Shown in pieces: positions 1 to 64,000 of a stretch of 64,000 nucleotides of DNA (the stretch's first letter is position 1; the number at the start of each line of letters is the position of its first letter). Source of the DNA: Sphingopyxis macrogoltabida (GTDB taxonomy: Bacteria > Pseudomonadota > Alphaproteobacteria > Sphingomonadales > Sphingomonadaceae); NCBI RefSeq assembly GCF_001314325.1, contig NZ_CP009429.1, positions 1,922,501 to 1,986,500 of the forward strand, read 5' to 3'. A program made the translations under genes and the position numbers. Below the pieces are notes generated by a model. The model worked only from the letters and a program-made list of their open reading frames with translations. It had not been told where the DNA came from and ran no database searches.

Positions 1-353
1 AATTGCACGGCTACCATCGTCGGGATCATCTTGAACGCAAAGGCAAGCGCATCGCCGACGCTGACGCTCGACCGCGACAGCCAGAGGCGCAGGATACCGA
101 CACCGCCGATGGCCGCGATCACCGCGACGAGCAACTGGAACGGGACCGCCTGCCGCGCACTTTCGCGAAAGCTCGTCATCATCTGCTCGAAGGTCGCGCC
201 GGCGGCGGGCTCGATCGGCGTGGGGCCGAACCAGCTAACCGCCAGCGTCGGCAGGAACAAAAACACCGCGGCGATCGTGCCGGTCAGCGCACTGTGCGAT
301 TTGAGCAGCGTCATGCTGTCTTCCCACGCCGCGCCCATGTCGAATTTTGCCAT
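1..353 (-). CDS. Unrecognised membrane protein, C-terminus outside window
   Basis: Only the first 117 residues are present; the gene runs off the left edge. The ATG at 353 begins [13 protein letters not shown] and is followed by two hydrophobic stretches (about residues 23-42 and 70-90) separated by a polar, Gln/Met-rich loop, so it is an inner-membrane protein. It resembles uncharacterised multi-pass proteins common in sphingomonads, but I cannot name a family. It is divergent from lipB, with 130 bases between the two starts. Confidence 0.6.
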
Positions 354-483
354 TGATACCCCGTTGTTTTTTATGATCCTGAATGCGGCGAGACTGACAA
401 TCTTCCTTCCCTCTGTCCAGCCTTGTCGCCGATCGCGCTTCTGCCCCTTGCACCGCGCGCCGCATCGGGGCAGGAAGCGCGCA

Positions 484-1137
484 ATGACGCCGCCCCCTCC
501 CCCCGAATGGACCGTCTCGTCGGGCCATACCGATTATGAAACGGCGCTCTTGGACATGGAGAGCCGGGCCGCGGCGATCCATGCCGGGGAAGCGGGCGAG
601 CGCATCTGGCTGCTCGAGCATCCGCCGCTTTATACCGCAGGGACCAGCGCCGATCCCGCCGAGCTGCTCGACCCGCGCTTTCCGGTCTATGACGCCGGGC
701 GCGGCGGGCGTTACACCTATCACGGGCCGGGCCAGCGCGTCGGCTATGTCCAGCTCGACCTCAGCCGGCGCGGGCGCGACGTGCGCGCTTATGTATCGGC
801 GCTCGAAGGCTGGGTGATCGACACGCTCGCCTTGCTGGGGGTCGAATCCCGCCGCGCCGAGGGCCGGATCGGCATCTGGACCGACGACCCGCACGGCCGC
901 GAGGCGAAGATCGGCGCGATCGGCGTGCGCGTGAAACGCTGGGTGACGATGCACGGCTTCTCGCTCAACGTCGCGCCCGACCTGTCGCATTTCGGCGGCA
1001 TCGTGCCGTGCGGGATCGCCGAATTTCCGGTCACCAGCCTCGCCGCGCTCGACAAGCAGGCCTCGTTCGCCGACGTCGATGCGGCGCTGGCGGCAAGCCT
1101 GCCCGCCTTTCTCGACAAGCTTCGGGCAAAAGATTAG
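484..1137 (+). CDS. lipB: Octanoyltransferase LipB
   Basis: Transfers octanoyl groups from octanoyl-ACP to lipoyl domains of 2-oxoacid dehydrogenases and the glycine cleavage H protein, the first step of de novo lipoate attachment, in the cytoplasm. The 217-residue protein has the family signature [12 protein letters not shown] (73-84), the conserved Lys142 in AKIGAIGVR and the acyl-thioester Cys176 in GGIVPCGI. The length is normal for LipB. The frame stays open far upstream, but the ATG at 484 is preceded by an AGGAAG ribosome site and begins just before the conserved domain. A small lipoprotein gene follows after 9 bases. Confidence 0.95.
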
Positions 1138-1146
1138 GAACGGCGC

Positions 1147-1488
1147 ATGACCCGCATCTTTCTTCCCTCGCTCCTGCTTCTCTCGCTTGCCGCCTGCGGC
1201 GGCGGCGACAATGGCGGCAAATCGACCGCCAAGCTCGACGCGGTCGAGGTTCAGCCCGGAACGATCAGCGATTCGATGATCATCCTCGACGATGCGACGA
1301 CCGACGGAACCGCGGTCGACAACAGTGTCCCCGACGACGGCACAGCAAAGCCCGCGGCAAAAACCGAAGCGGACAAGGACGAGACCGACGACGAGGCGAG
1401 CAGCGATAGCGAAAATCCTGACGCCGTCGCCGTACCCGCGGTCAAGAAGGCGGTTACCGTGGAACCCGCCGCCAAAAAGAGCGAATAG
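1147..1488 (+). CDS. Small acidic lipoprotein, unknown function
   Basis: 113 residues. The N-terminus is a type II signal peptide with lipobox LAAC (Cys17), so the mature protein should be lipid-anchored in the envelope. The rest is low-complexity, rich in Asp, Glu, Ala and Thr, with a Lys/Pro/Val-rich tail; no domain is recognisable. It lies 9 bases after lipB on the same strand and may be co-transcribed. It meets queE tail to tail with 3 bases between the stops. No function can be assigned. Confidence 0.7.
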   Translation: MTRIFLPSLLLLSLAACGGGDNGGKSTAKLDAVEVQPGTISDSMIILDDATTDGTAVDNSVPDDGTAKPAAKTEADKDETDDEASSDSENPDAVAVPAVKKAVTVEPAAKKSE

Positions 1489-1491
1489 CGC

Positions 1492-2124
1492 TCAGCGCAG
1501 CCCCAGGCTCTTGTGCGTCTGGAGCGACAGGCGCCAGCGCGGGTCCGCCATCACCAGATCGATGCAGCGCCGGACATTGTCCTCCGCGTGCGGATCGTCG
1601 AGCGGCTGGATCAGCCGGTGCGCGAAATCGAGCGACGCGAGCATTTCGACGTCGCTGCCCGGCTGCGGCCAGACCAGTTTGAGTTCGTCACCACTCCGTT
1701 GCACCAGCTCGCTGCCCGCCTTGGGGCTGATACAGATCCAGTCGATGCTGCGCGGCACCGCCAGCGTGCCGTTGCTTTCGATCGCGATCGTGAAGCCTTG
1801 GGCATGGAGTGCGTCGATCAGCGCGTCATTGACCTGCAGCATCGGCTCGCCGCCGGTGAGCACGACATAGCGGTCCCCCGGCGCTTCACCCCAGCTTTCC
1901 GCAACGACTGCGGCAAGCGCCTCGGCATCGCGATATTTGCCACCGAGCGTCCCGTCGGTGCCGACGAAATCGGTATCGCAGAATTGGCAGATCGCCTTGG
2001 CCCGGTCCTTCTCACGCCCGGTCCAGAGGTTGCATCCGGCGAAGCGGCAGAAAACGGCGCGCCGGCCGGCCTGCGCGCCCTCCCCCTGAAGCGTGAGGAA
2101 AATCTCTTTGACCGCGTAGGTCAT
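1492..2124 (-). CDS. queE: 7-carboxy-7-deazaguanine synthase QueE
   Basis: Radical-SAM enzyme converting 6-carboxytetrahydropterin to 7-carboxy-7-deazaguanine in the queuosine/preQ0 pathway. The 210-residue protein carries the Burkholderia-type cluster motif C31-x14-C46-x2-C49 instead of CxxxCxxC, followed by the SAM-binding TGGEP and ESNGT motifs. The start is set by a four-base ATGA overlap with the queC stop (2121-2124), which suggests translational coupling. QueD is not in the window. Confidence 0.95.
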   Translation of the reverse strand: MTYAVKEIFLTLQGEGAQAGRRAVFCRFAGCNLWTGREKDRAKAICQFCDTDFVGTDGTLGGKYRDAEALAAVVAESWGEAPGDRYVVLTGGEPMLQVNDALIDALHAQGFTIAIESNGTLAVPRSIDWICISPKAGSELVQRSGDELKLVWPQPGSDVEMLASLDFAHRLIQPLDDPHAEDNVRRCIDLVMADPRWRLSLQTHKSLGLR

Positions 2125-2810
2125 GCGCCGGTGTAGCGGGTCGGGTCGGGCAGCCCGGCGTCGGCGAAGCCCTTGCTGCGCAGGCGGCAACTGTCGCACA
2201 GGCCGCAGTGGAGATGATCGGGGGTGGGATCATAGCAGGACCAGCTCATCCCCGCGTCCATGCCCAGCCGCGCCGCCTCGGCCGCGATGTCGGCCTTGGT
2301 CATATGCTGGAGCGGCGCGTGGATGTGGAAATCGACCCCCTTGTCGCCATCGCGCGTCGCGAGCCGGGCCAGATCCTGAAATCCGGCGATGAATTCGGGG
2401 CGGCAGTCGGGGTAGCCCGAATAGTCGAGCGCATTGACCCCGATGACGATGTCCTGCGCCTGCCGCGCTTCGGCAAGGCCGAGCGTCAGCGACAGGAAAA
2501 TGAGGTTGCGGGCGGGAACATAGGTAATCGGGACATCGTCGCCGACACCATCCTTGGGGACGTCAATATCAGCGGTCAGCGCCGAGCCGCCAAAGCGGCG
2601 AAGATCGAGCGGCAGGACGATATGCTCGGCCGCGCCGACATCGCGTGCAATGCGCGCAGCCGATTCCAGTTCGACGCGATGGCGCTGGTTATAATCGATC
2701 GTCAGCGCGACGATGCGCGCGCCGGCTTCGCGCGCAAGGCCCGCGCAAACCATCGAGTCCAGTCCGCCCGAGAGAAGGACGATCAGCGTTTTTCCGGCAA
2801 GATTCTGCAT
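2121..2810 (-). CDS. queC: 7-cyano-7-deazaguanine synthase QueC
   Basis: ATP-dependent conversion of 7-carboxy-7-deazaguanine to preQ0. The 229-residue protein has the N-type ATP pyrophosphatase loop SGGLDS (14-19) and four zinc-binding cysteines near the C-terminus (192, 202, 205, 208). The frame extends upstream, but the ATG at 2810 (MQNLAGKT) starts at the usual place for the family. It is first in the queC-queE operon. The leader, 2811 to about 2940, contains one 8-bp hairpin (CGGCCCTT with AAGGGCCG, near 2862-2891). I cannot match it to a known preQ1 riboswitch class. Confidence 0.95.
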   Translation of the reverse strand: MQNLAGKTLIVLLSGGLDSMVCAGLAREAGARIVALTIDYNQRHRVELESAARIARDVGAAEHIVLPLDLRRFGGSALTADIDVPKDGVGDDVPITYVPARNLIFLSLTLGLAEARQAQDIVIGVNALDYSGYPDCRPEFIAGFQDLARLATRDGDKGVDFHIHAPLQHMTKADIAAEAARLGMDAGMSWSCYDPTPDHLHCGLCDSCRLRSKGFADAGLPDPTRYTGA

Positions 2811-3004
2811 CGGCGCCCGATACGCCTGCACCAAAGGCGGCGCAAGGGGCGGCTCGGCCCTTCCCTTACCAAAAGAAAGGGCCGCACGGCTTTCGCTATA
2901 CGGCCCAAGTCGGCAAGAAGCCGTTAGGGAGAAGGACACACATCGGTGCGTCGTGATCCCGAAGCTAATTGCCGATGGTTAACATCGCGTTACGAAACCG
3001 GCGG

Positions 3005-3421
3005 TCAGTTCGCCGCGGTGCAGGCCCCCACCCGCCGCGCCTCGATCGCCTGCGAGAAAGGCCGGCCTTCGGCGATGCCCTGCGTATCGATCTGAACCAG
3101 TCGGTTGGTTTCGGCCCGGATGCTGGTCCGGCCATGCCCCGCGCCGGGGCAGGTATAGTGGACCGTCACCGACTTCGGCGCGTCCTCGATGATATAGCGC
3201 GAGCAGCCCGAGCGCGGGTGGTAGATCTGGATCATCCGCCGGGCATCGCCGAGGCAGAAGGTCTTGACCACATCGGGCTTGCCGCGTTCGCGAAGCTGCC
3301 AGCTCCCCTTTTCGAGCCGGTCGAGCATCGCCAGCGACGGCGCCTGCGCGGGCACGGCGCTCGCACCGGCAAAGGCAAACGCCATCAGAGACCATCGTAT
3401 GAAGGGAGTCGAGATCGCCAT
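3005..3421 (-). CDS. DUF3617-like secreted protein
   Basis: 138 residues beginning with a cleavable signal peptide (hydrophobic core SLMAFAFAGASA, likely cut after VPAQA near residue 26). The mature part has the pattern of DUF3617 proteins: an opening G-x-W-Q-L-R, then Cys residues (FCLGD, SGCSRY, YTCPG, GAC) probably forming two disulfides in the periplasm. DUF3617 has no established function. It stands alone between queC and hslO. Family assignment is by pattern only. Confidence 0.65.
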   Translation of the reverse strand: MAISTPFIRWSLMAFAFAGASAVPAQAPSLAMLDRLEKGSWQLRERGKPDVVKTFCLGDARRMIQIYHPRSGCSRYIIEDAPKSVTVHYTCPGAGHGRTSIRAETNRLVQIDTQGIAEGRPFSQAIEARRVGACTAAN

Positions 3422-3568
3422 TTCTACCTATCCATTGGCCGCCCGATACGGGCGAAATTGCGACCCCGTTTGATACAAGCTAGCGATGCCCCGACAGGAT
3501 TTCAACCGCTTGGCGCTGGATTGCCTCGCTTCGCCGTCTCGATTTGCGACGAAATGCCACGGGCCCGC

Positions 3569-4483
3569 TCAGGGGCGCGACGCGATGTCTTCGAGAGCGA
3601 TCGGAAAAATGCGCGAGCAAAAGGCGCAGTCGACGACGATTTTCCCTTGCTCGTCGGCCATATCCTGCCGCTCGGTCTCGGGAAATTGTGCGAGCACGCC
3701 GGCGAAATAATCGGGGCTGCACCGGCAGCCGCGCGAGACCGCCGCGCCGGGCTCGATCCGCACCTCGTCCTCGTGGAACAACCGCCACGCAAGCGTTTCC
3801 AGCGAGGTCGCCGGATCGGTCAGTTCCTCGTCTTTCAGCGTCGCGCCGATCGTCTTCGCATGCTCCCATTCGGGAAGATCGTGGCGGACATGCAGGCGGT
3901 CGCGCCCGACCTCGCCCTCGGGAAGGTGCTGGAGCAGCATCCCGCCGGCGACGCAGCCGGCTTCGGCATCGTGGCGCGCGGCGAGCTTGATCAGGCTCGA
4001 AATCTGCTCCGACTGCTCGAAATAATGCTCGGCGGCGGCGCCGATCGAGGCGCCCTCAAGCGGCACGATGCCCTGATAGCGCTCACCGGTCGCCTCCTGA
4101 TCGAAGGTGATCGCGAGGAAGCCCTCGCCGAACAGCGCGAACAGCGTCGGGTCCGAGCCCACTTCGGCCAGCCGCTCGGCGTCGAACTTCAGATAGCCGC
4201 GCAGTTCGCCGCCGCGATAGTCGCAGACGAGCAGTTCGACCGGCCCGCCGCCGGTCTGCGCCTGCAGCGTCATCTGCCCGCCTTCGGTCTTGAGCGTCGA
4301 GCCGAGCAACACGGTCAGGACAAGCGCCTCGGCGAGCAGCTTTTCGGCGACCGGCGGATAGCTGTGCGCCGCCATGATCGTGTTGAGCACGGGGCCGAGC
4401 CGCACGAACCGGCCGCGGACATGCCGCGCCGCGATGGTGAAGACCAGCGGCTGGTCGAACCAGGTTTCGATCGTCTCGCTCAT
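3569..4483 (-). CDS. hslO: Hsp33 redox-regulated chaperone HslO
   Basis: Cytosolic holdase activated by oxidative unfolding. 304 residues; the C-terminal redox zinc switch is complete (Cys253 and Cys255 in CRC, Cys286 and Cys289 in CAFC). The start overlaps the argF stop by ATGA (4480-4483), making it the last gene of argD-argF-hslO. This links a stress chaperone to arginine synthesis by position only. Upstream in-frame sequence lies inside argF and was rejected as a start. Confidence 0.95.
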
Positions 4484-5403
4484 AGCTTGCCGAGTGCCCA
4501 GAGCAGGATCGACTTCTGCGCGTGGACGCGGTTTTCGGCTTCGTCCCAAATCCGCGATTGCGGGCCGTCCATCACCGCGTCGACCACTTCTTCGCCGCGA
4601 TGCGCGGGAAGGCAGTGGAGGAAGATCGCATCATCCTTCGCCGCGGCCATCAACCGTTCGTCGACCTGATAGGGCGCCATCGCCGCGAGCTTGTTGTGCG
4701 CATGATCCTGTCCCATCGACACCCAGGTGTCGGTGACGACGAGGTCGGCGCCGGCCGCCGCTTCGCGTGCGTCGCGCAAGATGTCGATACGGCTACCCTT
4801 CGCGCGCGCCGCCTCGACGAACGTCGCATCGGGATCATAGCCCTGCGGGACGCCGGCGCGGATATGAAAGCCGAACAGTCCGGCCGCCTCGATCAGCGAA
4901 GCGAGCACATTGTTGCCGTCGCCGAGCCAGGCGAGTTCGAGACCGGGGAGCGACTTGCCGCTTTCGACGATCGTCAGCAGGTCGGCGACGATCTGGCACG
5001 GATGCGACAGGTCGGTCAGCCCGTTGATCACCGGGACGCTCGCATATTCGGCCAGTTCCTCGGCCTTTTCATGATGGTCGGTGCGGATCATGATCGCGTC
5101 GGCATAGCGCGACAGGACGCGCGCCGTGTCGGCGATCGTCTCGCCGCGGCCGAGCTGGGTCACGCCCGCATCCATGATCATCGACGCGCCGCCGAGCTGG
5201 CGGATCGCGATGTCGAACGACGCGCGGGTGCGGGTCGAATTCTTCTCGAACACCATCGCCAGTACATGCCCGGCAAGCGGGGCATCGGCATCGGCTTTCG
5301 CCTTGGGCCAGCCCGCGCGCGCCGCCTTGCGGTCGATGGCGTTGGCAAGCATCGCCGCGACCGCGTCCCCGCCCGCGTCGGACAGGTTCAGGAAATTCCG
5401 CAT
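4480..5403 (-). CDS. argF: Ornithine carbamoyltransferase ArgF
   Basis: Makes citrulline from ornithine and carbamoyl phosphate in arginine biosynthesis. 307 residues with the carbamoyl-phosphate loop STRTR (56-60), the ornithine-binding D-x-W-x-S-M-G segment and the HCLP motif (263-266). ATG at 5403 follows the argD stop by 31 bases, and the stop is ATGA-overlapped with hslO. Length and motifs are standard for the anabolic enzyme. Confidence 0.96.
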
Positions 5404-5434
5404 CACGCCCTCCGTTCTGCAGGAACGGAAAACA

Positions 5435-6622
5435 TCAGGACTCGGGCGGCGTATAGCTCGCCGCGCCTGCCGACAGTTTCTCGATGAATTCGGCGATATG
5501 GCTGTCGTCGATGTTGAGCGGCGGCAGCACGCGGACGACATTCTCCCCCGCCGCGACGGTGAGCAGCCCATGATCGTCACGCAGGTGCGCGACGAAGGCG
5601 CGGCTGTCCGAATTAAGCTTGAGGCCGAGCATCAGGCCGACGCCGCGGACGCTGTCGAAGAGCTGGTCGTGGTTCGGAATGAGTTGTTCGAGCGCGCCGC
5701 GCAGCCGTTCGCCGGTCGCCTTGACCGACGCGAGGAAACCTTCCTCGAGCACGACGTCGAGTACCGCCTGCCCCGCCGCGCAGGCGAGCGGGTTACCGCC
5801 ATAGGTCGACCCGTGCGTGCCGATGACCATGCCGCGCGCCGCCTTTTCGGTCGCGAGGCACGCGCCCATCGGGAAGCCGCCGCCGATACCCTTGGCACTC
5901 GCCATGATGTCGGGGGTGACGCCATAATGCTCATAGGCATAGAGATGGCCGGTCCGCGCGACACCGCACTGGACTTCGTCGAAGACGAGCATCAGGTCGC
6001 GCTTGTCGCAAACATCGCGCAGCGCCTGCAGGAACGGCTGCGACGCGGGGCGGATGCCGCCCTCGCCCTGAATCGGTTCGACAAGGAAGCCCGCCGTATT
6101 GTCGTCGACCAGATCGAGCGCAGCGTTGATGTCATCGAACGGCGCGTAAGCGAAGCCCGGCAGCAGCGGATCGAAACCCTTGCGCAGCTTTTCCTGGTTG
6201 GTCGCCGAGATCGTCCCGAGCGTGCGGCCGTGGAAGGCGTTGTTGAAGGTGATCAGCGTGTGCTTCTGCGGATTGTCCCCGCTCGAATGATAGGCGCGCG
6301 CGGTCTTGATCGCGCATTCGACCGCCTCGGCGCCCGAATTGGTGAGGAAGACCGTGTCGGCAAAAGTGTTCTCGACCAGCCGCGCGGCATAGGCCTCGCC
6401 CTGCGGGCTGCCGTAGAGGTTCGACACGTGCATCAGCGTCGCGGCCTGCTCCTGAATCGCCTTGGTCAGGTGCGGATGACCATGACCGAGCAGGTTGACC
6501 GCGATGCCGCTCGCGAAGTCGAGATAACGCTCGCCGCGCTCGCCGATCAGATAAGCGCCCTCGCCACGCACCGGACGCACACCGCACCGGGGGTATACGG
6601 GCATCAGCGGCGTGATCGTCAT
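5435..6622 (-). CDS. argD: Acetylornithine/succinyldiaminopimelate aminotransferase ArgD
   Basis: PLP class III aminotransferase of arginine (and possibly lysine) synthesis. 395 residues; PLP lysine is Lys244 in [11 protein letters not shown], and Asp215 in FDEVQ contacts the pyridine nitrogen. An in-frame GTG lies at 6631, but the ATG at 6622 has an AAAGG ribosome site at proper spacing, so it was chosen. First gene of the argD-argF-hslO operon. Confidence 0.95.
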
Positions 6623-6737
6623 GGCAGGCACCTTTCAGTCAAAAGTAAAAAGGCGACCACAAAACGGGCCGCCCTTGGTCGGACCGCCCCTATACTGCCG
6701 CAGCCGGAGCCGCGTCAACACGCGGGGCGCGACGGGT

Positions 6738-7724
6738 TCAGAGCGACTTGCCCGCCTCCATCGTCAGCGTCAGCGAATGCTTGCGCGCTTCGGGATCGTA
6801 CATCGACGACGCGACGATCACTTCGTCGACGCCCGTGCGTTCGACGAAGGCCTTGAGCCCCGCCGCAACGTCGTCGGCGGTTCCGACCGCCGAACATTGC
6901 AAGACATGGTCGAGGATCGCGCGCGCATTCGGCGGCAGGCTGTCCTTATAGCCTGCAAGCGGCGGTTTCATCTTGCCCGGATTGCCGGTGCGCAATGCGA
7001 CGAAGGCCTGTTGCTGCGACGAAGCGAGCAGTTCGGCTTCCTCGCGTGTGTCGGCGGCGAAGACATTGAACGCCGCCGCGGCATAAGGCTCGGACAATTG
7101 TGCCGAAGGTTTGAAGTTGCGGCGATAGATGTCGAGCGCTTCGTCGAGCGCGTCGGGCGCGAAATGGCTGGCGAAGGCATAGGGTAGCCCGAGCATCGCG
7201 GCGAGCTGCGCGCCGAACAGGCTCGACCCCAATATCCAGAGCGGGACATGCGTCCCCTCGCCGGGCACGGCGCGGATGCCGAGTTGCTCGTCACCCGCCA
7301 GAAAGGCCTGGAGCTCGACGACATCCTGCGGAAACTGCCGCTCGTCGCTCGCGAGATTGCGGCGCAGCGCCCGCGCGACAATGCCGTCCGACCCCGGCGC
7401 GCGCCCGAGCCCGAGATCAACGCGGCCCGGAAACAGCGCCTCCAACGTCCCGAACTGCTCGGCGATCACCATCGGCGCGTGGTTCGGCAGCATGATGCCG
7501 CCCGCGCCGATGCGGATCGTCGAGGTCGCTTGCCCGATATGCGCGAGCACCACCGACGTCGCGGCACTGGCGATCCCCGCCATCCCGTGATGTTCCGCGA
7601 CCCAATAGCGTTCGTAACCGAGCGCCTCGGCATGACGGGCCAGATCGGCGGCGTTGGCGAGCGACTGAGCGATCGAACCGGTGTCGGTAACGGGTACGAG
7701 ATCGAGGAAGGAGAGTTTCGTCAT
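6738..7724 (-). CDS. LLM-class flavin-dependent oxidoreductase (YhbW/MsnO8 type)
   Basis: 328-residue bacterial-luciferase-like monooxygenase (TIM barrel, FMNH2-dependent). Features include the N-terminal [22 protein letters not shown] and the [12 protein letters not shown] segment of the single-component group. The substrate is unknown. ATG at 7724 follows a GGAAGGAGAG ribosome site; the earlier in-frame start at 7775 lacks one. It stands 115 bases upstream of argD on the same strand and is divergent from yqiJ. Confidence 0.85.
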
Positions 7725-7897
7725 GAAACCGATATGCGGTGAGCAGGCCGGCGATTCAAGCAGCCGTCCGGTCATTCAAACGAGGCGGCACCGATCATCA
7801 TAGCGAACGCAGTCCGACCAGCCGCCGCAATGCGCCGGCGTTTGCTTCCAATACAGCTGCGCTTGCCAAAGATGGCATTGATGGCCAAGAAAAGCCG

Positions 7898-8521
7898 ATG
7901 TTCGATCAGCTCCTTGCCCCCGAAAATGTCGTGTTCAGTTCGGCGCTGCTGTTGATGCTTCTGATCGGCGTGGTCCAGGCGACGGGGCTTTCGGGCGACA
8001 TCGACGGGATGGATATGGACGCGACCGGCGACGCAAGCGCTGCGAATGCGCTCCTCGCTTGGGCGGGGATCGGGCGCGTCCCGTTTCTGATGTGGCTGGT
8101 GCTGTTTCTGGCCATCTTCGGTGCATTGGGGCTGGGACTCCAGCAATTGATGACCGCACTGACCGGCGGGGCGGGATCGAATTTGCTGATGGTGCCACTG
8201 ACCGCACTGGCTGCCCTGCCCCCGACCAGTGCCGCTGCACGGATCGTCGGCCGGATATTTCCCGGCCTCGAAACCACCGCGATCGACCGCGACGAACTCA
8301 TCGGACTCTACGCGCAGATCAGCATCGGTACGGCGCGTGAAGGCCATCCCGCCCGCGCCCAGGTTATCGACCGGCACGGGCAGACACATCAGATCATGGT
8401 CGAACCCGACAGCCCCGACCAGGTTTTCCAGACGGGCGAAAAACTCTTGTTAGTCAAACGCGAAGGCGAATTGTTCAAGGGATTCACGAACGGCGATTTC
8501 TATTTACCCCGGCTCGACTGA
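7898..8521 (+). CDS. YqiJ/NfeD-like membrane protein, flotillin partner
   Basis: 207 residues: two or three N-terminal membrane segments (about 12-28, 64-84 and 95-115), then a C-terminal soluble domain rich in beta strands, which fits the OB-fold of YqiJ/NfeD proteins. Such proteins are encoded next to flotillins and are thought to act in membrane microdomain assembly. The flotillin gene follows 63 bases downstream. The start was chosen where homology should begin; upstream in-frame sequence is low-complexity and unlike the family. Confidence 0.75.
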   Translation: MFDQLLAPENVVFSSALLLMLLIGVVQATGLSGDIDGMDMDATGDASAANALLAWAGIGRVPFLMWLVLFLAIFGALGLGLQQLMTALTGGAGSNLLMVPLTALAALPPTSAAARIVGRIFPGLETTAIDRDELIGLYAQISIGTAREGHPARAQVIDRHGQTHQIMVEPDSPDQVFQTGEKLLLVKREGELFKGFTNGDFYLPRLD

Positions 8522-8584
8522 TCCTAATATCGATCATCGGCCTTCCAAAGTCTGGAAGCGCGAATCGGGGGTTATGGACAGTCC

Positions 8585-10279
8585 ATGATTGAAATCGCCA
8601 TCTACGCCGGGATCGGGCTTGCCGCCCTGTTGATCCTGGGACTTATCATCACGCGACTTTATCGCCGCGCCACCAAGGAAATAGCGTTTGTACGCACCGG
8701 CTTTCGCGGCGAACGCGTCGTGATGAACGGCGGCGCGCTGGTGTTGCCCGTGTTGCACGAAACGATGCCGGTCAACATGAACACGGTGCGGCTGGCGGTT
8801 GAGCGCAAGAATACCGACGCGCTGATCACCCTCGACCGGCTGCGCATCGACGTGAAGGCCGAATTCTACGTCCGCGTCCGCCCCGACGGCGGCGCCATCG
8901 CCATGGCGGCGCAGACGCTGGGCCTGCGCACCATGAATCCCGAGGCGCTGAAGGATCTCGTCGAAGGCAAGTTCGTCGATGCGCTGCGTTCGGTCGCCGC
9001 CGGGATGACGATGAACCAGTTGCACGAGCAGCGCGCCGATTTCGTTCAGAAGGTACAGCAGGTCAGTTCGAACGACTTGGCGATGAACGGTCTCGAACTG
9101 GAATCAGTTTCGCTGACCGGCCTCGACCAGACGTCGATCGAGCATTTCAATGCCAACAACGCCTTCGATGCCGAGGGTCTGACGAAACTGACCGAACAGA
9201 TCGAACTGCGCAAGAAGGCGCGCAACGACATCGAGCAGGACACGCGCGTCCAGATCGAAACCAAGAATCTGGAAGCCGACAAACGCAGCTTCGAAATCTC
9301 GCGCGACAACGAGTTCGCCAAGCTGAGCCAGGAACGCGAGATCGAAATACGCCGTGCCGAGCAGGCCGCCGAAGTCGCGCGCGAACAGGCGCAGCGCAAT
9401 CAGGAAGCCGAAAACGCGCGAATTCAGGCCAAGCAATTGGTCGATGCGAAACAGATCGAAGCCGACCGGGCCATCGAGGAAGCGCGCATTGCCCAGGAAC
9501 AGGCGATCGAACTTGCCCGGCAGGAACAGCAGATCCTGATCCAGAACAAGAGCCGCGAAGAAAGTCAGGCGCGCGCCGAAGCCGATAATGCGCGTGCGAC
9601 CGCGGTGGCCGCCGAAGAGCAGGTATCGACCGCGCGCGAAACGGAGATTGCCGAGCGATCGAAGCGCATCGAGCTGATCGAGGCGGCCAAGGAAGCCGAA
9701 CGTCAGGCAATTTCGGTGAAGGTGCACGCCGAAGCGGAAAAGGAAGCCGCGTCGAACCGCGCCTCGGCGTTGCGCCTCGAGGCCGAAGGCGAAGCCGAAG
9801 CCGAAAAATTGCGCGCCGAGGCGGCGCGCGTCCGTTTCGAGGTCGAAGCGGCAGGCCAGCGCGCGATCAACGAAGCGGCGAACATCCTTTCGTCGGGGCA
9901 GATATCGCTGCAGACGAAGATGGCACTGCTCAAGGTGCTGCCCGAGGTCGTCCGCGAAGCGGCGAAACCGATGGAGGCGATCGATTCCATCAAGATCGTG
10001 CAGGTCGACGGCCTTGGCCAGAATGCCGGTGGGTCATCCCTCGCCAGCGGCGATCCGGGCAGCGGCAATCTTGCCAGCAACGCCGTATCCGCAGCCCTCG
10101 CCTATCGGGCGCAAGCGCCCGTCATCGACAGCCTGATGAAGGAATTGGGTTTTGACGGCGGGTCGCTCGACGCGCTGGTCAAGGGGGCGGCAACCACGCC
10201 TGTCGAGGCCCCGCTCGTTGAGGCCGTCGAAAAGCCAAATCGCAAACGCGGCACTTCCACGGCAACCGATATCGAATAG
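8585..10279 (+). CDS. Flotillin family SPFH protein (YqiK-like)
   Basis: 564 residues: one N-terminal membrane helix (about 5-23), an SPFH domain (about 30-200), then a long Glu/Ala/Arg/Gln-rich coiled coil (about 200-440) and a Gly/Ser-rich linker with a short C-terminal tail. Flotillins oligomerise on the cytoplasmic face of the inner membrane. The pairing with the YqiJ-like gene is the usual arrangement. Transcription should end at the strong hairpin 22 bases after the stop. Confidence 0.9.
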   Translation: MIEIAIYAGIGLAALLILGLIITRLYRRATKEIAFVRTGFRGERVVMNGGALVLPVLHETMPVNMNTVRLAVERKNTDALITLDRLRIDVKAEFYVRVRPDGGAIAMAAQTLGLRTMNPEALKDLVEGKFVDALRSVAAGMTMNQLHEQRADFVQKVQQVSSNDLAMNGLELESVSLTGLDQTSIEHFNANNAFDAEGLTKLTEQIELRKKARNDIEQDTRVQIETKNLEADKRSFEISRDNEFAKLSQEREIEIRRAEQAAEVAREQAQRNQEAENARIQAKQLVDAKQIEADRAIEEARIAQEQAIELARQEQQILIQNKSREESQARAEADNARATAVAAEEQVSTARETEIAERSKRIELIEAAKEAERQAISVKVHAEAEKEAASNRASALRLEAEGEAEAEKLRAEAARVRFEVEAAGQRAINEAANILSSGQISLQTKMALLKVLPEVVREAAKPMEAIDSIKIVQVDGLGQNAGGSSLASGDPGSGNLASNAVSAALAYRAQAPVIDSLMKELGFDGGSLDALVKGAATTPVEAPLVEAVEKPNRKRGTSTATDIE

Positions 10280-10300
10280 CGCCGGGCGCCCATCCCCACA

Positions 10301-10341
10301 CGCCGAACCCGATGGCGAACCGATCGCCATCGGGTTCGGCG
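10301..10341. terminator. Bidirectional hairpin terminator between flotillin and Lrp genes
   Basis: A perfect 18-bp stem (left arm 10301-10318, five-base loop ACCGA, right arm 10324-10341) sits exactly between the convergent flotillin and Lrp genes. There is no clear T-tract on the plus side, but stem strength and position argue for a terminator serving both strands. Confidence 0.75.
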
Positions 10342-10346
10342 ACTAG

Positions 10347-10808
10347 CTACGCCCGTTCGTCCTTCGGCGATCCCATCAGCACATAGGTGGTGATCGAATG
10401 CACCTGCGGCAGCACCCCGAGCACTTCGGTGTGGAAATGCTTGTACGCCGCCAGATCCTCGGTCTCGACGCGAAGCAGATATTCGATCGTGCCGGTGACA
10501 TTGTGGCATTCGCCCACTTCGGGCGCGGTCGCCATCGCCGCTTCGAAACCGACCTGCGACTTCTTCGTATGCGACGACAGGCCGACGGCGACATAGGCGA
10601 TGAACGAGAGTCCGCGCTTCGCGGGGTCGATCTGCGCGCGATAGCCGGTGATGACGCCGCTGCGTTCGAGCTCTTGAACCCGGCGCAGGCAGGCAGAAGG
10701 CGAAAGTCCGACCCGCTCGGCGAGTTCGAGGTTCGAGATTCGCCCATCGCACGACAACTCGTGCAATATCTTGCGGCCTATGGCATCCATCTTGGTCATT
10801 GATTGCAT
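10347..10808 (-). CDS. Lrp/AsnC family transcriptional regulator
   Basis: 153 residues: N-terminal winged HTH (about 5-60, with LSPSACLRRVQELE as recognition region) and a C-terminal RAM ligand-binding domain. It is divergent from a LysE/RhtB exporter with 64 bases between them, the classic arrangement for a regulator that senses an amino acid and controls its export. Three in-frame ATGs (10808, 10799, 10790) compete and none has a convincing ribosome site; the longest is given. Confidence 0.88.
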   Translation of the reverse strand: MQSMTKMDAIGRKILHELSCDGRISNLELAERVGLSPSACLRRVQELERSGVITGYRAQIDPAKRGLSFIAYVAVGLSSHTKKSQVGFEAAMATAPEVGECHNVTGTIEYLLRVETEDLAAYKHFHTEVLGVLPQVHSITTYVLMGSPKDERA

Positions 10809-10872
10809 ATTCTAGACCGTCACCGCCGATCTTTGCAATCCATCGCGTTGTGAAACGCATTATGTTGCACGC
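10809..10872. promoter_or_regulatory. Divergent lrp/lysE control region
   Basis: The 64-base gap holds both promoters. It is more AT-rich than its flanks and contains the short inverted repeat GCGTT-gtga-AACGC near 10845-10858, a possible site for the Lrp-type regulator. Assigned from the arrangement; no consensus operator is recognised with confidence. Confidence 0.4.
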
Positions 10873-11463
10873 ATGGAACAGACCACCCTAGCCGCGCTTT
10901 CCGCCTTCGCGCTCGTCTCGTCGATCACGCCGGGGCCGAACAATATGATGCTGATGGCATCGGGCGCCAACTTTGGCCTGCGCCGCACCGTGCCGCACGC
11001 GCTCGGCGTCGGGATCGGCTTCACGCTGATGATCGTCCTCGTCGGCATCGGGCTGATGGGACTGTTCGACCTGTTCCCGGTGCTGAACCTCGTGCTCAAG
11101 GTGGTGAGCGTCGCCTATCTGCTGTGGCTGGCGTGGAAGATCGCGGGCGCCGCCGCGCCCGATACCGAAAGCGGCGCCCGCGGCAGGCCGATGACCTTCG
11201 TGCAAGCGATGCTGTTCCAGTGGGTCAATCCCAAAGCGTGGTCGATGGCGCTGACCGCGATCGCGCTTTATGCGCCCGACCGCAATCTCGCGGCGGTGCT
11301 GCTCGTTGCGATCGTCTTCGGTCTCGTCAACCTGCCGTCGACCAGCCTGTGGGCGGTGATGGGCACCGCGCTGCGCGGCTGGCTGTCGAGCCCGGCGCGG
11401 CTCAAGGCGTTCAACTGGACCATGGCGGCACTGCTTGTCGGATCGCTCGCGCTGCTGATCTGA
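10873..11463 (+). CDS. LysE/RhtB family amino-acid exporter
   Basis: 196 residues, about six membrane helices. It has the family's N-terminal SxxTPGPNNMM motif (residues 17-27) and ends with a hydrophobic helix. It exports an amino acid or homoserine lactone-like compound across the inner membrane; the substrate cannot be read from sequence. Divergent from the Lrp/AsnC regulator that probably controls it. Confidence 0.9.
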   Translation: MEQTTLAALSAFALVSSITPGPNNMMLMASGANFGLRRTVPHALGVGIGFTLMIVLVGIGLMGLFDLFPVLNLVLKVVSVAYLLWLAWKIAGAAAPDTESGARGRPMTFVQAMLFQWVNPKAWSMALTAIALYAPDRNLAAVLLVAIVFGLVNLPSTSLWAVMGTALRGWLSSPARLKAFNWTMAALLVGSLALLI

Positions 11464-11531
11464 CCCGATTGCAAGGTTGCGAGACGCAACCTATGCACGG
11501 CGCTCCCTTCCCCTGACCGGAGAACAGAGCC

Positions 11532-12548
11532 ATGCAAAGCCGCCGCCTCGGAAAAAGTGCCATCCATGTGTCCGACATCTGCATGGGGACGATGACCTTC
11601 GGCAGCCAGACCGACGAAGCCGAAGCGTTTCGCGTCCTCGACCGCTGTTTCGACGCCGGGATCAACTTCTACGACACTGCCGAGGGCTATCCGGTACCGC
11701 CCGACACCAAATGGGTCGGCCGCACCGAGGAGATCGTCGGCCGCTGGATGAAGACCAAGCCGCGCGACGCGATCATCATGGCAACCAAGGTTTCGGGGCC
11801 GAGCCACGTCTGGTTCAAGTCGCCGTGCCGCGGCGGGATGACCGCGCTCGACCGCAAGAATATCATGCAGGCGATCGACGACAGCCTGACCCGCCTCCAG
11901 ACCGACTATGTCGACCTGTACCAGACGCACTGGCCCGACCATGATGCGCCCTATGACGAGATGATGGATGCGCTCGACGAACTCGTTCGCGTCGGCAAGG
12001 TCCGCATCCTCGGCTGCTCGAACGAGACGAGCTGGGGGCTGATGAAATCGCTGTCGGCGTCGGAAAAGCTAGGCGTCGCGCGCTATCACACGATCCAGAA
12101 TAATTTCAGCCTCAACAACCGCCGTTTCGAGGACGAACTGGCGCAGGTTTGCCGGCAGGAGGGTGTCAGCCTGATCCCCTATTCGCCGCTCGCGGGCGGG
12201 GTGCTGTCGGGCAAATATCAGGGCGGCGCGACACCCGAAGGCGCCCGTTTTTCCCGCTATCTAAAGATGGAAGGCCGGCAGGCCGCGATGGGCCGGCGGT
12301 TCGTCAACGAACGGAGCCTCGCCGCGACCGAACGCTACCTCAAGATCGCCGCCGACGCCGGGCTGCACCCGGTCACGATGGCGACGGCCTGGTCGAAACA
12401 GCACGACTTCGTCGCTTCGACGATCGTCGGGGTCAGCGCCGACGATCAGGTCCAGCCGATCCTCGATGCGATGGAACTGGTGCTCGACGACGAGGTGATG
12501 AAGGCGCTGCACAAGGTCAGCCGGGATATCCTTTACCCGATGGGTTGA
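11532..12548 (+). CDS. Aldo/keto reductase (Tas/YajO type)
   Basis: 338-residue NADPH-dependent (beta/alpha)8 oxidoreductase. Catalytic tetrad visible: Asp and Tyr in FYDTAEGY, Lys in MATKVS, His in YQTHW. The VSADDQVQPI segment near the C-terminus is the cofactor-binding region. The substrate is unknown. ATG at 11532 follows a CCGGAGAAC ribosome site. Its 3' end overlaps the convergent next gene by 16 bases. Confidence 0.9.
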   Translation: MQSRRLGKSAIHVSDICMGTMTFGSQTDEAEAFRVLDRCFDAGINFYDTAEGYPVPPDTKWVGRTEEIVGRWMKTKPRDAIIMATKVSGPSHVWFKSPCRGGMTALDRKNIMQAIDDSLTRLQTDYVDLYQTHWPDHDAPYDEMMDALDELVRVGKVRILGCSNETSWGLMKSLSASEKLGVARYHTIQNNFSLNNRRFEDELAQVCRQEGVSLIPYSPLAGGVLSGKYQGGATPEGARFSRYLKMEGRQAAMGRRFVNERSLAATERYLKIAADAGLHPVTMATAWSKQHDFVASTIVGVSADDQVQPILDAMELVLDDEVMKALHKVSRDILYPMG

Positions 12549-13102
12549 AGGCCCGGCCATTCGAGGACGAGCGCTTCGCCGGGGCGGAGCGCTCGCCATG
12601 CCTGTGCGAGCCGGTCGAACGCACCGAACACCTGCGGCCGGGCACCGTCCAGTCGGGCGCGCTCGTCGGCGCTGAGCGATGCGCGCGTCCGGTCGGCCTC
12701 GCCGCGCGCGGCGCGCTGTGCGGCGCTGTCGGGCCGGGTGGCGCTCCGCCAGTCGACGTCGAACAGGAAAGCGGCGAGTTCGGACAATTCGCCTTCGCGC
12801 CCCTGCGCCCTCACCAGCTTCGCGCCTTTGGCGACCTGTTTGCGAGCCGCACGCTGGCGCTCCTTCGCCGACAGCGTCCCGCCGGCTTCGACATGGAACG
12901 ACCCGGCGTCGCCGCCCGCCGCGATCTGGCCGAACACGCCGTTTTTCAGGCCGAGCGCAGCCTCGACGACGAAATGGACCATGTCGTGCGGCAGGTCGGG
13001 ATCGAAGCCGGGCGCCGGGTCCATGACGAGCGCCGGGCCGTCGCCGCGCTCGATGCGCATGCTGTAGCGGCGTTCGCCCGAACGGATGAAATGGACTTTC
13101 AC
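12533..13102 (-). CDS. Conserved-looking hypothetical protein
   Basis: 189 residues, family not recognised. The first half (residues 1-55) looks like a compact beta-rich fold starting MKVHFIRSGERRYSMRIERG and has D-x-P-H-D-M-V-H-F-V-V-E. The middle (75-125) is a charged Arg/Lys/Glu-rich segment, and the C-terminus ends in a Trp/Pro-rich stretch. No signal peptide or membrane segment. Codon use matches its neighbours, so it is probably real. Confidence 0.65.
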   Translation of the reverse strand: MKVHFIRSGERRYSMRIERGDGPALVMDPAPGFDPDLPHDMVHFVVEAALGLKNGVFGQIAAGGDAGSFHVEAGGTLSAKERQRAARKQVAKGAKLVRAQGREGELSELAAFLFDVDWRSATRPDSAAQRAARGEADRTRASLSADERARLDGARPQVFGAFDRLAQAWRALRPGEALVLEWPGLQPIG

Positions 13103-13149
13103 AGGCCCCGCCTATAGGCTCGCCGCACCCTCTGCCAAAAGGATTTGCG

Positions 13150-13617
13150 ATGACCTCTGTCCGCCGCGCGTTTTACGCCCTCGCCGCATTCTCCGCCATC
13201 ATCGGCACCGCGCACGCCGCCAATCCGACGATGTTCCGCGACGCCGGCTGCGGTTGCTGCCTGAAATGGCTGGAACAGGTGCAGGCGTCGTTCGGCAAGA
13301 AGGCGGTGGTCATCAATTCGCAGGACATGGCCGCGGTGAAGGACAAGCAGGGCGTGCCGCAGGCGCTGCGCAGTTGCCACACGGTGCTCGTCGGCGGCTA
13401 TGTCATCGAGGGCCATGTTCCCGCGAAGGAAATCGCCCGCCTGCTCCGTGAGAAGCCGAAGGGCGTCAAGGGCCTTGCGGTCGGCGGCATGCCGATGGGA
13501 TCGCCCGGCATGGAGCATGGCGACCACCGCGAGGCCTATAAGGTGATGACCTTTGGCCCCGCCGGCCAGCGCGTCTATGCGAGCTATGCCGCAAGCGGTG
13601 GCGCCCACGCGCACTGA
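13150..13617 (+). CDS. DUF411 periplasmic metal-binding protein
   Basis: 155 residues with a signal peptide (likely cut after AHA near residue 24). The mature protein has the DUF411 signature: a CGCC pair near residue 37 and a later conserved Cys in LRSCHT. These proteins are usually tied to copper handling, but no copper gene is adjacent here. The C-terminus adds a Met/His-rich stretch (GGMPMGSPGMEHGDH) that could bind metal. Function inferred from family only. Confidence 0.82.
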   Translation: MTSVRRAFYALAAFSAIIGTAHAANPTMFRDAGCGCCLKWLEQVQASFGKKAVVINSQDMAAVKDKQGVPQALRSCHTVLVGGYVIEGHVPAKEIARLLREKPKGVKGLAVGGMPMGSPGMEHGDHREAYKVMTFGPAGQRVYASYAASGGAHAH

Positions 13618-13635
13618 GCGGCGACATTTTCGTAT

Positions 13636-13713
13636 CCGTTCGCATCGAGCGAAGTCGAGATGCCCCTCGGTCGTGCACGCCTTCGGTGTCTCGACTTCGC
13701 TCGACACGAACGG
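13636..13713. repeat. Double-hairpin interspersed repeat, family A copy 1
   Basis: Inverted arms containing CGAGCGAAGTCGAGATG on the left and TGTCTCGACTTCGCTCG on the right, bounded by CCGTTCG and CGAACGG. It lies between the convergent DUF411 and dienelactone-hydrolase genes and may double as a transcription terminator. Same family as 32577-32657 and 53697-53776. Confidence 0.9.
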
Positions 13714-13717
13714 AAAG

Positions 13718-14596
13718 CTAGGCAGGCTTTAACTCGGCCTTGAACAGCTCGAGCATCCGGCCCCACGCCTTTTCGGCCGCGGCTTCGTTATAGGCGCGGC
13801 CGTCGGGCGGGCACCAGCCGTGCATCGCGCCTTCGTAGACCTCGACCTCGTGCCAGTGCGGCGACTGAGCGAGCACTTCCTTCAGCAAGACCTTCTCGTT
13901 CGGCGTTTCCTTGTCGTCATTGTCGGCGATGGCGAACAGATAGCCCGCGTTGGTATCGCCGATCAGCAGGTGCGGACTGTCGGGCTTGTCGGTCGCGACG
14001 CCGCCGCCGTGAAAGCTCGCCGCCGCGCCGACGCGGTTCGGGCTCAATGCGGCGGTATAGATCGTCATCGCGCCGCCCATGCAATAGCCGGTGGTACCGA
14101 TCCGGCGCTTCGTATCGACCTCGGGCTGCGCATCGAGGAACGCGAGATGCGCCTTCGCATCGACCTCCACCGGTGCCCGCGTGAGCTGTTTCAGATAACC
14201 GAAGAGTTTCTCGCGTACTTCGGGCACGTTGAAATCGTTCGTCGCGTCGACGACGGGCGACTTCTGCCAACGGTAGAAGGGATTGACGGTCAACACCGCA
14301 TAGCCCTCTGCGGCAAGGCGGTCGGCCATCTGGCGGAAGGCCGGACGTAAACCCCGGATATCGGGCCACACCAGCACGCCGGGATGCTTGCCCTCGGCCG
14401 GCGCGACGAAATAGGCGTCGGCGGTACCATCATCGGTCGTGATGGTGACGTCGCGACCCTTCACCGGCTTGCCCGCCATCGCCTGCACGGGGAGCATCGT
14501 CGCCAGTGCGCCGGCCCCGGCGAGCGCGGTAAAACTGCGCCGCGCGACGGGCATTCCGGCGCGATCGAGATCGGCTTCGGTAGCTTCGGTACACAT
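13718..14596 (-). CDS. Dienelactone hydrolase family protein, exported
   Basis: 292 residues. The N-terminus has an Arg pair followed by a hydrophobic stretch (ARRSFTALAGAGALA, then AMA near residue 42), a likely Tat signal, so it acts in the periplasm. The alpha/beta-hydrolase triad fits the DLH family: nucleophile Cys in GYCMGG, Asp in DNDDKE, His in AMHGW. Substrate unknown. ATG at 14596 has an AAGGAGAG ribosome site. An IS3 element now sits about 150 bases upstream and may have altered its promoter. Confidence 0.87.
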   Translation of the reverse strand: MCTEATEADLDRAGMPVARRSFTALAGAGALATMLPVQAMAGKPVKGRDVTITTDDGTADAYFVAPAEGKHPGVLVWPDIRGLRPAFRQMADRLAAEGYAVLTVNPFYRWQKSPVVDATNDFNVPEVREKLFGYLKQLTRAPVEVDAKAHLAFLDAQPEVDTKRRIGTTGYCMGGAMTIYTAALSPNRVGAAASFHGGGVATDKPDSPHLLIGDTNAGYLFAIADNDDKETPNEKVLLKEVLAQSPHWHEVEVYEGAMHGWCPPDGRAYNEAAAEKAWGRMLELFKAELKPA

Positions 14597-14810
14597 GATG
14601 TCTCTCCTTAGGGGATTCGGGAAAGTGGTGGAAAACTGCGTAACTTTACGCGCGATTGACCTTTCGGTTGGGCACGCGAACGGGTCAGCGCCCCGCATCG
14701 CGGCAGGCTAATATGGCGATCCTTTTTAGGACAGCGATTTTTCCTCCTGATCTGCCCCCCGCTGAGTGGCCCAGAGACTATGATAGTCTGGACCATGAAA
14801 GGGACATTGA

Positions 14811-15089
14811 ATGCCGAGCAAGAAGCACAAGCCGGAAGAGATCATCGGCAAGCTGCGTGAAGTTGAGATTGTGCTGGCGCAGGGAGCGAGCACGGCTGAA
14901 GCCTGTCGCCGGATCGCGGTCAGCGAGCAGACCTATTATCGGTGGCGCAAGGAGTATGGCGGCCTGAAGACCGACCAGGCGCGGCGGATGAAGGATCTGG
15001 AGAAGGAGAACCAGCGGCTGCGCCGGGCGATCTCGGACCTGACCTTGGACAAGCTGATCTTGCAGGAGGCTGCACGGGGAAACTTCTGA
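14811..15089 (+). CDS. IS3 transposase OrfA
   Basis: 92 residues: helix-turn-helix (about 8-50, with [20 protein letters not shown]) followed by a leucine zipper (about 58-85). Binds the terminal repeats. It ends at TGA 15087-15089, immediately after the slippery heptamer, so ribosomes that slip continue into OrfB. Confidence 0.93.
15077..15083 (+). promoter_or_regulatory. Programmed -1 frameshift heptamer GGGAAAC
   Basis: Reads as G-GGA-AAC in the orfA frame, an exact X-XXY-YYZ slippery site. After slipping back one base the ribosome reads GGG-AAA-CTT and enters the orfB frame, four bases before the orfA stop. This is the standard IS3-family way to make the OrfAB fusion transposase. Confidence 0.85.
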
Positions 15090-15988
15090 GCCCCGCGCGG
15101 CGGCGGCGCTGCATCGATCAGGTACGACGGGATCTGCCAGTCCGGGTATCCGAGCGACGGATATGCCGGGTGCTGGGTCAGCATCGATCGACGCAGCGCA
15201 AGATGCCGCGCGGGGCGGATGACGAACAGGCACTGACCGAGGACATCATTGCATTGGCGAAGCAATATGGTCGTTACGGCTACCGCCGGGTCACGGCGTT
15301 GCTGTGCCATGCGGGATGGACGGTGAACCATAAACGTGTCGAGCGGATATGGCGGCGTGAAGGACTGAAAGTCCCGCAGCGCCAGCCAAAGCGCGGGCGT
15401 CTATGGCTCAATGACGGATCGTGCATCCGGCTACGCCCCGAATATCCGGGGCATGTCTGGGCCTACGATTTCGTCGAGGGGCGGACGCATGACGGTCGCA
15501 AGTTCCGCATCCTCACGATCATCGACGAGGCCAGCAGGGAATGCCTGGCGCTCATCGTTGCACGGCAACTCAAGCATGAGGATGTTCTGGCGGCCCTGGC
15601 CGACCTGTTCATCTCGCGTGGGCCGCCAGCGCATATACGATCCGATAATGGTAGCGAGTTTATCGCGACCGCCGTCCAGAAATGGCTGGGGCAGATCGGC
15701 GTAAAGACCCTCTATATCGCGCCGGGATCACCATGGGAAAATGGCTATAACGAAAGCTTCAACGGGTCGCTTCGCGACGAACTGCTCAATGGCGAGATCT
15801 TCTACAGCCTCGCCGAGGCCAGGGTGCTGATCGAGGCATGGCGGCGGCATTACAACACCGTCCGCCCGCATAGCAGCTTGGGCTACCGGCCACCGGCACC
15901 GGAAACGGCGACACCGCCATATCCGGCCTCCGGTTCCGCTTCGCTCCACCTCCGTCCGGATATGGCGGCGATGAGCTTAATGCACTAA
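15083..15988 (+). CDS. IS3 transposase OrfB (translated as OrfAB fusion)
   Basis: About 300 residues in the -1 frame relative to orfA, with no stop until 15988. It contains an HTH_21-like linker ([13 protein letters not shown]) and an rve/DDE integrase core: first Asp in AYDFVEG, second in RSDNGSEF, Glu in [11 protein letters not shown]. No good independent start was seen, so it is probably made only by frameshifting from 14811. The C-terminus (last 40 residues) is low-complexity. Confidence 0.9.
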
Positions 15989-16049
15989 CAAACCAATCGG
16001 TCCACTCGGTGGGGGCAGACCACTCCCGGCGGCGAAGTCGCGGGGAGGA

Positions 16050-16721
16050 TCAGCGCGATATCGCAGCCGTCAGTGCGATCTCGTCGAAGCTGTGCGCCAC
16101 ATGATGCACCCCGACCCCGCGCAGCATTTCGCCATGCGCCGCACGGTCGACGATATGGCCCGCGCCGCAAAAGCCGACGACGGTCATCCCCGCCGCAATC
16201 GCGGCCATGGCCCCGGTCGGCGAATCCTCGATCGCCAGGCAGGTCGCGGGATCGACGCCGAGCCCTCTGGCGGCGGCGAGATAGATATCGGGAAAGGGTT
16301 TGCCGCGATCCCAGCCGTCGGCGCTGTACACATGCCCGCCGAAATGATGCCCGAGCCCGAACAGGCCGAGCGCCCAGCCGATATATTCGGCGCGGCTCGA
16401 CGAGGCGATCGCGCGCGGCAGCTCCCCCAGCGTATCGAGAAAGGCCGGCGCCCCGGGCACTGCGTCGAACCCCTCCATGAAACGCGCCCGCGCGCGGGTC
16501 CGGTGGGTCTCGCGAAAATCGGCGGGCAGCGCGCGCCCGAAACGCGCCTCGATCCGCCGCTGCGTCTCCTGCCAATTATGCCCGTAATAGTCGCGCAGGC
16601 ATTCGTCGTAGGTCGTCGGCATGCCCGCCGCGGTCAGGCTTTCGGACAGCGACAGGTTCGCGCGCACTTCGCTGTCGGCGATGACGCCGTCGAAGTCAAA
16701 GATGATGCCGGCGGGAGACAC
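16050..16721 (-). CDS. HAD-superfamily phosphatase (beta-phosphoglucomutase-like)
   Basis: About 223 residues. Motif I is FDFDGVIADSE, motif II Ser in ASSSRAE, motif III Lys in DRGKPFPD, motif IV in AIEDSPTG; all are intact. The alpha-helical cap after motif I places it in the HAD-IA/PGMB group acting on a small phosphorylated substrate. The GTG at 16721 is the most plausible start; the frame is open to 16793 without a better codon or ribosome site. The IS3 insertion begins 28 bases past its stop. Confidence 0.85.
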   Translation of the reverse strand: MSPAGIIFDFDGVIADSEVRANLSLSESLTAAGMPTTYDECLRDYYGHNWQETQRRIEARFGRALPADFRETHRTRARARFMEGFDAVPGAPAFLDTLGELPRAIASSSRAEYIGWALGLFGLGHHFGGHVYSADGWDRGKPFPDIYLAAARGLGVDPATCLAIEDSPTGAMAAIAAGMTVVGFCGAGHIVDRAAHGEMLRGVGVHHVAHSFDEIALTAAISR

Positions 16722-16958
16722 CGGCGGCCAACGCGATTCACCATATTTTTCTCGCTTTGCGGGCCGCGCGGCGAATGTTTGGCATGTCAGCAACGCAACA
16801 ACCTTAAAACGTGGCGATCATGTCGGTTCGGTTCCCGACGCACAGTTATCCAATTGGAGAGCATGGATGATGTGAAAAATGATTGTCAACGGGTTGCCGC
16901 CAGAGGTGAAGAATTAGCAGAAATCGCTACGAAGTGGTCACAGGAGCGGGATGCCACT

Positions 16959-17672
16959 TCAACTGCTTTGCGCAGGAAACTCTAAGGCAGCAAACGCTTC
17001 TAAGATGCTCTCACAAAGATGCAAGAGTCCAGCAAGCGTTTGAAATAGCTCCGACTCTCCAATGCCGGATTGTGGCGGGAGAACTAAGAATGACTCACTT
17101 ACCTTAGGGGGACGCATTTGAATTGTCGTTCCCTGCGGTGTGTCAACGAAGTCGAACCCAACACGTTCATATTGGACTTGAGGCTGAGGCATTAAAGATT
17201 GGTGCTTATCCATAACATCAAGATCGTGCACCGCTCGAAGCTCAACGTTGCCGCCTTTCCACGGCTTTAGATCTTTAACCAGATCTATTGCATCCGCGCC
17301 ACAGCGGTTAAATTTCTTACGCTTAATTTGTTCTTCCAATCCGTCAGCGTCACGGGCGAAGGGGAAATAAACTCCCGTTCGACTTCTACCATTCAGCTCA
17401 GCCATCTCGCTGGCCATTAAATCAAGAGCAGCGCGCATGTTATGGACTATGTCTCCGAGTATTGCAGGAGTATCTTCTGGTATTTCACGTATATGAATTT
17501 CTACTGAGACTTTACCCGTCAGCTCCTTGTCGTTGACATTTTCCTGGTGAAAGCGACCATTAGAGTATGATACGAGTCCTTTCTCCAGAACAGGATCAAG
17601 TACAGAGCGAAGCTCATTGATAAGCCGCTTTGCGCGCCTTAGCTTGATACGACTATCGGAGAATATTTCCAT
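16959..17672 (-). CDS. AT-rich orphan gene of unknown function
   Basis: 237 residues, no family recognised with confidence. Its base composition is visibly lower in GC than all neighbours and its codons include many AT-ending ones, signs of transfer. The protein starts MEIFSDSRIKLRRAKRLINE, has a helical core with GDIVHNMRAALDLMASEMAE (about 75-95), and has no signal peptide or membrane span. It lies just downstream of the glmS stop, a position often used by incoming DNA. ATG at 17672 chosen; a TTG at 17684 is also in frame. Confidence 0.6.
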   Translation of the reverse strand: MEIFSDSRIKLRRAKRLINELRSVLDPVLEKGLVSYSNGRFHQENVNDKELTGKVSVEIHIREIPEDTPAILGDIVHNMRAALDLMASEMAELNGRSRTGVYFPFARDADGLEEQIKRKKFNRCGADAIDLVKDLKPWKGGNVELRAVHDLDVMDKHQSLMPQPQVQYERVGFDFVDTPQGTTIQMRPPKVSESFLVLPPQSGIGESELFQTLAGLLHLCESILEAFAALEFPAQSS

Positions 17673-17735
17673 AAATGAGCCCAAGCCAAATGATCATTAT
17701 CTTCGAGCACTGTCGTGTGTGAAGCAAATTATCCC

Positions 17736-17749
17736 GCTCCTTAAGGAGC
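17736..17749. repeat. Perfect 14-bp palindrome downstream of glmS
   Basis: GCTCCTTAAGGAGC is self-complementary and lies in the 129-base gap between glmS and the AT-rich gene. On the minus strand it is followed by an AT-rich run, so a weak terminator for glmS is possible. The short loopless form makes this uncertain. Confidence 0.35.
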
Positions 17750-17801
17750 ATATCCATAAGGGCGCGAAGCCAAACGCGTCGACCATAGAGATTTACACGT
17801 C

Positions 17802-19625
<1,824 letters not shown>

Positions 19626-19642
19626 GGGGACTATGCTTTCTT

Positions 19643-20011
19643 CTAGAGCGTGTAGGGAACGCGGATACCCGGCATCGATGCCGGAAACACCTTGATATTG
19701 CGCGTAACGAGGATGCGGCCCGATATTTGCGCGGTTGCTAAGACGAAGGCGTCGGCCATCGTCAAGCCCTTGCGTTCGGCCCTCAACGCAGCGGCGCGTC
19801 GGGCCACCGCATCGCCGACCTCCTCGATCGCGAAACAGCCGAGAAAGGCCTCGACCGCCTTCACCGACGCGGGGTCGGCGGCCGACATCACCTCGGTCCA
19901 GCTGATCCGGCTGACGCTCTTGCGTCCGGCGCGGCGAATCTCGCTGCGCGCCGCCTCGACGCCGTTCAGCGCGTCGATGAGGATATCGCTGTCGAACTGC
20001 GCCTCGATCAT
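19643..20011 (-). CDS. vapC: PIN-domain toxin VapC
   Basis: 122-residue predicted Mg-dependent ribonuclease. PIN acidic residues are visible: Asp in FDSDILIDAL, Glu in SWTEVM and Asp in TMADAFVLATA. Its ATG overlaps the antitoxin stop (ATGA, 20008-20011), giving antitoxin-first coupled translation. Confidence 0.88.
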   Translation of the reverse strand: MIEAQFDSDILIDALNGVEAARSEIRRAGRKSVSRISWTEVMSAADPASVKAVEAFLGCFAIEEVGDAVARRAAALRAERKGLTMADAFVLATAQISGRILVTRNIKVFPASMPGIRVPYTL

Positions 20012-20232
20012 TCGCGCTTGCCCCTGAGGCGGCGCTGATATTTCAGGCCGTCGCCGATATCGTCACGCGACCGCCATATGCCGAACCCATTGTCGATCGC
20101 GTCGCCCGATATGTCGGCGCGGTACGCGCTCACCGCGCGGCGCATCAGCTCGGCGCGCGACACGCCCTGCGACGCCGCGAGCGCATCTAGCCACTGGACA
20201 TCGTCATCGGGAATATCGGCAAGGAAACGCAT
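20008..20232 (-). CDS. vapB: Ribbon-helix-helix antitoxin VapB
   Basis: 74 residues. The N-terminal segment MRFLADIPDDDVQWLDALAA and SRAELMRRAVSAY give a short RHH DNA-binding domain; the charged C-terminus should wrap the toxin. A perfect inverted repeat lies 5 bases before its start and is the likely autoregulatory operator. Confidence 0.85.
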   Translation of the reverse strand: MRFLADIPDDDVQWLDALAASQGVSRAELMRRAVSAYRADISGDAIDNGFGIWRSRDDIGDGLKYQRRLRGKRE

Positions 20233-20237
20233 GCGCG

Positions 20238-20262
20238 CTTGATATCATATCATGATATCAAG
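20238..20262. promoter_or_regulatory. vapBC operator palindrome
   Basis: Two perfect 11-bp arms (CTTGATATCAT and ATGATATCAAG) separated by ATC, AT-rich in a GC-rich genome and ending just before the vapB start. This is the expected target of the RHH antitoxin/VapBC complex. Confidence 0.82.
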
Positions 20263-20727
20263 TCAATCGATGAGCTTCCGGTACACGAGGAAGCCCGATT
20301 TTTCCGCAATCCGGTCGTATAGCTGCATCGCCGTGCTGTTGGTTTCGTGCGTTTGCCAATAGACGCGCGGGATCGCCTGCCGCCGCGCCGCGTCATAGAC
20401 CGCCTCGATCAGCGCCCGCCCGACACCCGTGCCGCGCGCCTCCGCGACCGTGAACAGGTCCTGCAAATAGATCGAAGGCTGCAACGCGGTGGTGCTGCGA
20501 TGGAGCAGATAGTGGGTAAACCCCAGCAGCGCGCCGTCCTGTTCGGCGACGAGCGCGAACATCGGCTCATAGGGATCGAAGAAGCGCGACCACGTCGCCG
20601 CGGTGATCTCGGGCGCCAGCGCCGTGTCGCCGCTGCGGCCGTAAAATTCGTTATAGCCGTCCCACAGCGGCAGCCACCGGTCGCAATCGGCGGGAACGGC
20701 GGGGCGGACGATCGGCGGGCTGGCCAT
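20263..20727 (-). CDS. GNAT family N-acetyltransferase
   Basis: 154 residues. Acetyl-CoA binding motif A is seen as LQDLFTVAEARGTGVGRALIEAVYD (Q/RxxGxG/A form RGTGVG), followed by the YWQTHETNSTAMQLYDR motif B. Substrate unknown. ATG at 20727 is one base after the stop of the upstream gene, so it is the third of three linked genes (21591 to 20263). Confidence 0.88.
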   Translation of the reverse strand: MASPPIVRPAVPADCDRWLPLWDGYNEFYGRSGDTALAPEITAATWSRFFDPYEPMFALVAEQDGALLGFTHYLLHRSTTALQPSIYLQDLFTVAEARGTGVGRALIEAVYDAARRQAIPRVYWQTHETNSTAMQLYDRIAEKSGFLVYRKLID

Positions 20728-20728
20728 C

Positions 20729-21046
20729 TCAGCTCCGCCCGAAATTCCGGTCGACGAAGATCATCGCGAACTGCCACGGATCGGCGGCTTCGCCATTGCC
20801 GGCTGCGAAACGCTGCTGCCCGTCGGCCCAGATCCGCTGGATCTGCGCCGGCAGCTCGGGGCCGAATTTCATCTGCTGCGCGACGATCTCTTCCCAGCTT
20901 CCGCCCGTCACGCCGAAGCTCTGGCGAAGCTGCGGCACCATCGCCTTGCAGTAGTTCTCCGTCGCCGGGTCGAGATGGCCGTTCGCCTTCAGCACCCAGG
21001 CATCGACGAAGCGCAGGAAGGGTTTGTCTTCGTAACGGTCGCTCAC
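20729..21046 (-). CDS. Hypothetical protein between two acetyltransferases
   Basis: 105 residues, no recognised family. It begins at GTG overlapping the previous stop as GTGA (21043-21046), which decides the start. The sequence is soluble and aromatic-rich, with FLRFVDAWVLKANGHLD and WEEIVAQQMKFG, and ends in MIFVDRNFGRS. It is translationally coupled to both neighbouring GNAT genes. Confidence 0.7.
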   Translation of the reverse strand: MSDRYEDKPFLRFVDAWVLKANGHLDPATENYCKAMVPQLRQSFGVTGGSWEEIVAQQMKFGPELPAQIQRIWADGQQRFAAGNGEAADPWQFAMIFVDRNFGRS

Positions 21047-21591
21047 TTGAACTGGGTCTCCACTTTTTGCCACTCGTCCTTGAGCAGGCCGAAAATCAAT
21101 GAATCGCGGACGCCGATATGCGTCTCCCATTCGCCCCGCAGATGCCCCTCACGCCGGAATCCCAGCTTTTCGAGCAGCGCGATCGACCCGGCGTTGTCGG
21201 GGTCGGTATCGGCGAAGATACGGCGCAGCCGGCCTTCGGTAAAGCCATGCGCGATAACGCAGGCGACCGCCTCGCGCGCCAGCCCGCCGCCCCAGCGGTC
21301 GCGGCGGAGGATATAACCGACCTCGCCCACCCCGGGCTTGCCGTCCATCAGGATCACCCAGCCGAGCGCACTGTCATCGCCGGCCGCGGTGATCGCCCAG
21401 CACAGCCAGCCCTGCCCTTCTTCGGCATTGCGCGTGACATAGGCCTCGGTCTCGGCGAGCGACTGATGCGGACCGCTCGACCACCAGGTCATCAGTTCGG
21501 CATCGGACAGCACCGCGAACAGCGCCGCGGCATCGTCGGCGCGGAGCTGGCGCAGCACCAGCCGCGCGGTGGTCAGCGTCGGGGCGGCCAT
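21043..21591 (-). CDS. RimJ/RimL-like GNAT acetyltransferase
   Basis: 182 residues of the Acetyltransf_3 type: TARLVLRQLRADDA opening, then DRWGGGLAREAV (acetyl-CoA loop) and NAGSIALLEKLGFRREG. These enzymes acetylate protein N-termini or small amines. ATG at 21591 lies 4 bases after the glmU stop, so it may be read through from glmU. Confidence 0.88.
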   Translation of the reverse strand: MAAPTLTTARLVLRQLRADDAAALFAVLSDAELMTWWSSGPHQSLAETEAYVTRNAEEGQGWLCWAITAAGDDSALGWVILMDGKPGVGEVGYILRRDRWGGGLAREAVACVIAHGFTEGRLRRIFADTDPDNAGSIALLEKLGFRREGHLRGEWETHIGVRDSLIFGLLKDEWQKVETQFK

Positions 21592-21595
21592 CGTC

Positions 21596-22951
21596 CTATT
21601 TCTTCTCCGCCGCCTTTTTCTTGCGCATCGTGTCGTGGAAGCGGTCGGCCCAGCCCGGTTTGACGAGCTGTTCGGCGCGCACCATGCGGAGGTCGCCGTC
21701 GCCGACATCGCGCGACACCGCGCTGCCCGCGGCGACGATGGCGTCGCGGCCGATCGTCACCGGCGCGATCAGTGCGCTGTTCGATCCGATGAAGGCATTC
21801 TCGCCGATCACCGTCTGATATTTGAAATAGCCGTCATAATTGCAGGTGATCGTGCCCGCGCCGATATTCGCGCCCGCACCGACGGTGGCGTCGCCCAGAT
21901 AGGTGAGGTGGTTCGCCTTGGCGCCCTTGCCCAGATGCGCCTTCTTGGTCTCGACGAAATTGCCGATCTTCGCCTTTTCCTCGAGCACCGTGCCGGGGCG
22001 GAGGCGTGCGAAGGGGCCGATCTCGCAGCCCGCGCCGATGTTCGCGCCTTCGATATGGCTGTTGGCGCGGATCGTCACATGGTCGCCGACCGTCACGCCG
22101 GGGCCGAAAAAGACATTGGGTTCGATCGTCACGTCGCGGCCCAGCTCGGTATCCCAGGAGAACCAGACGGTATCGGGCGCACGCAGCGACGCCCCACCCG
22201 CCATCGCCTCGTCGCGCTTGAACGCCTGCCATTGCGCCTCGGCCTGCGCCAGTTCAGCGCGGCTGTTGATCCCGGCGACATCGTTCGGATCGGTCGTCAC
22301 GACTGCGCACGACCGCCCGTCGGCGTTCGCGATGTTGACGATGTCGACAAGGTAGAATTCCTTCGCCGCATTGTCGTCGGTGACGCGTGCGAGCAGCGCG
22401 AACAGATCGCGTGCCTTTGCCGCCATCAGCCCCGAGTTGCAGAGCCGGACCGCGCGTTCGACTTCGGTCGCGTCCTTGTGCTCGACCATCTTGGTCACCC
22501 GGTCGCCATCGGTAATGACGCGGCCATATTGCAGCGGGTCGTCGGGTTCGAACGCGAGGACGACGACCGCGGGAGTGTCCGCAGCGTTCAGCCGGTCGAT
22601 CATCGACTGCATCGTCGCGGTCGGGACGAAAGGCACGTCGCCATAGAGGATCAGCACATCGCCGTCGAAACCGGCCAGCGCGCCCTCGCCCTGCTGCACC
22701 GCGTGGCCGGTGCCGAGCTGCGGGTCCTGCACCGCCAGTTCGGCCGAACCGCCGAGCGCGGCTTCGAGCTGGTCAGCCTTGTCGCCGACGATCACCACCT
22801 TCTTCGCAGGGCTCAGCGCATCGACGCTCGCCATCAAATGCAGCAGCATCGGCCGCCCCGCGATCGGGTGCAGCACCTTGTGCAGGTCGGATTTCATGCG
22901 GGTCCCCTTGCCGGCGGCGAGGACGATAGCGGCGATCGGTCGGTTGCTCAT
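21596..22951 (-). CDS. glmU: Bifunctional UDP-GlcNAc synthesis enzyme GlmU
   Basis: Acetylates glucosamine-1-phosphate and couples it to UTP. 451 residues: N-terminal uridylyltransferase with LAAGKGTRMKSD (about 12-23), then a left-handed beta-helix of hexapeptide repeats (about 250-430) carrying the acetyltransferase site (HLTYLGDATVG, GTITCNYDG). ATG at 22951 gives the typical N-terminus; an ATG four codons earlier (22963) is also possible. Divergent from gph. Confidence 0.96.
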   Translation of the reverse strand: MSNRPIAAIVLAAGKGTRMKSDLHKVLHPIAGRPMLLHLMASVDALSPAKKVVIVGDKADQLEAALGGSAELAVQDPQLGTGHAVQQGEGALAGFDGDVLILYGDVPFVPTATMQSMIDRLNAADTPAVVVLAFEPDDPLQYGRVITDGDRVTKMVEHKDATEVERAVRLCNSGLMAAKARDLFALLARVTDDNAAKEFYLVDIVNIANADGRSCAVVTTDPNDVAGINSRAELAQAEAQWQAFKRDEAMAGGASLRAPDTVWFSWDTELGRDVTIEPNVFFGPGVTVGDHVTIRANSHIEGANIGAGCEIGPFARLRPGTVLEEKAKIGNFVETKKAHLGKGAKANHLTYLGDATVGAGANIGAGTITCNYDGYFKYQTVIGENAFIGSNSALIAPVTIGRDAIVAAGSAVSRDVGDGDLRMVRAEQLVKPGWADRFHDTMRKKKAAEKK

Positions 22952-23010
22952 GCGCGCTGCCATGCCAGCAAATCATTGCGGTTTCCAGACCATCGGGCCA
23001 TGCGCACGCG

Positions 23011-23673
23011 ATGAATGACTTCCCTTTCCGGATCGTCGGATTCGACCTCGACGGCACGTTGGTCGATACGGCGGGCGACCTGACCGCCGCGGTCAACCAC
23101 GCGCTGTCGCTCGTCGGGCGGGCGCCGCTACCCGAAGCGGCGGTGCGGCCGATGATCGGGCTGGGCGCGAAGCATATGCTCGAACAGGGGCTGGCGGCGA
23201 CCGGCGGCGTCCCGGACGGCGATGTCGAGCGGCTCTATCCCGAACTGCTGCGCTATTACGAAGACCATATCGCGGTGCACAGCCGCCCCTTCCCCGGCCT
23301 GATCGAAGCGCTCGACCGCCTCGACGCGCTCGGCGTGCGTACCGCGGTGGTTACCAACAAGATGGAGCGGCTGGCGCGGATATTGCTCGGCGAACTCGGG
23401 CTGGCCGACCGGATGGCGACGATCATCGGCGGCGACACGCTGGGCGTCCGCAAACCCGCGGCCGAGCCGATCCTCGCGATGATCGAACGCTGCGGCGGCG
23501 GCCGTACGGCGTTCGTCGGCGACAGCATCTATGACGTGATGGCGGCGACGAACGCCGGAGTGCCCAGCATCGCGGTCAGCTTCGGCTTCCTCGACCGGCC
23601 GGCGGCAGACCTCGGCGCCGATCATGTCATCGACGATTATGGTGAGCTGATCCCGCTGCTCGAAACGCTTTAG
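23011..23673 (+). CDS. gph: Phosphoglycolate phosphatase (HAD-IA)
   Basis: 220 residues. Motif I FDLDGTLVDTAGD, motif II VVTNK, motif III GVRKPAAEP and motif IV VGDSIYDV are all in order, with the small helical cap typical of Gph. Removes phosphate from 2-phosphoglycolate formed during DNA repair. It overlaps the stop of the converging hydrolase pseudogene by 4 bases. Confidence 0.87.
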   Translation: MNDFPFRIVGFDLDGTLVDTAGDLTAAVNHALSLVGRAPLPEAAVRPMIGLGAKHMLEQGLAATGGVPDGDVERLYPELLRYYEDHIAVHSRPFPGLIEALDRLDALGVRTAVVTNKMERLARILLGELGLADRMATIIGGDTLGVRKPAAEPILAMIERCGGGRTAFVGDSIYDVMAATNAGVPSIAVSFGFLDRPAADLGADHVIDDYGELIPLLETL

Positions 23674-24393
23674 ATCGCGACCGCCCGCGCCGCCTCGTCG
23701 ATCAACGTCGCAACCTCGGCCGGCATCGAAGCGAGCGATGCGTGGCCGGCGTTCAGGGTAATGACCTTTTTCGCGCCCATCCGGCCCGACATCATCGCCT
23801 GATTGTCGGGGTGGATCATCCGGTCCTCGCTGGAAATCTGATACCAGCAATCCTTGTTGCGCCATGCCGGGTCGGACATCATGTCGCCAAAGGTCGTTGC
23901 CAGCGGTGCCTTCTGCGTCACTGCCATCACCCGCGCGCCATCGGCATCCAGATCCTGACAGAAGTTTTCGTGAAACTTGTCTTTGCGTATCCACAAATAT
24001 CCATCGCTGTCGGGCTCAAGCGCGGCGGCGCCCGCGGGCGCATGCGTCTGGGACGCATGCGCCCGCGGGCGCATGCGTCTGGGTGATGCCGCCCGGCGAT
24101 TCGCCCTCATCCGGCGCAAAGGCGGCGATGTAGACGAGACCTGCGACATTGGGATGATTGCCCGCGCCGGTGATCACCGCCCCGCCATAGCTGTGACCGA
24201 CCAGCAGCACCGGCCCGTCATGCTGGGCGATCATCCGGGTCGTTCGCGCAACATCGTCGGCAAGCGACGTCAGCGGCAGTTCGACAGCCTCGAGCGAGCT
24301 ATGACCCAATGCGTCGAGCGCCAGGATAACCTTGCCCCAATGCGCGGCGCCGCCCCAAAAACCGTGAACGAGCAGGATTGCGGGAGTCGTCAT
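23670..24393 (-). pseudogene. Alpha/beta hydrolase broken by a 31-bp tandem duplication
   Basis: Two frames together make one hydrolase. The first (24393 down to 24016) carries the oxyanion HGFWGG and nucleophile Ser in GHSYGG, then runs into junk and stops. The second (ending at 23670) carries the remaining triad, Asp in SEDRMIHP and His in NAGHASLA. Between them 24028-24083 holds a 25-bp unit repeated after 6 bases, i.e. a 31-bp tandem duplication. 31 is 1 mod 3, exactly the frame offset seen, and deleting one unit restores a continuous reading (THAPAGAAALEPDSDGYLW). Family is like EstA/YdjP-type esterases; the break looks recent because both halves are otherwise clean. Confidence 0.85.
24028..24083. 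repeat. 31-bp tandem duplication with embedded palindrome
   Basis: Unit of 25 bases beginning GCGCCCGCGGGCGCATGCGT occupies 24028-24052 and again 24059-24083, separated by ACGCAT, which itself extends the repeat. A perfect 28-bp palindrome spans 24052-24079. Such symmetry favours slipped replication, in either direction. Confidence 0.93.
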
Positions 24394-24467
24394 GTCACCT
24401 CTCCTCTTATCCGGTTTTCGGACGATAACATGTCACGGCAGCGCGCCCAACCGCGACCTTTTCCCGG

Positions 24468-25481
24468 TTACCGCGTCCGCCACTTGGTCCACAGGTGCCG
24501 CGCGAGCATCGCGGGCGGCATGCGTAGCCAGTGCGAGCGGATGTAGAAGGCCTGCTGGAGCGCGAAATCGGTCGGACGCCCCCAGTCGTCGCGCGCCAGC
24601 AACCGGCGGCGATACCGGCCGTCGCCCGGGTCCTGTCCGTCCCAGCCCGAAGGAAGATCGCTGCCATAGAGATCGCGCGACAGCCGCGCCGCGCGGCGAA
24701 CCGGCGCGCGCAGCCCGTGCAGGTCGGCGCGCGCGTCGAGCTTGCCCCAGAAGCCGGGATCGGCCGCGGCAAAGTCGCGCGTCAGGCAGTGGAAATCCCA
24801 GAGGTTGCGGAGGCCCCCCTGCAAATCGCCATCGGCCAGCATATGCGCCGCGCAGTGGCACATCATGTCGGCGGGGCAGAGCACGGCATGGCCGCTGCCG
24901 GTCGCCACCGCATCGCTCATCAGCGCGAGCGCATCGGGGGTGATCCGGTGGGTCCTCGGCAGGATCGTATGATGGACATCGATCATCCGGTCGCGCGCCT
25001 TGTGGATCAGCGGCGGGAGCTCGTGCATATGATCGCGGTAATAGGCGTCGTCATAGGGATCGGGCTTTACCCACTCCCATTCTGCCGCGAGCAGCTCGTT
25101 CTCGGCGCGGCCGATATCGCTTTGCAGGACGAGAATATCGAGGTCGCCGATCTGGCGGCCCGCCGAACAGGAGAGGCCGGCCGCGGCATAGGCCGTCCCC
25201 TTGAGCAGCACGAATTCGATGCGCTGTTCCCTCAGCGCGCGGCGCGCCATCTCGGCTTCCCACAGCGCCTGTCGCTGCGCGACCTCGGCCGCGATGCGCT
25301 GGTCGGCGAACAGTGCGGCGACCGAAGGCGGCAGGTCGGCCGCTTCGAGCCGGCAGGCGAGCGTCGCGAGCATCGCTTCGCTGCGTGCGACGCCGATCAC
25401 GCCGTCCCAGTCGCGCGGGCCGAGGTCGACCGCAGCGCGGCGCCCGGCCAGCAGGTCGACGAGCGTCTGCACCGCGCTCAT
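24468..25481 (-). CDS. Nucleotidyltransferase-fold protein of the HPr-rel-A type operon
   Basis: 337 residues of the large uncharacterised nucleotidyltransferase family (NTP_transf_5-like). Nucleotidyltransferase motif seen as LLKGTAY followed by GRQIGDLDILV (acidic pair at about residues 112-114 chelates metal), then a His-rich helical region. The start overlaps the kinase-like gene by ATGA (25478-25481). Last of four linked genes; acceptor molecule unknown. Confidence 0.82.
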   Translation of the reverse strand: MSAVQTLVDLLAGRRAAVDLGPRDWDGVIGVARSEAMLATLACRLEAADLPPSVAALFADQRIAAEVAQRQALWEAEMARRALREQRIEFVLLKGTAYAAAGLSCSAGRQIGDLDILVLQSDIGRAENELLAAEWEWVKPDPYDDAYYRDHMHELPPLIHKARDRMIDVHHTILPRTHRITPDALALMSDAVATGSGHAVLCPADMMCHCAAHMLADGDLQGGLRNLWDFHCLTRDFAAADPGFWGKLDARADLHGLRAPVRRAARLSRDLYGSDLPSGWDGQDPGDGRYRRRLLARDDWGRPTDFALQQAFYIRSHWLRMPPAMLARHLWTKWRTR

Positions 25482-26344
25482 CGCGCCGCCTCCGCCCACA
25501 ATTGTTCGGCAAGCGCGATCCCCGTCGCGCTGTCGGGATAGGAGATGCCGAAAGCGGGCGTCTCGCGCACCAGCCGGGTCAGCGCCACGAAGCCCGCCTC
25601 GCCGAGCGTGACATAATTGGTCGATGATTCGGTGAGGCGCACGAAGGCTTCGCCCTCCCCCATCGGCTCGATCGCCGCCTCGCCGCCGAAGCGCGGGAAG
25701 AGGAGCAGCGCCGGGCGTGCGGGTTCGTGCATCGCCGCGATCGCATTACCTCGCGGGATCAAGTGGCGGATGTCGCCCTTCGGCGTTCCCGCAAGCAGCG
25801 GCCCGAGCCGCGATGCGTCGACCCGCGACGCCATTTCGGCAATCGCCGCGTTTTTTAGGCTGACGGCACGCGGGAAGGCGAGCGCATCGCCGCTGGCGGG
25901 ATCGATCAGGGTAAACTCGTCGCCCATCAGCCGCCAGTCGCCCTCGCCCAGCAGCGCGGCAAGCGTCGATTTTCCCGACCCCGATTCGCCCGACATGATC
26001 AGCGCGCGGCCATCCTTCGCGACCGCGCTGGCATGGAGCAGCATATGCCGCCGCCAGCCCAGCGCGACCTGCAGGTTCATCGCCATCTCGGCGGCGAGCA
26101 GCCCCATCGACAGCGGCAGCGGCAGCGCATCGGGGACGATGAAATCGCCCCCGATATGCACCGACGGGCGCAGCCAGCGCCGCCAGGGCCGCGCCGCGAA
26201 CAGGCGCACCGTGGCGTCGGCCGGGCGTGCATCGTCCTGCGGATAGGCGGCATAGAGCCGGTCAAGCGCGGCGATCGGTTCGGGCCAGTCGCTGCCGACG
26301 CGAAACTGGACGGGGCCGACGGCGATCCGCGTGCGGTGCCTCAC
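25478..26344 (-). CDS. HPr-kinase-related protein (HprK-rel-A type)
   Basis: 288 residues with a clear P-loop GESGSGKST (about 119-127) in the fold of the HPr kinase C-terminal domain, plus GDEFTLID downstream. It lacks the N-terminal domain of true HPr kinase, and no HPr gene is nearby. From memory of protein family models, such kinases occur with a PqqD-like protein and a nucleotidyltransferase in a putative peptide-modification system. GTG start fixed by GTGA overlap (26341-26344). Confidence 0.82.
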   Translation of the reverse strand: MRHRTRIAVGPVQFRVGSDWPEPIAALDRLYAAYPQDDARPADATVRLFAARPWRRWLRPSVHIGGDFIVPDALPLPLSMGLLAAEMAMNLQVALGWRRHMLLHASAVAKDGRALIMSGESGSGKSTLAALLGEGDWRLMGDEFTLIDPASGDALAFPRAVSLKNAAIAEMASRVDASRLGPLLAGTPKGDIRHLIPRGNAIAAMHEPARPALLLFPRFGGEAAIEPMGEGEAFVRLTESSTNYVTLGEAGFVALTRLVRETPAFGISYPDSATGIALAEQLWAEAAR

Positions 26345-26622
26345 GCGCGCTCCACCAGCCCCAGCGCGGCGAGTTCGGCCAAGCGGTCGGCGACGATCGC
26401 CGGTGCATCGCCATCCGCATCGAGATCGAACGCCGCGGCGAGCCGGTCGGCGAGCATCGCGGCATCGCACATATCGCTGCCCATCAGCGCGAGCATTTCG
26501 GGCATCGGCGGCGCGACGAGGTGCGTCTGCATCGAACGGCGGTCGAAAATGGCGGTAAGTTCGCCGACCGGCTCGATGCGCAGGGCGTCGGGCGGGGCGG
26601 CGCGATAGGCCCGGTCAGGCAT
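26341..26622 (-). CDS. PqqD-like peptide chaperone
   Basis: 93 residues with the PqqD pattern: beta strands up to residue 30, then a winged-helix-like C-terminus (MPEMLALMGSDMCDAAMLADRLA). PqqD proteins present precursor peptides to modifying enzymes (the RRE fold). Overlaps MarR by 8 bases and the kinase gene by 4. No precursor peptide was found next to it. Confidence 0.75.
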   Translation of the reverse strand: MPDRAYRAAPPDALRIEPVGELTAIFDRRSMQTHLVAPPMPEMLALMGSDMCDAAMLADRLAAAFDLDADGDAPAIVADRLAELAALGLVERA

Positions 26623-27061
26623 AATCTTCGGCGGCGGCAGTCAGCTTGGCGAGGATGGTGAGCAGTGTCGCGCGTTCGCGTTCGCTGATCGTCGATTCAA
26701 GCTGCGCCTCGCTTGCCAGCGCCGCGGGGACGATCGCATCGTAGAGCGAACGGCCAGTCTCGGTGAGTTCCAGATGGTGCGAGCGTCCGTCGGCCTCGTG
26801 CGCCTGCCGCGCGATCAGGTGGCGGTCGGCGAGCGCCTTTGCCGCGCGGTTGACCGTGACCTTGTCCATCCGCGTCGCCGCGACGAGTTCGCGCTGGGTC
26901 AGCGGCTTGCCTTCGCCGAGCACCGCCATCAGCCGCCATTCGGGAATCTTGAGGCCGAAGCGGTTCTGATATTCGGCCGCTATGCGGCTCGATAGCGCGT
27001 TCGACGCGATCGACAGCCGGTATGGCAGGAAATTGTCGAGGTTCAGTTTCTTGGCGGCCAT
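26615..27061 (-). CDS. MarR family transcriptional regulator
   Basis: 148 residues with a winged HTH (about 50-105; LTQRELVAATRMDKVTVNRAAKALADR as the HTH) and dimerising helices on both ends. First gene of the PqqD/kinase/nucleotidyltransferase operon, and probably its autoregulator. ATG at 27061. Confidence 0.9.
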   Translation of the reverse strand: MAAKKLNLDNFLPYRLSIASNALSSRIAAEYQNRFGLKIPEWRLMAVLGEGKPLTQRELVAATRMDKVTVNRAAKALADRHLIARQAHEADGRSHHLELTETGRSLYDAIVPAALASEAQLESTISERERATLLTILAKLTAAAEDYA

Positions 27062-27098
27062 ATGCTATCCATATCGCCTGATCGCCGTCTGTGAAGCC

Positions 27099-29141
27099 TC
27101 AGAAATTCAGCCTTGCCCCGATCCAGAGGGTTCGCGGCGTGGCGCGTTCGACAATGCCCGCCGACGAGATCGCCGCGGGGACGAGTTCGTCGAAGATGTT
27201 CTCGCCGCGCGCTTCGATGCTGATTGCTTTGGCGAGCCGCCACGACAGGCCGGCATCAAGGGTCAGCGCGTCGCCGAGTTCAAGCAGCCCTAGGTCGTCC
27301 TCATTCTGCTTGCCGACATAGCGCAGTGTCGCGAAACCGCCGAAGGGGCCATCGCCGTTGCTGCGCAGCGACACGCTGCCGCCATGCTTGGCGATCTGCG
27401 CCGGGCGGCGTCCGTCGAGCGTCGCGGCGGCACCCGACGCATCGACCTTGGCATCGGTATAGGCGTAGGTCGCGCGCAGGGTGACCGGCCCGATGCCCTG
27501 TTCGGCGGCGAGTTCGATGCCCTTGCTGTCGATGGCATCGAGATTCTGGCGCTGGTTGAGATTGGGCGCCAGCGTCACATTGGCGATCGCGTTGGTGAGG
27601 TGGTTGGCGAACAAGGTCGCCGACAGCTTCGTCGCGCCGCCGCTCCAGTCGGCCCCGATCTCGCCGCCCCACAGCCGTTCGGGCTTCAGCGCTTCGTTCG
27701 CGGTCGTCACCTCGGCGCCGACGCGGAACGGGCGGTACAGCTCGTTGAGTGTCGGCAGACGCCAGCCGCGATAGCCCGCGGCGCGCAGCGAAAAGCCGTT
27801 CGACGTCCAGCGCAGCCCGGCGCGCCCGCTACCTTCCCAGCCCTGCCGCGCCGTGAAATCGAGGTCGGTGATCAGCGGTCCGGCGATATTGCGTTCGAGC
27901 CGGTAGCCGGCGCCGAGCCACCAGCGATCGACGCGGCCGCTCAAGGTCCAGAGCAGACCGTCGTCCGGGTCGCCCGATGTCCATTCGGCGAAGGCGCCGA
28001 CGGTGTCGCTGCTGCCGCCGGCGATGCGGTGACGGCCGGGCACGCCATTGGTGAAGAAGAAATCTTCCTCGGTGCGGCCCGTCGTGCGGCGCCAGTCGGC
28101 GCCGACGCGCAGCGGGTTGGCGCCGCCGATCGCCGGGCGCAGTTCGAAGCGCGCGCCGATACCGGTCGCGGGCACCCGCTGGAACAGCGCCGGATTGACG
28201 CTGTTCCGTCCGGCGGCAACGCTCGCGAAACCGCTCTCGAAATCGCGGAGCTGGATATAGGTGAGCGCGAGCCACTGCGTCGCGCCCGCCGGATCATGAA
28301 CGACGCGCAGGCTGGCATCGAGCCCGTCGACCTTGCTCTCGGTAAAGTCGGTGCCGCGGTCGCGCCGGTCGGCGAAGCCGCGCACGCTCGCCTCGATGCG
28401 GCTGTTGTCGCCGGCGTCGAAGCGCAGGCGCACGCCGAGCCCGCCCTGTTCGTAGGGCGCGGCACGGTCGACTGCGCCGCGTTGTCCGTTCGCAACGGGC
28501 ACGAAGCCGTCGCCGCGGCTGTAGCGGCCGTCGATCGCGACCTGCCCGCTGCCGAGTTCGGTCCCCGCGCTCGCCGACGCATCGAAGCTGTCGCGGCTGC
28601 CATAAGCGGCGCTTGCGGTCACGCCGTCGGTCATTTCGGAATAGAGGCCGATCGTTCCCGCGAGCGCGCCGGGGCCGTCGGCGCCGCTGCCGCCGCCGCG
28701 GGTAATCGAAATGCCGCCCAGCCGGATCGCGTCATAGGCGCTCCATGCGACCCAGCCGCCGAAGGGGTCCGCCTGCGGCACGCCGTCGAGCGTGACCAGT
28801 GCGCGGCTCGATGCATTGCCGCCGAGACCCCGCAAGGTCACGCCCTGGCTTGTCGGATGCGCGCTGCGCCCGTCCGAGCGGCGAAACTGGACGATGCCAG
28901 CCTCGTCCCGAAGGCGGTTTTCGATACGCGCGCCGAGACCCGGATCGAGGTCGAGCAGGATCGCGGAGGCCTGGACCCGGTCGCTCTCCGGCGCCTGCAA
29001 CATCCCGCTTCCGGTCACCACGATTTCCTCGGGCGGAACAAGCCGCGCCGGAATCCATATTTCGGTCTCATCGCGCTTATCCTGCGCCATCGCCGCCGCA
29101 GGCAACACGAGCACGGCGGTTCCGATCAGAAGGCGGATCAT
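27099..29141 (-). CDS. TonB-dependent outer-membrane receptor
   Basis: 680 residues: signal peptide (cut near AMAQ, residue 19), a TonB-box-like PPEEIVVTGS (about 36-45), a plug domain (about 50-150, with LRGLGGNASSRALVTLDGVPQ) and a 22-strand barrel ending in aromatic LNF. Ligand unknown; the size and plug suit a siderophore or cobalamin-type receptor, but no riboswitch or Fur-type site was recognised. Its ATG overlaps the maiA stop (ATGA, 29138-29141). Confidence 0.92.
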   Translation of the reverse strand: MIRLLIGTAVLVLPAAAMAQDKRDETEIWIPARLVPPEEIVVTGSGMLQAPESDRVQASAILLDLDPGLGARIENRLRDEAGIVQFRRSDGRSAHPTSQGVTLRGLGGNASSRALVTLDGVPQADPFGGWVAWSAYDAIRLGGISITRGGGSGADGPGALAGTIGLYSEMTDGVTASAAYGSRDSFDASASAGTELGSGQVAIDGRYSRGDGFVPVANGQRGAVDRAAPYEQGGLGVRLRFDAGDNSRIEASVRGFADRRDRGTDFTESKVDGLDASLRVVHDPAGATQWLALTYIQLRDFESGFASVAAGRNSVNPALFQRVPATGIGARFELRPAIGGANPLRVGADWRRTTGRTEEDFFFTNGVPGRHRIAGGSSDTVGAFAEWTSGDPDDGLLWTLSGRVDRWWLGAGYRLERNIAGPLITDLDFTARQGWEGSGRAGLRWTSNGFSLRAAGYRGWRLPTLNELYRPFRVGAEVTTANEALKPERLWGGEIGADWSGGATKLSATLFANHLTNAIANVTLAPNLNQRQNLDAIDSKGIELAAEQGIGPVTLRATYAYTDAKVDASGAAATLDGRRPAQIAKHGGSVSLRSNGDGPFGGFATLRYVGKQNEDDLGLLELGDALTLDAGLSWRLAKAISIEARGENIFDELVPAAISSAGIVERATPRTLWIGARLNF

Positions 29142-29770
29142 GCCGGCTTCACCGCGTCAGGATGCGCAGTTTTAAACGCGTCCAGCTCCATGCACGCCGC
29201 GTCGATCTCCACAAGCCGCGGGTAATCGTCCAGCGGCACCTCGAAACGCCGCGCGTTGTACATCTGCGGCACGAGACAGCAGTCGGCTATTCCCGGCGTC
29301 TCACCACCGAGATAGCGGCCGTCGCCCGCCATCGCTTCCAAGGCCTCGAAGCCCTGCGCGATCCATGTGGCGATCCAGCGGTCCTTGGTCTGCTCGTTAA
29401 GGCCGAGGTCCTTGGTCAGATATTTGAGCACACGCAAATTGTTGAGCGGGTGGATGTCGCTTGCGACCACCTGCGCCTGCGCCAGCGCGACGGCGCGCGG
29501 CATCGCATCTTCGGGGATCAGCCGCGGTTCGGGATGGCTGCGGTCGAGCCAGTCGATGATTGCCATGCTCTGGATCATCGGCTCGCCGTCGACGACGAGC
29601 ATCGGGACGAAGCCCTGCGCATTCAGTTCGAGATAGGCGTCGCTGCGCTGCTCGCCCGCGATCAGGCTGACCTCGACGCGCTCATAGGCGAGCCCCTTGA
29701 GGTTCAGCGCGATGCGAACGCGGAAGCTGGCCGACGAGCGAAAATAATCGTGAAGGACAAGTTGGGTCAT
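29138..29770 (-). CDS. maiA: Maleylacetoacetate isomerase (zeta-class GST)
   Basis: 210 residues. The zeta-GST signature appears as SSASFRVRIALNLKG (11-25), where the common form is SSCSWRVRIAL; N-terminal thioredoxin-like and C-terminal helical domains follow. Acts in tyrosine/homogentisate degradation, but fumarylacetoacetase and homogentisate dioxygenase are not in the window. Translationally coupled to the TonB receptor gene. Confidence 0.87.
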   Translation of the reverse strand: MTQLVLHDYFRSSASFRVRIALNLKGLAYERVEVSLIAGEQRSDAYLELNAQGFVPMLVVDGEPMIQSMAIIDWLDRSHPEPRLIPEDAMPRAVALAQAQVVASDIHPLNNLRVLKYLTKDLGLNEQTKDRWIATWIAQGFEALEAMAGDGRYLGGETPGIADCCLVPQMYNARRFEVPLDDYPRLVEIDAACMELDAFKTAHPDAVKPA

Positions 29771-29819
29771 GGCGACAGCGCATACTATTTCCGGTGAACC
29801 GCGCAAGCTCGTCCGGCAG

Positions 29820-30848
29820 TCAGTTTTTCTTGTCCTCAGGCATATCGGCAATCCATTGCCGGAGCAGCGCCGCGCCTTCCTTGTGTACGGCGCCGCGGCC
29901 GAGTTCGGGCATCGCGATGCCGGGATCGAGGCTTTCGAGACGATAGATCAGGAAGCTGTGATCGGGATCGCCCGGTTTGATCGCGAATTCCATCCCGCCG
30001 CTGCCGCGTCCCGCCGCGGTCGGGCGTTTGCCGATGCCGTAATTGACGCCCGTCGGATCGTCGGTCCAGCGCAGGAACAGGCCGCTGTTCGACGCGCTGC
30101 CCTTCGGGTTGTGGCAATGTGCGCAATTGACGTCGAGATAGGCGCGCGCGCGCTCCGCGACGCTGCCGCTCTTCGAGTCGTCCCAGCGCGGCAGCGGCGC
30201 GATGCGGTTCGCGGGCCAAGTGAAACGGCCGCTCCGGAACGCTTGCCACTGCGGTGCGAAGACGAGGTTGCGCGCCTTGGGACCGATCGGGACGATCGCT
30301 CCCGCCTCGGCATGGCATTCCTTGCACTGGTTCTTGTTCGGCACGGCATAGCTGATCGACTGCGCCGTTCCGTCGGGCTCGGTAAAGCTTACCGGCACGC
30401 GCCGCCCGCCGATTGCCAGCGTCGCATCGCGCCCGTCGGCGTCCCACACGTAAGGAAGCGCGGTCCAGCCGTCCTTGCGGTGGATCAGCAGCCTTGTCTC
30501 GACCGGCTTGCCGCCGCCCTGCCCGCTCCACGAGAAACTCTTGATCAGCACCGTGCCGACCGGAAAGGCGACGGTGCCGTCGCCGCCGACTTCGGCCTTT
30601 GTCCCCGCGGGCAGCCAGATCGCGCGCGCCTTGTCGGCATAGTCGCTGAACAGCGGCGTGTGCAGTTCGTACGGCACGACGCCGGCCTGTAATGCAGCGC
30701 CGCCCGATACGAACAAGCCGAACTCCGACAGCTTGCGCGGCATCGTGTCGCCGTCGATCAGCGCCTGATCGGGACCCGCCACCGGAACCGCGGCGCCGCC
30801 GCTCGCACATAACAGCGCCGCAGCGAAGGCGGCGGCAAGGCGCTTCAC
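29820..30848 (-). CDS. Diheme c-type cytochrome, SO2930/HNE_0200 family
   Basis: 342 residues with a signal peptide (cut near AAVPVA) and two heme c motifs, CKECH and CAHCH, the second in LDVNCAHCHNPKG. Exported to the periplasm. It belongs to a family that family models describe as always paired with a beta-helix protein, of unknown role; that partner is directly upstream with a GTGA overlap (30845-30848), which also fixes the GTG start. Confidence 0.88.
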   Translation of the reverse strand: MKRLAAAFAAALLCASGGAAVPVAGPDQALIDGDTMPRKLSEFGLFVSGGAALQAGVVPYELHTPLFSDYADKARAIWLPAGTKAEVGGDGTVAFPVGTVLIKSFSWSGQGGGKPVETRLLIHRKDGWTALPYVWDADGRDATLAIGGRRVPVSFTEPDGTAQSISYAVPNKNQCKECHAEAGAIVPIGPKARNLVFAPQWQAFRSGRFTWPANRIAPLPRWDDSKSGSVAERARAYLDVNCAHCHNPKGSASNSGLFLRWTDDPTGVNYGIGKRPTAAGRGSGGMEFAIKPGDPDHSFLIYRLESLDPGIAMPELGRGAVHKEGAALLRQWIADMPEDKKN

Positions 30849-32059
30849 TGGACCTTCGCCTCCATGCTCGCGGGCAGCTTGATGCCGGGCAGCGCGGCGG
30901 GCGCGCTGTCCTTGAGGTCGACGGGCGACGGCTTCGCCTCGCTCTGCGGCGTCTGGACATCGGGCAGGTTCAGCGACAGCACGCCGACGTCGTCGTTGAC
31001 GATGGCATTGCCCGAGCCGTCCCACAGGATCGGCGGGATCGATCCGCCCATCGCCGCCGCCATCTCGGCACCGCCGGGAAAGCCGGGCGCGAAGCCGGCC
31101 CGGCCGTGCGCATTGTCGCGCACGAAGATCTGGCGCGGCAGCGGCTGGTATTTGTCGTCCTTGTACGGATAGCGATAGCCGACGATCATGATGTTGGCGG
31201 TGCCGTTATCCTCGAAAGCATTGTCGAAAATCTCGACATTATTGTTCGCCATCACCAGCACCCCGGTGCCGGTCGGGACGCTCGCGACGATATTGCCCTT
31301 CGGCGCGAAATTGGGCGTGCTGTTGTCCTTCACGATATTATCGAAGACGCGGACATTGTGCCCGCCCTGCATCGGCAGGCTCGGCAGGTCGAACACCAAT
31401 ATGCCGCCGGTGTTGCGCATCGCGATATTGTCGTGGACGTCGGCGTCGTAGCTGTTCTCGATCTCGATTCCCGCGACATTTTCGATCGCGAAGCTGTCGC
31501 GGACCACGATATTCTTCGACTGGCCGACATAGATGCCGGCGTCGGACGCGCCGCGGACGAAGACGCTGTCGATCAGCACGTCGGTGCTTTCGACCGGGTA
31601 GATGCCGTAGGCGCCGTTGGTTTCCTTCGGCCCGGCGGTCCATTCGACGCGGAGTTCGTGATAGACGATGCGGTCGGCGCCTTTCGACTTGATCCCGTCG
31701 CCCTTGGTGTTCAGCACCGCGAAGTTGGTGAGCAGCACGTCGTCCGAGGTGACGAGCAGCCCTTCGCCCGCGCCCTGCTGGTCCGAAAAGTCGAGGATCG
31801 ATCCATTGGCGTCGGTCCCGGCGCCGCGGATGGTGACATTGGCGACGTCGAGCGACAGCCCGTCGGTGAGCTTCCACGTTCCCGCGCCCAGTTCGACGAC
31901 GTCGCCCGATACCGCCATGATCAGCGCCTCTTGCAGCTTTTCATTGGCGTCGGGCGTATCTGCACTGACGCTGATCGTTTTGGCCGACGCCGGCGCCGCA
32001 ACAAGCGCGGCGGCGGCGAAGGTCAGACAAGCCGTTCGCGACAGGCCATGGATTCGCAT
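30845..32059 (-). CDS. Parallel beta-helix repeat protein, cytochrome partner
   Basis: 404 residues: signal peptide (ASA-KT near 26), then a long right-handed beta-helix with repeats rich in N, D, G and V (for example GIEIENSYDADVHDN, GVLVMANNNVEIFDN), about 50-330, then a Pro/Lys-rich tail. These helices usually bind or cleave polysaccharide. First of a two-gene unit with the diheme cytochrome. The ATG at 32059 follows GGGAGAG, a strong ribosome site. Confidence 0.88.
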   Translation of the reverse strand: MRIHGLSRTACLTFAAAALVAAPASAKTISVSADTPDANEKLQEALIMAVSGDVVELGAGTWKLTDGLSLDVANVTIRGAGTDANGSILDFSDQQGAGEGLLVTSDDVLLTNFAVLNTKGDGIKSKGADRIVYHELRVEWTAGPKETNGAYGIYPVESTDVLIDSVFVRGASDAGIYVGQSKNIVVRDSFAIENVAGIEIENSYDADVHDNIAMRNTGGILVFDLPSLPMQGGHNVRVFDNIVKDNSTPNFAPKGNIVASVPTGTGVLVMANNNVEIFDNAFEDNGTANIMIVGYRYPYKDDKYQPLPRQIFVRDNAHGRAGFAPGFPGGAEMAAAMGGSIPPILWDGSGNAIVNDDVGVLSLNLPDVQTPQSEAKPSPVDLKDSAPAALPGIKLPASMEAKVQ

Positions 32060-32151
32060 AAGTCTCTCCCTGTTTCTTTCGAAACATGCGGCAAGACTTG
32101 ACGGAAGCCAAGCCTGTTGCTGACATGCCTGTAACAACAGGAGAGGTCGCA

Positions 32152-32565
32152 ATGTTCCACAGATATGCCTTGGCGCTTGGCGCCTTTATTGCCGTGCCAA
32201 CAATGGCCGCCGCACCCGCCTCGATCAGCGGGCGCTGGAAGACCGACGACGGCAAGGGGATCGTCGCGATGGCGCCATGCGGTGCCAAGATGTGCGGCCG
32301 GATCGAACGATTGCTGATCAAGGAACCCGCGGGCGGCCAGCGCGACGAGCGCAACCCCGACAAGCAGAAGCGCGACCGCAAGGTTGCCGGGCTGCAGATT
32401 TACTGGGATCTCGTCCCGGCCGGCGACGGCTGGAAAGGTGAAGGCTATAGCCCCGAGGACGGCCGCTATTACAAGGCGCACCTGCGCGTGAAGGGCAACA
32501 AGATGACGATGAAGGGCTGTGTTTCGGTGTTCTGCCGCACCGTGACATGGACGCGGCTGGGGTGA
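32152..32565 (+). CDS. DUF2147 periplasmic protein
   Basis: 137 residues with a signal peptide (cut at MAA-AP). The mature domain fits DUF2147: GRWKTDDGKGIVAMAPCG, a conserved Cys pair (APCGAKMCGR), KVAGLQIY and MTMKGCVSVFCRTVTWTR at the C-terminus. Function unknown; likely a beta-barrel-fold lipocalin-like binder. RBS ACAGGAGAGG precedes ATG 32152. Divergent from the beta-helix gene with 92 bases between. Confidence 0.87.
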   Translation: MFHRYALALGAFIAVPTMAAAPASISGRWKTDDGKGIVAMAPCGAKMCGRIERLLIKEPAGGQRDERNPDKQKRDRKVAGLQIYWDLVPAGDGWKGEGYSPEDGRYYKAHLRVKGNKMTMKGCVSVFCRTVTWTRLG

Positions 32566-32576
32566 TTCACCCGATT

Positions 32577-32657
32577 CCGTTCGCATCGAGCGAAGTCGAG
32601 ATGCCCATCGTCGGCGCTTTCCCTTCGAGGTGTCTCGACTTCGCTCGACACGAGCGG
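32577..32657. repeat. Double-hairpin repeat, family A copy 2
   Basis: Same arms as the copy at 13636 (CGAGCGAAGTCGAGATG with TGTCTCGACTTCGCTCG), with a different spacer. It lies between the convergent DUF2147 and racemase-like genes and can act as terminator for both. Confidence 0.9.
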
Positions 32658-32672
32658 GATTTTTAGGCTGGC

Positions 32673-33377
32673 TTAAGAACCCTCGCCCAGAATCCAGTCG
32701 ACGCCCGCCGCGACGTGGATGCGCGTCGTGTCGTAGATCGGCAGGACGTTGGCGTCGGGATCGACGAGCATCACCAGTTCGGTGCTCGCGAGGACCAGCG
32801 CCTGAATGTCCTGCTTGGCGATATCGGTGATGAAGGTCTTCATCGTCCGGCGCGATTCCTCGAGCACCTTGCCCTGCATGAGCTGGTCGTAAATGATATT
32901 GTCGATCGCCTCGGCGCGCGTCGCGTCATAGGGCGCGAGCGTCAGGCCGTGGCGGACGAGCCGCTGGCGGAACCACGCCTCGGTCATCACATTGCGCGTG
33001 CCGATCACCGCCGCGGCCTTGATGCCGTCGGCCTTCATCTTCTCGCCCGTCTCGTCGACGATATGAATGAGCGGGATCGAAATCGCCGCCGCGACGTCCT
33101 CGGCGACCCTGTGCATCGAATTGGCGGCGATCATCAGCGCGGTCGCCCCCGCCGCTTCGAGCCGCTGCGCCGAGGCGATCAGCACATCCTTCGCATGCGC
33201 CCATTGCTCGGGGGTCGTCAGCCGCGACAGCTCGCAATAGTTGAGGCTTTCGAGAATGATCGGCGCCGAACAGGCCGTCCCCAGGCGCTTCTGCACCCCC
33301 TTGTTAAGATGGCGGTAATAAAGCTCGGTCGATGCCCAGCTGATTCCCCCGATCAGGCCGATTTTACGCAAATTCAT
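32673..33377 (-). CDS. Asp/Glu-racemase-fold protein lacking both catalytic cysteines
   Basis: 234 residues with the family opening MNLRKIGLIGGISWASTELYY. In active racemases a Cys sits in the C-x-N-T/S-x-H and G-C-T-E-L motifs. Here the first is AANSMH (Ala84/85, Asn86) and the second LASTEL (Ser198), so both catalytic cysteines are gone. The fold is retained and the gene is intact, so it is probably not a racemase of the usual mechanism. Lies alone next to the transhydrogenase genes. Confidence 0.85.
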   Translation of the reverse strand: MNLRKIGLIGGISWASTELYYRHLNKGVQKRLGTACSAPIILESLNYCELSRLTTPEQWAHAKDVLIASAQRLEAAGATALMIAANSMHRVAEDVAAAISIPLIHIVDETGEKMKADGIKAAAVIGTRNVMTEAWFRQRLVRHGLTLAPYDATRAEAIDNIIYDQLMQGKVLEESRRTMKTFITDIAKQDIQALVLASTELVMLVDPDANVLPIYDTTRIHVAAGVDWILGEGS

Positions 33378-33482
33378 TCTCCGGATAACAACAGGACCGG
33401 GCCCTCGGGGACCCGGTCCATGTCATGGCTAGATAAAGAACCGCCGCCGGGCAAGCCGCAGGCGGTTATTTGAGACGAAGCG

Positions 33483-34988
33483 TCAGTGCCCGCCGCCGTT
33501 CAGCGCCTTGACGATGTCGTCGGTCATCTTCTTGGCGTCGCCGAGCAGCATCATCGTCTGGTCCATATAGAAGACGTCGTTGTCGACGCCGGCATAGCCG
33601 ACCCCGCCCATCGAACGCTTCACGAAGAGCACGGTCTTCGCCTTTTCGACGTCGAGCACGGGCATGCCATAGATCGGCGACGACTTGTCCGTCTTGGCCG
33701 ACGGGTTGGTCACGTCGTTGGCGCCGATGACGAAGGCGACGTCGCATTGCGCAAATTCGCCGTTGATGTCCTCGAGCTCGAACACCTCGTCATAGGGGAC
33801 GTTCGCTTCGGCGAGCAGCACGTTCATATGGCCGGGCATACGTCCCGCGACCGGGTGGATGGCATATTTGACGTTGACGCCTTCCTTCTTGAGCAGGTCG
33901 CCCATTTCGCGCAGCGCGTGCTGCGCCTGCGCGACCGCCATGCCGTAACCGGGGACGATGATGACATTTTCGGCCTGGCTCATCAGGAAGGCGGCGTCGT
34001 CGGCGCTGCCCGGTTTCCACGGGCGCTGTTCCTTCGTACCGCCCGCACCGCCGCCCGAATCGTCGGCGCCGAAGCCGCCGGCGATGACGCTGATGAAGCT
34101 GCGGTTCATCGCGCGGCACATGATGTACGACAGGATCGCACCCGACGAGCCGACGAGCGCGCCGGTGATGATCATCGCGGTGTTGCCGAGCGTGAAGCCC
34201 ATCGCCGCCGCGGCCCAGCCCGAATAGCTGTTCAGCATCGACACGACGACCGGCATGTCGGCGCCGCCGATCGGGATGATCAGCAGGAAACCGATGACGA
34301 AGCTGAGCCCGGTCACGGTCCAGAACACCCACGGGCTTTGGTCAACGGTGAAATAGGCGACCAGCCCGATGATCGCGGCAAGCGTGCCGAGATTGATGAT
34401 GTGCCGGCCCGGCAGCATGATCGGCGAACCCGACATATTGCCGTTGAGCTTGAGGAAAGCGATGACCGATCCCGAGAAGGTGATCGCGCCGATCGCGATG
34501 CCGAGGCCCATCTCGATGCGGCTGACGGTGTGGATCTGTCCCGCCGCATCGGCGATGCCGAAGGCGAGCGGATTGAGATAGGCGGCGGCGGCAACCGCCA
34601 CCGCAGCAAGGCCGACAAGGCTGTGGAACGCCGCGACGAGCTGCGGCATCGCGGTCATCGCGATCTTGCGCGCCATGACGATACCGATCACCGCCCCGAT
34701 ACCGATCGCGGCGAGGATTTCGGCCAAGGCGACGGGATCGATGCCGACATAGCTGTTCATGGCATCGCCGACCTTCATCGGCATATGCGTCAGCAAGGTG
34801 GTGACGACCGCGATCGTCATTCCGATCATGCCGAAACGGTTGCCACTCTGCGCCGTCGCCGGCGACGAAAGCCCGCGCAGCGAGAGGATGAAGAGGACGC
34901 CGGCGACCAGATAGGCGACGGCCGCCCACGGGTTGACGGCAAGGCCATGGCCGCCGGTCGCGGCGGAAAGGATCGACTGGATGTCCAT
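33483..34988 (-). CDS. pntB: NAD(P) transhydrogenase subunit beta PntB
   Basis: 501 residues: about nine membrane helices (residues 20-290), then the NADP(H)-binding domain III beginning VIIVPGYGMAVAQAQH, with the GANDVTNP and VKRSMGGVGYAGV motifs. Couples proton translocation to hydride transfer from NADH to NADP. Two nucleotides after pntA2; the N-terminal subunit pntA1 lies 2 kb upstream. Confidence 0.96.
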   Translation of the reverse strand: MDIQSILSAATGGHGLAVNPWAAVAYLVAGVLFILSLRGLSSPATAQSGNRFGMIGMTIAVVTTLLTHMPMKVGDAMNSYVGIDPVALAEILAAIGIGAVIGIVMARKIAMTAMPQLVAAFHSLVGLAAVAVAAAAYLNPLAFGIADAAGQIHTVSRIEMGLGIAIGAITFSGSVIAFLKLNGNMSGSPIMLPGRHIINLGTLAAIIGLVAYFTVDQSPWVFWTVTGLSFVIGFLLIIPIGGADMPVVVSMLNSYSGWAAAAMGFTLGNTAMIITGALVGSSGAILSYIMCRAMNRSFISVIAGGFGADDSGGGAGGTKEQRPWKPGSADDAAFLMSQAENVIIVPGYGMAVAQAQHALREMGDLLKKEGVNVKYAIHPVAGRMPGHMNVLLAEANVPYDEVFELEDINGEFAQCDVAFVIGANDVTNPSAKTDKSSPIYGMPVLDVEKAKTVLFVKRSMGGVGYAGVDNDVFYMDQTMMLLGDAKKMTDDIVKALNGGGH

Positions 34989-34989
34989 C

Positions 34990-35271
34990 TCAGCGCTCCT
35001 TCTTCTTGTACATCGCGAGCATGCGCGCGGTGACCGCGAAACCGCCGAAGATGTTGATGCTCGCCATCACCACCGCGGCCAGCCCCAGCCACTTCGACGA
35101 GGCCGAACCCGCCGCGGCGCTGGCGATCAGCGCGCCGACGATGATCACCGACGAAATGGCATTGGTGACGCTCATCAGCGGCGTGTGCAGCGCCGGGGTC
35201 ACCGACCAGACAACGAAATAGCCGACGAAACACGCCAGCACGAAAATCGAAAAAATCGCAATGAAATCCAC
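34990..35271 (-). CDS. NAD(P) transhydrogenase subunit alpha, part 2 (PntA2)
   Basis: 93 residues, three or four membrane helices ending in a basic tail YKKKER. This is the membrane segment of the alpha subunit that many alphaproteobacteria encode separately. GTG at 35271 has a GGGGAG ribosome site; an ATG further upstream has none. Directly upstream of pntB with one base between stop and start. Confidence 0.9.
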
Positions 35272-35395
35272 GGCGCGCTCCCCTGCTGATTCCGCGTGGC
35301 GCACCTCTTGCCGTGGCGATGCAGGCGTGTCGACTCCTAAGCGGTCTAAAAAACGCGCTTCAGCTCCCAAAAAAGCAGGAAATGTCTGGAATTCA

Positions 35396-35427
35396 CGACA
35401 TAAAATGTCGCAGTGCAACAAAGTTGC
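35396..35427. terminator. Two small hairpins after the fasciclin gene
   Basis: CGACAT-AAA-ATGTCG (35396-35410) and GCAAC-AAA-GTTGC (35415-35427) lie 3 bases past the stop of the fasciclin gene at 35431. Together they could terminate or slow transcription before pntA2; no long T-run follows, so this is weak. Confidence 0.35.
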
Positions 35428-35430
35428 GCG

Positions 35431-36015
35431 TCACATCGCCGGAAGCAGCACCGCATCGATGACATGGACCACGCCGTTGGCCTGCTGAATGTCGGGTGCC
35501 GTCACCGTCGCCCGGTTGCCGCTGGCGCTGGTAAGCAGGATCGCCTTGCCGCTGAGGCTGGCGGTCAGTTCCTCGCCGCTGGCCGTCTTGAGCAAGGTCT
35601 TGCCGCCATCCGCCGCAATCTTCGCCGACAGGTCGGCGACGGTCAGCTTGCCCGGCACGATATGATATTGAAGGATGCCGGTAAGCACTTGTTTCTGCGC
35701 CGGCAGCATCCAGCCGTCGCGCGTCGTTGGCGGCACCTGGATGAAAGCGTCGTCGGTCGGCGCGAAGAGCGTGAAGGGGCCGGTGCCCGACAAGGTTGCC
35801 GCAAGCCCGGCCTGTTGCAACACGGTGGCGAGCATCCTGTGCGTCGGCGATGCCGCGACCGCGTCGGCGATGGTGCCGTTCGGGTCGGCCGCAACGGTCG
35901 CGGCGATCTGGCTCGCGACGCTCTGCTTTTCGGTGGGTGCGGGGTCGGATTTGCTGCTGCAACCCGCCAGGCCGAGGCCTGCGGCGATCAGCGCCGTTGC
36001 AAAATGGCTCTTCAT
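35431..36015 (-). CDS. Fasciclin-domain lipoprotein
   Basis: 194 residues: lipobox LAGC (Cys19) and one FAS1 domain (about 45-192) with the H1 motif FTLFAPTDDAF and H2 motif NGVVHVIDAVLLP. FAS1 domains mediate adhesion to cell surfaces or polymers. Second of two tandem fasciclin genes placed between the transhydrogenase subunit genes. Confidence 0.9.
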   Translation of the reverse strand: MKSHFATALIAAGLGLAGCSSKSDPAPTEKQSVASQIAATVAADPNGTIADAVAASPTHRMLATVLQQAGLAATLSGTGPFTLFAPTDDAFIQVPPTTRDGWMLPAQKQVLTGILQYHIVPGKLTVADLSAKIAADGGKTLLKTASGEELTASLSGKAILLTSASGNRATVTAPDIQQANGVVHVIDAVLLPAM

Positions 36016-36056
36016 GCGAAGCGCCCCTAAGCCCGGCGGGTTACAGTTTTGTTGCG

Positions 36057-36785
36057 TCAGTTCGCAGGGTCGGTTGCCGGAGCAGCTTCGTCCGCCGGAG
36101 CAGGCTCGGCCGTCGCCGGTGCAGCGTCAGTTGCCGGTGCGGCCGGAGCCGCGCCGGTCGCGGGCGCGGCCGGTGCCGCGGCGGGCTCTGCTGCCTTCAG
36201 CGTCGGCATCAGCACGCCGTTGAGGACGTGGATGACGCCGTTCGACTGGGTGACGTCGGCCTGGGTGACATAGCCCGAGCTGCCCTGCGTGCCGTCGACC
36301 TTGATGTTGCCCTGCACCTCGGTGAAGGTCAGCGGCTCGCCTTCGACCGTGGTCAGCGTGGTCTTACCACCGCCGGCCTTGATCTTCGCATAAAGGTCGG
36401 TCGAGGTGATCGTCCCGGGGACGACGTGATATTTGAGCACCTGCGCCAGATGATCCTTGTTGACCGGATCCATCAGATAGGCGGTCATCGGCTGCGGCAC
36501 CGCGGCAAAGGCCTGATCGGTCGGCGCGAAAACGGTGAAGGGGCCGGCGGCGCTCAGCGTGTCGGCGAGGCCGGCGGCGGTGATCGCCTGCACCAGCGTC
36601 TTGTGTTCGGGCGAACTCGTCGCATTCTGGACGATGTTCCAGCCGTCCTGCATGGCGCCGGCAGCGGCATCGGCTTCGGCAGCGGTCTCTTCGCCTTCAT
36701 CGGCCCGCGCATAAGAAGCGGGCACGGTCATCGCGGCGGCAGTCAGGGCAAAAAGCGGAAAAGCGAAAAACTTCGCACGCAGCAT
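36057..36785 (-). CDS. Fasciclin-domain exported protein with Ala/Pro-rich tail
   Basis: 242 residues: cleavable signal peptide (YARA near 29), a FAS1 domain (about 47-200; FTVFAPTDQAF and NGVIHVLNGVLMP), then about 45 residues of Ala/Pro/Thr/Glu repeats (AAPATxAAP), a possible spacer or wall-facing stalk. ATG at 36785 follows CGGAGAA; a TTG one codon upstream was rejected. Confidence 0.9.
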   Translation of the reverse strand: MLRAKFFAFPLFALTAAAMTVPASYARADEGEETAAEADAAAGAMQDGWNIVQNATSSPEHKTLVQAITAAGLADTLSAAGPFTVFAPTDQAFAAVPQPMTAYLMDPVNKDHLAQVLKYHVVPGTITSTDLYAKIKAGGGKTTLTTVEGEPLTFTEVQGNIKVDGTQGSSGYVTQADVTQSNGVIHVLNGVLMPTLKAAEPAAAPAAPATGAAPAAPATDAAPATAEPAPADEAAPATDPAN

Positions 36786-36888
36786 CAATCATTCTCCGGT
36801 TGTTGAAACGTCAGGGTGTTCAAACCCTGAACGCACTTTACCCCCGGAAAGTTTCATGAAAAGGCCAAAAACGTGCGAAATCCGCGCC

Positions 36889-37266
36889 TCAATCGGCACG
36901 CCGAGCGATTCGGTCCGCCACGCGCGCGACTAGATCTGCGGCGCATTCCGGGATGTCATCGACGCATCTGCTGTCCAAACGCGCGATCAGCGGAGCATCG
37001 AACGAAGGCCCGGCACGAAGGCTGATACGGTAAGAAAAATGGTCGCTATCGGATGTGAGCGGGTGAACATTGGTCTCGGCGTAAAGCGTGAAGGAGACGC
37101 CGACGTCACCGGCCACCGCTTCCCGAATGCGTCCGTCACGCGCAATCGCCCGTTCAATTTCTCCATAGAAACGCAGGCTCAGTCCGTCGTCTCCTGTCCG
37201 CCAAAATGCGACCGGAACGGGAGCAACCGCGCTGGCCACCATCAGCGAAAGCGAAAGCAGGATCAC
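36889..37266 (-). CDS. Hypothetical exported protein
   Basis: 125 residues beginning with a hydrophobic signal-like stretch (ILLSLSLMVASAVA). Contains a Cys pair in RCVDDIPEC and no recognised domain. Start is GTG overlapping the pntA1 stop as GTGA (37263-37266), so it is coupled to pntA1. Function unknown. Confidence 0.65.
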   Translation of the reverse strand: MILLSLSLMVASAVAPVPVAFWRTGDDGLSLRFYGEIERAIARDGRIREAVAGDVGVSFTLYAETNVHPLTSDSDHFSYRISLRAGPSFDAPLIARLDSRCVDDIPECAADLVARVADRIARRAD

Positions 37267-38384
37267 CCCAGCAGTCGCTCGTTCACGACCTTGCCGCCCT
37301 GCGTCAGCCGCACGGCGTTGCCGATTTCCTCGTCGAGCACGGGCTTGCCGGCTTCCTTGTCCCAGAAGGCGGAGAGGAAGTTGAACAGGTTGCGGCTGAA
37401 CAGCGCGCTGGTGTCGGCGGGCATTAATGCGGCGATATTCTGCGCGCCGATCACGGTCACGCCGTGGATGCGCTTCGCCTCGCCGGCGACCGCGCCCTCG
37501 ACATTGCCGCCGCTTTCGGCCGCCATGTCGACGATGACGCTGCCCGCGCGCATCGTCGCGAGCTGCGCGTCGCTGATCAGCCGCGGTGCGGGGCGCCCCG
37601 GGATCAGCGCGGTGGTGATCACGATATCCTGCTTGGCGATGTGCGACGACACGAGCTCGGCCTGTGCCGCCTTATATTCGTCGGACATTTCGGTGGCATA
37701 GCCGCCCGCGCCCTCGCCCTCGATCCCCGCGACCGTCTCGACGAAGATCGGCTTGGCGCCGAGGCTGAGAATCTGTTCCTTGGTCGCGGCGCGCACGTCG
37801 GTCGCGCTGACCTGGGCGCCGAGGCGGCGTGCGGTCGCGATCGCCTGAAGGCCCGCGACGCCGACGCCCATCACGAACGCCTTGGCGGCGCTGACGGTCC
37901 CGGCAGCGGTCATCATCATCGGAAAGGCGCGGCCATAGGCGTTCGCCGCCATCAGCACCGCCTTGTAACCCGCGAGGTTCGCCTGGCTGGACAGGATGTC
38001 CATCGACTGCGCGCGCGTGATGCGCGGCATGAATTCCATCGCCAGCGCTTCGAGACCGAGCTTGGCATAGTCGTCGACGCGCGCACGCTCGCCGAACGGG
38101 TTGAGGCCGGCAGCGAGCCAGGCACCGTCGGCGAAGCCCTTGAGCCCCTTCGGGTCGGGGCCCTGGATGGCGAGGATGATGTTCGCGCCCTTCAGCGCAT
38201 CGGCGCGGCTGCCGACGCTCGCGCCCGCGGCGCCATAGTCGGCGTCGGCGATCGAAGCGGCTTCGCCCGCCCCGGACTCGACCGCAACTTCAGCGCCCAA
38301 TCCGATGAATTTCTTCACGGTTTCGGGTGTTGCAGCGACGCGGGTCTCGCCAGCGGCGAGTTCCTTCAGCACAGCGATGCGCAT
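37263..38384 (-). CDS. NAD(P) transhydrogenase subunit alpha, part 1 (PntA1)
   Basis: 373 residues, soluble NAD(H)-binding domain I: opening MRIAVLKELAAGETRVAATP, a Rossmann region with VMGVGVAGLQAIATARRLGA and the RDQVR-equivalent loop. Preceded after 12 bases by the tiny aa3-oxidase subunit gene. Its partners pntA2 and pntB are separated from it by three other genes. Confidence 0.95.
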   Translation of the reverse strand: MRIAVLKELAAGETRVAATPETVKKFIGLGAEVAVESGAGEAASIADADYGAAGASVGSRADALKGANIILAIQGPDPKGLKGFADGAWLAAGLNPFGERARVDDYAKLGLEALAMEFMPRITRAQSMDILSSQANLAGYKAVLMAANAYGRAFPMMMTAAGTVSAAKAFVMGVGVAGLQAIATARRLGAQVSATDVRAATKEQILSLGAKPIFVETVAGIEGEGAGGYATEMSDEYKAAQAELVSSHIAKQDIVITTALIPGRPAPRLISDAQLATMRAGSVIVDMAAESGGNVEGAVAGEAKRIHGVTVIGAQNIAALMPADTSALFSRNLFNFLSAFWDKEAGKPVLDEEIGNAVRLTQGGKVVNERLLG

Positions 38385-38396
38385 GGCGGACGCCGA

Positions 38397-38519
38397 TCAG
38401 GAAGCGATGAGAAGGACGACGAAAACGGTGACGATCGCAGTGATGATCGATCCGATTTTCAGCAGGCTGAGGAACCCCGTGTAGGTTTCTTCCGCTGCCT
38501 TCATTTCCTGCTGTGCCAT
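38397..38519 (-). CDS. aa3-type cytochrome c oxidase subunit IV
   Basis: 40 residues, easily missed by length cut-offs: begins MAQQEMKAAEETYTGFLSLL and ends in one membrane helix (IGSIITAIVTVFVVLLIAS). This matches the short bacterial COX4_pro_2 subunit that packs against the oxidase core. It is first in the pntA1 operon; the other oxidase subunits are not in the window. Confidence 0.8.
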   Translation of the reverse strand: MAQQEMKAAEETYTGFLSLLKIGSIITAIVTVFVVLLIAS

Positions 38520-38680
38520 CGCTGTTCCCCTTAGCCAGTTTCCGCTTCGACGCGCGCACGTACGCCGCAGAATCGGATTTCGCGCCGGTCTTAGCCACGC
38601 TGTCCGATATGCTCAAGTAGGGGTTTGGCGGAAAATCGCGCCGCAAGCCAAAAGCAAAGTGGCCTTAATCGCCCTTTTAC

Positions 38681-38706
38681 CCCTATCGGTTAAAGGGGTT
38701 CGCTAC
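38681..38706. other. Weak hairpin in the 235-base gap before the regulator gene
   Basis: ACCCCT and AGGGGT arms flank a 9-base loop in a gap otherwise free of genes (38520-38754). One GANTC site (GATTC near 38743) lies just before the start of the regulator gene. Nothing else is recognised here. Confidence 0.3.
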
Positions 38707-38754
38707 GGCGGAACAATGGCATAACGTGCCGATAAAGGGGCAGATTCGAAGGCG

Positions 38755-40191
38755 ATGGCAAGTACGCGCGACACGCGAATGGTGATGATCGTCGACAGCG
38801 AGCCTGCCCAGCAGCGCTTTCTGGCGGCACTCGTCTCGCGCGGCGGCTGGCGCAGCGTCGTCGCCGCCGATACCGACACCGCGCTCGCCAAACTGGGCAC
38901 GCAGGAGGGCATGGCGCTCGACGCGGTGATCGTCGACCAGGGCATCTCCGGGCTGTCGATCCCCGAATTCGTTGCCGAACTGCGCCGCTGGCGCCCCGCG
39001 CTGCCGCTGATCGTCATCACGATGCGCAACGGGGTCGAGGTCGCGGTCGGCGCGATGCGCGCCGGGGCGAGCGATTTCGTCCAGAAACCCATCGCCCCCG
39101 ACCGCCTGCTCAGCGCGCTCGATCGCATCGTTTCGACGAGCGGCCCGCAGGGCGAACTCCGCCCGCTCACCGAAAAATTGCGCGCCCCGCTCGCTTTCGA
39201 GGAAATCATCGGGTCGAGCCCCAATTTCCGCAGCGCGCTGGCCATTGCCGCCAAGGCGGCGCGGGCGCGCGTACCGGTGATGATCAACGGCCGCCCCGGC
39301 ACCGGCAAGGAAGTTTTCGCCCGCGCGATCCACAGCGCCAGCCCGCGCGCCCGCGGCGCGCTGGTGATGGTCGATTGCTCGGCGGTGTCGCCGGGCCTGA
39401 TCGGATCGGGACTGTTCGGCCACGAACGCGGCGCCTTCCCCGGCGCCTTCGACCGCCAGGTCGGCCGGCTGGTGCAGGCCGATGCCGGCAGCATCATCAT
39501 CGACCATGTCGAATGCATCCCGCTGGAGACGCAAGCGAAGCTCGTCGAATTCCTCAACACCGGCGAAGTCCAGATGATCGGCGGCAGCATCCGCCAGAGC
39601 GTCGACGTCCGCATCATCGCGACCAGCGCCAGCCCGCTCGACAAGCTGATCGAGGCGGGGCATTTCCGCGAAGACCTGTTCTACGCGCTGTCGTCCGCGC
39701 AATTCACCCTGCCCTCGCTCAGCGAACGCCGCGGCGACGTCGGCCCGCTGGCGCGGCATTTGCTGCAGCGGATCAGCAGCTTGCCGGGGATGGGCACGAT
39801 CGGAGTTACCGACGACGCGCTGCGCCTGCTCGCCGCCTATGCCTGGCCGGGCAATGTCCGCCAGCTTCAGGACGTGCTGTTCCGCGCCGCGGTCGAAAGC
39901 AAGACCGACGTCCTTACCAGCGCCGATTTCAAGGCGATCGAGGCGACGCTCGGCGGCAGCGGCGGCGTGACGAGCGACGGCAATGTCGCGATCAACGGCG
40001 AAGCGATCGGGGTCACCCTGTACCTGCCCGACGGCAACCTCCGCCCGCTCGAAGAGATCGAGGCCGACGTCATCCGCCTTGCCATCGGCCATTATCGCGG
40101 CCGGATGAGCGAAGTGGCGCGGCGGCTCGGCATCGGCCGCTCGACGCTGTACCGCAAGCTCGCCGATCTGGGGATCGACACCGCGGCCTGA
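38755..40191 (+). CDS. Response regulator with degenerate sigma54-activator AAA+ domain
   Basis: 478 residues in the NtrC layout: receiver (5-125, Asp61 as phospho-acceptor), AAA+ domain (about 150-375), Fis-type HTH (about 440-475, VARRLGIGRSTLYRKL). Walker A (GRPGTGKE) is usable, but the sigma54 contact loop reads GAFPGA (226-231) instead of GAFTGA and Walker B reads IIIDH (His251) instead of DE. These changes should stop sigma54 activation and ATP hydrolysis, so it is probably a DNA-binding regulator of another kind. Confidence 0.88.
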   Translation: MASTRDTRMVMIVDSEPAQQRFLAALVSRGGWRSVVAADTDTALAKLGTQEGMALDAVIVDQGISGLSIPEFVAELRRWRPALPLIVITMRNGVEVAVGAMRAGASDFVQKPIAPDRLLSALDRIVSTSGPQGELRPLTEKLRAPLAFEEIIGSSPNFRSALAIAAKAARARVPVMINGRPGTGKEVFARAIHSASPRARGALVMVDCSAVSPGLIGSGLFGHERGAFPGAFDRQVGRLVQADAGSIIIDHVECIPLETQAKLVEFLNTGEVQMIGGSIRQSVDVRIIATSASPLDKLIEAGHFREDLFYALSSAQFTLPSLSERRGDVGPLARHLLQRISSLPGMGTIGVTDDALRLLAAYAWPGNVRQLQDVLFRAAVESKTDVLTSADFKAIEATLGGSGGVTSDGNVAINGEAIGVTLYLPDGNLRPLEEIEADVIRLAIGHYRGRMSEVARRLGIGRSTLYRKLADLGIDTAA

Positions 40192-40226
40192 CCCGCTGCG
40201 GGCTCCGCCCGGCCGATCGCGCTTGA

Positions 40227-40248
40227 TATATAAGTTTGTACTTATATA
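40227..40248. promoter_or_regulatory. ArsR-type operator palindrome
   Basis: Two 9-bp arms TATATAAGT and ACTTATATA separated by TTGT, 31 bases before the SRPBCC start. Strongly AT-rich in high-GC DNA and of the size bound by ArsR/SmtB-type dimers, so probably the autoregulatory site of the following operon. Confidence 0.75.
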
Positions 40249-40278
40249 AATGCCCCGGCACCAACCGGGAGAATCATC

Positions 40279-40935
40279 ATGTCGTTCGATACCGCCGCCC
40301 AGGCCGCCATGGTCGTCCGCAAGGTCGAGGATGTGACGCACGCGGGCGAGCCCTGCCGCGCCGTCGTCGCGTCGCGCGACTATGCCACCGGCATCGACGA
40401 TCTGTGGAACGCGATCACCGACAAGGAACGCATCCCGCGCTGGTTCGCGCCGGTCGAAGGCAACCTTTCCCTTGGCGGCAGATATCAGATCAAGGGCAAT
40501 GCCGGCGGCACCGTCACCGCATGCACGCCGCCGCGCAATTTTGCGCTGACGTGGGAGTTCGGCGGCGGGACGAGCTGGGTCGAGGTCGAACTGGCCGAAA
40601 CCGGCGACGACAGCACGCGCCTGACCCTGCGCCATATCGCCCCGCTCGACGACAAGTCCGAGGAGTTCTGGGACAAATTCGGCCCCGGCGCCGTCGGCGT
40701 CGGCTGGGACCTGTCGCTACTCGGCCTCGCCTGGCACCTCGAAACCGGCGCGGCGGTGCAGGAGCGTTTTGCCGAGGATAGCTGGCCGCTGAGTGACGAA
40801 GGCCGGGCTTTTGCGACGTCGAGCAGCGATTCATGGACCGCCGCCTCGATCGCCTATGGCACCGCTGCGGATGCCGCGAGCCGCGCAGGCGCCAGCACGA
40901 CCGCCTTCTATACCGGCGCCGCCGCGCCCGAATGA
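40279..40935 (+). CDS. SRPBCC/AHSA1-domain protein
   Basis: 218 residues with the AHSA1 START-like fold: WNAITDKERIPRWFAP and GGRYQIKGNAGGTV. These domains bind hydrophobic ligands. An extra Ser/Ala-rich C-terminal tail follows. RBS CGGGAGAATC precedes ATG 40279. Its stop overlaps the ArsR start, the common SRPBCC-ArsR operon. Confidence 0.88.
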   Translation: MSFDTAAQAAMVVRKVEDVTHAGEPCRAVVASRDYATGIDDLWNAITDKERIPRWFAPVEGNLSLGGRYQIKGNAGGTVTACTPPRNFALTWEFGGGTSWVEVELAETGDDSTRLTLRHIAPLDDKSEEFWDKFGPGAVGVGWDLSLLGLAWHLETGAAVQERFAEDSWPLSDEGRAFATSSSDSWTAASIAYGTAADAASRAGASTTAFYTGAAAPE

Positions 40936-41270
40936 TGCACGCCTTCGATATCCTCGGCGATCCGGTCCGCCGCCGTATCCTCGAACTGCTTGCGGACGGC
41001 ACGCAGGCGTCGGGCGCGATCGTCGAGGTGATCGCCGCCGAATTTTCGATTTCGCAGCCTGCGGTGTCGCAGCACCTGCGTATATTGCGCGACACCGGCT
41101 TCGCGACGTCGCGCGCCGAAGGACGGCGGCGGCTCTATGCGGTCGCACCGGAGCGCTTCGACGAGGTCGATGCATGGATGCAGCGTTTCCGCCGCACATG
41201 GGAACCGCGCTTCGAAGCACTGGCGACCGAAGTGGCGCGCGGCAAGAAAGCGCGGCGGGAAAGAGGCTAG
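40932..41270 (+). CDS. ArsR family transcriptional regulator
   Basis: 112 residues with a winged HTH (FDILGDPVRRRILELLADG, then ISQPAVSQHLRILRDTGFA). No metal-binding CVC motif, so it belongs to the group co-encoded with AHSA1 proteins and probably senses a small organic ligand. Start is in ATGATG overlapping the SRPBCC stop. Confidence 0.9.
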   Translation: MMHAFDILGDPVRRRILELLADGTQASGAIVEVIAAEFSISQPAVSQHLRILRDTGFATSRAEGRRRLYAVAPERFDEVDAWMQRFRRTWEPRFEALATEVARGKKARRERG

Positions 41271-41310
41271 GCCTTCTTTGCCGCAGTAGAAGCTCACACT
41301 TTCAATTCCG

Positions 41311-41384
41311 TCATCCCGGCGAAAGCCGGGATCTCGCCGGTGCGCTATGACGTTAAGGTGAGATCCCGGCCTTCGCCGGGATGA
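41311..41384. repeat. Double-hairpin repeat, family B copy 1
   Basis: Left half TCATCCCGGCGAAAGCCGGG and right half CCCGGCCTTCGCCGGGATGA, each a hairpin and together a larger inverted repeat. It lies between convergent arsR and folP. Family B shares the outer TC-RTC-CCC...GGG-GAYGA frame. Confidence 0.9.
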
Positions 41385-41402
41385 CCGTTCAATTTGGGAG
41401 AG

Positions 41403-42533
41403 CTAGGCGGTCAGCGCCGCATCGCGCAGCCCGCGCCAGACGCGCAGCGCCTGCTGGTTTTCGGCAACATCGTGAATACGGAGCATCTGCGCGCCCTGCG
41501 ATGCCGCCTGATAATGCAGCGCCACCGTCCCGCCGAGCCGCTGGTCGGCGGGCGCTTCATTGTCGAGCGCGCCGATCATCCGCTTGCGGCTGGCCCCGAA
41601 CAGGATCGGGCAACCCAATGTATGGAACAGCGCGAGGCCGTTGATGAGCGCCAGATTGTCGGCAATCCCCTTGCCGAAACCCAGCCCCGGATCGACGATG
41701 ATCCTCGCCGGATCGATCCCCGCCGCGACGCACGCCGCAATGCGATCGGCGAGCATGTCGTACACCTCGAACAGCACATGGTCATAACCACCGCCCGCAT
41801 GCGGATCGCTCTTGGCGGCCGGGGCGTGCATCAGCACGACCGGGCAGCGGGCGCGGACGACGACCTCCATCGCGCGATCGTCGTAACGCAGCGCCGAAAT
41901 ATCGTTGACGATTCCCGCCCCCGCCGCGAGCGCGGCCTCCATCACCGCGGCCTTGCGCGTGTCGATCGATACCGCGACGCCGCCTTTCGCCAGCCCCGCG
42001 ACGACGCCCTCGACCCGCTGAATCTCGTCGCCTTCCCAGACGAGCGGCGCGCCGGGCCGGGTCGATTCGCCGCCGACGTCGATGATCGCCGCGCCGGCCG
42101 ACGCCATCGCGAAACCCGCATCGATCGCCGCGGGGGTGTCGACATGCTTGCCGCCGTCGGAAAAGCTGTCGGGCGTGACATTCAATATGCCCATCAACTG
42201 CGGTTCGTTCAGCCGGATCGTTCGCTCGCCGAGTTGGAGCGCGCCGCGCGGACGCACGGTCGCGGCGCGCTGCGTGGTAGCCGCCCGCGCGAGTGTATCG
42301 GGCATCGCGGCGATCCAGTCGTCGAATTCGGCGACGGTCACGATGGCCGATTTCACCACGCCATCGTCGCGCAGGCTGACCTGCCAAGCCGCAAACCAGA
42401 CCATCGTGTCGGCAATCCGCAGACAGCCGTCGTCCAGTTCGTGCGGCCGGTCGACGAAACAGGCGGGGCGGCAATAGATTTGCGCCTCCGCCGAGGCGCT
42501 GCCGAGGGCGGGTTTGGTGAGTGGTTGGAACAT
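41403..42533 (-). CDS. folP: Dihydropteroate synthase with N-terminal extension
   Basis: 376 residues; the usual enzyme is about 280. The catalytic core (from about 110) has MGILNVTPDSFSDGG, DVGGESTRPGA, NDISAL, DPGLGFGKG and GASRKRMIG. The first 110 residues form an unknown, conserved-looking extension with RADTMVWFAAWQ-like aromatic stretches. ATG at 42533 chosen over a TTG at 42545. Condenses pteridine pyrophosphate with p-aminobenzoate in folate synthesis. Confidence 0.92.
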   Translation of the reverse strand: MFQPLTKPALGSASAEAQIYCRPACFVDRPHELDDGCLRIADTMVWFAAWQVSLRDDGVVKSAIVTVAEFDDWIAAMPDTLARAATTQRAATVRPRGALQLGERTIRLNEPQLMGILNVTPDSFSDGGKHVDTPAAIDAGFAMASAGAAIIDVGGESTRPGAPLVWEGDEIQRVEGVVAGLAKGGVAVSIDTRKAAVMEAALAAGAGIVNDISALRYDDRAMEVVVRARCPVVLMHAPAAKSDPHAGGGYDHVLFEVYDMLADRIAACVAAGIDPARIIVDPGLGFGKGIADNLALINGLALFHTLGCPILFGASRKRMIGALDNEAPADQRLGGTVALHYQAASQGAQMLRIHDVAENQQALRVWRGLRDAALTA

Positions 42534-42548
42534 GCCTATCCCCAAAAC

Positions 42549-42628
42549 TCGTCGCCCCCGCGAAGGCGGGGGCCGCTATCAGTGTTGCGCAAGGTTGCCG
42601 GCGGCCCCCGCCTTCGCGGGGGCGACGA
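42549..42628. repeat. Double-hairpin repeat, family B copy 2
   Basis: TCGTCGCCCCCGCGAAGG...CCTTCGCGGGGGCGACGA arms around a mixed spacer, between the folP start and the ccrM stop on the same strand. It could separate the two transcripts. Confidence 0.9.
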
Positions 42629-42634
42629 ATGTTC

Positions 42635-43963
<1,329 letters not shown>

Positions 43964-43990
43964 ACTGGCGAAAAAAATTTCGATCGGGGG

Positions 43991-44887
43991 TCATATCCCG
44001 GGGTCGACACCGGTCAGTTCGACCGAACGCACCCACAGTTCGCGCGCGAGCTTCGGATCACGCGCGGTGCGCGTCGCACGCGCCGGACCCGAGCGGCCCG
44101 ATATTTCGCCGAGCCCCTGCGGCCCCAGATAATCGCCGCCCTGCACATTGACTCCGGTCGCCGCCTGCAACGTCGGCCAGGCGCCCTGCGCAGCGCTGTT
44201 GAAGAAAGGCGCGGCGAGCGGCGTCATGCTGCGCAGCGGGAGCGGCAGGTGGCGCGTCAGTTCGGTGAGCGCGACGCCGGGATGACAGCCGATCGCCTGC
44301 GTCGCGCGCCCGGCGGCGCTCAGCCGCCGGTCGAGTTCGAACATATGGAGCAGGTTGGCGAGCTTGCTCGTCTGATAGCGCTGCCAGTTATGATAGCTGC
44401 GGCTGGCCGACAGGTCGCTGAAATCGATCTCGCCGCCCTTGTGCGCGATGCTCGAGGTGATGACGATGCGGTCGTCGATATGGGGGTGCACCAGCCCGGT
44501 GAAGGCGAAGGTGCCGAGGTGATTGACCCCGAACTGCGATTCAAACCCTTGCCTGGTGAGCGTTTTCGGCGGGATCATGATCCCGGCATTGTTCACCAGC
44601 ACGTCGATCCGTGGCCCGGCGAGCACCGCCTTTGCCGCGTCGCGCACTTGATCGAGGTCGGCAAGGTCGAGCGGCTGGAACGACAGTTCGGCCGCCGGAA
44701 CGTCGGCCCGGATGCGGTTCATCGCCGCCTCGGCCCGATCGGCATCGCGGCACGCGAGGATGACGTGTGCGCCGCGCGCCGTCAGCACGCGCACGGTCTC
44801 GAAACCGATCCCGGCGTTGGCACCGGTAACCAGGAAGGAGCGCCCCGTCTGCGTGCCGACATCATCGGCCGTGAACCCGCTGCGCAT
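43991..44887 (-). CDS. Short-chain dehydrogenase/reductase (retinol-dehydrogenase-like)
   Basis: 298 residues: cofactor motif TGANAGIGFET, NNAG (in VNNAGIMIPP), catalytic Ser in VITSSIAHKGG and YxxxK in YQTSK. Atypical of the classical group in having the S-Y spacing with SRSYHNWQRYQTSK. Substrate unknown. It overlaps nothing; rnhB lies 19 bases upstream on the same strand. Confidence 0.88.
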   Translation of the reverse strand: MRSGFTADDVGTQTGRSFLVTGANAGIGFETVRVLTARGAHVILACRDADRAEAAMNRIRADVPAAELSFQPLDLADLDQVRDAAKAVLAGPRIDVLVNNAGIMIPPKTLTRQGFESQFGVNHLGTFAFTGLVHPHIDDRIVITSSIAHKGGEIDFSDLSASRSYHNWQRYQTSKLANLLHMFELDRRLSAAGRATQAIGCHPGVALTELTRHLPLPLRSMTPLAAPFFNSAAQGAWPTLQAATGVNVQGGDYLGPQGLGEISGRSGPARATRTARDPKLARELWVRSVELTGVDPGI

Positions 44888-44906
44888 GACGCTCTCCTGC
44901 GTGTTT

Positions 44907-45470
44907 TCAGACCAGATGCAGTTGAGCGACCGGCGCAAAACTGGTCCGATGGAGCGGTGTCGGGCCATGCTGACGCAACGCCGCGAGATGGTGGGCGGTA
45001 CCATAGCCCATGTTTCTCTCCCAGCCAAAAGCGGGAAATTCGCGCGCCATCCGGGTCATGTAGCGGTCGCGATGCTCCTTCGCGACGATGCTGGCGGCCG
45101 AGATGCACGGGTGAATCGCGTCGCCGCCGATCACCGCGGTCGCCGTATAGCGCCAGCGCGGCAGCCGGTTGCCGTCGACGAGCACCGCGGCGGGTTCGAA
45201 GCCCAGCGCCTCGACCGCGCGCGTCATCGCGAGGAAAGTCGCCTGCAATATGTTGATGCGGTCGATTTCCTCGACGCTGGCCTCGCCGACGCCCCAGCGG
45301 CAGCGCGCCTTGATTTCGATCTCCAGCTCGCCGCGGCGTTTGGCGGAGAGCTTCTTCGAATCGTCGAGCCCGGCGATACCGCCTTCGCAGAGCAGCACCG
45401 CCGCCGCGACGACCGGCCCGGCGAGCGGCCCGCGGCCTGCCTCGTCGACCCCGACGGTCAGATGCGCCAC
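44907..45470 (-). CDS. rnhB: Ribonuclease HII
   Basis: 187 residues: opening [34 protein letters not shown] and [19 protein letters not shown]. Removes ribonucleotides from DNA. GTG at 45470 has a GGAGG ribosome site 8 bases before and overlaps the thiD 3' end by 13 bases; longer frames upstream belong to the thiD gene. Confidence 0.93.
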
Positions 45471-46600
45471 GGCGGGTACCTCCGATATTCGCCCGCCTGA
45501 TACAGGCACAGCCGGTTGCCGGCCGGATCGGTCAGCCGCGCCTCGCGCCAGCCCCAATCCTCGTCCTTCGGCATCTGGTCGAACCGGACGCCACGCCGCG
45601 CCAGATAGGCGACCCACGCGTCGAGCGCGCCGCTTTCCAGATAGGTCGTCGCGCCGCCCGCTTCGCCGTCGCCCACATGGATCGACAGCGTCACGCCATT
45701 GATCGCCTCGAAGCGCGCATAACCATTGTCCGGGCTGTCGACGATCTGCGTCAGGCCGAGTTGCTTGTAGAAAGCGACCGACGCCGCATAGTCGGTGGCG
45801 GGCAGCGTGAACTGGTTGAGCGCGGGGCCGGTGAACAGCCCGTCGTTGCGCACCGCCTGCTGCCCCATCGGGCCATGCCCCTCGCCCAGCCCCGGCGCAT
45901 CGAGCAGCGCCAGCCGCACGAAATCGCGCGCCCGCGCCACTGCGGGCTCGAGCGGCATGCCCTGCGCCAGCCCCGTCGCGATGGCCGACGCCAGCGTGCA
46001 GCCGGTGCCATGGGTGTGCCGGCTGTCGATGCGCGGCGCCTCCCAGCGCGCGACCTCGCCCGCATCGGGTTCGAGCAACCGGTCGGTCACCGTCTCGCCC
46101 GCGCCATGTCCGCCCTTGACGAGCAGCGCGCAGCCGTGCGCGAGCACTGCCGCCTCGCCGCCCAACGCGTCGAGTTCGCCCAGATTGGGGGTGGCGACCG
46201 TCGCGCGCCGCATCAGCGCCTCGAACGCCCGGATCGTCGCGGCGTCGGCGAGCACCGAGCCGCTCGTCGACACCATGACGGGGTCGAACACCACCGGCGT
46301 CGTAGCCAGGTCGGCGCGCGCGAGCCGCTCGGCGACCGCCGCCGCCGTCTCGGCGCTGCCGATCATGCCGATCTTGACCGCATCGACGCCGATATCCTGA
46401 ACGACGCTGTCGATCTGCATGAGCACCATCTCGGCCGGGATGGCGTGGACGCCCTGCACGCCCATGCTGTTCTGCGCGGTGATCGCGGCGATCGCGGTCA
46501 TCGCATGGCCGCCGAGCATCGTCACCGTCTTGATATCGGCCTGGATGCCGGCGCCGCCGCCGCTGTCCGATCCGGCAATGATCAGGACGCGTGCGGTCAA
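45458..46600 (-). CDS. thiD: Hydroxymethylpyrimidine kinase fused to a VOC domain
   Basis: 380 residues; ThiD alone is about 265. The kinase part (1-255) has [25 protein letters not shown] and [14 protein letters not shown]. From about 262 a vicinal-oxygen-chelate (glyoxalase/bleomycin-resistance) domain follows ([37 protein letters not shown]). Makes HMP-PP for thiamine; the VOC role is unknown. TTG start overlaps the DUF1272 stop as TTGA. Confidence 0.9.
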
Positions 46601-46821
46601 CCCTTATACTTTCGCACCGTCGAGCCGGGGAATTTCGCCAGCGCCGCGCCTTCGCGCAGCGGCCGGTCGAGCAGGTCGCCGCCGCAATTGGGGCATTGCT
46701 CGTCGAGCCGGTCGGCGCAATTCGCGCAGAAGGTGCATTCGAACGAGCAGATGAACGCCCCATGGGCGTTCGCGGGCAGATCACGCCCGCACTTTTCACA
46801 ATCGGGTCGCATTTCAAGCAT
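46597..46821 (-). CDS. DUF1272 small zinc-ribbon-like protein
   Basis: 74 residues with eight cysteines in paired CxxC-type motifs ([24 protein letters not shown]), suggesting two zinc sites. Function unknown. Overlaps both neighbours: glmM by 8 bases and thiD by 4. Confidence 0.87.
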
Positions 46822-48160
46822 GACGGTTCGCAGCCTCCTTTACGGCGTCGCATATCATATCGACGACCTGTTCAACTTGTCCGGCATCGTCGCCCTCGGC
46901 CATCACGCGGATCACCGGTTCGGTGCCCGAGGCGCGGATGACGAGACGCCCGCGCCCGGCGAGCGCCGCTTCGCCGTTGGCGATGGCGGTCTGGACATTG
47001 CCGTTTTCGAGCGGCTTGCCGCCCGCAAAGCGGACATTCTTCAAAAGCTGCGGCACCGGATCGAACTGGTGGAGCAATTCGCTCGCCGGCCGGTCCGCCG
47101 CGACCAGCTCGGCGAGCACCTGCAGCCCCGCCAGCGTGCCGTCGCCGGTCGTCGCATGGTCCGACAGGATCATATGCCCCGACTGTTCGCCGCCGACGTT
47201 GAAGCCGCCCTCTTTCATCCGTTCGAGGACATAGCGGTCGCCGACCTTGGTGCGTTCGAGCCGCAGCCCCTCGCCTTCGAGGAAGCGCTCGAGGCCAAGG
47301 TTCGACATCACCGTCGCGACGACGCCGCCGCCCTTCAGCCGTCCCTGCCGCGCCCAGCTCGCGCCGATCAGCCCCATGATCTGGTCGCCGTCGACGATCG
47401 CGCCCTTTTCGTCGACGACGATCAGCCGGTCGGCGTCGCCGTCGAGCGCGATACCGAGGTCGGCGCCGCTCGCAACCACGGTTTCCTGGAGCAATTGCGG
47501 TGCGGTCGAGCCGCATTTGTCGTTGATGTTGATGCCGTTGGGCGAGACCCCGACCGAAATCACGTCGGCGCCGAGTTCCCAGAACACCGTCGGCGCGCTG
47601 TTGTAAGCGGCGCCATTGGCGCAATCGAGGACGATCTTCAGCCCGTCGAGCCGGACCGATTCGGGCAGGCTCTGCTTCACCGCGTGGATATAACGGCCGC
47701 GCGCGTCCTCGATGCGCTTGGCGCGGCCGATCTGCGCCGGTTCGGCGAGCTTCGGCTCGCTGGCGAGCAGCATTTCGATCTGGATTTCGTCCTCGTCGGA
47801 CAATTTATAGCCGTCGGGCCCGAACAGCTTGATCCCGTTATCGTAGAAGGGGTTGTGGCTGGCCGACAGCATGACGCCGAGGTCGGCGCGCATCGAGCGC
47901 GTCAGCATCGCCACCGCCGGGGTCGGCATCGGCCCGACCTGCACGACGTCCATGCCGACGCTGGTGAAACCGGCGACGAGCGCGTTTTCGAGCATATAGC
48001 CCGAAATACGCGTATCCTTGCCGATGACGACGCGATGCTTGTGATCGCCGCGCAGGAAATGCGCGCCCGCCGCCATCCCGACGCGCATCGCGACCTCGAC
48101 GGTCATCGGAATCTGGTTGGTGAGCCCACGGATACCGTCGGTTCCGAAAAACTTGCGCAT
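46814..48160 (-). CDS. glmM: Phosphoglucosamine mutase GlmM
   Basis: 448 residues: opening [12 protein letters not shown], phosphoserine loop [15 protein letters not shown], metal site DGDADR and C-terminal [12 protein letters not shown]. Interconverts glucosamine-6- and -1-phosphate. ATG 48160 with AGAGG ribosome site chosen over one 27 bases upstream. Heads the glmM-DUF1272-thiD-rnhB-SDR run of same-strand genes. Confidence 0.96.
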
Positions 48161-48282
48161 GCCACCTCTGCTACTTAAGCGGAACATCAGGGCAAGAGCT
48201 TGCCCCGGAGACCCCGGGATGGCCCTAGGTCACCCGTTTTTGCTTGGCAAGCTGGCCGGAGGGGTTCGCAGGTGAATCGGTC

Positions 48283-49536
48283 GTGAAATCCGCATGGATC
48301 ATCCTCTCGGCGCTGATCGCCGGCATGTTGCTGGGCGTCGCGGTCGAGACGATCTCGGTCGAATGGGGCACGGCATCGCTGCCCTATATCGAATGGGTCG
48401 GCCTGCTCTGGCTCAATGCGCTCAAGATGACGATCATCCCGCTGATCGTCGCATTGCTGATCACCGGCATCACCGCGACCGCCGATGCCGCGCGGGCGGG
48501 TAAGCTGGCGGGCCGCGCCGTGGCGATCTTCATCGGCGCCAATCTGCTCGCCGGGCTGATGACCCTGCTGGTGCTGCCGCTCCTGCTGCGCGCCTTCCCG
48601 ATGTCCACCGCGGCGGCCGAAGGGCTGCGGCACGGGCTTGGCGGGGCGACCGATGCCGTCCCCTCGCCCACCTTCACCGATTTCGTCCTCGGCCTGATCC
48701 CGACCAATCCGATCGCCGCCGCCGCCGACACGTCGATCCTGCCGCTGATCGTCTTCACGACCATTTTCGCCTTCGCGATCAGCCGCATCGGCGCCGCCGA
48801 GCGCGCAACGCTGTCGGGATTTTTTAAGGCCTTGGGCGATGCGATGCTCGTCGTTATCGGCTGGGTTCTGGCGCTCGCGCCGCTCGGCGTCTTCGCGCTC
48901 GGCTATGCCCTCGCGGTCAAGGCCGGGGTCGCCGCTTTCGGCGGGCTCGTCCATTATGTGCTGATGCTGTCGGCGATCGGCGTCTGCACAATCATCCTCG
49001 GGATCGCGCTTGCGGTGTTCGTCGTCGGCATACCCTTGCCGCGCTTCGTCCGCGCGATGGTGCCGACCTTTGCGGTGGCGATCAGCACGCAAAGCTCGCT
49101 CGCCAGCCTGCCCGCGATGCTCAAATCGTCGGCCGAGCTCGGCGTCGAGCCCAAGAAGGCCGATATCGTCCTGCCGCTCGCGGTCGCCTTGTTCCGCTTT
49201 ACCAGCCCGGCGATGAACCTCGCGGTCGTCGTCTATGTCGCGTGGCTGTTCGGGGTCGAACTGACGCCGTTCGAAATGGCGGTCGGCCTCGGGGTTGCGC
49301 TTGCCGCGGCGCTTTCTTCGGTCAGCCTGCCCGGCTCGATCAGCTTCGTGACCTCGATCGCGCCGATCGCCATCGCGATGGGCGTGCCCGTCGCGCCGCT
49401 CGGCCTGCTCGTCGCGGTCGAGACATTTCCCGATATCTTCCGCACCCTCGGCAATGTCGTGGCGGACGTCGCGGCAACCAAATATGCCGCCGACGGTGTG
49501 GAAGACGACAGTCCCCCCGCAGGAGTCGCCCCATGA
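48283..49536 (+). CDS. Dicarboxylate/amino acid:cation symporter
   Basis: 417 residues with about eight helices and two re-entrant loops of the SDF/DAACS family; the AISTQSSLASLPAM serine-rich loop (near 265) and the FRFTSPAMNLAVVVYVAWL helix are typical. Imports C4-dicarboxylates or glutamate with protons or sodium. GTG at 48283 preferred. Its stop overlaps the following gene (ATGA). Confidence 0.88.
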   Translation: MKSAWIILSALIAGMLLGVAVETISVEWGTASLPYIEWVGLLWLNALKMTIIPLIVALLITGITATADAARAGKLAGRAVAIFIGANLLAGLMTLLVLPLLLRAFPMSTAAAEGLRHGLGGATDAVPSPTFTDFVLGLIPTNPIAAAADTSILPLIVFTTIFAFAISRIGAAERATLSGFFKALGDAMLVVIGWVLALAPLGVFALGYALAVKAGVAAFGGLVHYVLMLSAIGVCTIILGIALAVFVVGIPLPRFVRAMVPTFAVAISTQSSLASLPAMLKSSAELGVEPKKADIVLPLAVALFRFTSPAMNLAVVVYVAWLFGVELTPFEMAVGLGVALAAALSSVSLPGSISFVTSIAPIAIAMGVPVAPLGLLVAVETFPDIFRTLGNVVADVAATKYAADGVEDDSPPAGVAP

Positions 49537-50528
49537 AATATCGTAAGCTCGGCCACGGCCTTGAAGTCTCCGCCATCGGCATCGGCTGCATGCCGATGAT
49601 CAAGGGCGGCAACATCCTCTATGGCGAAAATGCCGATCTCGGCGAATCGACGCGCACCATTCATCGCGCGATCGACCTTGGCGTCACCTTTTTCGACACC
49701 GCGCAAATCTATGGCCCGTTCAGCAACGAGGAACTGCTCGGCGAAGCGATCCGCGGCAAGCGCGACGGGCTGGTCATCGCGACCAAATTCGGTTTCCGGT
49801 TCGAGGGGCAGAAGATCGTCGGGGTCGACGGATCGCCCGCCAACGCCCGCGCCGCGTGCGAAGGCTCGCTCCAGCGGCTCGGCATCGATACGATCGACCT
49901 GTTCTACCAGCACCGCGTCGATCCCTCGATCGCGATCGAGGAGGTCGTCGGCGGGATGATGGAGCTGGTGAAGGAGGGCAAGGTCCGCCACATCGCGCTG
50001 TCCGAAGCCGGACCCGAGACGATCCGCCGTGCCGCCAAGGCGGCGCCGATCACCGCATTGCAGAGCGAATATTCGATCTGGGAACGCGAGGTCGAGGACG
50101 AAATCCTGCCCGCCTGCCGCGACAACGGCATCGGCTTCATCCCCTATTCGCCGCTTGGCCGCGGTTTCCTTGCCGGCACGATCCGCAGCCGCGACGAATT
50201 GCCCGAAAACGACTGGCGGCGGAACGATCCGCGCTATTCGGAGGAGAACCTCCCCGCCAACCTCGCGATCGTCGATGCGATTGCCGGGATCGCGGCGAAG
50301 CATGGCGTGTCGAACGCCCAGATCGCCCTTGCCTGGCTGCTCGCACAGGGCGACGATATCGTCCCCATCCCCGGCACCAAGCGCCGCACGACGATGGAGG
50401 ACAGCGTCGCCGCCGCCGACGTGACGCTCGACGCCGATGACCTCGCCGCGATTGACACAGCCGCGCCGAAGGGCGGGACGAACGGACCGCGCTACGGGGA
50501 ACAAGGCATGCGGATGGTGCGTCTGTAG
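49533..50528 (+). CDS. Aldo/keto reductase
   Basis: 331 residues. Tetrad Asp/Tyr in FFDTAQIYGP, Lys in IATKFG, His in YQHRVDP. The IPGTKRRTTMEDSVAA segment is the cofactor loop. Its own ribosome site GCAGGAG sits inside the symporter gene, and its start overlaps that stop, so the two are co-expressed. Confidence 0.9.
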   Translation: MKYRKLGHGLEVSAIGIGCMPMIKGGNILYGENADLGESTRTIHRAIDLGVTFFDTAQIYGPFSNEELLGEAIRGKRDGLVIATKFGFRFEGQKIVGVDGSPANARAACEGSLQRLGIDTIDLFYQHRVDPSIAIEEVVGGMMELVKEGKVRHIALSEAGPETIRRAAKAAPITALQSEYSIWEREVEDEILPACRDNGIGFIPYSPLGRGFLAGTIRSRDELPENDWRRNDPRYSEENLPANLAIVDAIAGIAAKHGVSNAQIALAWLLAQGDDIVPIPGTKRRTTMEDSVAAADVTLDADDLAAIDTAAPKGGTNGPRYGEQGMRMVRL

Positions 50529-50556
50529 GGCGGCCGAAGGCAGGACTTTTTGCCTT

Positions 50557-50629
50557 CGTCACCCCGGACTCGATCCGGGGTCCATGACTTCGGCGCTGCG
50601 ATGGACCCCGGATCGAGTCCGGGGTGACG
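50557..50629. repeat. Double-hairpin repeat, family B copy 3
   Basis: CGTCACCCCGGACTCGATCC and its reverse complement flank a 25-base spacer; each half is also a hairpin. It separates the aldo/keto reductase and Arr genes, both plus-strand. Confidence 0.9.
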
Positions 50630-50678
50630 TCCGACGGGGTCAGTGACCAAAAAAAGCGGGCTCGCAACGACAAGGACG

Positions 50679-51104
50679 ATGACGATGGCCGAAGTGCTGG
50701 ACGAAGGGCCGTTCTTTCACGGCACGATCGCCGATTTGCGCGTCGGCGATTTCCTCATGGCGGGCCGCCGCTCGAACTATCGCCCCGAAGTGGTGATGAA
50801 CCATATCTACTTCACAGCGCTCGTGAACGGTGCAGGGCTTGCCGCTGAAATTGCGGCACTTATCGAAGGTGACACCGTTCCGCGCGTCTATCTCGTCGAG
50901 CCGACCGGGGCATATGAGAATGACCCCAATGTCACCGACAAGAAATTTCCGGGCAACCCCACCCGGTCTTACCGCAGCAGCGCGCCGCTCAGGATCGTAG
51001 GCGAAATCACCGATTGGCCCCGATTGACGCCCGAAGCGCTGCAGATGTGGCGGGAAAGGCTGATCGCGCTGCCTTCGGACGAACGCGGCGAAATCATCAA
51101 CTGA
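50679..51104 (+). CDS. arr: Rifampin ADP-ribosyltransferase Arr
   Basis: About 141 residues, normal for Arr. Motifs: FFHGTIADLRVGD opening, VYLVEPTG, ENDPNVTDKKFPGNPTRSYRS and LRIVGEITDW. Inactivates rifamycins with NAD as ADP-ribose donor. ATG at 50679 with AAGGACG ahead; a GTG at 50643 would add twelve basic residues unlike the family. It stands alone, with no integron or transposon, so it is probably intrinsic. Overlaps the next, convergent gene by 8 bases. Confidence 0.85.
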   Translation: MTMAEVLDEGPFFHGTIADLRVGDFLMAGRRSNYRPEVVMNHIYFTALVNGAGLAAEIAALIEGDTVPRVYLVEPTGAYENDPNVTDKKFPGNPTRSYRSSAPLRIVGEITDWPRLTPEALQMWRERLIALPSDERGEIIN

Positions 51105-51639
51105 TGCCCTTCTGCTCCATCCGCGCGCATAGCTCGTCGACCTTTGCCGCCAGCTCGCCGATCCGCATCTGGTCGAGCTTTTCGTGCAGCCGCATGATTT
51201 CGAGCTCGGCGCGCAGGTTGATCTCGTAGTCGACGCTGGCGGTCAGCCGGTCCTTTGCCGACTGGCGGTTCTGGCTCATCATGATGATCGGCGCCTGCAC
51301 CGCGGCGAGCGTCGAGAGCATCAGGTTGAGGAAGATGAAGGGATAGGGGTCGAAAGCGAGCCCGAAGCGCTGCAACACCTCCGAATTGAGCAGCATCCAG
51401 CCGAGCAGCACCAGCGAAAAGACGATGATGAACCCCCACGAGCCGCCGACCGCCGCGACGCGGTCGGCGAGCCGGTCGCCGGTGCTTGCCTGCGCATCGC
51501 CGATATCGGCGGCGTCGCGGCTGCTCGGCGCGCGGGCGGCGATCGCCTGCACGACGCGGACTTCTTCGGGATCGAGCTGGTCGAAGGCGCGGCCGAGCAG
51601 GCGCAGCGACAGGTCGTTGAGATGCGTGCCCGCGTTCAT
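51097..51639 (-). CDS. DUF1003 membrane protein
   Basis: 180 residues: polar N-terminus (to 55), two helices (about 68-88 and 100-125) with the DUF1003 motif LNLMLSTLAAVQAPIIMMSQNRQSAKDR, then a charged coiled-coil tail. Function unknown. ATG at 51639 decided by composition. Confidence 0.87.
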   Translation of the reverse strand: MNAGTHLNDLSLRLLGRAFDQLDPEEVRVVQAIAARAPSSRDAADIGDAQASTGDRLADRVAAVGGSWGFIIVFSLVLLGWMLLNSEVLQRFGLAFDPYPFIFLNLMLSTLAAVQAPIIMMSQNRQSAKDRLTASVDYEINLRAELEIMRLHEKLDQMRIGELAAKVDELCARMEQKGIS

Positions 51640-51646
51640 GCCGCTC

Positions 51647-52345
51647 CTATCCGATCCAGCGCCAGATGCCCGCGACCATATAGCCGAGCGCGCCATGCGC
51701 CCAGGTCGCGGCGATCCACAGCACGATGCCGCCGAACAAGGCGTGCGGCCGCGGCAGCGTATCGCCCCATGGCGCACCGCCAAGCTGGCGGGCGAAGGGC
51801 ACGAAGCTCGTCCGCGCCGCCCAGTGCCGCCAGCTATCGCCCATCAACCGCGCTTTTTTAACGTCCTGTCCCGCCGACCCGGCGAGTGCGAGGAAGGCGA
51901 TCATCCCCGAGAGTATGAACTGCGCCGGCGTCGGCATCACCAGCGCATGCGCGAAGGCCCAGAGCGCGAAGCCCCACATCATCGGATGGCGCGTGATCGC
52001 ATAGACGCCGCGCGGTGCGCCCTGCGCGGCAAAGGCGGCGTTCGGCGCGGGCAGCGCCGGGTTGCCGATCAGCGACCCCATGAACAGCACGCTCGCGAAC
52101 AGGACGAGCAATGACGCAAAGGCCCACAGCGCGTCGCCGGCGACCCACAAGGGCGGCTCGGGCGGCATTCCGCGCCACGCTTGCACCACCATGATGAACG
52201 TCGCGATCGCGACGATCGAATAGATGATCAGGAACGCCCGCTCGCCCATCCGTCCGGCGAGCGGCGCGCGCAGCGGATGCGACAGCGCGAAATGCGTGCC
52301 GACGAACAGGACGCATGTGGTGACCAGCAGCGACATCGGTTGCAT
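51647..52345 (-). CDS. NnrU-family membrane protein
   Basis: 232 residues, about six helices with the NnrU landmarks GTHFALSHPLRAPL, GVYAITRHPMMWGFALW and HWAARTSFVPFA. NnrU is linked to nitric-oxide reduction, though no nor/nir gene is near; many genomes carry it alone. 7 bases upstream of DUF1003 on the same strand. Confidence 0.87.
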   Translation of the reverse strand: MQPMSLLVTTCVLFVGTHFALSHPLRAPLAGRMGERAFLIIYSIVAIATFIMVVQAWRGMPPEPPLWVAGDALWAFASLLVLFASVLFMGSLIGNPALPAPNAAFAAQGAPRGVYAITRHPMMWGFALWAFAHALVMPTPAQFILSGMIAFLALAGSAGQDVKKARLMGDSWRHWAARTSFVPFARQLGGAPWGDTLPRPHALFGGIVLWIAATWAHGALGYMVAGIWRWIG

Positions 52346-52398
52346 CGGGCCCTCTCCCTCCCTTCTTCCCCTTGCGCCGCGTTGGTCAGTCGCGGCGC

Positions 52399-53805
52399 CT
52401 ATCTGTCATAGGCTTTCGGCAACGCGCCCTCGCCCGGCGTCGCATAACGGTCGCGCAGGCGATCCTGCCGGGTCGTCAGCGACTGCGCCTTGCCGTCGAT
52501 CCACACGGCGGTCGGCCGGCTGCCGAGTTCGAGCGGATCGTCATCCCAGATCACGACGTCGCCGACGCGGCCGGGGCGCAGCGATCCGATGCTGCCCTCC
52601 ATGCCGACCGCGCGCGCCGGTGCACTGCTGATCGAGGCGAAGGCCTGATCCCAGCTCAGCCCGCTTGCACCCGGCAGCTTCGCCAGCCCGACGAGATTGC
52701 CGGCATATTGGGTGGCATAGCCCATTTTATGCGCATCGTCGTCGTCGAAGACACCGACCGAGATGTCGACGCCCGCCGCTTTCAATCGCCCAGCGTTCGA
52801 CTGCGTCGCGCCGAGCCGTTCGAAACTGTCGGGCAGGTCGCTGAGCGGCGACACCAGCACCGGCACCTTGGCCGCCGCGATCTCGCGCGCGACCAGCCAG
52901 CCTTCGGTGACCCCGACAAGGACGAGCTTCAGCGCCGGAAATTCGCTCTTCAGCTTGATGACGTTCAATATATCGGCGGCGCGGTCGACGCGGACGAACA
53001 GCGGCGTCGTGCCGTCGATCACTCGCACCAGCGCCTCGGCGTCGGCGCGCTGGATCATCGCGTCATTGCCCCATTCGGCCAAGGTTGCGGGATTGCGCGC
53101 ATAGCTGCGTGCGGCGAGCAATTGTTCGCGGAACAAGAGGAAGGTCGCGGCGCGGCTGCCGCCCGCCTTCGCCGACCCGTCCTCGCCGAACGCGACGAAT
53201 TGCAGCGCGCGCGGACGCGTCACCATGTCCATGTCGTCGGCAAGGTCGACGACCGCGCCCTGCCCGGCGAACAAATTGCTGCTCGCGCTCGGCGCGACGA
53301 TCGCGCGGGTGACGCCCGAGGCGCGGTTGACCGCGACCGGCGAGCCCATCGGGTTGAGCGCGGGCGCGATGTCGAGCCCGGCGGAAAAGCGCGAACGCGC
53401 CGCGCCGCGATCGTTCGTTCCGGTAACGGCGTCGACCTCGACCAGCCCGACGCGGCTGAACGCCGCAACGATGCCGGGCGTCACATAGCGGCCCTGCGCA
53501 TCGACGCGCTCGACCCCGGCGGGCACGGCAACGCCGGCGCCCGCCGCGACGACCTTGCCGCCGCGGATGACGACCGAACCGCCCTCGACCGGGGCGCTGC
53601 CGTCGCCGATGACGAGCTTTGCATTGACGATCGCGACGTCCTGCGCGGCGGCGGGCGTGGTAAGCGCCAGGGCTGCAACCAATGCACTCCCCAATTCCGC
53701 TCGTGTCGAGCGAAGTCGAGACACCCCGAAGGCGCGCACGACTGATGGGCATCTCGACTTCGCTCGATGCGAACGGAAATTGAGGAAGGTGACGAGATTT
53801 CTCAT
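52399..53805 (-). CDS. Amidohydrolase-like protein with repeat inside the signal peptide
   Basis: 468 residues. Start ATG 53805 overlaps the previous stop and has AGGGAG ahead. Residues about 11-37 (RSHRAKSRCPSV, then RLRSTRAE) are read straight through a family A repeat, pushing the hydrophobic core (LGSALVAALALTTPAAA) to about 38-55. The usual D-x-H-x-H metal site is replaced (TPGIVAAFSRVGLVEVD), and the late HDDAN loop reads DDDDAH, so metal binding is doubtful. Paired with an intact amidohydrolase and a peptide transporter. Confidence 0.85.
   Translation of the reverse strand: MRNLVTFLNFRSHRAKSRCPSVVRAFGVSRLRSTRAELGSALVAALALTTPAAAQDVAIVNAKLVIGDGSAPVEGGSVVIRGGKVVAAGAGVAVPAGVERVDAQGRYVTPGIVAAFSRVGLVEVDAVTGTNDRGAARSRFSAGLDIAPALNPMGSPVAVNRASGVTRAIVAPSASSNLFAGQGAVVDLADDMDMVTRPRALQFVAFGEDGSAKAGGSRAATFLLFREQLLAARSYARNPATLAEWGNDAMIQRADAEALVRVIDGTTPLFVRVDRAADILNVIKLKSEFPALKLVLVGVTEGWLVAREIAAAKVPVLVSPLSDLPDSFERLGATQSNAGRLKAAGVDISVGVFDDDDAHKMGYATQYAGNLVGLAKLPGASGLSWDQAFASISSAPARAVGMEGSIGSLRPGRVGDVVIWDDDPLELGSRPTAVWIDGKAQSLTTRQDRLRDRYATPGEGALPKAYDR
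53697..53776. repeat. Double-hairpin repeat, family A copy 3, inside a gene
   Basis: Same arms as copies at 13636 and 32577 but inverted in orientation. It lies wholly within the 5' coding region of the amidohydrolase-like gene (53805 start) and leaves its frame open. Confidence 0.9.
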
Positions 53806-55214
53806 TTCACATCTCCCTCGCCCGGCTGGCCGAGCTCGAAGTCGCTCACCGGCCGCCGTTTCGGGTCCATCGCGTCGAACATCAACGCGCCGTCGATCCA
53901 CACCTTTTCGGGGCGCGTATAGGCGCTGAACGGATTGCCGTTCCACAGCACGACGTCGGCCATCTTGCCGGGTTTCAGGCTGCCCGTCTTGTCGCCGATC
54001 CCCAGCGCCTTCGCCGGGTTCCACGACAGCCAGGTCCACGCCTGTTCGTCGCTGATCTGCATCCCCATGCGGCGGCCGGCCTTCAGCGCCTTCGCCGCTT
54101 CCTGATTGAGCCGCTGGATCTGGTTGGCGTCGTCCGAATGGACGATCGTGCAGGCGCCGGCCTTGTATACCAGCGGGATATTCTCGTTCACGCTGTCATA
54201 GGCTTCCATCTTGAAGCCCCACCAGTCGGCCCACATCGCCGAACAAATGCCCTCTTTCGCAAGGATATCGGCGATCTTGTACGCTTCGACCGCGTGGTGG
54301 AAGGTCGACACTTTGTAACCGAATTCCTTCGACATATCGATGACCAGCGCCATTTCGTCGGCGCGGTAGCAATGATTGTGGACGAGGATTTCGCCCGCCA
54401 ACACCCCCGCGAGCGTTTCCATCGCCAGGTCGCGGTCGACGACCTTGCCGTCGTCCATCTTCTTCTTGTACGCCGCCGCTTTCTGCCACGTCGCGCGGTT
54501 GACCGCGAAATTGCCCATGCGGGTCGAGGGCATCCGCCCCTTGGCGCCATAGACGCGCTTCGGATTCTCGCCGCACGCCATTTTGAGGCCATAGGGCGCG
54601 CCCGGGAATTTCATCCCCTGCACGGTGCGCGAGGGCACATTCTTGAGCGTGATCGAGCGGCCGCCCATCAGGTTCGCGCTGCCCGGCAATATCTGGAGCG
54701 ACGTCACGCCGCCATTGGCCAGCGCGCGGCTGAAGCCCGGATCCTGCGGCCAGACGCTATGTTCGGACCAGACCTCGGGCGTCGTCGGCGACGTCGCCTC
54801 ATTGCCGTCCGAATGCGCATCGACGCTGGGCGAAGGATAGTCGCCGAGGTGGCTGTGGATGTCGATCACCCCGGGGGTAACGAACTTGCCGGTCCCGTCG
54901 ACGATATCGGCGCCCTCGGGGATCGGTGTGTCGGAACCGCCGACCGCTTCGACCTTGCCGCCCGCGAGCAGCACGGTGCCATTGTCGATCCGCCCACCCT
55001 CGCCGTCGAAGATGGTGACGCCGCGCACCGCCGTCGGGCGGCCGGGGTAAGGCTTGTAGGTCGAGGGATAGGGATCCTTGTCGAACTTGACCGGCTTCGC
55101 CGCCGGCGCGGCGGGCTCGTCGCCCGCCGACTTCGCATCGGACCCCGTCGCCGCACAACCGGCGAACGCCAGCGACACCGCAGCCAGCAGGCTGCCCTTC
55201 ACGCCCCGGATCAT
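53802..55214 (-). CDS. Amidohydrolase lipoprotein (imidazolonepropionase-like)
   Basis: 470 residues: lipobox AGC (Cys20) anchors it to the envelope. Metal-dependent hydrolase site intact: DIHSHLG near 118, HNHCYRADE and FHH further on, and HSDDANQ as the late Asp loop. Probably cleaves a peptide or cyclic amide in the periplasm. Three bases after the POT transporter stop. Confidence 0.9.
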   Translation of the reverse strand: MIRGVKGSLLAAVSLAFAGCAATGSDAKSAGDEPAAPAAKPVKFDKDPYPSTYKPYPGRPTAVRGVTIFDGEGGRIDNGTVLLAGGKVEAVGGSDTPIPEGADIVDGTGKFVTPGVIDIHSHLGDYPSPSVDAHSDGNEATSPTTPEVWSEHSVWPQDPGFSRALANGGVTSLQILPGSANLMGGRSITLKNVPSRTVQGMKFPGAPYGLKMACGENPKRVYGAKGRMPSTRMGNFAVNRATWQKAAAYKKKMDDGKVVDRDLAMETLAGVLAGEILVHNHCYRADEMALVIDMSKEFGYKVSTFHHAVEAYKIADILAKEGICSAMWADWWGFKMEAYDSVNENIPLVYKAGACTIVHSDDANQIQRLNQEAAKALKAGRRMGMQISDEQAWTWLSWNPAKALGIGDKTGSLKPGKMADVVLWNGNPFSAYTRPEKVWIDGALMFDAMDPKRRPVSDFELGQPGEGDVK

Positions 55215-55217
55215 CGC

Positions 55218-56858
55218 TTACGCCCCCTTCGGTTCGGGATGGGTGCCCGCAGCCTGCGGTTCGCCCAGTTCCTCGCGACCGGCGATGTCGCGGTCGCGCA
55301 GCGTGTCGAGGTGCATCCACTTCTTCACGATCGGCGACAGCGCGAGCACGACGACGCTGACGCCGATGGTGATCAGGCCGATTTCCCAATAGATGCCGAG
55401 CGTCGCTTCCTTGGTCATGTTGCCGCTTTCGCCGCCCGTCGCCTCGCCGATCTTGCCGGCGACGAAATTGCCGACCGCGGTCATGTAGAACCATGCCCCC
55501 ATGATCAGCGACGCGAGGAAGCTCGGCGCCAGCCGGTTCATCGCGCTGAGCCCGACCGGCGACAGGCAAAGCTCGCCCGTCGTGTGGAGCAGATAGAGCA
55601 TGAAGACGAAGAAGACCGGCGTCGCGACCGCGGGCCCGACGCTGTTCGCGCCCCAGACAAAAACGAGGAAGCCAAGGCCGACCTGGGCGAGCGCCAGCGC
55701 GAACTTCGCGGGCGCCGACGGTTCGAGCCCGCGCTTGCCGAGCCATTGCCACAGCGCCGCAAAGACCGGCGCAAAGAGGATGATGTAGATGGGGTTGATC
55801 GACTGGAACACCGACGCGGGAACGCCGCCCTTGTCGACAAAACGGTCGGTATAGAGGTTGAAGCTGCCGCCGGCCTGTTCGAACAGACCCCAGAACAGCG
55901 GGTTCAATGCGATCAGGAACAGGATCGCGAACATGCGCTCGCGCGGTTCCTTGTCGAGCTTGAAACTTTCGTAGAGGACATAGCCGAGCAGCGCGAGGCC
56001 CGAGACGATCAGGATATTCTGGATGACGTCCTGATACTGGACCAGCGCCCACATCACCGCGACCGCGGCGATGCCGATGCCATAGATCGAAATTTCCTTG
56101 TTGCGCGCCAGCGGCGCCGGTGCCTCGCCCGCGCCGAGCAGGACGTTCTTTCCGAGGACGAAGACGATCAGGCCGGCGACCATGCCGATGCCGGCGAGGC
56201 CGAAGCCATAGGCCCAGCCGATCTTCTGACCGAGATAGCCGACGAGGATCGTGCCGAGCGCGGCGCCGACGTTAATCCCCATGTAGAAAATGGTGTAGGC
56301 GGCGTCGCGGCGGGCATCGGTCAGACGATAGAGCTGCCCGACCATCACCGAGATGTTCGCTTTCAGGAAGCCCGAGCCGACGATGATCAGCGCCAGCGCC
56401 AGCCAGAAGACGTTGATCGCGCCTTCGGACTGCTTGACCGCAGCATCGGTGATCCCGTGATCACCCTCGACCGCCATGAACAAATGGCCGAGCGCGAGCA
56501 GGACGCCGCCGAACAGCACCGCCTTGCGCTGCCCCAGATAGCGGTCGGCCAGATAGCCGCCGAGCACCGGGGTGATGTACACAAGGCTGGTATAGGCTCC
56601 ATAGATCAGGTTCGATTTGCCGTCCGAAAACAGCCAGTGCTGCGTCAGATAGAAAATCAGCAACGCGCGCATGCCGTAATAGGAGAAACGCTCCCACATT
56701 TCGGCGAAGAACAACATGTACAGGCCCTTGGGGTGGCCAGCGAATTCGGGTTTCTTGCTGCCTGCAATCAGTGCCCCGATGGTCAGGAACACCCCCAGCA
56801 CGACCAGCGCGATCACCGCGATCCAGTCGCCTTCGTCCCAAAGGCCCATGTCTTTCAT
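55218..56858 (-). CDS. POT-family proton-coupled peptide transporter
   Basis: 546 residues with 12-14 helices. Proton/peptide signature EMWERFSYYGMRALLIFYL (ExxERFxYYG) near 52-70 and GGYLADRYLGQRK are intact. Imports di- and tripeptides. First of a tight three-gene unit with two amidohydrolases, which suggests peptide scavenging. The promoter gap to the divergent nitroreductase gene is about 190 bases. Confidence 0.93.
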   Translation of the reverse strand: MKDMGLWDEGDWIAVIALVVLGVFLTIGALIAGSKKPEFAGHPKGLYMLFFAEMWERFSYYGMRALLIFYLTQHWLFSDGKSNLIYGAYTSLVYITPVLGGYLADRYLGQRKAVLFGGVLLALGHLFMAVEGDHGITDAAVKQSEGAINVFWLALALIIVGSGFLKANISVMVGQLYRLTDARRDAAYTIFYMGINVGAALGTILVGYLGQKIGWAYGFGLAGIGMVAGLIVFVLGKNVLLGAGEAPAPLARNKEISIYGIGIAAVAVMWALVQYQDVIQNILIVSGLALLGYVLYESFKLDKEPRERMFAILFLIALNPLFWGLFEQAGGSFNLYTDRFVDKGGVPASVFQSINPIYIILFAPVFAALWQWLGKRGLEPSAPAKFALALAQVGLGFLVFVWGANSVGPAVATPVFFVFMLYLLHTTGELCLSPVGLSAMNRLAPSFLASLIMGAWFYMTAVGNFVAGKIGEATGGESGNMTKEATLGIYWEIGLITIGVSVVVLALSPIVKKWMHLDTLRDRDIAGREELGEPQAAGTHPEPKGA

Positions 56859-57045
56859 GTAAATGCGTCCCTTTTCCCGGATATTTTGACCGCGGCTTCC
56901 CGCCGCGCGAATGGGGCAACCTAGCGCGAAAATTTCTCATGGGAAGAATCTAATTGCGCGTGAAACCGGTTCATCCGGGCCAAAAACTGTTGCGAACGAT
57001 TCGCAACACTTGCGTTATGCGCCCGAAAACGCCACATGCGCTGCC

Positions 57046-57627
57046 ATGTTCAACAACACCTCCTCGCTACTCGCCCACCTCGCCACCCGCCGCTCGGGAA
57101 AGGCGCGCGACATGGTCGCGCCCGGCCCCGATGCCGCCACGCTTCGTGAGATCATCGCGCTCGCGCTGCGCACCCCCGATCATGGCAAGCTCGCCCCCTG
57201 GCGCGTCGTCACGGTCGCGGACGACCAGCGCGAAGCCTTCGCGACCTTGCTTAAAAATGCCTGGGTCGCCGAAAATCCGGGCGCGGCGGGAATGGACCTG
57301 TCGGCGCTCGACCAGTTCGCGCATCAGGCGCCGACGCTGCTCGTCCTCCTCTCCACCCCCGTGCAGGGCGTGAAAATCCCGCTGTGGGAGCAACAGATGT
57401 CGGCCGGCGCGGTCGGCATGAACCTGCTCCATGCCGCGCACGCGCACGGTTTCGTGGGAAGCTGGCTGACCGGCTGGGCCGCATACAGCCCTCAGGTGGC
57501 GCAGGCTTTCGGGGCGCGCGAGGGCGACACGATCGTCGGCTATTTCTTCCTCGGCACCGCGGGCGGCGCGCTGTCCGAACGACCACGGCCCGAATATGAC
57601 GACGTCGTGAGCGCCTGGGACATTTAA
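57046..57627 (+). CDS. Nitroreductase family protein
   Basis: 193 residues of the NfsB/YdjA type: LATRRSGKARDMVAPGP opening, LRTPDHGKLAPWRV, and GFVGSWLTGWAAYSP. FMN-dependent NAD(P)H oxidoreductase of unknown substrate. ATG 57046 starts where the family begins. Confidence 0.88.
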   Translation: MFNNTSSLLAHLATRRSGKARDMVAPGPDAATLREIIALALRTPDHGKLAPWRVVTVADDQREAFATLLKNAWVAENPGAAGMDLSALDQFAHQAPTLLVLLSTPVQGVKIPLWEQQMSAGAVGMNLLHAAHAHGFVGSWLTGWAAYSPQVAQAFGAREGDTIVGYFFLGTAGGALSERPRPEYDDVVSAWDI

Positions 57628-57698
57628 TTTCAGAAGTGCGCCAGAATTTGTAAGGAAGCACGTTTGACTGTGCTGCTGTCTTATGGCATTAAGGCGGC

Positions 57699-58046
57699 AT
57701 GCTCGATCAGTCCAAACCCGTGTACCAGCGCCTGCGCGATGTCATCGCCAACGCCATCCTCGACGGCAGCTTCCGCGACGGCGACATGTTGCCGTCGGTG
57801 CGCTCGCTCGCGGCCGAGCAGGGCGCCAACCCGCTGACCGTCGCCAAGGCTTACCAGACCTTTCAGGACGAAGGGCTCGTAACGGTAAAGCGCGGCGTCG
57901 GAATGTTCGTCGCGCAAGGTGCGACCGAGCGGCTGCGGACGCTGATGCGCGAGGATTTCCTCGCCAATGTCTGGCCGCCGGTCGCCGAGCAGATGCGGCG
58001 GATCGGGCTGGATGCGCGGACCCTTCTCGACCTGACCGAGGCCTGA
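57699..58046 (+). CDS. GntR family regulator, YtrA type
   Basis: 115 residues: winged HTH (PVYQRLRDVIANAILDG, then LPSVRSLAAEQGANPLTVAKAYQ) plus the short two-helix C-terminus of the YtrA subgroup, which usually controls an ABC transporter; none is adjacent. Confidence 0.9.
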   Translation: MLDQSKPVYQRLRDVIANAILDGSFRDGDMLPSVRSLAAEQGANPLTVAKAYQTFQDEGLVTVKRGVGMFVAQGATERLRTLMREDFLANVWPPVAEQMRRIGLDARTLLDLTEA

Positions 58047-58132
58047 GACCGACGAAACGCGGCTCGATCGTGTCGGCCTTATCCGGCTGGAGCGGCTTTG
58101 GGGTGGTGAGCGGACTTAATTCCTGTCACTCC

Positions 58133-58216
58133 CGTCATCCCGGGCTTGACCCGGGACCCGCCTTTCTTGGCACGCTCGAAAGGCAAGGCAGGCCCCGGGT
58201 CAAGCCCGGGGTGACG
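58133..58216. repeat. Double-hairpin repeat, family B copy 4
   Basis: CGTCATCCCGGGCTTGACCC on the left and GGGTCAAGCCCGGGGTGACG on the right around a 40-base spacer that can itself pair. It sits between the convergent GntR and prsT genes. Confidence 0.9.
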
Positions 58217-58280
58217 AAGAGGATGATGTCCGGCTTCCAACCATTAGCCGTCATCCGAACCCTGAAACCCGACTTCGCCC

Positions 58281-60125
58281 TTATCGTCCGATCTGCCGCG
58301 CCTTGTCGCGCAAATCGGCGGCGCCCTGCGCGTCGCCGGCTTCGGCCAGCCGGTCGGCGTAGAGCCGCATGATCTCCGCATTCAGCGGCTGCAGGCGATA
58401 GGCAAGCGCGATCAGCCTTGTCGCCTGCGCGCGATCACCCTTGGCACCCCAGGCCTTCGACAATTCGCGCAGCACGACGACGTCGCGGTTGCCGATGCGG
58501 CGGCGGACGCGTTCGAAATGCGCGATCGCCTGATCCCAATGTTCGAGGTCCATCGCCAGATGACCCGCCAGCCGGTCGGCGGCGATGCTTGAGGGCTGGC
58601 TGTCGCGCAGCGCGAGGATCGCGGCGCCCGACCCGGCGGCATCGCCGGCCCGGAACAGCGCATGCGCCAGCCGCAGCGTCGTGCGCTCGCCCGCATCAAG
58701 GTCGCGCGCCGCGCGATAGGATTGGACCGCAAGCGCGAACTGCCCGCCCGCCATCGCGGCATCGCCGAGCAGGATATGCGCGTCGGCAACGCCGCGGTTG
58801 GCATCGCGCAGCCGCGTCGCCCGCTCGATCGCGCGCCCCGCCTGCCCCGCCATGATGTCGGCGCCGATCGCCGGGATCGCCCGCGCCGGATTGAGCGGCT
58901 CGGCATCGGCGGCCATCGACAGGAACCCATAGTCGTTATCGGCCGCGAACGGCGCCGCATCGCCGCGCGACAGCGACGCCGCGCGCGCGAGATAGTCGGC
59001 CGACTCGCCGCGCCGGCCGAGTTCGGCCGCCACGCGCCCGGCCAGCAGCAACGACCAGCTGTCGGCATCGTCGCGGTCGACGATCGGGATCAGCGCTTCG
59101 GCCGCGCCGTCGGCATCGCCGCCCGCCCAGTCCGACAACGCGAGGATCCGCCGCGCGGTCATATTGTCGGGCTGTTCGGAAAGCAGCCGGTCGGCCCAGG
59201 TCGCCGCGACGGCTTCGCCGCCCAGTTCCAGTTCGACGATCGCGCTCAGCAGCATGAAACCGGGGACTTCGTCCATCTGCCCGCGCGTGCGCTGCAGCAG
59301 GCTGCGCGCCAGCCGGTAATTGCCGCCGCGCGCTGCAAGGACGGCCTGCAGATAATAGATGCGCGGATTTCCGGGCGTGAGCGTCGCGGCATGGCGGAGC
59401 GCGCCGAGCATGTCGCGGTAGCGGCCGAGGTCGCCGAGCGTCGCTGCCTGGTCGATCAGCGCGCCGGCGTTGTCGGGATCGGCGGCGAGCGCCGCGTCAT
59501 ACCACTCGAGCGAGGCGGTCAGTCCTTCTTCGGTGCGGATGAGGTTCGCCTTGTACGCGAGCGCGGCGCCGTTCGCCTTGTCGAGCTCGATCGCATAGTC
59601 GATCGCGTCGCGCGCGCCCAATGTGTCGGCGTTGGCGTCGCGAAAGCGCGCGACGTCGACCCACAGCGCCGACGAGCGCGGCAATTCGCGCACCGCGCGG
59701 TCATAGGCGTCGCGCGCCGCACCGAGATCGCCGTCGTCGAGATGGACATTGCCCGCGACCCACGCCGCCTCGCCCATCGCTTCCGGCGCGATCGGTCCGG
59801 CGTCGAGCGTCTGGAGCGCCCGCATTCCGTCGCCCTGCATGGCAAAGGCGCGCGCCAGCAGCGGGCGGAGCATCGCCTCGTTGCCGCCGGCGTCGATCGC
59901 CGCTTTCACTGCCGCTCCGGCCGCCACGCCATCACCCAGCCGGAACGCGATGCGCGCCAGTTCGACCCGTTCGGCGATCGCTTCCGGATTGTCGGCAACC
60001 GCGTCCTGCAATTCGGCGCGCCGCTGTTCGAGCGCCTGCCGCGTGTCGACCGGGCGCGGTCCGCCGCACCCGGCCAGCATCGCCGCGACCAGCAGCGTGC
60101 CTGTCCAGAAACGGCCTTGCCTCAT
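58281..60125 (-). CDS. prsT: PEP-CTERM system TPR lipoprotein PrsT
   Basis: 614 residues: lipobox LAGC (Cys20) and then TPR/Sel1-like repeats throughout (about 30-610; for example ANVHLDDGDLGAARDAYDRA). Predicted envelope lipoprotein of the exosortase/PEP-CTERM exopolysaccharide system. One base separates it from prsR. Confidence 0.85.
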   Translation of the reverse strand: MRQGRFWTGTLLVAAMLAGCGGPRPVDTRQALEQRRAELQDAVADNPEAIAERVELARIAFRLGDGVAAGAAVKAAIDAGGNEAMLRPLLARAFAMQGDGMRALQTLDAGPIAPEAMGEAAWVAGNVHLDDGDLGAARDAYDRAVRELPRSSALWVDVARFRDANADTLGARDAIDYAIELDKANGAALAYKANLIRTEEGLTASLEWYDAALAADPDNAGALIDQAATLGDLGRYRDMLGALRHAATLTPGNPRIYYLQAVLAARGGNYRLARSLLQRTRGQMDEVPGFMLLSAIVELELGGEAVAATWADRLLSEQPDNMTARRILALSDWAGGDADGAAEALIPIVDRDDADSWSLLLAGRVAAELGRRGESADYLARAASLSRGDAAPFAADNDYGFLSMAADAEPLNPARAIPAIGADIMAGQAGRAIERATRLRDANRGVADAHILLGDAAMAGGQFALAVQSYRAARDLDAGERTTLRLAHALFRAGDAAGSGAAILALRDSQPSSIAADRLAGHLAMDLEHWDQAIAHFERVRRRIGNRDVVVLRELSKAWGAKGDRAQATRLIALAYRLQPLNAEIMRLYADRLAEAGDAQGAADLRDKARQIGR

Positions 60126-60126
60126 T

Positions 60127-61503
60127 TCAGGCGTGCATCCGATATTGCTTGAGCAGGTCGTAAAGCGTCGGCCGGCTGATCCCGAGCAACTTGGCCGCGG
60201 CGGAAATATTGCCCTCGCTCTGCGTCACGGCGCGGCGGATTGCGACGCGGTCGGCCGCCTCGCGCGCGCTGCGCAGGTTCAGCCACGCCTCGTCGTCGCC
60301 GTCCGCCCCGCCCGACAGGTCGAGGTCGTCCCGCGTCACCAGCTTGCCGTCGGCCATGATCACCGCGCGTTTGATCCGGTTTTCCAGCTCGCGGACATTC
60401 CCCGGCCAGCGCGCCTCGTCGATCGCCTGCAGCGCATCGGGCGCGAAGCCGCGCACCGCCGGGTTCATCTCCGGCGCATAATGATGGAGGAAATGCCGCG
60501 CGAGCAGCACCGCATCGCCGGGACGCTCGGCGAGCGCGGGGATTTTCACGACCATTTCGGCGAGCCGGTAATAAAGATCGTCGCGAAAGCTTTGCGCGGC
60601 GATCATCGCATCGAGGTCGCGGTGCGTCGCGCAGATGATGCGGGTATCGACGGCAATCGCCTTGCGCCCGCCGATGCGCTCGATCGTCCGTTCCTGCAGA
60701 AAGCGCAGCAGCTTGACCTGCAGCGGCAGCGGAATGTCGCCGACCTCGTCGAGGAACAGCGTGCCGCCATGCGCCAGTTCGATCTTGCCCTCGGTCGTCT
60801 TGACCGCGCCGGTGAAGGCGCCCTTCTCGTGCCCGAACAGCTCGCTTTCGAGCAGGTTTTCGGGGATGGCGGCGCAGTTGATCGCGACGAAGGTACCGTC
60901 GCGGCGGCCGCTCGCCTCGTGCAGTCCGCGCGCCAGCAATTCCTTGCCGGTCCCGCTGGCGCCGAGCAGCATGACCGACACATCGAGGTTGGCGACGCGC
61001 TCGATCGTGCGCGCGACCTTCAGCATCTCGGGGGCGCCGGTGATCATCCCGCCGAGGATGCGATTATCGCTCGCGCCCTGCTCGGCGAGCCGGGCGTTTT
61101 CGACCTCGAGCTCGCGGACGTGGAAGGCGCGGCGGACGATCAATCCCAGTTCGTCGATATCGATCGGCTTCTGGTAAAAATCCCACGCGCCGCTCGCGAT
61201 GGCGTTCAGCGCGCTGGCGCGTTCGCCATGCCCCGACACGACGATCACCTTCGTGTCGGGTTTTGCCTCCAGGATCGCCTTCAAAACCCGAAACCCCTCG
61301 CGCGTCCCGTCGGGATCGGGCGGCAGGCCGAGGTCGAGCGTCACGACCGCGGGCTCCTCGGCGCGCAGCAGTTCGATCGCGCTGTCATGATCGCCGGCGA
61401 TCAGCACCCGATAGCCGTCATAAGCCCATTTGAGCTGCGCCTGCAGCCCCGGATCGTCCTCGACGATCAGCAGCGCGGGAAGGTCGGAGCCGGTCTCGCT
61501 CAT
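60127..61503 (-). CDS. prsR: PEP-CTERM response regulator PrsR, sigma54 activator
   Basis: 458 residues: receiver (Asp57), AAA+ with intact GASGTGKE (181-188), GAFTGA (228-233) and LFLDE, and Fis-type HTH at the end. It should activate sigma54 promoters. Start overlaps the prsK stop (ATGA, 61500-61503). Confidence 0.93.
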
Positions 61504-63635
61504 TTCGTCGTCACTTTCACTATAGAATCTGGCACTATCGGTTCGGGCGACCCCACGTCACCCCCTGCGCCACCCTCCGGCAGCCACAGCGAGAATTTGC
61601 TGCCGCGCCCCGGCTCGCTCGCCACGTCGATCGTCCCGCCCATCGCCTGCGCCAGTTGCAACGCCTCGAAGGCGCCGAGGCCGAAACCCGCTTCCTTGGT
61701 CGAGACGAAAGGCTTGAACAATTGCTCGCGGACAAAGGCGCGGCTCATCCCGCTGCCCTCGTCGATCACGTCGATGCGCACCCGCCCCTGCTCGTTCGCC
61801 GCGACGAGCTGCACCACGCTGCCGGGCGGCGACGCATCGATCGCGTTGGCGGCGAGATGCTGGACGATCTGGCGGAGCGAGGCCGCATCGCCCCATGTCG
61901 CGAGCCCGGCCTGACAGCCGACGAACAGCACCCGGCGCGGCCGCAATTCGGCCGCCACCGCCTGCAGCACCGGTTCGACGAGCACCCGCTCCGCCTCCGC
62001 CGCGCGGCCGCGCGCGCGCGGCGACAGGCGGACGAGCAGGTCCGACAGGCGGCCCGCCGAAATCTTCAGCGTTTCGACCATGTCGGCGCGAAATTCGGGC
62101 TTGTCGGCGTGGCGCTCGGCATTGCGCGCGAGCAGACCGAGCTGGCTCGCGAGATTCTTGATATCGTGCATGATGAAGGCAAAGCGCCGGTTGAATTCGT
62201 CGAAGCGCCGCGCTTCGGACAGCGCCTGCTGGCTCTGCGCCTCGGCCAGATAGCTGGCCGCCTGCTGCCCCGCGATACGCAGCACGTCGAGGTCCTCCCA
62301 GTCGAGCGCGCGCGAGATTGCGGGGCGGTGGAGGACGACGACCGCGATCATCCGTTGGAAATGCAGCACCGGCACGATCACCCACGCCCGCGGATCGGCG
62401 ACCAGCCAGTCGGGGATCGCCAGATCGGCCGCAACGCCCGTCGCACCGCGGCGCAGCGCGTCGAGTTCGACGATATGCCGCGTTTCCTGCAGCATGAAAG
62501 CCGACCGCAGCGACAGCGTCGTCTCGTCCGCCTCTCCCGTCGGCCAGTGCCAATGGTCGGTGACGCGAAACCCGCCGAGCGCGTCGGGGCGCATCAGCAG
62601 CGCCGCCGGGCTGCCGGTCAGTTCGGCAAGCGCCTTGGCGACGCGGCGGTGGAGATTGTCGTCGTCGGGGCCCGCCTGCTCGCCCCCGTCGCCGAGCGTC
62701 GCGGTGAACCGCATCCATTCGGTGCGATAATCATAGCGATGCTCGAAAAAATGCTTCGAGATGGTTACCGACAGCCAGGCGCGGGCGCGGCCCGACAGAA
62801 ACAGCAGCCCGCCCGCCCCGAGCGCGACGATCAGCGAGATACCCTGCGCCAGATCGCCATAGTCGCCCCCGACCAGCCGCGCGACCGCGCCGGTCAGCCC
62901 GATCACGATCAGATAGGCGGCGGCGCCGAGGAGGACGATCGTCCGCATCGCCGCGGTGCGCGACAATTGCATCCGCTCGCGCCCGATATCCATCGCCGCG
63001 ACGACATAGGCCGGCAAGGTCAGCAGCGCCATCGCCGGGAGCAGCGCGATCAGCGCCGACGCCGGCTTGCCGGTCAGCGCGCCGAGCAACTGGAAATTGA
63101 GTTCATAGCCCCACAACATCGCAAAACCGCCGGCGACTGCCATGACCGGCATGCGCAGCGTCGTGCTCGCATGGCGAACGCCGCCATCGATGATCAGGAG
63201 GCCGCCCGATGCGACGATCATCGCCGCAATCCCGAGCGCCGGGTCGAGCCACTGTCCCGCCGCAGCGCTGTCGCGCAGATGCGCCGCGGCGCCCATGATC
63301 AGGCTGATCAGGCTGATCGTGACGAGCAACCGGACGATCAGGCGCAGCGGCCGCGACATCGGTGCCGCGGGCGACCAGAAGGTTGCGGCGAGCCAGCCGA
63401 GCATCACCGCGTTGCGCAGCGACTGCGCGACGAGCGCCTCGGACGACCCGGAATCGAAGACGTAAAGCGCGGCGCACCACAGTCCGGTCGCAGCGGCGGC
63501 GGCAATCAGCCAGCGCGGTGCGGGCACCAGCACCGCCATCCGCGCCCGCGGCCGCGCCAGCAGCCACAGGGTGACCCCGACGAAGCCGAGCAGCGCCAGT
63601 CCCGACAGGATGTGCGAGGCGCCCCCCAGCACCAT
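61500..63635 (-). CDS. prsK: PEP-CTERM sensor histidine kinase PrsK
   Basis: 711 residues: about eight N-terminal membrane helices (to about 290), a GAF-like sensory domain, then the kinase core with phospho-acceptor His in FAFIMHDIKN (about 495) and ATP-binding DEGSGMSRAF and GFGLGAFEA. Partner of PrsR. ATG 63635 with GGAGGGGGCGC ahead preferred over a GTG at 63659. Confidence 0.9.
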   Translation of the reverse strand: MVLGGASHILSGLALLGFVGVTLWLLARPRARMAVLVPAPRWLIAAAAATGLWCAALYVFDSGSSEALVAQSLRNAVMLGWLAATFWSPAAPMSRPLRLIVRLLVTISLISLIMGAAAHLRDSAAAGQWLDPALGIAAMIVASGGLLIIDGGVRHASTTLRMPVMAVAGGFAMLWGYELNFQLLGALTGKPASALIALLPAMALLTLPAYVVAAMDIGRERMQLSRTAAMRTIVLLGAAAYLIVIGLTGAVARLVGGDYGDLAQGISLIVALGAGGLLFLSGRARAWLSVTISKHFFEHRYDYRTEWMRFTATLGDGGEQAGPDDDNLHRRVAKALAELTGSPAALLMRPDALGGFRVTDHWHWPTGEADETTLSLRSAFMLQETRHIVELDALRRGATGVAADLAIPDWLVADPRAWVIVPVLHFQRMIAVVVLHRPAISRALDWEDLDVLRIAGQQAASYLAEAQSQQALSEARRFDEFNRRFAFIMHDIKNLASQLGLLARNAERHADKPEFRADMVETLKISAGRLSDLLVRLSPRARGRAAEAERVLVEPVLQAVAAELRPRRVLFVGCQAGLATWGDAASLRQIVQHLAANAIDASPPGSVVQLVAANEQGRVRIDVIDEGSGMSRAFVREQLFKPFVSTKEAGFGLGAFEALQLAQAMGGTIDVASEPGRGSKFSLWLPEGGAGGDVGSPEPIVPDSIVKVTTK

Positions 63636-63637
63636 CG

Positions 63638-64000
63638 TTAGCGCGCCCCCTCCGGCCACAGCACGACACGAACCGTCTGCAGCAGGATCAACAGGTCGAG
63701 GAAGGGCGAGTAGTTCTTGGCGTAATAGAGATCATATTCGAGCTTCACCCGCGCGTCCTCGACCGACGCGCCATAGGGGTAATTGATCTGCGCCCAGCCG
63801 GTCAGGCCGGGCTTCACCATGTGACGCTCGGCATAATAGGGAAGTTGCTGTTCGAGTTCCTCGACGAAACTCGGGCGTTCGGGGCGCGGGCCGACAAAGC
63901 TCATGTCGCCCTTCAGCACGCACCAGAGCTGCGGCAGCTCGTCGATCCGCAGCTTGCGGATGATGTTGCCGACGCGGGTGATGCGCGGGTCGTTCTCGCT
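63638..64000 (-). CDS. XrtA/PEP-CTERM sugar transferase, 3' end only
   Basis: The last 120 residues of a polyprenyl-phosphate sugar transferase (WcaJ/EpsE type): RVGNIIRKLRIDELPQLW, KGDMSFVGPRPERP and KPGLTGWAQINYPYG. Starts the exopolysaccharide chain on the lipid carrier. The 5' part and promoter are beyond the right edge; prsK follows after 2 bases. Confidence 0.9.
   Translation of the reverse strand, partial: SENDPRITRVGNIIRKLRIDELPQLWCVLKGDMSFVGPRPERPSFVEELEQQLPYYAERHMVKPGLTGWAQINYPYGASVEDARVKLEYDLYYAKNYSPFLDLLILLQTVRVVLWPEGAR

Follow-up and report, generated by a model that had tools for sequence, protein, structure and literature searches.

Palindromic repeats of several families lie in frame behind overlapping start codons in Sphingopyxis and related Sphingomonadaceae

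Palindromes that lie in frame within genes otherwise looking functional have been described in Rickettsia as RPEs, and one product of such a gene, guanylate kinase, is made and active (PMC2229807). RPEs occupy many unrelated genes, with 44 insertions in R. conorii (PMC10969869), and measure about 105-150 bp (PMC2229807, PMC10969869). REPs, inverted pairs of small hairpins, are reported as mostly intercistronic and sometimes located in ORFs, more at the N-terminus than at the C-terminus; recB of two Xanthomonas species carries different REPs at about the same site (PMC3733652). REP families of the CGTC type, defined by a CGTC tag, a stem of 8-9 bp usually beginning with A or T, a loop of 4-5 nt and a CCA-like tail, occur in sphingomonads, and the tRNA synthetase and truB genes of S. 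alaskensis are named as REP carriers (PMC3733652). In Yersinia, a MITE forms part of a signal peptide (described among PMC3733652, PMC2229807, PMC2759123 and PMC10969869). Intragenic REPs and RPEs have so far mostly been described singly, case by case.

The window analysed here, a stretch of 64,000 nucleotides from Sphingopyxis macrogoltabida, carries a palindrome of a repeat family designated A inside the 5' end of an amidohydrolase-family gene (Table 1). The encoded protein of 468 residues matched Pfam Amidohydro_3 (E 8.4e-11) and Amidohydro_1 (E 5.2e-08); both the amidohydrolase domain and an N-terminal Sec-type signal are present, the h-region and the AXA motif of the latter having been read from the sequence. 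The gene is co-directional with those of a transporter and of a 470-residue amidohydrolase that precede it. Beginning at nt 28, after codon 9 of the ORF, the inverted repeat spans 84 bp and consists of two 32-nt arms (53695-53726 and 53747-53778) that are 84% complementary and separated by 20 nt. The N-terminal frame MRNLVTFLN-FRSHRAKSRCPSVVRAFGVSRLRSTRA-ELGSALVAALALTTPAAAQD is open, with about 27 residues added by the insert. The first-pass annotation had placed a family A repeat in the coding part of this gene at 53697-53776; the repeat does lie there in an open frame, as one of 36 elements of the genome, and by its arms it is slightly wider (53695-53778). Ahead of the hydrophobic core, the net charge ranges from +5 to +9 (mean 7.3) over the 23 Sphingopyxis alleles with an insert, and from 0 to +1 over 54 alleles without one, for which residues 2-4 only were counted.

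Table 1. Features of the window around the amidohydrolase gene and further copies of the family A repeat
Feature	Position	Strand	Basis
Amidohydrolase-family gene, 468 aa, predicted exported	52399..53805	-	ORF; ATG 53805-53803
Hydrophobic and cleavage region ELGSALVAALALTTPAAAQ	53641..53697	-	Translation; third-position bias among orthologues
TTG codon 38, candidate alternative start	53692..53694	-	Follows repeat
Family A palindrome, two inverted hairpins, putatively translated in frame, ~27 residues	53695..53778	-	Inverted-repeat search
Codons 1-9 ahead of palindrome	53779..53805	-	Variation without third-position excess
ATGA, start codon sharing bases with the stop of the preceding gene	53802..53805	-	Sequence
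GGAG, Shine-Dalgarno-like, within the end of the upstream gene	53813..53816	-	Sequence
Upstream amidohydrolase gene, 470 aa, stop overlaps next start	53802..55214	-	ORF; Pfam Amidohydro_1 E 8.8e-15
POT-family peptide transporter, first gene of likely operon	55218..56858	-	Pfam PTR2 E 2e-58; TIGR00924 above cut-off
Second family A copy, judged intergenic	13635..13726	.	Without coding-like frame running out (L025)
Third family A copy, judged intergenic	32576..32670	.	Without coding-like frame running out (L027)

Family A is abundant in the genome of the window. Its exact 16-mer core TCGAGCGAAGTCGAGA occurs at 33+34 = 67 sites in 5.75 Mb, with none in the reversed control, and, when up to 3 mismatches are allowed, the window holds 8 matches where 1.93 are expected, a number reached in 0 of 100 shuffles; these counts rule out a chance palindrome. 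The 36 elements comprise 31 inverted pairs and 5 singles, with the spacing of paired cores mostly 48 (14 pairs) or 46 (9 pairs); the amidohydrolase insert belongs to the 46 class and, by eye, its loop is 2 positions off that of the copy at C1:1741528. With terminal inverted repeats (CCGTTCG...CGAACGG), many copies and no coding capacity of its own, the family has the features of a MITE, and copy number together with presence or absence among alleles suggests that it is mobile. RAYT-driven mobility in this genome was rejected: Y1_Tnp (PF01797) had no match there, with 5 of 14 control genomes matching, and the 15 of 80 Sphingopyxis genomes with PF01797 matches (L257-L266 and others) do not include that of the window. 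No target duplication or transposase was identified for family A in a parent-element search of PF01797 alone, none of the alleles compared formed a clean filled/empty pair with unchanged flanks, and Rfam gave no match in the window at gathering scores. Two other palindromes of the window deserve mention, one at 42544-42633 with CCCCCGCGAAGGCGGGGG arms, which resembles a family (B) found in frame in the signal peptides of relatives, and an inverted pair at 58133-58216 (CGTCATCCCGGGCTTGACCCGGGACCC...) that looks like a published CGTC-type REP.

Family A is stop-poor, with a mean of 5.2 of 6 frames open, so that an open frame by itself is weak evidence. A codon-usage scan found a coding-like frame running out of 9 of the 36 elements, four of which also have an in-frame upstream start (L018, L020, L029, L038); the two further copies in the window, which the annotation had taken to lie between genes, are indeed without such a frame. 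An upstream ATGA linked to a coding-like frame was found for just 2 of the 36, the amidohydrolase copy and L020. The process would hence be rare per element, and the in-frame copies would be the survivors of a rare event. At L020 (C1:1416325-1416388) the in-frame ATGA precedes the repeat by 23 nt and a coding-like frame of some length runs on downstream, but the ATG after the repeat looks a more natural start than the upstream ATGA.

Our comparative analysis covered 80 Sphingopyxis genomes, 77 of which have an orthologue whose 5' end could be classed. An in-frame palindrome sits at the same point in 23 of these 77, and the other 54 are empty, mostly with the form M(I/M)RALLLSAAALIALPAAAQD. All 23 insert alleles are open, in frame and begin with ATGA. 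Nine carry a long family A form like that of the window (A-long), eight a shorter one (A-short, coded segment ...SRAKSRDAKAGADVSRLRSTR...) and six a palindrome of family B (...RAPAKAGAHLR...MGPCLRRGT...), which is unrelated to family A in sequence. The expectation of the first-pass annotation that homologues should lack the insert thus failed within the genus, where the same position even takes an unrelated palindrome. In Sphingopyxis sp. LC363 (G072), the orthologue was present twice on the 50.8-kb contig C27 in opposite orientations near the contig ends, at 1555-2793 (-) and 47976-49214 (+) (L228, L238), which may reflect an assembly artefact or an inverted duplication.

A family-wide scan at E 1e-140 matched 114 of 397 genomes, of which 103 lie outside the genus, and 100 of these 103 orthologues were read (all except G465, G423 and G462). 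An in-frame start of the ATGA, GTGA or TTGA type is present in 99 of the 100 (exception L312), as judged by this motif rather than by a TGA traced in each case to the upstream gene. Inserts were found in 9 of the 100, spread over six genus groups. They are of family A type in L272, L281, L282, L283, L291, L294 and L305, of family D in L287, and of a CGTC REP type (family C) in Sphingomonas jatrophae (L273, also L244), where the insert (CGTCATCCTGAACTTGTTTCAGAATCCA) fits the published description with one stem mismatch. Members of other genera thus carry family A at this point, an observation of the kind that the first-pass annotation had named as counter-evidence; empty orthologues exist, however, in five of the six insert-bearing groups, the sixth being a single genome, and separate insertion explains this spread better than an old protein segment. 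An old conserved protein segment was rejected on these grounds and on that of the unrelated palindrome in the same place. The insert-free signal peptide resembles the form seen in Erythrobacter and Hyphomonadaceae (L250-L252, L254, L255), hence it looks older and the inserts look derived.

The same pattern was met in two further genes. With the family B insert plus signal core as the query in the genus, one non-orthologous gene was found, ccmH of G014 (Pfam CcmH, E 1.4e-42), which follows a thioredoxin-like gene, overlaps it by GTGA and has a signal core different from that of the amidohydrolase. The second gene, sufS (Aminotran_5, E 1e-121), came to light through the list of matches to the A-short segment; it lies behind sufD (SUFBD_core, E 3.1e-46), again with a GTGA overlap. 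Both genes were read at their 30 best-matching loci, out of 79 genomes for ccmH and 75 for sufS, and all 60 loci have an in-frame ATGA, GTGA or TTGA start. Palindromes occupy 8 of the best 30 ccmH loci, the remaining 22 being empty: family B in G014, G062, G068 and G099, a type ending in DPRFRGG in G029, G030 and G031, and a single hairpin in G091. For sufS, a palindrome is present at 23 of the best 30 loci, from family A, D, G or a further type, and absent from the other 7 (VSTTTALRTFPDVRAD type), a ratio that is not the genus rate since the query began with IRDQ, adjoining the insert, and so ranked insert alleles higher; among the 45 unread sufS rows, 18 have the ORF length of the empty allele (408 or 410 aa), 26 are longer and 1 is shorter. 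The sufS gene of the window's own genome holds an in-frame palindrome of family G (CCCTCCCGC..GCGGGAGGG, C1:673677-673767; L431, L433), whose hairpin occurs at 9 places in that genome (two of them the sufS arms) and at none in the reversed control. SufS is a cytosolic enzyme, and tolerance of signal peptides alone cannot therefore account for the location of the inserts.

Family A is read in sufS in a frame other than in the amidohydrolase gene. Protein searches with the coded segment alone, over 5.8 billion proteins, returned just orthologues (4 of 4 and 8 of 8); such searches cannot pick up the repeat when it is read in a different frame, and sufS was missed there for this reason. When loci with open family A frames were inspected visually, in one frame, 26 of 29 gave a frame, with just 5'-UTR or antisense cases recognised, and several sufS inserts among the palindrome-plus-core matches (e.g., G003:C35, G007:C1, G064:C3, G085:C228) at first went unrecognised. 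A mobile cassette of palindrome and signal peptide was considered and rejected: with both as query in the genus, no other gene with a family A cassette was among the matches listed. Neither the parallels in sufS and ccmH nor the overlapping ATGA start had been part of the first-pass annotation.

The comparison of sequences established a common position and frame for several families, recurring at three genes. In the window gene, in ccmH of G014 and in sufS of G029, the overlap of start and stop was confirmed at the level of single bases. Sought from nt 10 to 75, the longest inverted repeat begins at nt 17-43 of the gene in all 54 alleles (23 amidohydrolase, 23 sufS, 8 ccmH), with insert spans of 22-145 bp. 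Across the three genes, none of the 63 inserts read (these 54 and the 9 from other genera) contains a stop or leaves the frame. The spacing of the 31 paired family A elements in the window's genome, amidohydrolase copy included, falls into the three classes modulo 3 as 17/11/3; these elements are not confined to one length class, yet every insert is in frame, and the frame therefore appears to be selected. Counting each combination of gene, family and genus once, with families assigned by eye, there are 14 or 15 insertions, and all being in frame by chance has a probability of about (1/3)^14 = 2e-7 if independence is assumed.

We consider it probable that these observations reflect a recurrent process, in which palindromes arrive at overlapping starts and persist only in frame, as translated segments. 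REP- or MITE-like palindromes of several unrelated families would accumulate at gene junctions within operons. An overlapping ATGA or GTGA start leaves no spacer, and palindromes would thus come to lie within the opening codons of the gene that follows, where they fit only past the initiation region. The start codon and Shine-Dalgarno sequence are fixed within the upstream gene, so that just in-frame, stop-free insertions would last. The elements would have arrived by insertion, and in the amidohydrolase the translated palindrome would serve as a long, basic, otherwise unconstrained n-region, with the Sec-type hydrophobic core and AXA site kept and export presumably continuing; in sufS it would form an N-terminal extension, tolerated rather than beneficial. 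In favour of this reading, mRNA folding predicts similar accessibility of the start region in both kinds of allele, with an unpaired fraction of 0.24-0.44 in 7 insert alleles and 0.34-0.40 in 4 empty ones.

The recurrence of the position could alternatively reflect a useful structure, namely an mRNA hairpin just past the ribosome footprint that protects the upstream message or sets the protein ratio, with the peptide incidental. The presence of unrelated palindromes at one place, all starting at nt 17-43, fits such a role, and the seven inserts folded alone gave strong predicted hairpins (-37 to -94 kcal/mol); REPs are moreover described as lying mostly between co-directional or convergent genes and as probably transcribed (PMC3733652). 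We nevertheless regard this explanation as doubtful. A steady benefit is not visible in the near-random turnover of inserts on the tree or in the empty state of 54 of 77 amidohydrolase and 22 of 30 ccmH loci read, and some inserts are single or decayed hairpins (ccmH of G091, sufS of G014). A bolder form of the idea appears rather improbable to us: overlapping start/stop junctions of Sphingomonadaceae would be preferred landing or retention sites, at which the hairpin tunes termination-reinitiation or decay between coupled genes and the peptide is just carried. If it were true, the unrelated palindromes would be interchangeable parts of one regulatory slot.

The distribution of inserts within Sphingopyxis was compared with a tree built from the body of the gene, signal region excluded (76 rows; the partly masked orthologue of G033 was omitted). 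The four states require at least 20 changes against a shuffled mean of 22.1, a value as low being reached in 16 of 200 shuffles. Taken singly, the empty state requires 17 changes against 19.9 (as low in 27 of 500) and A-short 6 against 7.8 (as low in 8 of 500), and the labels are thus weakly clustered; the figures for A-long are 8 against 8.7 and for family B 6 against 5.9. Sister species differ in state, as in G010 (A-short) and G034 (B) or G018 (A-long) and G020 (none). Sister or near pairs of unlike state number 16; their identity over the final 50 nt ahead of the ATG is 86-100%, which is the species level, and 84-98% over the 51 nt that follow the cleavage site, with just 58-81% at the signal-peptide end.

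This scatter might also stem from one arrival of each palindrome type in the genus, followed by short recombination tracts that move signal-peptide alleles between species, a serious possibility that we judge somewhat less likely than its opposite. The first 24 nt after the ATG track the insert class beyond phylogeny (0 of 2000 permutations, 23 alleles); such an association is absent from the 60 nt upstream (p 0.85) and weak in the core (p 0.08). For the most part, insert alleles also have in common a recognisable core that differs from the empty one, and by eye the G034 allele looks like a mosaic, its first codons like those of G010 and the next like those of G031. On the other hand, a nearest-neighbour scan found no clear recombination signal in the flanks: clustering did not clearly rise near the signal peptide, windows with p<0.05 being both adjacent and far off, and identity stays at the species level up to the ATG and just after AQD. 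Exchange within the genus also leaves the six other genera, sufS and ccmH unexplained. Between genera and between genes, separate insertions are the simpler reading; recombinational spread of alleles may explain part of the scatter in Sphingopyxis, where both repeated insertion and transfer of short alleles fit the data.

Translation of the palindrome depends on the start codon in use. Within the 23 insert alleles, a Shine-Dalgarno sequence precedes the overlapping start in 23 by a loose and in 19 by a strict definition, and in the 54 empty alleles in 54 and 43, respectively. Initiation could instead take place after or inside the palindrome, at TTG codon 38, at a GTG of the 3' arm or at the ATG of family B, the repeat being an intercistronic spacer and the ATGA a relic. 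The TTG just downstream of the repeat, to which the first-pass annotation had drawn attention, is indeed the start of some 431-residue public records, and later in-frame ATG, GTG or TTG codons occur before the core in 22 of the 23 alleles, five with a strict Shine-Dalgarno sequence; the 3' arms of families A and B often supply a GTG or ATG followed by basic residues, and PMC3733652 argues similarly for many N-terminal REPs. The aligned TTG, however, is present in only 16 of the 23 alleles and missing in 7, has a strict Shine-Dalgarno sequence at none of the 16, and would give an n-region without positive charge (MGSALVAALAL...). G012 has no ATG, GTG or TTG from codon 13 to the hydrophobic core and thus no alternative, and a late start does not require the frame with the overlapping start that every insert allele keeps.

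Variation by codon position bears on the same question. Minority letters at positions 1/2/3 number 31/23/53 (A-long) and 15/4/40 (A-short) in the hydrophobic core, a strong third-position bias among orthologues from which we infer that this region is translated. The corresponding values are 12/11/13 and 6/16/17 in the palindrome and 25/21/22 and 14/17/15 in the codons before it; the third-position excess is absent, hence no sign of selection on amino acids is seen there. The lack of amino-acid constraint upstream is in line with a late start, and the palindrome with its preceding codons may be either translated but free to vary or not translated. Overall, the sequence features make translation from the overlapping ATG quite likely, and initiation behind or within the palindrome unlikely. 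Among the 120 listed of 6158 public matches, records from insert-bearing strains give 466-469 or 483 aa in some cases and 423-431 aa in others; entries P0055, P0058, P0060, P0073, P0103 and P0105, with 423, 427 or 431 aa, leave out the residues coded by the palindrome and start behind them, so that the signal peptide or its basic n-region is partly lost in them. A palindrome at the start may explain these disagreeing start calls and missing signal-peptide parts.

A simple placing rule thus seems to hold, with a palindrome of any family located behind an overlapping start, past the initiation region and in frame. The many likely independent insertions at matched sites constitute a natural experiment, on which translation of N-terminal palindromes, export with very long basic n-regions and the effect of hairpins at reinitiation sites can be tested. 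Intragenic REPs are already known; recurrence at overlapping starts was not found in literature on palindromes with overlapping genes, signal peptides or Sphingopyxis, as far as the text available extends, and single S. alaskensis cases may be tabulated in supplements. Overlapping starts are not mentioned in the available part of PMC3733652, which treats many N-terminal REPs as probably untranslated; here, no allele read departs from the frame set by the overlapping start.

Among the described systems, family A shares with REPINs the two inverted hairpins and the short spacer. It differs from CGTC REPs in its ends (CCGTTCG/CGAACGG) and its stems (GTGTC or GCATC, 36 elements by eye), and from GTAG REPs and RAYT REPINs in that no GTAG was seen by eye at the ends of the 36 elements and the genome lacks PF01797. 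The likeness to RPEs proposed in the first-pass annotation was well founded as regards frame and position in the signal-peptide n-region, the comparison being one of published description; the fit in size is partial, at 84 bp here and 22-145 bp across alleles. A difference from RPEs is that one point in a given gene, just after an overlapping start, is taken repeatedly by elements of several unrelated families; the hosts also differ, being Sphingomonadaceae. In the enterobacterial MITEs ERIC/RU-1 and RU-2 (YPAL), reported as fused to ORFs, the element helps to form the predicted signal sequence of a putative protein of 144 aa. In contrast, the element in the amidohydrolase gene would provide a conserved enzyme with no more than its basic n-region, as other repeat families do in relatives.
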